From Anaerolineae bacterium (GTDB lineage: Bacteria > Chloroflexota > Anaerolineae > 4572-78 > NAK82), in the NCBI GenBank assembly GCA_030597485.1, contig JAUVRU010000088.1, forward strand, positions 1 through 7,202: DNA of 7,202 bases, read 5' to 3'. Positions 1-7,202 of the stretch are shown one piece after another (positions within the stretch are counted from its first letter, which is position 1; the number at the start of each line of letters is the position of its first letter). The notes beneath the pieces were generated by a model. The model saw only the letters and a program-made list of their open reading frames with translations. It searched no databases and was not told the DNA's origin. A program made the translations under genes and the position numbers.

Positions 1-185
1 CACGGAAGGGACTACCCCTCACCCTGAAGCAGGTCGGACAGGGTGGCGGGCGAAGACCGGGCATTGACGTTCGACCCACCCCCGCGAACAGGTGAACTTT
101 CACCGACATGTGCGTTCGCCACGATTCTACCACAGAAGCTACGTTGACCCAATTGGACACTTGTCCCATTTCCGCTCCACCTGTG
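1..185. other. Intergenic end of window, no supported gene
   Basis: This stretch follows the stop codon of the large minus-strand gene. No stem followed by a T-run is visible, so I cannot name a terminator. There are small inverted repeats: CACCCTG at 20-26 with CAGGGTG at 39-45, GGTGAA/TTCACC at 91-104, and GGACA/TGTCC at 155-166. On the minus strand TAGAAT (complement of 124-129) lies 17 bases after TTGGGT, a weak promoter-like pair that could serve a gene beyond the left edge; a minus-strand frame is open from an ATG at 109 to the edge. On the plus strand a frame runs from the edge to a TGA at 93-95 and could be the tail of a convergent gene. Neither frame is long enough to judge. Confidence 0.4.
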
Positions 186-1664
186 TCAGTGCCCGGGTGT
201 GCCTGGAAGCACACGGTCCCGCAGTCGATCCAACGGCAGTAGCCGCCACACCAGATTCATGTCTGGCTGTCTGAAGCCTCTCGCCAGGGCCAGAGTCACG
301 AAATACACAACGCCGCCCAGCGCCAGTAGCACCAGCGCATTGGAGTCCCGCACCTGCCATAGGGCCGCGCCCATCGTCGCGGAGGCCAGCGCTGGCCGCC
401 AGGCAACATCAATCCAGGGCACATGACACAAGTTCTTGCGCACCGCGTAGTAGAACGGTATGAGCAATGCCCACTCACTGAAGATGGTGGTCACGGCTGC
501 CGCCTGGTAACCGTAGCGTGGAATGAGATACAGGTTCACGCCCACGTTGAACACGACGCCAATGATGAACGCTTTGGTCAAGAAATGCTGCTGATCGATA
601 GCGATCAGCACGTATTGAGTAACCTGATTGATGAAACTGAAGGGCAAGAACCAGATCAGTATCTGTAGCGCAATCATCGAATCAGGCAGATACTGGCTGC
701 CGCCCAAGATGAGGATCAGCTCACGGGCAATGAAGGGCGTGCCCACAGAGATGGGCAACGCGATCATCAGCAACAGACGCAGCGACAGGATGTAGGAGCG
801 GACCAGCGAATCGCGGGCAGTCTTGGCGTAGCGACTCATCAGCGGGAAGAGAGCCAGCGTGAAATACGAAGGAATGATGTTTATGCCGTCGATGTACTTG
901 TAGGCTGCGCCGTAGAAGCCAACCGCCCGGTCGCCCCACGTCGGCTGCAGTATGAGAATGTCGATACGGAAGAAAAGAGTTGCCAGCAGATGATTGATCA
1001 TTAGAGGCAACGATTCGCCCATCATGTGTCGCCGCAGCCCAGGGTCATTGTCAAATTCGGGACGGAAGACCTTGCGCCACAGCAGGGACCCCAACACAAT
1101 TACCGAGGCGGTATTCGCCACCACTGAGACGCCTGCCAGCCCGATAACACCGCCTCCCAGCAGCAGGGCCAATGCCCCCAGGCTGACGCGGATGACGGTC
1201 GTGACAGTGGAAATCGCTGCTGGATATTCTGCCTTTTCATAGCCATAGAAGAGCGCGGTCAGTGCATCAGAGATGTTGCTCAGGAAAAGCCCGACAGCGA
1301 ACAGTCCAACCGCTATCACCGTCTCCGGGGCCACGCCGCCAAAGACGACGTAGAGCCACAGAGCTATTCCCATCAACGGCAGAGATGCCATCCACAAGAG
1401 TGCCCGCAGAATGGTCACATTCGAAAAATAGGCATTGCCCTGGGTGCGGTTACGGGCTACCTCGCGGGTCAGCAACGTCCCCAGCCCAAAGCGGGTGAGA
1501 ATCTCGGCATAGCCAATGAACACCACGGCAAACTGGAAACGCCCTGCTCCCTCGGGCGTCAATATACGAAGCATAAGCAACGCAAAGGCAAAATCGACCA
1601 TGCGGTTAATCAGTGCCATTGCCATCGGGGCCAGGCTGTTCTTGGCAATGCGCTTCATCGGCAT
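186..1664 (-). other. C-terminal flippase unit of the fusion (possible internal start)
   Basis: This part, residues 959-1450, has the length of a complete stand-alone Wzx/RfbX-like flippase, about 490 residues, and begins with a typical N-terminus (positively charged MKRIAKNS followed by a membrane helix and the RILTPEGAGRFQF stretch). Such proteins move lipid-linked sugars or oligosaccharides across the cytoplasmic membrane. Two in-frame ATG codons lie at the junction (first bases 1664 and 1658 on the minus strand). A weak purine-rich stretch, GGCGGA, lies 4 bases before the first of them. Separate translation of the flippase from the same message is therefore conceivable. The reading frame is open from the YfhO part with no stop, so fusion is the simplest reading. 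Confidence 0.7.
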
Positions 1665-4538
1665 ATCGTCCGCCGATTCACGGTACAGCTTTCCCCACCC
1701 CCACTGACCGAGCAGCAACAGCGTGATGACCCCTGCCAGGAAACTGACATACAGGCCCAGCTTGAAGCTCATAGGGGTGTACTTGAAGCGGACCTTCCAC
1801 TCCCCAGCATCATGATGGACCGCCCGGAAATTGCCATCCGCTCTGTAGATCGTCACCTCAGTTTCCTGATTGGCTATTTGGCCATTGTCATTTGCTATCT
1901 GTCTATATGCCTTCCATCCCGGGAAGTAGCTGTCAGCCAGCACCAGCCAGCCTGGCTCGTCCAGCGATACGCGAAGGAGGACTTCATTGGCAGCGTAACT
2001 CGTGACCGTCGCCGGTTGGACGATGCAGTTCTCAGTCTGGTATCCTGGCTCCGCCAGTGCCCCAGTCGCCTCGTCAGGTTCGAGGATGACCTGGCAGCGG
2101 GGGTTGAGGCTGCGGAGCGCGTAGTCCATCTTCTCCGCTGGCACCTGCTCTGCATAGGGAACCACGAAAGCACGGGGCAGCGCGTCTAGGTTCTCGTACA
2201 CGCGCAGCTCGCCCTCGTAGACCAGCCGGTAGCCATCATTGGGGATGTCCTGGGTGGTCAGTACGTAGCGGACGCCGAGCAGGTCGAGCAGTGCCGAATC
2301 CAGGGCGTGATAGCCAGGCGAATAAATCGGGGCAATACGGTTGTAGAGCAAGTCACCCTGCTCCTGGATGAGGTTCATGTAGCGGGCGAACTGGGCAGGG
2401 ATGATCGAATCATAACCGCGCACATCCTGAAGATCCCAATACATGCCACTGTTGGCTATCAAGGGATGGGGCTCCCCAGGCACATCGAAGGTCGTGATTC
2501 GGAAATGAGGATCCTCGGCCTGCCGCGCCGACAGCCAGTCAACCACCGGGGGACGAAAATGGAGCAAGGCCGGATCGGATGCTGGGTTGAAGCCATATCC
2601 TGCCGCCAACAGGTCCAGCGCCACCACTGCCACGGCCAGCGGCTGCCAGGCTGGCATCTTGCCCAATCTCCCTGGCAGTGGCAGGAAAATAGGGCAGCGG
2701 CTGATACGCAGGATGACACCGGCTGCCATGACAAACAGGAAGAATTTCAGCAGATTCACCCACTGATAGCCCAGAAACTGTCTTCCGTCGGCGAAGGCAT
2801 TCTGGGCTAGTCCCGACCGGTCCAACGCCATTTGCGCCAGTTCGATGAACGGTCCGGGAAGAACCAGGACCAGCAACAGCACCGCCAGGCCCGCCAACCC
2901 ACCCCAGAAGGTCAGCCAGCCAACACGCAGGCTGAAGGTGTACAGTGAGAAGGCTGGCGCGTGGGTCTGTTTGTCTCGGGCATCGGCTTCGTCGGTTGGG
3001 CTTACGTGGCGCTCCAGATACATCACCCCAATGCCAGCCAGCACGGCGATGCTGAGGGTGAAGGGATATATCCATCGGAAGGGCGAGTGCAACTGATTCC
3101 AGAAGGGGAGGCCATAATAGAGGAGCGCGTAGAGTGGCGTGCCAAAGGCAAAAAGCAGCGACAGGACAGCGAGCAACGCGAAGATCCATACCTGGGGCGA
3201 GCCGTCACCAGCATATTGCCCACCGTCACCGCCTGCTACGGCCAAGTTGTCACCAGTGGGGCGGGCATGCTGCCCGCCGTCACCGTCCGCTACGGCCAGG
3301 TTGTCACCCGTAGGGCGGGCATGTTGCCCGCCGTCGCCATCTGCTACGGCCAGGCTGTCACGCTGCAAGCGTGACCTACGAGTGAGTATCCATCCGGCGA
3401 CTGCCACCACTGCCAGCAGCAATGGCAGGATACCCACATATGCGCCTGCCTCCACGCTGGTCTTGGTATCCCAACCGGTACAATAAGGACAGAGTGGATT
3501 GATCTGACCGTGAGCATTCAACTCAATCGGCAGCCAGCGGCGAGTCACCACGTCGAAGAAGGCATGATGGCTCGGATTGCCGAAGAAATCAGGGATCAAG
3601 AAGGAGATAGCGCGCCGGGCAGGGAGTGCCCAGCCAACCACGTCAGCATACGTCACCGAACCTACCCGGAAGTTGTGGCTGGCCACCTCATAGAGGGGGA
3701 TGAACTGAACGGCCCCCAATCCCACGCCCAACAGCACCATGACTAGCAGCCAGACTCCGATGCGTGCTGTCGGCCCCCATACTCGCTGGCCTCGCCACAG
3801 GACGATCAGCCGACAGACGGCGTAAAACCCGCTGACCAGCAGCGTGTAGTAGGTGATCTCAACGTGACCAGCCAACATCTGGATTCCCAACGCCAGCGCA
3901 CCCACCACCACATAAGGGGCAGGGGAGTAATCTGTGGTGCCCTTCTCTTCTTGCTTGCGAACGATGACCTCAATCATCGCCAGCAGCAACGGCAGCCAGG
4001 CGGCTGCCGCGATAATCATGGTGAAGACGACGCTGACGACGAAAAATGTGCTTAACTGGTAGATTATGCCGCCGAGCAACCCACCCAGCCGGCTCACGCC
4101 TGACACGCGCAGAAACACGTACAAGGACAGACCGGCCAGCCAGAGCTGGACGACGGTGAACCACCCGTAAGCCTTGGCCAACGGGACCACGTAGAATATG
4201 AGACTCAAAGGATAGAGCGCTGAGTGCTGACCATTGGCCAGGAACGGATGGCCAGCGAAAAGATAGGGATCCCACAGGGGAACAGCTCGATTCTGAAGAC
4301 TCTGAAGAGCGAACCGCTTCCAGACATAATTCTCCAGAATTAGGTCAGAGAGGAGAGCATTGTGGGGACGGCCTACTCCCAACTCGTCGGCAAAGGAAGC
4401 CCATGGTTCGCCGACGAACAGATTGTCAACCGGGAGCAGGGTGCGAGGGCCCAGGCTAACCGGCCCCAGCAACAGGAGCGGCAGGATAAAAAGGAGGAGG
4501 GCAATCAGCGCATCCTGCCGGATTATGCGCCCGCGCAA
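186..4538 (-). CDS. YfhO-type membrane glycosyltransferase fused to a Wzx/MVF-type flippase
   Basis: A 1450-residue polytopic membrane protein made of two units that are normally separate proteins. Residues 1 to about 958 resemble YfhO-family proteins (GT-C-like fold, predicted to use polyprenyl-phosphate sugars). They show a first membrane helix near 10-30, an outer loop with acidic residues D38, D65 and D90 and the motif WDPYLFAGHPFLANGQ (89-104), then about a dozen further helices. A soluble outer domain follows at about 660-925 (LLGVRYVLTT, GWLVLADSYFPGWKAY), then a last helix near 925-945. Residues 959-1450 form a full-length flippase of the polysaccharide-export (MVF) superfamily, with the start-like stretch MPMKRIAKNSLAP and the motif ILTPEGAGRFQF. 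The start is TTG with AGGAG 8 bases upstream; the upstream glycosyltransferase ends 11 bases before it, so the two genes form an operon. Two in-frame repeat insertions lie in the YfhO part (residues about 392-444 and 880-890). The acceptor is unknown. An assembly error joining two genes is possible but not indicated. Confidence 0.85.
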   Translation of the reverse strand: MRGRIIRQDALIALLLFILPLLLLGPVSLGPRTLLPVDNLFVGEPWASFADELGVGRPHNALLSDLILENYVWKRFALQSLQNRAVPLWDPYLFAGHPFLANGQHSALYPLSLIFYVVPLAKAYGWFTVVQLWLAGLSLYVFLRVSGVSRLGGLLGGIIYQLSTFFVVSVVFTMIIAAAAWLPLLLAMIEVIVRKQEEKGTTDYSPAPYVVVGALALGIQMLAGHVEITYYTLLVSGFYAVCRLIVLWRGQRVWGPTARIGVWLLVMVLLGVGLGAVQFIPLYEVASHNFRVGSVTYADVVGWALPARRAISFLIPDFFGNPSHHAFFDVVTRRWLPIELNAHGQINPLCPYCTGWDTKTSVEAGAYVGILPLLLAVVAVAGWILTRRSRLQRDSLAVADGDGGQHARPTGDNLAVADGDGGQHARPTGDNLAVAGGDGGQYAGDGSPQVWIFALLAVLSLLFAFGTPLYALLYYGLPFWNQLHSPFRWIYPFTLSIAVLAGIGVMYLERHVSPTDEADARDKQTHAPAFSLYTFSLRVGWLTFWGGLAGLAVLLLVLVLPGPFIELAQMALDRSGLAQNAFADGRQFLGYQWVNLLKFFLFVMAAGVILRISRCPIFLPLPGRLGKMPAWQPLAVAVVALDLLAAGYGFNPASDPALLHFRPPVVDWLSARQAEDPHFRITTFDVPGEPHPLIANSGMYWDLQDVRGYDSIIPAQFARYMNLIQEQGDLLYNRIAPIYSPGYHALDSALLDLLGVRYVLTTQDIPNDGYRLVYEGELRVYENLDALPRAFVVPYAEQVPAEKMDYALRSLNPRCQVILEPDEATGALAEPGYQTENCIVQPATVTSYAANEVLLRVSLDEPGWLVLADSYFPGWKAYRQIANDNGQIANQETEVTIYRADGNFRAVHHDAGEWKVRFKYTPMSFKLGLYVSFLAGVITLLLLGQWGWGKLYRESADDMPMKRIAKNSLAPMAMALINRMVDFAFALLMLRILTPEGAGRFQFAVVFIGYAEILTRFGLGTLLTREVARNRTQGNAYFSNVTILRALLWMASLPLMGIALWLYVVFGGVAPETVIAVGLFAVGLFLSNISDALTALFYGYEKAEYPAAISTVTTVIRVSLGALALLLGGGVIGLAGVSVVANTASVIVLGSLLWRKVFRPEFDNDPGLRRHMMGESLPLMINHLLATLFFRIDILILQPTWGDRAVGFYGAAYKYIDGINIIPSYFTLALFPLMSRYAKTARDSLVRSYILSLRLLLMIALPISVGTPFIARELILILGGSQYLPDSMIALQILIWFLPFSFINQVTQYVLIAIDQQHFLTKAFIIGVVFNVGVNLYLIPRYGYQAAAVTTIFSEWALLIPFYYAVRKNLCHVPWIDVAWRPALASATMGAALWQVRDSNALVLLALGGVVYFVTLALARGFRQPDMNLVWRLLPLDRLRDRVLPGTPGH
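1869..1903 (-). repeat. Heptamer-based in-frame repeat in the YfhO outer domain
   Basis: Read on the minus strand, the segment splits into 7-base units GACAGAT, AGCAAAT, GACAATG, GCCAAAT and AGCCAAT. It encodes QIANDNG-QIANQ, a 7-residue direct repeat at residues 880-891, placed between the conserved PGWKAY stretch and the TIYRADGNFRAV stretch. In the relatives I know, this spot is a short turn (inference). Twenty-one bases, three heptamers, equal seven codons, so growth by threes keeps the frame. The units resemble those in the csoR-copZ gap. Confidence 0.6.
3208..3364 (-). repeat. 54-bp tandem repeat, about 2.9 copies, with internal hairpins
   Basis: The landmark CTACGGCCA recurs on the plus strand at 3236, 3290 and 3344, exactly 54 bases apart, and sequence between the landmarks is nearly identical. 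Two units each hold a perfect inverted repeat, GGCGGGCA, then TGC or TGT, then TGCCCGCC (3260-3278 and 3314-3332). On the minus strand the array encodes an 18-residue repeat, LAVADGDGGQHARPTGDN, at about residues 392-444 of the YfhO unit. It sits in a hydrophilic loop right after the positively charged TRRSRLQR, so the loop is probably cytoplasmic. Because 54 is a multiple of three, copies can be gained or lost without breaking the frame. Confidence 0.9.
3357..3375. repeat. Perfect 8-bp hairpin beside the 54-bp array
   Basis: GTCACGCT (3357-3364), loop GCA, and AGCGTGAC (3368-3375) form a perfect inverted repeat with a three-base loop. It has the same architecture as the two hairpins inside the 54-bp units but a different sequence, and it marks the right edge of the array. 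It lies inside the coding region (residues about 388-394). Confidence 0.75.
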
Positions 4539-4546
4539 TGCAAGGA

Positions 4547-4551
4547 CTCCT
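4547..4551 (-). promoter_or_regulatory. Shine-Dalgarno AGGAG overlapping the upstream stop codon
   Basis: On the minus strand the GT2 gene ends in TAG (4552-4550), and AGGAG starts inside that stop. Eight bases follow, then the TTG codon of the fusion gene. This site decides the start of the large gene and suggests that the two genes are translationally coupled. Confidence 0.75.
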
Positions 4552-5302
4552 AATCCTGAGCTTCGATTGGGCGAGGTAGGGGCTTCAGATGGCGATGGCG
4601 CCAGCCGATCTCAAACACGCGTATGGCCGCCTCAATCTTCACTGGCACAGACATCTTGCTCTGGCCGATGCGACGATCCTCGAAGTAGATAGGGGTTTCC
4701 AGCACGCGCAGCCCGATTCTCTCAGCCACATACGCCATTTCCACCTGGAACACGTAACCATTGGACCGAATGCGCTCCAATCCCAGCTGCCTGAGGGCAC
4801 TGCTTCGCCAACACTTGAAGCCAGCGGTTGCGTCGGTGGCACGCATACCCAGTATCAGGCGCACCCAAACGGAGTTGGCCCACCAGCTCAGGAACCAGCG
4901 TCCCCACCCCCATCGCTCATCGATTCGTCCGCCTTCCACATAACGCGAGCCCACTACCACATCACAGTCCTTGATAAGCTCAAGGAAGGTGGGGATATAC
5001 GTCGGCGAGTGGGAGAAATCGGCGTCCATCTGGACGACGAAGTCAGCCCCGTGCTCCAAAGCCCACGTGAAGCCCTGCACGTAGGCGGTGCCCAGTCCCA
5101 GCTTGCCTGGACGATGTATGACACAAATCGTGCCCGGGTAGCGCTGGACAAGGTCATCTGCCACGTCACCTGTGCCGTCAGGGGACGCGTCGTCCACAAC
5201 TAACAGCTCAAGTCCCTCAATGCCCAATGCCAGAAGTTCGGCAGCGATTGCGGGAAGGTTGTCAGCCTCGTTATAGGTGGGAACCACGACGATGAGTTTC
5301 AT
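4550..5302 (-). CDS. GT2 glycosyltransferase, polyprenol-phosphate mannose synthase type
   Basis: A 250-residue cytoplasmic family-2 glycosyltransferase like DPM1. Enzymes of this type move mannose (sometimes another sugar) from a nucleotide sugar to polyprenyl or dolichyl phosphate, giving the donor used by GT-C enzymes. Visible motifs are [13 protein letters not shown] (5-17), [10 protein letters not shown] (35-44), the metal-binding DAD at 93-95 in [17 protein letters not shown] (118-125), [10 protein letters not shown] (157-166), and near the end GYVFQVEM and [12 protein letters not shown]. No C-terminal membrane helices follow, as in the catalytic-only DPM type. I chose the ATG at 5302 because a GTG at 5401 in the same frame coincides with the predicted transcription start and its extra 33 residues precede the family's usual N-terminus. 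No good Shine-Dalgarno site precedes the ATG. The downstream gene starts 11 bases after the stop. The sugar cannot be told from sequence alone; mannose or glucose are the best guesses. Confidence 0.88.
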
Positions 5303-5397
5303 AAGCAAACAACTGTGGGGAACGGACAGGCAGGACAGCAAACAACAGTCGAGAGCCGCCGCCCCCGAACGATCTTTCTCCCTGTCTGCGTTCAACA
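5303..5397 (-). promoter_or_regulatory. About 95-base leader of the GT2 operon with direct repeats
   Basis: Between the predicted transcription start and the ATG at 5302 lies a leader with a 10-base direct repeat, AGCAAACAAC on the plus strand at 5304-5313 and 5337-5346, 33 bases apart. A plus-strand GGACAG is also doubled (5324-5329 and 5333-5338). No ribosome site or known riboswitch is recognisable. The leader frame is open in phase with the gene. Confidence 0.45.
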
Positions 5398-5403
5398 GCA
5401 CAG

Positions 5404-5432
5404 ATTATACTATGAGGGACCACAAATGACAA
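5404..5432 (-). promoter_or_regulatory. Sigma-70-like promoter of the GT2/YfhO-flippase operon
   Basis: On the minus strand TTGTCA (complement of 5427-5432) is followed after exactly 17 bases by a perfect TATAAT (complement of 5404-5409). The transcription start should fall near 5397. The -35 box differs from consensus at one base. The position rules against the GTG at 5401 as the true start of the GT2 gene. Confidence 0.75.
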
Positions 5433-5539
5433 GATATCTTCAAGACGGGATTTCGTAGCAGTTCTGATATGCCTGTGAGGTTCTCAGATGCCCGCTACGG
5501 CCTTTGCTGAAACCATCAGCCCCATGCCTGCCTGGCGAC

Positions 5540-5564
5540 CCCGCCTCGTACTCAGCGAGGCGGG
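5540..5564. repeat. 9-bp hairpin in the divergent intergenic region
   Basis: CCCGCCTCG (5540-5548), loop TACTCAG, and CGAGGCGGG (5556-5564) form a perfect stem between the two divergent promoters. There is no T-run on either side, so it does not look like an intrinsic terminator. Its role is unknown. The rest of 5433-5624 shows no gene I can support. Confidence 0.6.
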
Positions 5565-5624
5565 ATACGGTGGAGATTGCTGCTGCTCTTTTGCTTCGAA
5601 ATCCCCGAGAGGCCCGGAGACCTA

Positions 5625-5653
5625 TTGACAACAGCTTCCATGTATGGTAGAAT
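5625..5653 (+). promoter_or_regulatory. Sigma-70-like promoter of the copper operon
   Basis: A consensus TTGACA (5625-5630) is followed after exactly 17 bases by TAGAAT (5648-5653), one base off consensus. Transcription should start near 5660, just before the putative CsoR operator, so bound repressor could block initiation or clearance. Confidence 0.8.
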
Positions 5654-5664
5654 ATGATCGGACT

Positions 5665-5691
5665 TACCCCTCCCCCATAGGGGGGGGATAT
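5665..5691 (+). promoter_or_regulatory. Putative CsoR operator (C-tract/G-tract inverted repeat)
   Basis: CCCCTCCCCC (5667-5676), centre ATA, then eight G (5680-5687), flanked by TA and ATAT, makes an imperfect palindrome. Known CsoR operators are pseudopalindromes with C-tract and G-tract half-sites flanked by A/T, and this one lies just downstream of the predicted start of the csoR message. Binding by the apo-repressor with release by Cu(I) is established for the family; its use here is inferred. Confidence 0.75.
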
Positions 5692-5707
5692 AGTGAGAGG
5701 CCAGTCT

Positions 5708-5986
5708 ATGACAGACGAGACGACGACTGATATAGTGAATCGACTGAAGAGCATCGAAGGCCACATGCGTGGTATTCAGCGCATGGTGGAGAATGGCGAC
5801 TACTGCATCGACATCGTCAACCAGCTGTTGGCCGTGCAGCGCGCCATGCAGAGGGTCAACAGCCTGGTGCTCGAACGCCACCTGCATACCTGCGTGACCA
5901 CGGCTATCCGGGGCGACGATCCGGCCGAACGCGAGCGGGTTATCGGCGAGATCATGGACGTGTTCGAGGCAAGCGGCAAAATGTAA
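5708..5986 (+). CDS. csoR: CsoR copper-sensing transcriptional repressor
   Basis: A 92-residue all-helical DNA-binding repressor of the CsoR/RcnR family (DUF156). The apo form binds the operator of copper-efflux genes; Cu(I) binding releases it. The copper site is intact: C33, H58 and C62 give Cys-x24-His-x3-Cys, the spacing of the Mycobacterium tuberculosis copper sensor, which argues against the persulfide sensor CstR (no His) and the nickel sensor RcnR. The conserved stretch RLKSIEGHMRGIQRM (12-26) is the family's DNA-binding helix region. I chose ATG 5708 because GAGAGG (5695-5700) lies 7 bases before it; a GTG at 5693 overlaps that site and would add five residues. A consensus promoter and a likely operator precede it, so it should repress itself and the copZ-copA genes behind it. 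Confidence 0.93.
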   Translation: MTDETTTDIVNRLKSIEGHMRGIQRMVENGDYCIDIVNQLLAVQRAMQRVNSLVLERHLHTCVTTAIRGDDPAERERVIGEIMDVFEASGKM

Positions 5987-6048
5987 GCAATCAGCAATTA
6001 GCGGTCAGCAGTCAGCCGCCCGCCTACACCAGGCGGCAGTTAGCGATC
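5986..6048 (+). repeat. Phased heptamer repeat array after csoR
   Basis: Starting on the last base of the csoR stop, units AGCAATC, AGCAATT, AGCGGTC, AGCAGTC and AGCCGCC follow at 5986, 5993, 6000, 6007 and 6014. The phase is still kept at 6035 (GGCAGTT) and 6042 (AGCGATC). Between them CCGCCT (6020-6025), loop ACACC, and AGGCGG (6031-6036) form a small hairpin. No T-run follows it, so a terminator is unlikely. Confidence 0.7.
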
Positions 6049-6093
6049 AAAGTGAAACAGAGGCGCCCATCGCTCGACCAGATGCTAGAACCC

Positions 6094-6114
6094 GATTGCT
6101 GAACGCTGACGGCT
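6094..6114 (-). repeat. Inverted heptamer units before copZ
   Basis: On the minus strand the units AGCCGTC, AGCGTTC and AGCAATC follow one another (complements of 6108-6114, 6101-6107 and 6094-6100). They match the plus-strand array after csoR, for example TAGCGGTCAGCAGTCAGC against TAGCCGTCAGCGTTCAGC. The two arrays could pair in the transcript and enclose about 80 bases between csoR and copZ. No promoter or CsoR-type operator is evident in this gap. Confidence 0.65.
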
Positions 6115-6136
6115 ATTGGAATTGGAGGATAGTGCT

Positions 6137-6346
6137 ATGGCAACCAAAACCTTTGAGGTCCCGAATATCACCTGCGGCCATTGCGTCGCCACCATTGAGC
6201 GCGAGGTTGGTGAGCTGGCAGGCGTGGCGTCGGTCAAGGCCGACGAAACGACGAAGATGGTCACCGTCGACTGGGGAGACTCGGCCACTGACTGGGAGAC
6301 CATCCGTGCCCTGCTGGAGGAGATCAACTACCCGCCGGAGCGTTAG
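6137..6346 (+). CDS. copZ: CopZ-like copper chaperone (HMA domain)
   Basis: A 69-residue cytoplasmic heavy-metal-associated domain protein. Such chaperones bind Cu(I) with two cysteines and hand it to CopA and to CsoR. The binding motif ITCGHC (11-16) carries C13 and C16; the methionine usual at the first place is isoleucine, a variant I recall from this kind of small chaperone. The end INYPPE (63-68) matches the usual tyrosine loop near the metal site. Start ATG 6137 has GGAGG (6124-6128) 8 bases upstream; a TTG at 6116 in frame lacks such support. The stop TAG touches the ATG of copA directly, and copA's GGAG lies inside this gene, so the two are surely co-expressed. No own promoter is apparent, so it probably relies on the csoR promoter. 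Confidence 0.9.
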   Translation: MATKTFEVPNITCGHCVATIEREVGELAGVASVKADETTKMVTVDWGDSATDWETIRALLEEINYPPER

Positions 6347-7202
6347 ATGGCTCAACAGAAAAACACCCTTCCCATTACCGGCATGACCTGCGCCAATTGC
6401 GCGGCCACCATCGAGCGCAATCTGAAGAAGCTCGATGGTGTGGCTGAGGCCAACGTCAATTTCGCCACTGAGACGGCGACCGTGACATTTGACCCGGCGG
6501 TGCTGGGTGAAGGTGCCTTGATCAGCAAGATCAAGGACGTGGGCTACGACGTGGCCATCGCCAGAGTGGAACTGCCCATCACCGGCATGACCTGCGCCAA
6601 CTGTGCCGCCACGGTCGAGCGGACGCTCAACAAGAAGGTGCCAGGCGTCGTTTCAGCCACTGTCAATTTCGCCACCGAGAAGGCGACGGTGGAGTATGTC
6701 CCCGGTCAGGTTGCTCACAGCGACCTGGTGACGGCCATCGAGAAGGCCGGCTATGGGGTAGTCGAGTCTGATGCCGGGCAACTGGAAGACGCTGAGCAGG
6801 CTGCCCGTGAGGCAGAGATTCGCGATCAAACCCGCAAGTTGTGGATCGGCATCATCTTCACCCTGCCGCTTTTCCTGCTCAGCATGAGTCGGGACTTCGG
6901 GTGGCTGGGCGAGTGGTCGCACGCGCCATGGGTGAACTGGCTGATGATGGCGCTGGCCCTGCCGGTACAGTTCTACGTCGGGTGGGACTACTATGTGGGC
7001 GGCTGGAAAGCGTTGCGCAACGGCACCGCCAATATGGATGTGCTGGTGGCGATGGGCTCGTCCGCCGCTTTTTTCTACAGCGTACCGGTCACCATAGCCC
7101 TGACATTAGGCAGCACGGCTTTGGGCACGCATGTCTACTTCGAGACGGCTGCCGTCATCATCACCCTCATCAAGCTGGGCAAACTGTTGGAGGCACGGGC
7201 CA
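6347..7202 (+). CDS. copA: Copper-exporting P1B-type ATPase CopA, N-terminal part (cut by window edge)
   Basis: The first 285 codons of a Cu(I)-translocating P-type ATPase of the inner membrane, which pumps copper out of the cytoplasm. Two N-terminal HMA domains are complete, with GMTCANC motifs at C15/C18 and C83/C86. A linker rich in charged residues (about 142-163) follows. Then come four membrane segments near 165-181, 195-212, 231-254 and 263-281, with the family signatures NMDVLVAMGSSAAFFYS (229-245) and YFETAAVIITLIKLGKLLEARA (264-285). The CPC motif, the phosphorylated DKTGT aspartate and the ATP-binding domain lie beyond the edge. The start ATG 6347 directly follows the copZ stop and has GGAG at 6337-6340. 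Silver may also be a substrate. The GMTCANC sites and the CsoR/CopZ neighbours favour copper over zinc or cadmium. Confidence 0.93.
   Translation, partial: MAQQKNTLPITGMTCANCAATIERNLKKLDGVAEANVNFATETATVTFDPAVLGEGALISKIKDVGYDVAIARVELPITGMTCANCAATVERTLNKKVPGVVSATVNFATEKATVEYVPGQVAHSDLVTAIEKAGYGVVESDAGQLEDAEQAAREAEIRDQTRKLWIGIIFTLPLFLLSMSRDFGWLGEWSHAPWVNWLMMALALPVQFYVGWDYYVGGWKALRNGTANMDVLVAMGSSAAFFYSVPVTIALTLGSTALGTHVYFETAAVIITLIKLGKLLEARA
6371..6700 (+). repeat. 204-bp direct repeat encoding the two HMA domains of CopA
   Basis: The two HMA domains are offset by exactly 204 bases (68 codons; M13 to M81). Blocks of near-identical DNA remain: CCCATYACCGGCATGACCTG at 6371 and 6575, and GTCAATTTCGCCAC at 6458 and 6662. 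Synonymous positions inside these blocks are mostly unchanged. This suggests a fairly recent duplication or gene conversion between the domains. Confidence 0.7.

Follow-up and report, generated by a model that had tools for sequence, protein, structure and literature searches.

A predicted YfhO-type GT-C glycosyltransferase and a predicted MOP-superfamily flippase joined in a single polypeptide of the Chloroflexota

The window, the whole stretch of 7,202 nucleotides analysed here, encodes on its reverse strand a gene of 1450 codons (186..4538) comprising a YfhO-type GT-C half, a short linker and a Wzx/MurJ-type MOP flippase half. The frame (4538-186) opens with a TTG codon and runs for 1450 amino acids with no stop between the halves, while a ribosome-binding-like GGAG (4547..4550, reverse strand) is found 5' of TTG 4538 and overlaps the upstream gene by one base, the first base of the motif being also the final base of that gene's stop codon. 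The upstream gene, which lies on the same strand and stops 11 bp short of the TTG, encodes a GT2 glycosyltransferase related to the dolichol-phosphate-mannose synthases (DPMS), as recognised from PF00535 and its homologues (4550..5302). Its open reading frame spans 4550-5401, with homology beginning at about Met34 (5302), and its best solved relative is the DPMS 5mlz (E 1.4e-27), with the MDAD motif aligned in both. No gene for an acceptor was recognised in the window. The opposite strand carries a copper-type cluster (5693-7202), including a CsoR-like repressor (PF02583), a 76 amino acid ORF resembling a copper chaperone by eye (6116-6346) and a two-HMA-domain protein, probably a P-type ATPase, which is cut by the contig end.

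The GT-C half covers residues 1-951 (1686..4538, reverse strand) and is delimited by PF09586, the AF2 model and GT-C structural matches. The whole protein scores 48.0 bits against PF09586 (YfhO), with the best stretch at residues 106-284, and the N-terminal half alone scores 55.1 bits, both exceeding the Pfam gathering cut-off of 28.5. A YfhO match in this half (E <= 0.001) was obtained for 52/52 aligned fused proteins, including that of the window. The structure of each half was modelled separately, and the AF2 model of residues 1-962 (pLDDT 90.2) is consistent with a GT-C fold, for which Foldseek gave modest support (three matches with E <= 0.001; best TM-scores of the top match 0.34/0.26). 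Searches of the PDB revealed no sequence relatives of either the N-half profile or the whole fusion protein at E values up to 1. The first predicted extracellular loop (residues 29-119; 4182..4454) bears an acidic residue, D65 (codon 4346-4344), which is present in 63/63 fused and 46/48 free YfhO proteins in the alignment. On the basis of its likeness to the first-loop aspartate of other GT-C enzymes, D65 is a candidate catalytic residue. A second aspartate, D38, is kept in 62/63 fused proteins and corresponds to a gap in 31/48 free YfhO proteins. For the large loop of Bacillus subtilis YfhO, PMC5836110 reports that a conserved DXD motif is absent and that the catalytic residues cannot be predicted. 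A strand-rich domain (residues 648-922; 1773..2597), delimited by DSSP on the AF2 model and predicted to face the outside, precedes the last helix of the GT-C half in the same model (residues 923-951; 1686..1772). The charges of the loops do not settle the topology of the fusion.

An in-frame array of three 54-bp units with perfect palindromes, at about residues 390-443 (3211..3372, reverse strand), overlaps a loop in the GT-C half that was modelled with low confidence. The palindrome GGCGGGCA-N3-TGCCCGCC occurs twice in the array and at one other place in the same genome, while GTCACGCT-N3-AGCGTGAC occurs once in the array and at six other places in the genome, one of them with a mismatch. 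P0001, a relative with 94 % identity to the fusion protein, has a shorter loop at this site, and the array looks like a dispersed REP-like element which is tolerated in the predicted loop.

The remaining part of the protein, residues 964-1450 (189..1649, reverse strand), belongs to the MOP superfamily of flippases. It matches PF01943 (109.8 bits at residues 965-1237; Pfam cut-off 28.2), MurJ (35.0 bits; cut-off 27.4) and MatE (34.4 bits; cut-off 24.9), the Polysacc_synt, Polysacc_synt_3, MurJ and MatE profiles of Pfam are all found within it, and its model is consistent with a MOP fold. As with the N-terminal half, the PF01943 match is shared by 52/52 aligned fused proteins, that of the window included (E <= 0.001). 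Both families thus exceed their Pfam cut-offs in the window protein, which bears out the first-pass annotation of two full-length units, a YfhO-type glycosyltransferase and a Wzx-like flippase. R1025 is conserved in all 122 MOP sequences compared, and R1045 in 62/62 fused, 38/40 standalone and 13/20 other MOP proteins; neither half looks decayed in the fused proteins. The MOP half falls far under the cut-off of the Wzx_EPS equivalog NF041871 (70.4 of the 800 bits required), and the window region reaches at most 36.2 bits against the MurJ equivalog TIGR01695 (cut-off 235.55). This score, together with separate MurJ genes exceeding the TIGR01695 cut-off in 16/16 genomes, excludes the fusion as the MurJ of the cell itself. 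No sequence relatives of the C-half profile were found in the PDB at E values up to 0.01.

The two halves are joined by a linker predicted to be cytoplasmic (residues 952-963, YRESADDMPMKR; 1650..1685, reverse strand), in which the Met codons are not conserved. The distance between W948 in the last GT-C helix and N967, the first invariant MOP residue, is 16-19 residues in 51/52 fused proteins, while a Met anywhere in the linker stretch occurs in 6/52 aligned fused proteins, including that of the window. The start-like MPMKR at the junction had been taken to indicate either a recent gene join or internal initiation. The latter finds no backing in the conservation of the linker Met, and no clear ribosome site was seen by eye 5' of MPMKR; the former is contradicted by fused relatives ranging from 94 % identity down to 33-35 % over each half. 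The closest of these, P0001 (1433 amino acids; 94 % identity to the window protein), was retrieved among the best 120 of 1925 matches in the protein search, the top matches being fused over their full length. Furthermore, the single-contig genome G002 shows the same arrangement as the window in a frame of 1438 codons.

Two genome surveys extend these observations. Among the genome of the window and 60 relatives, ranging from the same family to the same class, 60/61 had a match, and in at least 44/61, counted among the matches listed, the junction is crossed with both halves in one open frame. The same domain order is thus present in related genomes, and close relatives do not all carry two separate genes, an arrangement that would have spoken against the uninterrupted chain described at first pass. 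Of the other 17 genomes, one lacked a match and the rest contained weaker, unfused family members or gene pieces, some at contig edges. When 400 genomes were drawn evenly from the phylum, 240 had a match at E <= 1e-30, and at least 43/400 carried both halves in one frame, as counted among the matches listed; of these, 21 belong to the class of the window and 22 lie outside it, under fourteen family codes. A further genome of this set, G338, has a reduced form, and many others encode the MOP half alone, in a protein of roughly 470-640 amino acids. An intact neighbouring gene pair for the two halves was not seen in the 40 regions inspected. Chance, or an assembly or sequencing artefact, is ruled out as the source of the fusion because P0001, G002, at least 44/61 relatives and at least 43/400 genomes of the phylum are fused, with the junctions of relatives in a single frame. 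The fusion is real, ancient and widespread in the Chloroflexota. Records holding the fusion, or its end at a contig edge, had Chloroflexota-type titles in 18/18 cases, including Anaerolineales, Ardenticatenia and Thermoflexus MAGs, and Thermoflexus proteins were also found in another protein search. With a divergent fused protein as query, fused proteins were found down to about 32 % identity to that query, and YfhO-only proteins below this, among the best 120 listed. No fusions outside the Chloroflexota were present among the organism names shown for the best 120 of 1925, 199 and 2085 matches, most of which are unnamed.

The histories of the two halves differ. In a FastTree phylogeny, all 63 fused GT-C domains separate from 48 free YfhO proteins (support 0.81), after five apparently free sequences on the fused side, which are truncated pieces of fused genes, had been set aside. 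In an IQ-TREE phylogeny of 23 fused and 48 free GT-C sequences the fused group has a support of 100, with one free YfhO placed inside it at a weak support of 58; this protein, P0193, comprises 865 residues and has no MOP half. The free YfhO proteins were gathered by a single search, for which a divergent fused protein served as query, and from the fetched loci, and nearer free relatives may be absent from this set. For the MOP domains, an alignment of 122 sequences thinned from 136 was used, from which 34/62 fused, 31/40 standalone and 4/20 other MOP sequences entered the tree and test; L169 and L170, fetched as standalone relatives, fell among the other MOP proteins and were omitted. A tree forcing the fused MOP domains into one group was rejected (p-AU 3.3e-8) in a test that used a quick tree with long branches for L117 and L171 and a group set by architecture, the FastTree phylogeny having been seen beforehand. 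The starred branches of the MOP tree require at least four changes between the fused and unfused states. As regards rooting, the node uniting fused and standalone MOP proteins has a support of 0.28 in the rerooted FastTree phylogeny, and the later tree splits off the four outgroup sequences with a support of 100. Because the fused GT-C halves group together and the fused MOP halves do not, the phylogenies suggest that the two genes fused once, early in the history of the phylum, and that the GT-C half was subsequently lost several times; from the GT-C and MOP trees together, we infer that the changes are losses rather than gains.

Possible traces of such losses can be distinguished. In many standalone MOP proteins the MOP domain is preceded by one additional helix. 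In about 11/40 of them (L102, L107, L152-L154 and L163-L168) this helix ends by eye in a WRRFYRDD-like motif, and several fused GT-C halves end in a similar way. The extra helix is a possible remnant of the GT-C half. An 896-residue relative (L092, 6894-9581; G338) is reduced, with most of the GT-C half gone, and appears to retain the N-terminal part of this half, the end of the outer domain and the last helix before the MOP half. At L098 (6235-8854; G238), a standalone gene belonging to the same MOP group has a DPMS-like GT2 gene as its neighbour and lacks the GT-C half.

Among 80 distinct fused frames, 63 could be tested for a neighbouring GT2 gene. It lies directly upstream in 30/63 and is absent within 800 bp upstream in 33/63, for all of which 900 bp or more of sequence is available on that side, and constant linkage is thus not supported. 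The other 17/80 could not be judged, nine of them showing a piece of a GT2 gene at the 5' side (L128 among these). A GT2 homologue, often at moderate identity, is encoded somewhere in 39/40 genomes, 31 of the 40 having been selected for the lack of a GT2 gene beside the fusion. Small GtrA-type flippases (PF04138) occur in 13/16 genomes searched, the genome of the window among the sixteen and all with the fusion, so that the fusion as a general substitute for GtrA is not supported; none was found in the assembly of the window itself (71.65 % complete). Fifteen loci, picked because GT2 was not found beside the fusion, were read by eye; at most of these the neighbours look unrelated to polysaccharides, with sugar-related genes near the fusion at L117, L118, L120 and L124. 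At L118 and L120 the upstream neighbours encode, by eye, a membrane protein with PDEPAHxNY close to its N-terminus, which may be a further GT-C enzyme.

As judged by family and fold, the flippase and the GT-C enzyme of a multi-component transmembrane glycosylation system are both present in this one chain, and the coupling of sugar delivery to transfer would be a natural reading of the fusion. The reading towards which we lean is that the single chain would flip a polyprenyl-phosphate sugar, probably supplied by the upstream GT2 enzyme, and would then transfer it to an acceptor on the outside. By homology, the GT2 enzyme would load one sugar onto polyprenyl phosphate at the cytoplasmic face; by fold and family, the MOP half would bring the sugar on its lipid across to the outer leaflet; and the GT-C half, which has the conserved first-loop D65 and a large domain predicted to be extracellular, would pass the sugar to the acceptor. 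The linker of about 12 residues, predicted to be cytoplasmic, tethers the flippase, and sugar delivery would therefore be local. A self-contained flip-and-transfer machine with direct hand-over, arising from one deep Chloroflexota fusion that was dismantled several times and left a last-helix scar in some solo flippases, is put forward more tentatively.

Against donor flipping by the MOP half, another protein may flip the donor, because a GtrA-type flippase is encoded in 13/16 of the fusion genomes. Also weighing against the favoured reading are the frames that lack an adjacent GT2 gene, the often moderate identity of the GT2 homologues elsewhere in the genomes, the dispensable Wzx-type protein of Listeria, the low equivalog score of the MOP half and the modest Foldseek support for the GT-C half. 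In the main alternative, the MOP half would move the acceptor, a lipid-linked (probably pyrophosphate) glycan, outwards, with the GT-C half adding a sugar from a polyprenyl-phosphate donor that GtrA or some other protein had brought across. The presence of GtrA in most genomes searched speaks for this alternative, which also accords with the conserved basic residues of the MOP half, the few fused genes near sugar-related genes, and the pyrophosphate-linked glycans classically moved by Wzx and MurJ (described for WzxE in PMC11706664). However, the neighbouring GT2, where adjacent, is of the type that makes monosaccharide donors, most of the fifteen loci show no polysaccharide cluster, and MATE/Wzx-type flippases have already been proposed for polyprenyl-phosphate monosaccharides (PMC8035078, PMC11127046); flipping of the acceptor is considered rather unlikely. 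It is improbable that one half is inactive and kept as a scaffold or assembly partner of the other; the GT-C half is indeed reduced in L092 and absent from the standalone genes of the same MOP group, but the conserved residues of the two halves are retained in almost every fused sequence compared, down to about 32 % identity between fused pairs. Almost no credence can be given to a join of recent origin, to a sequencing artefact, or to internal initiation at MPMKR yielding two products: the two Met codons at the window junction speak for these, whereas the single-frame fusions in both surveys and the rarity of Met in the linkers speak against them. On the preferred reading, in which the chain flips and transfers a donor sugar, the fusion would represent a route of envelope glycosylation widespread in the Chloroflexota. 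The identity of the flippases for polyprenyl-phosphate monosaccharides, and the coupling of flipping to transfer, have been argued mostly from genetics and homology; a MOP flippase that is naturally and covalently linked to a GT-C enzyme points to two partners acting together, and provides a single polypeptide with which the two steps could be reconstituted and taken apart.

Among known systems, MurJ and WzxE share the fold of the C-terminal half, but have about 12-17 % identity to it in the best alignments, are stand-alone proteins and flip pyrophosphate-linked glycans. The domains of MprF are unrelated to those of the fusion. MprF does, however, unite a domain for synthesis with one for translocation in the same polypeptide (PMC8131360), although aminoacyl phospholipids are what it makes and then moves. 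The CsbB/GtcA/YfhO systems of Bacillus, Staphylococcus and Listeria, as described in PMC5836110, PMC7389260 and PMC8035078, resemble the fusion and its GT2 neighbour in that a GT-A donor synthase is combined with a YfhO-family GT-C enzyme for extracellular transfer. They differ in comprising three separate proteins, with the small GtrA-family GtcA rather than a MOP protein as flippase, and teichoic acid as acceptor. For the glycosylation of Listeria lipoteichoic acid (LTA), PMC7389260 reports that GtcA was required, whereas a Wzx-type candidate proved dispensable when tested. In the GacI/GacJ/GacK/GacL system of Streptococcus pyogenes, a Wzx-type flippase has been proposed beside a GT-C enzyme (PMC8035078), but GacK and GacL are separate proteins and GacL is listed there with a PMT-2 domain, not YfhO. 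Similarly, for O antigens, PMC11127046 proposes a polyprenyl phosphoribose synthase, a MATE-family flippase for the polyprenyl-phosphate monosaccharide and a GT-C enzyme (GT136), although these are separate proteins, the GT-C enzyme belongs to another family and the donor is a pentofuranose. A fusion of this kind was not found in print in searches and excerpts of the open-licence PMC literature. Here the flippase and GT-C enzyme share one chain, the proposed precedents being separate proteins.
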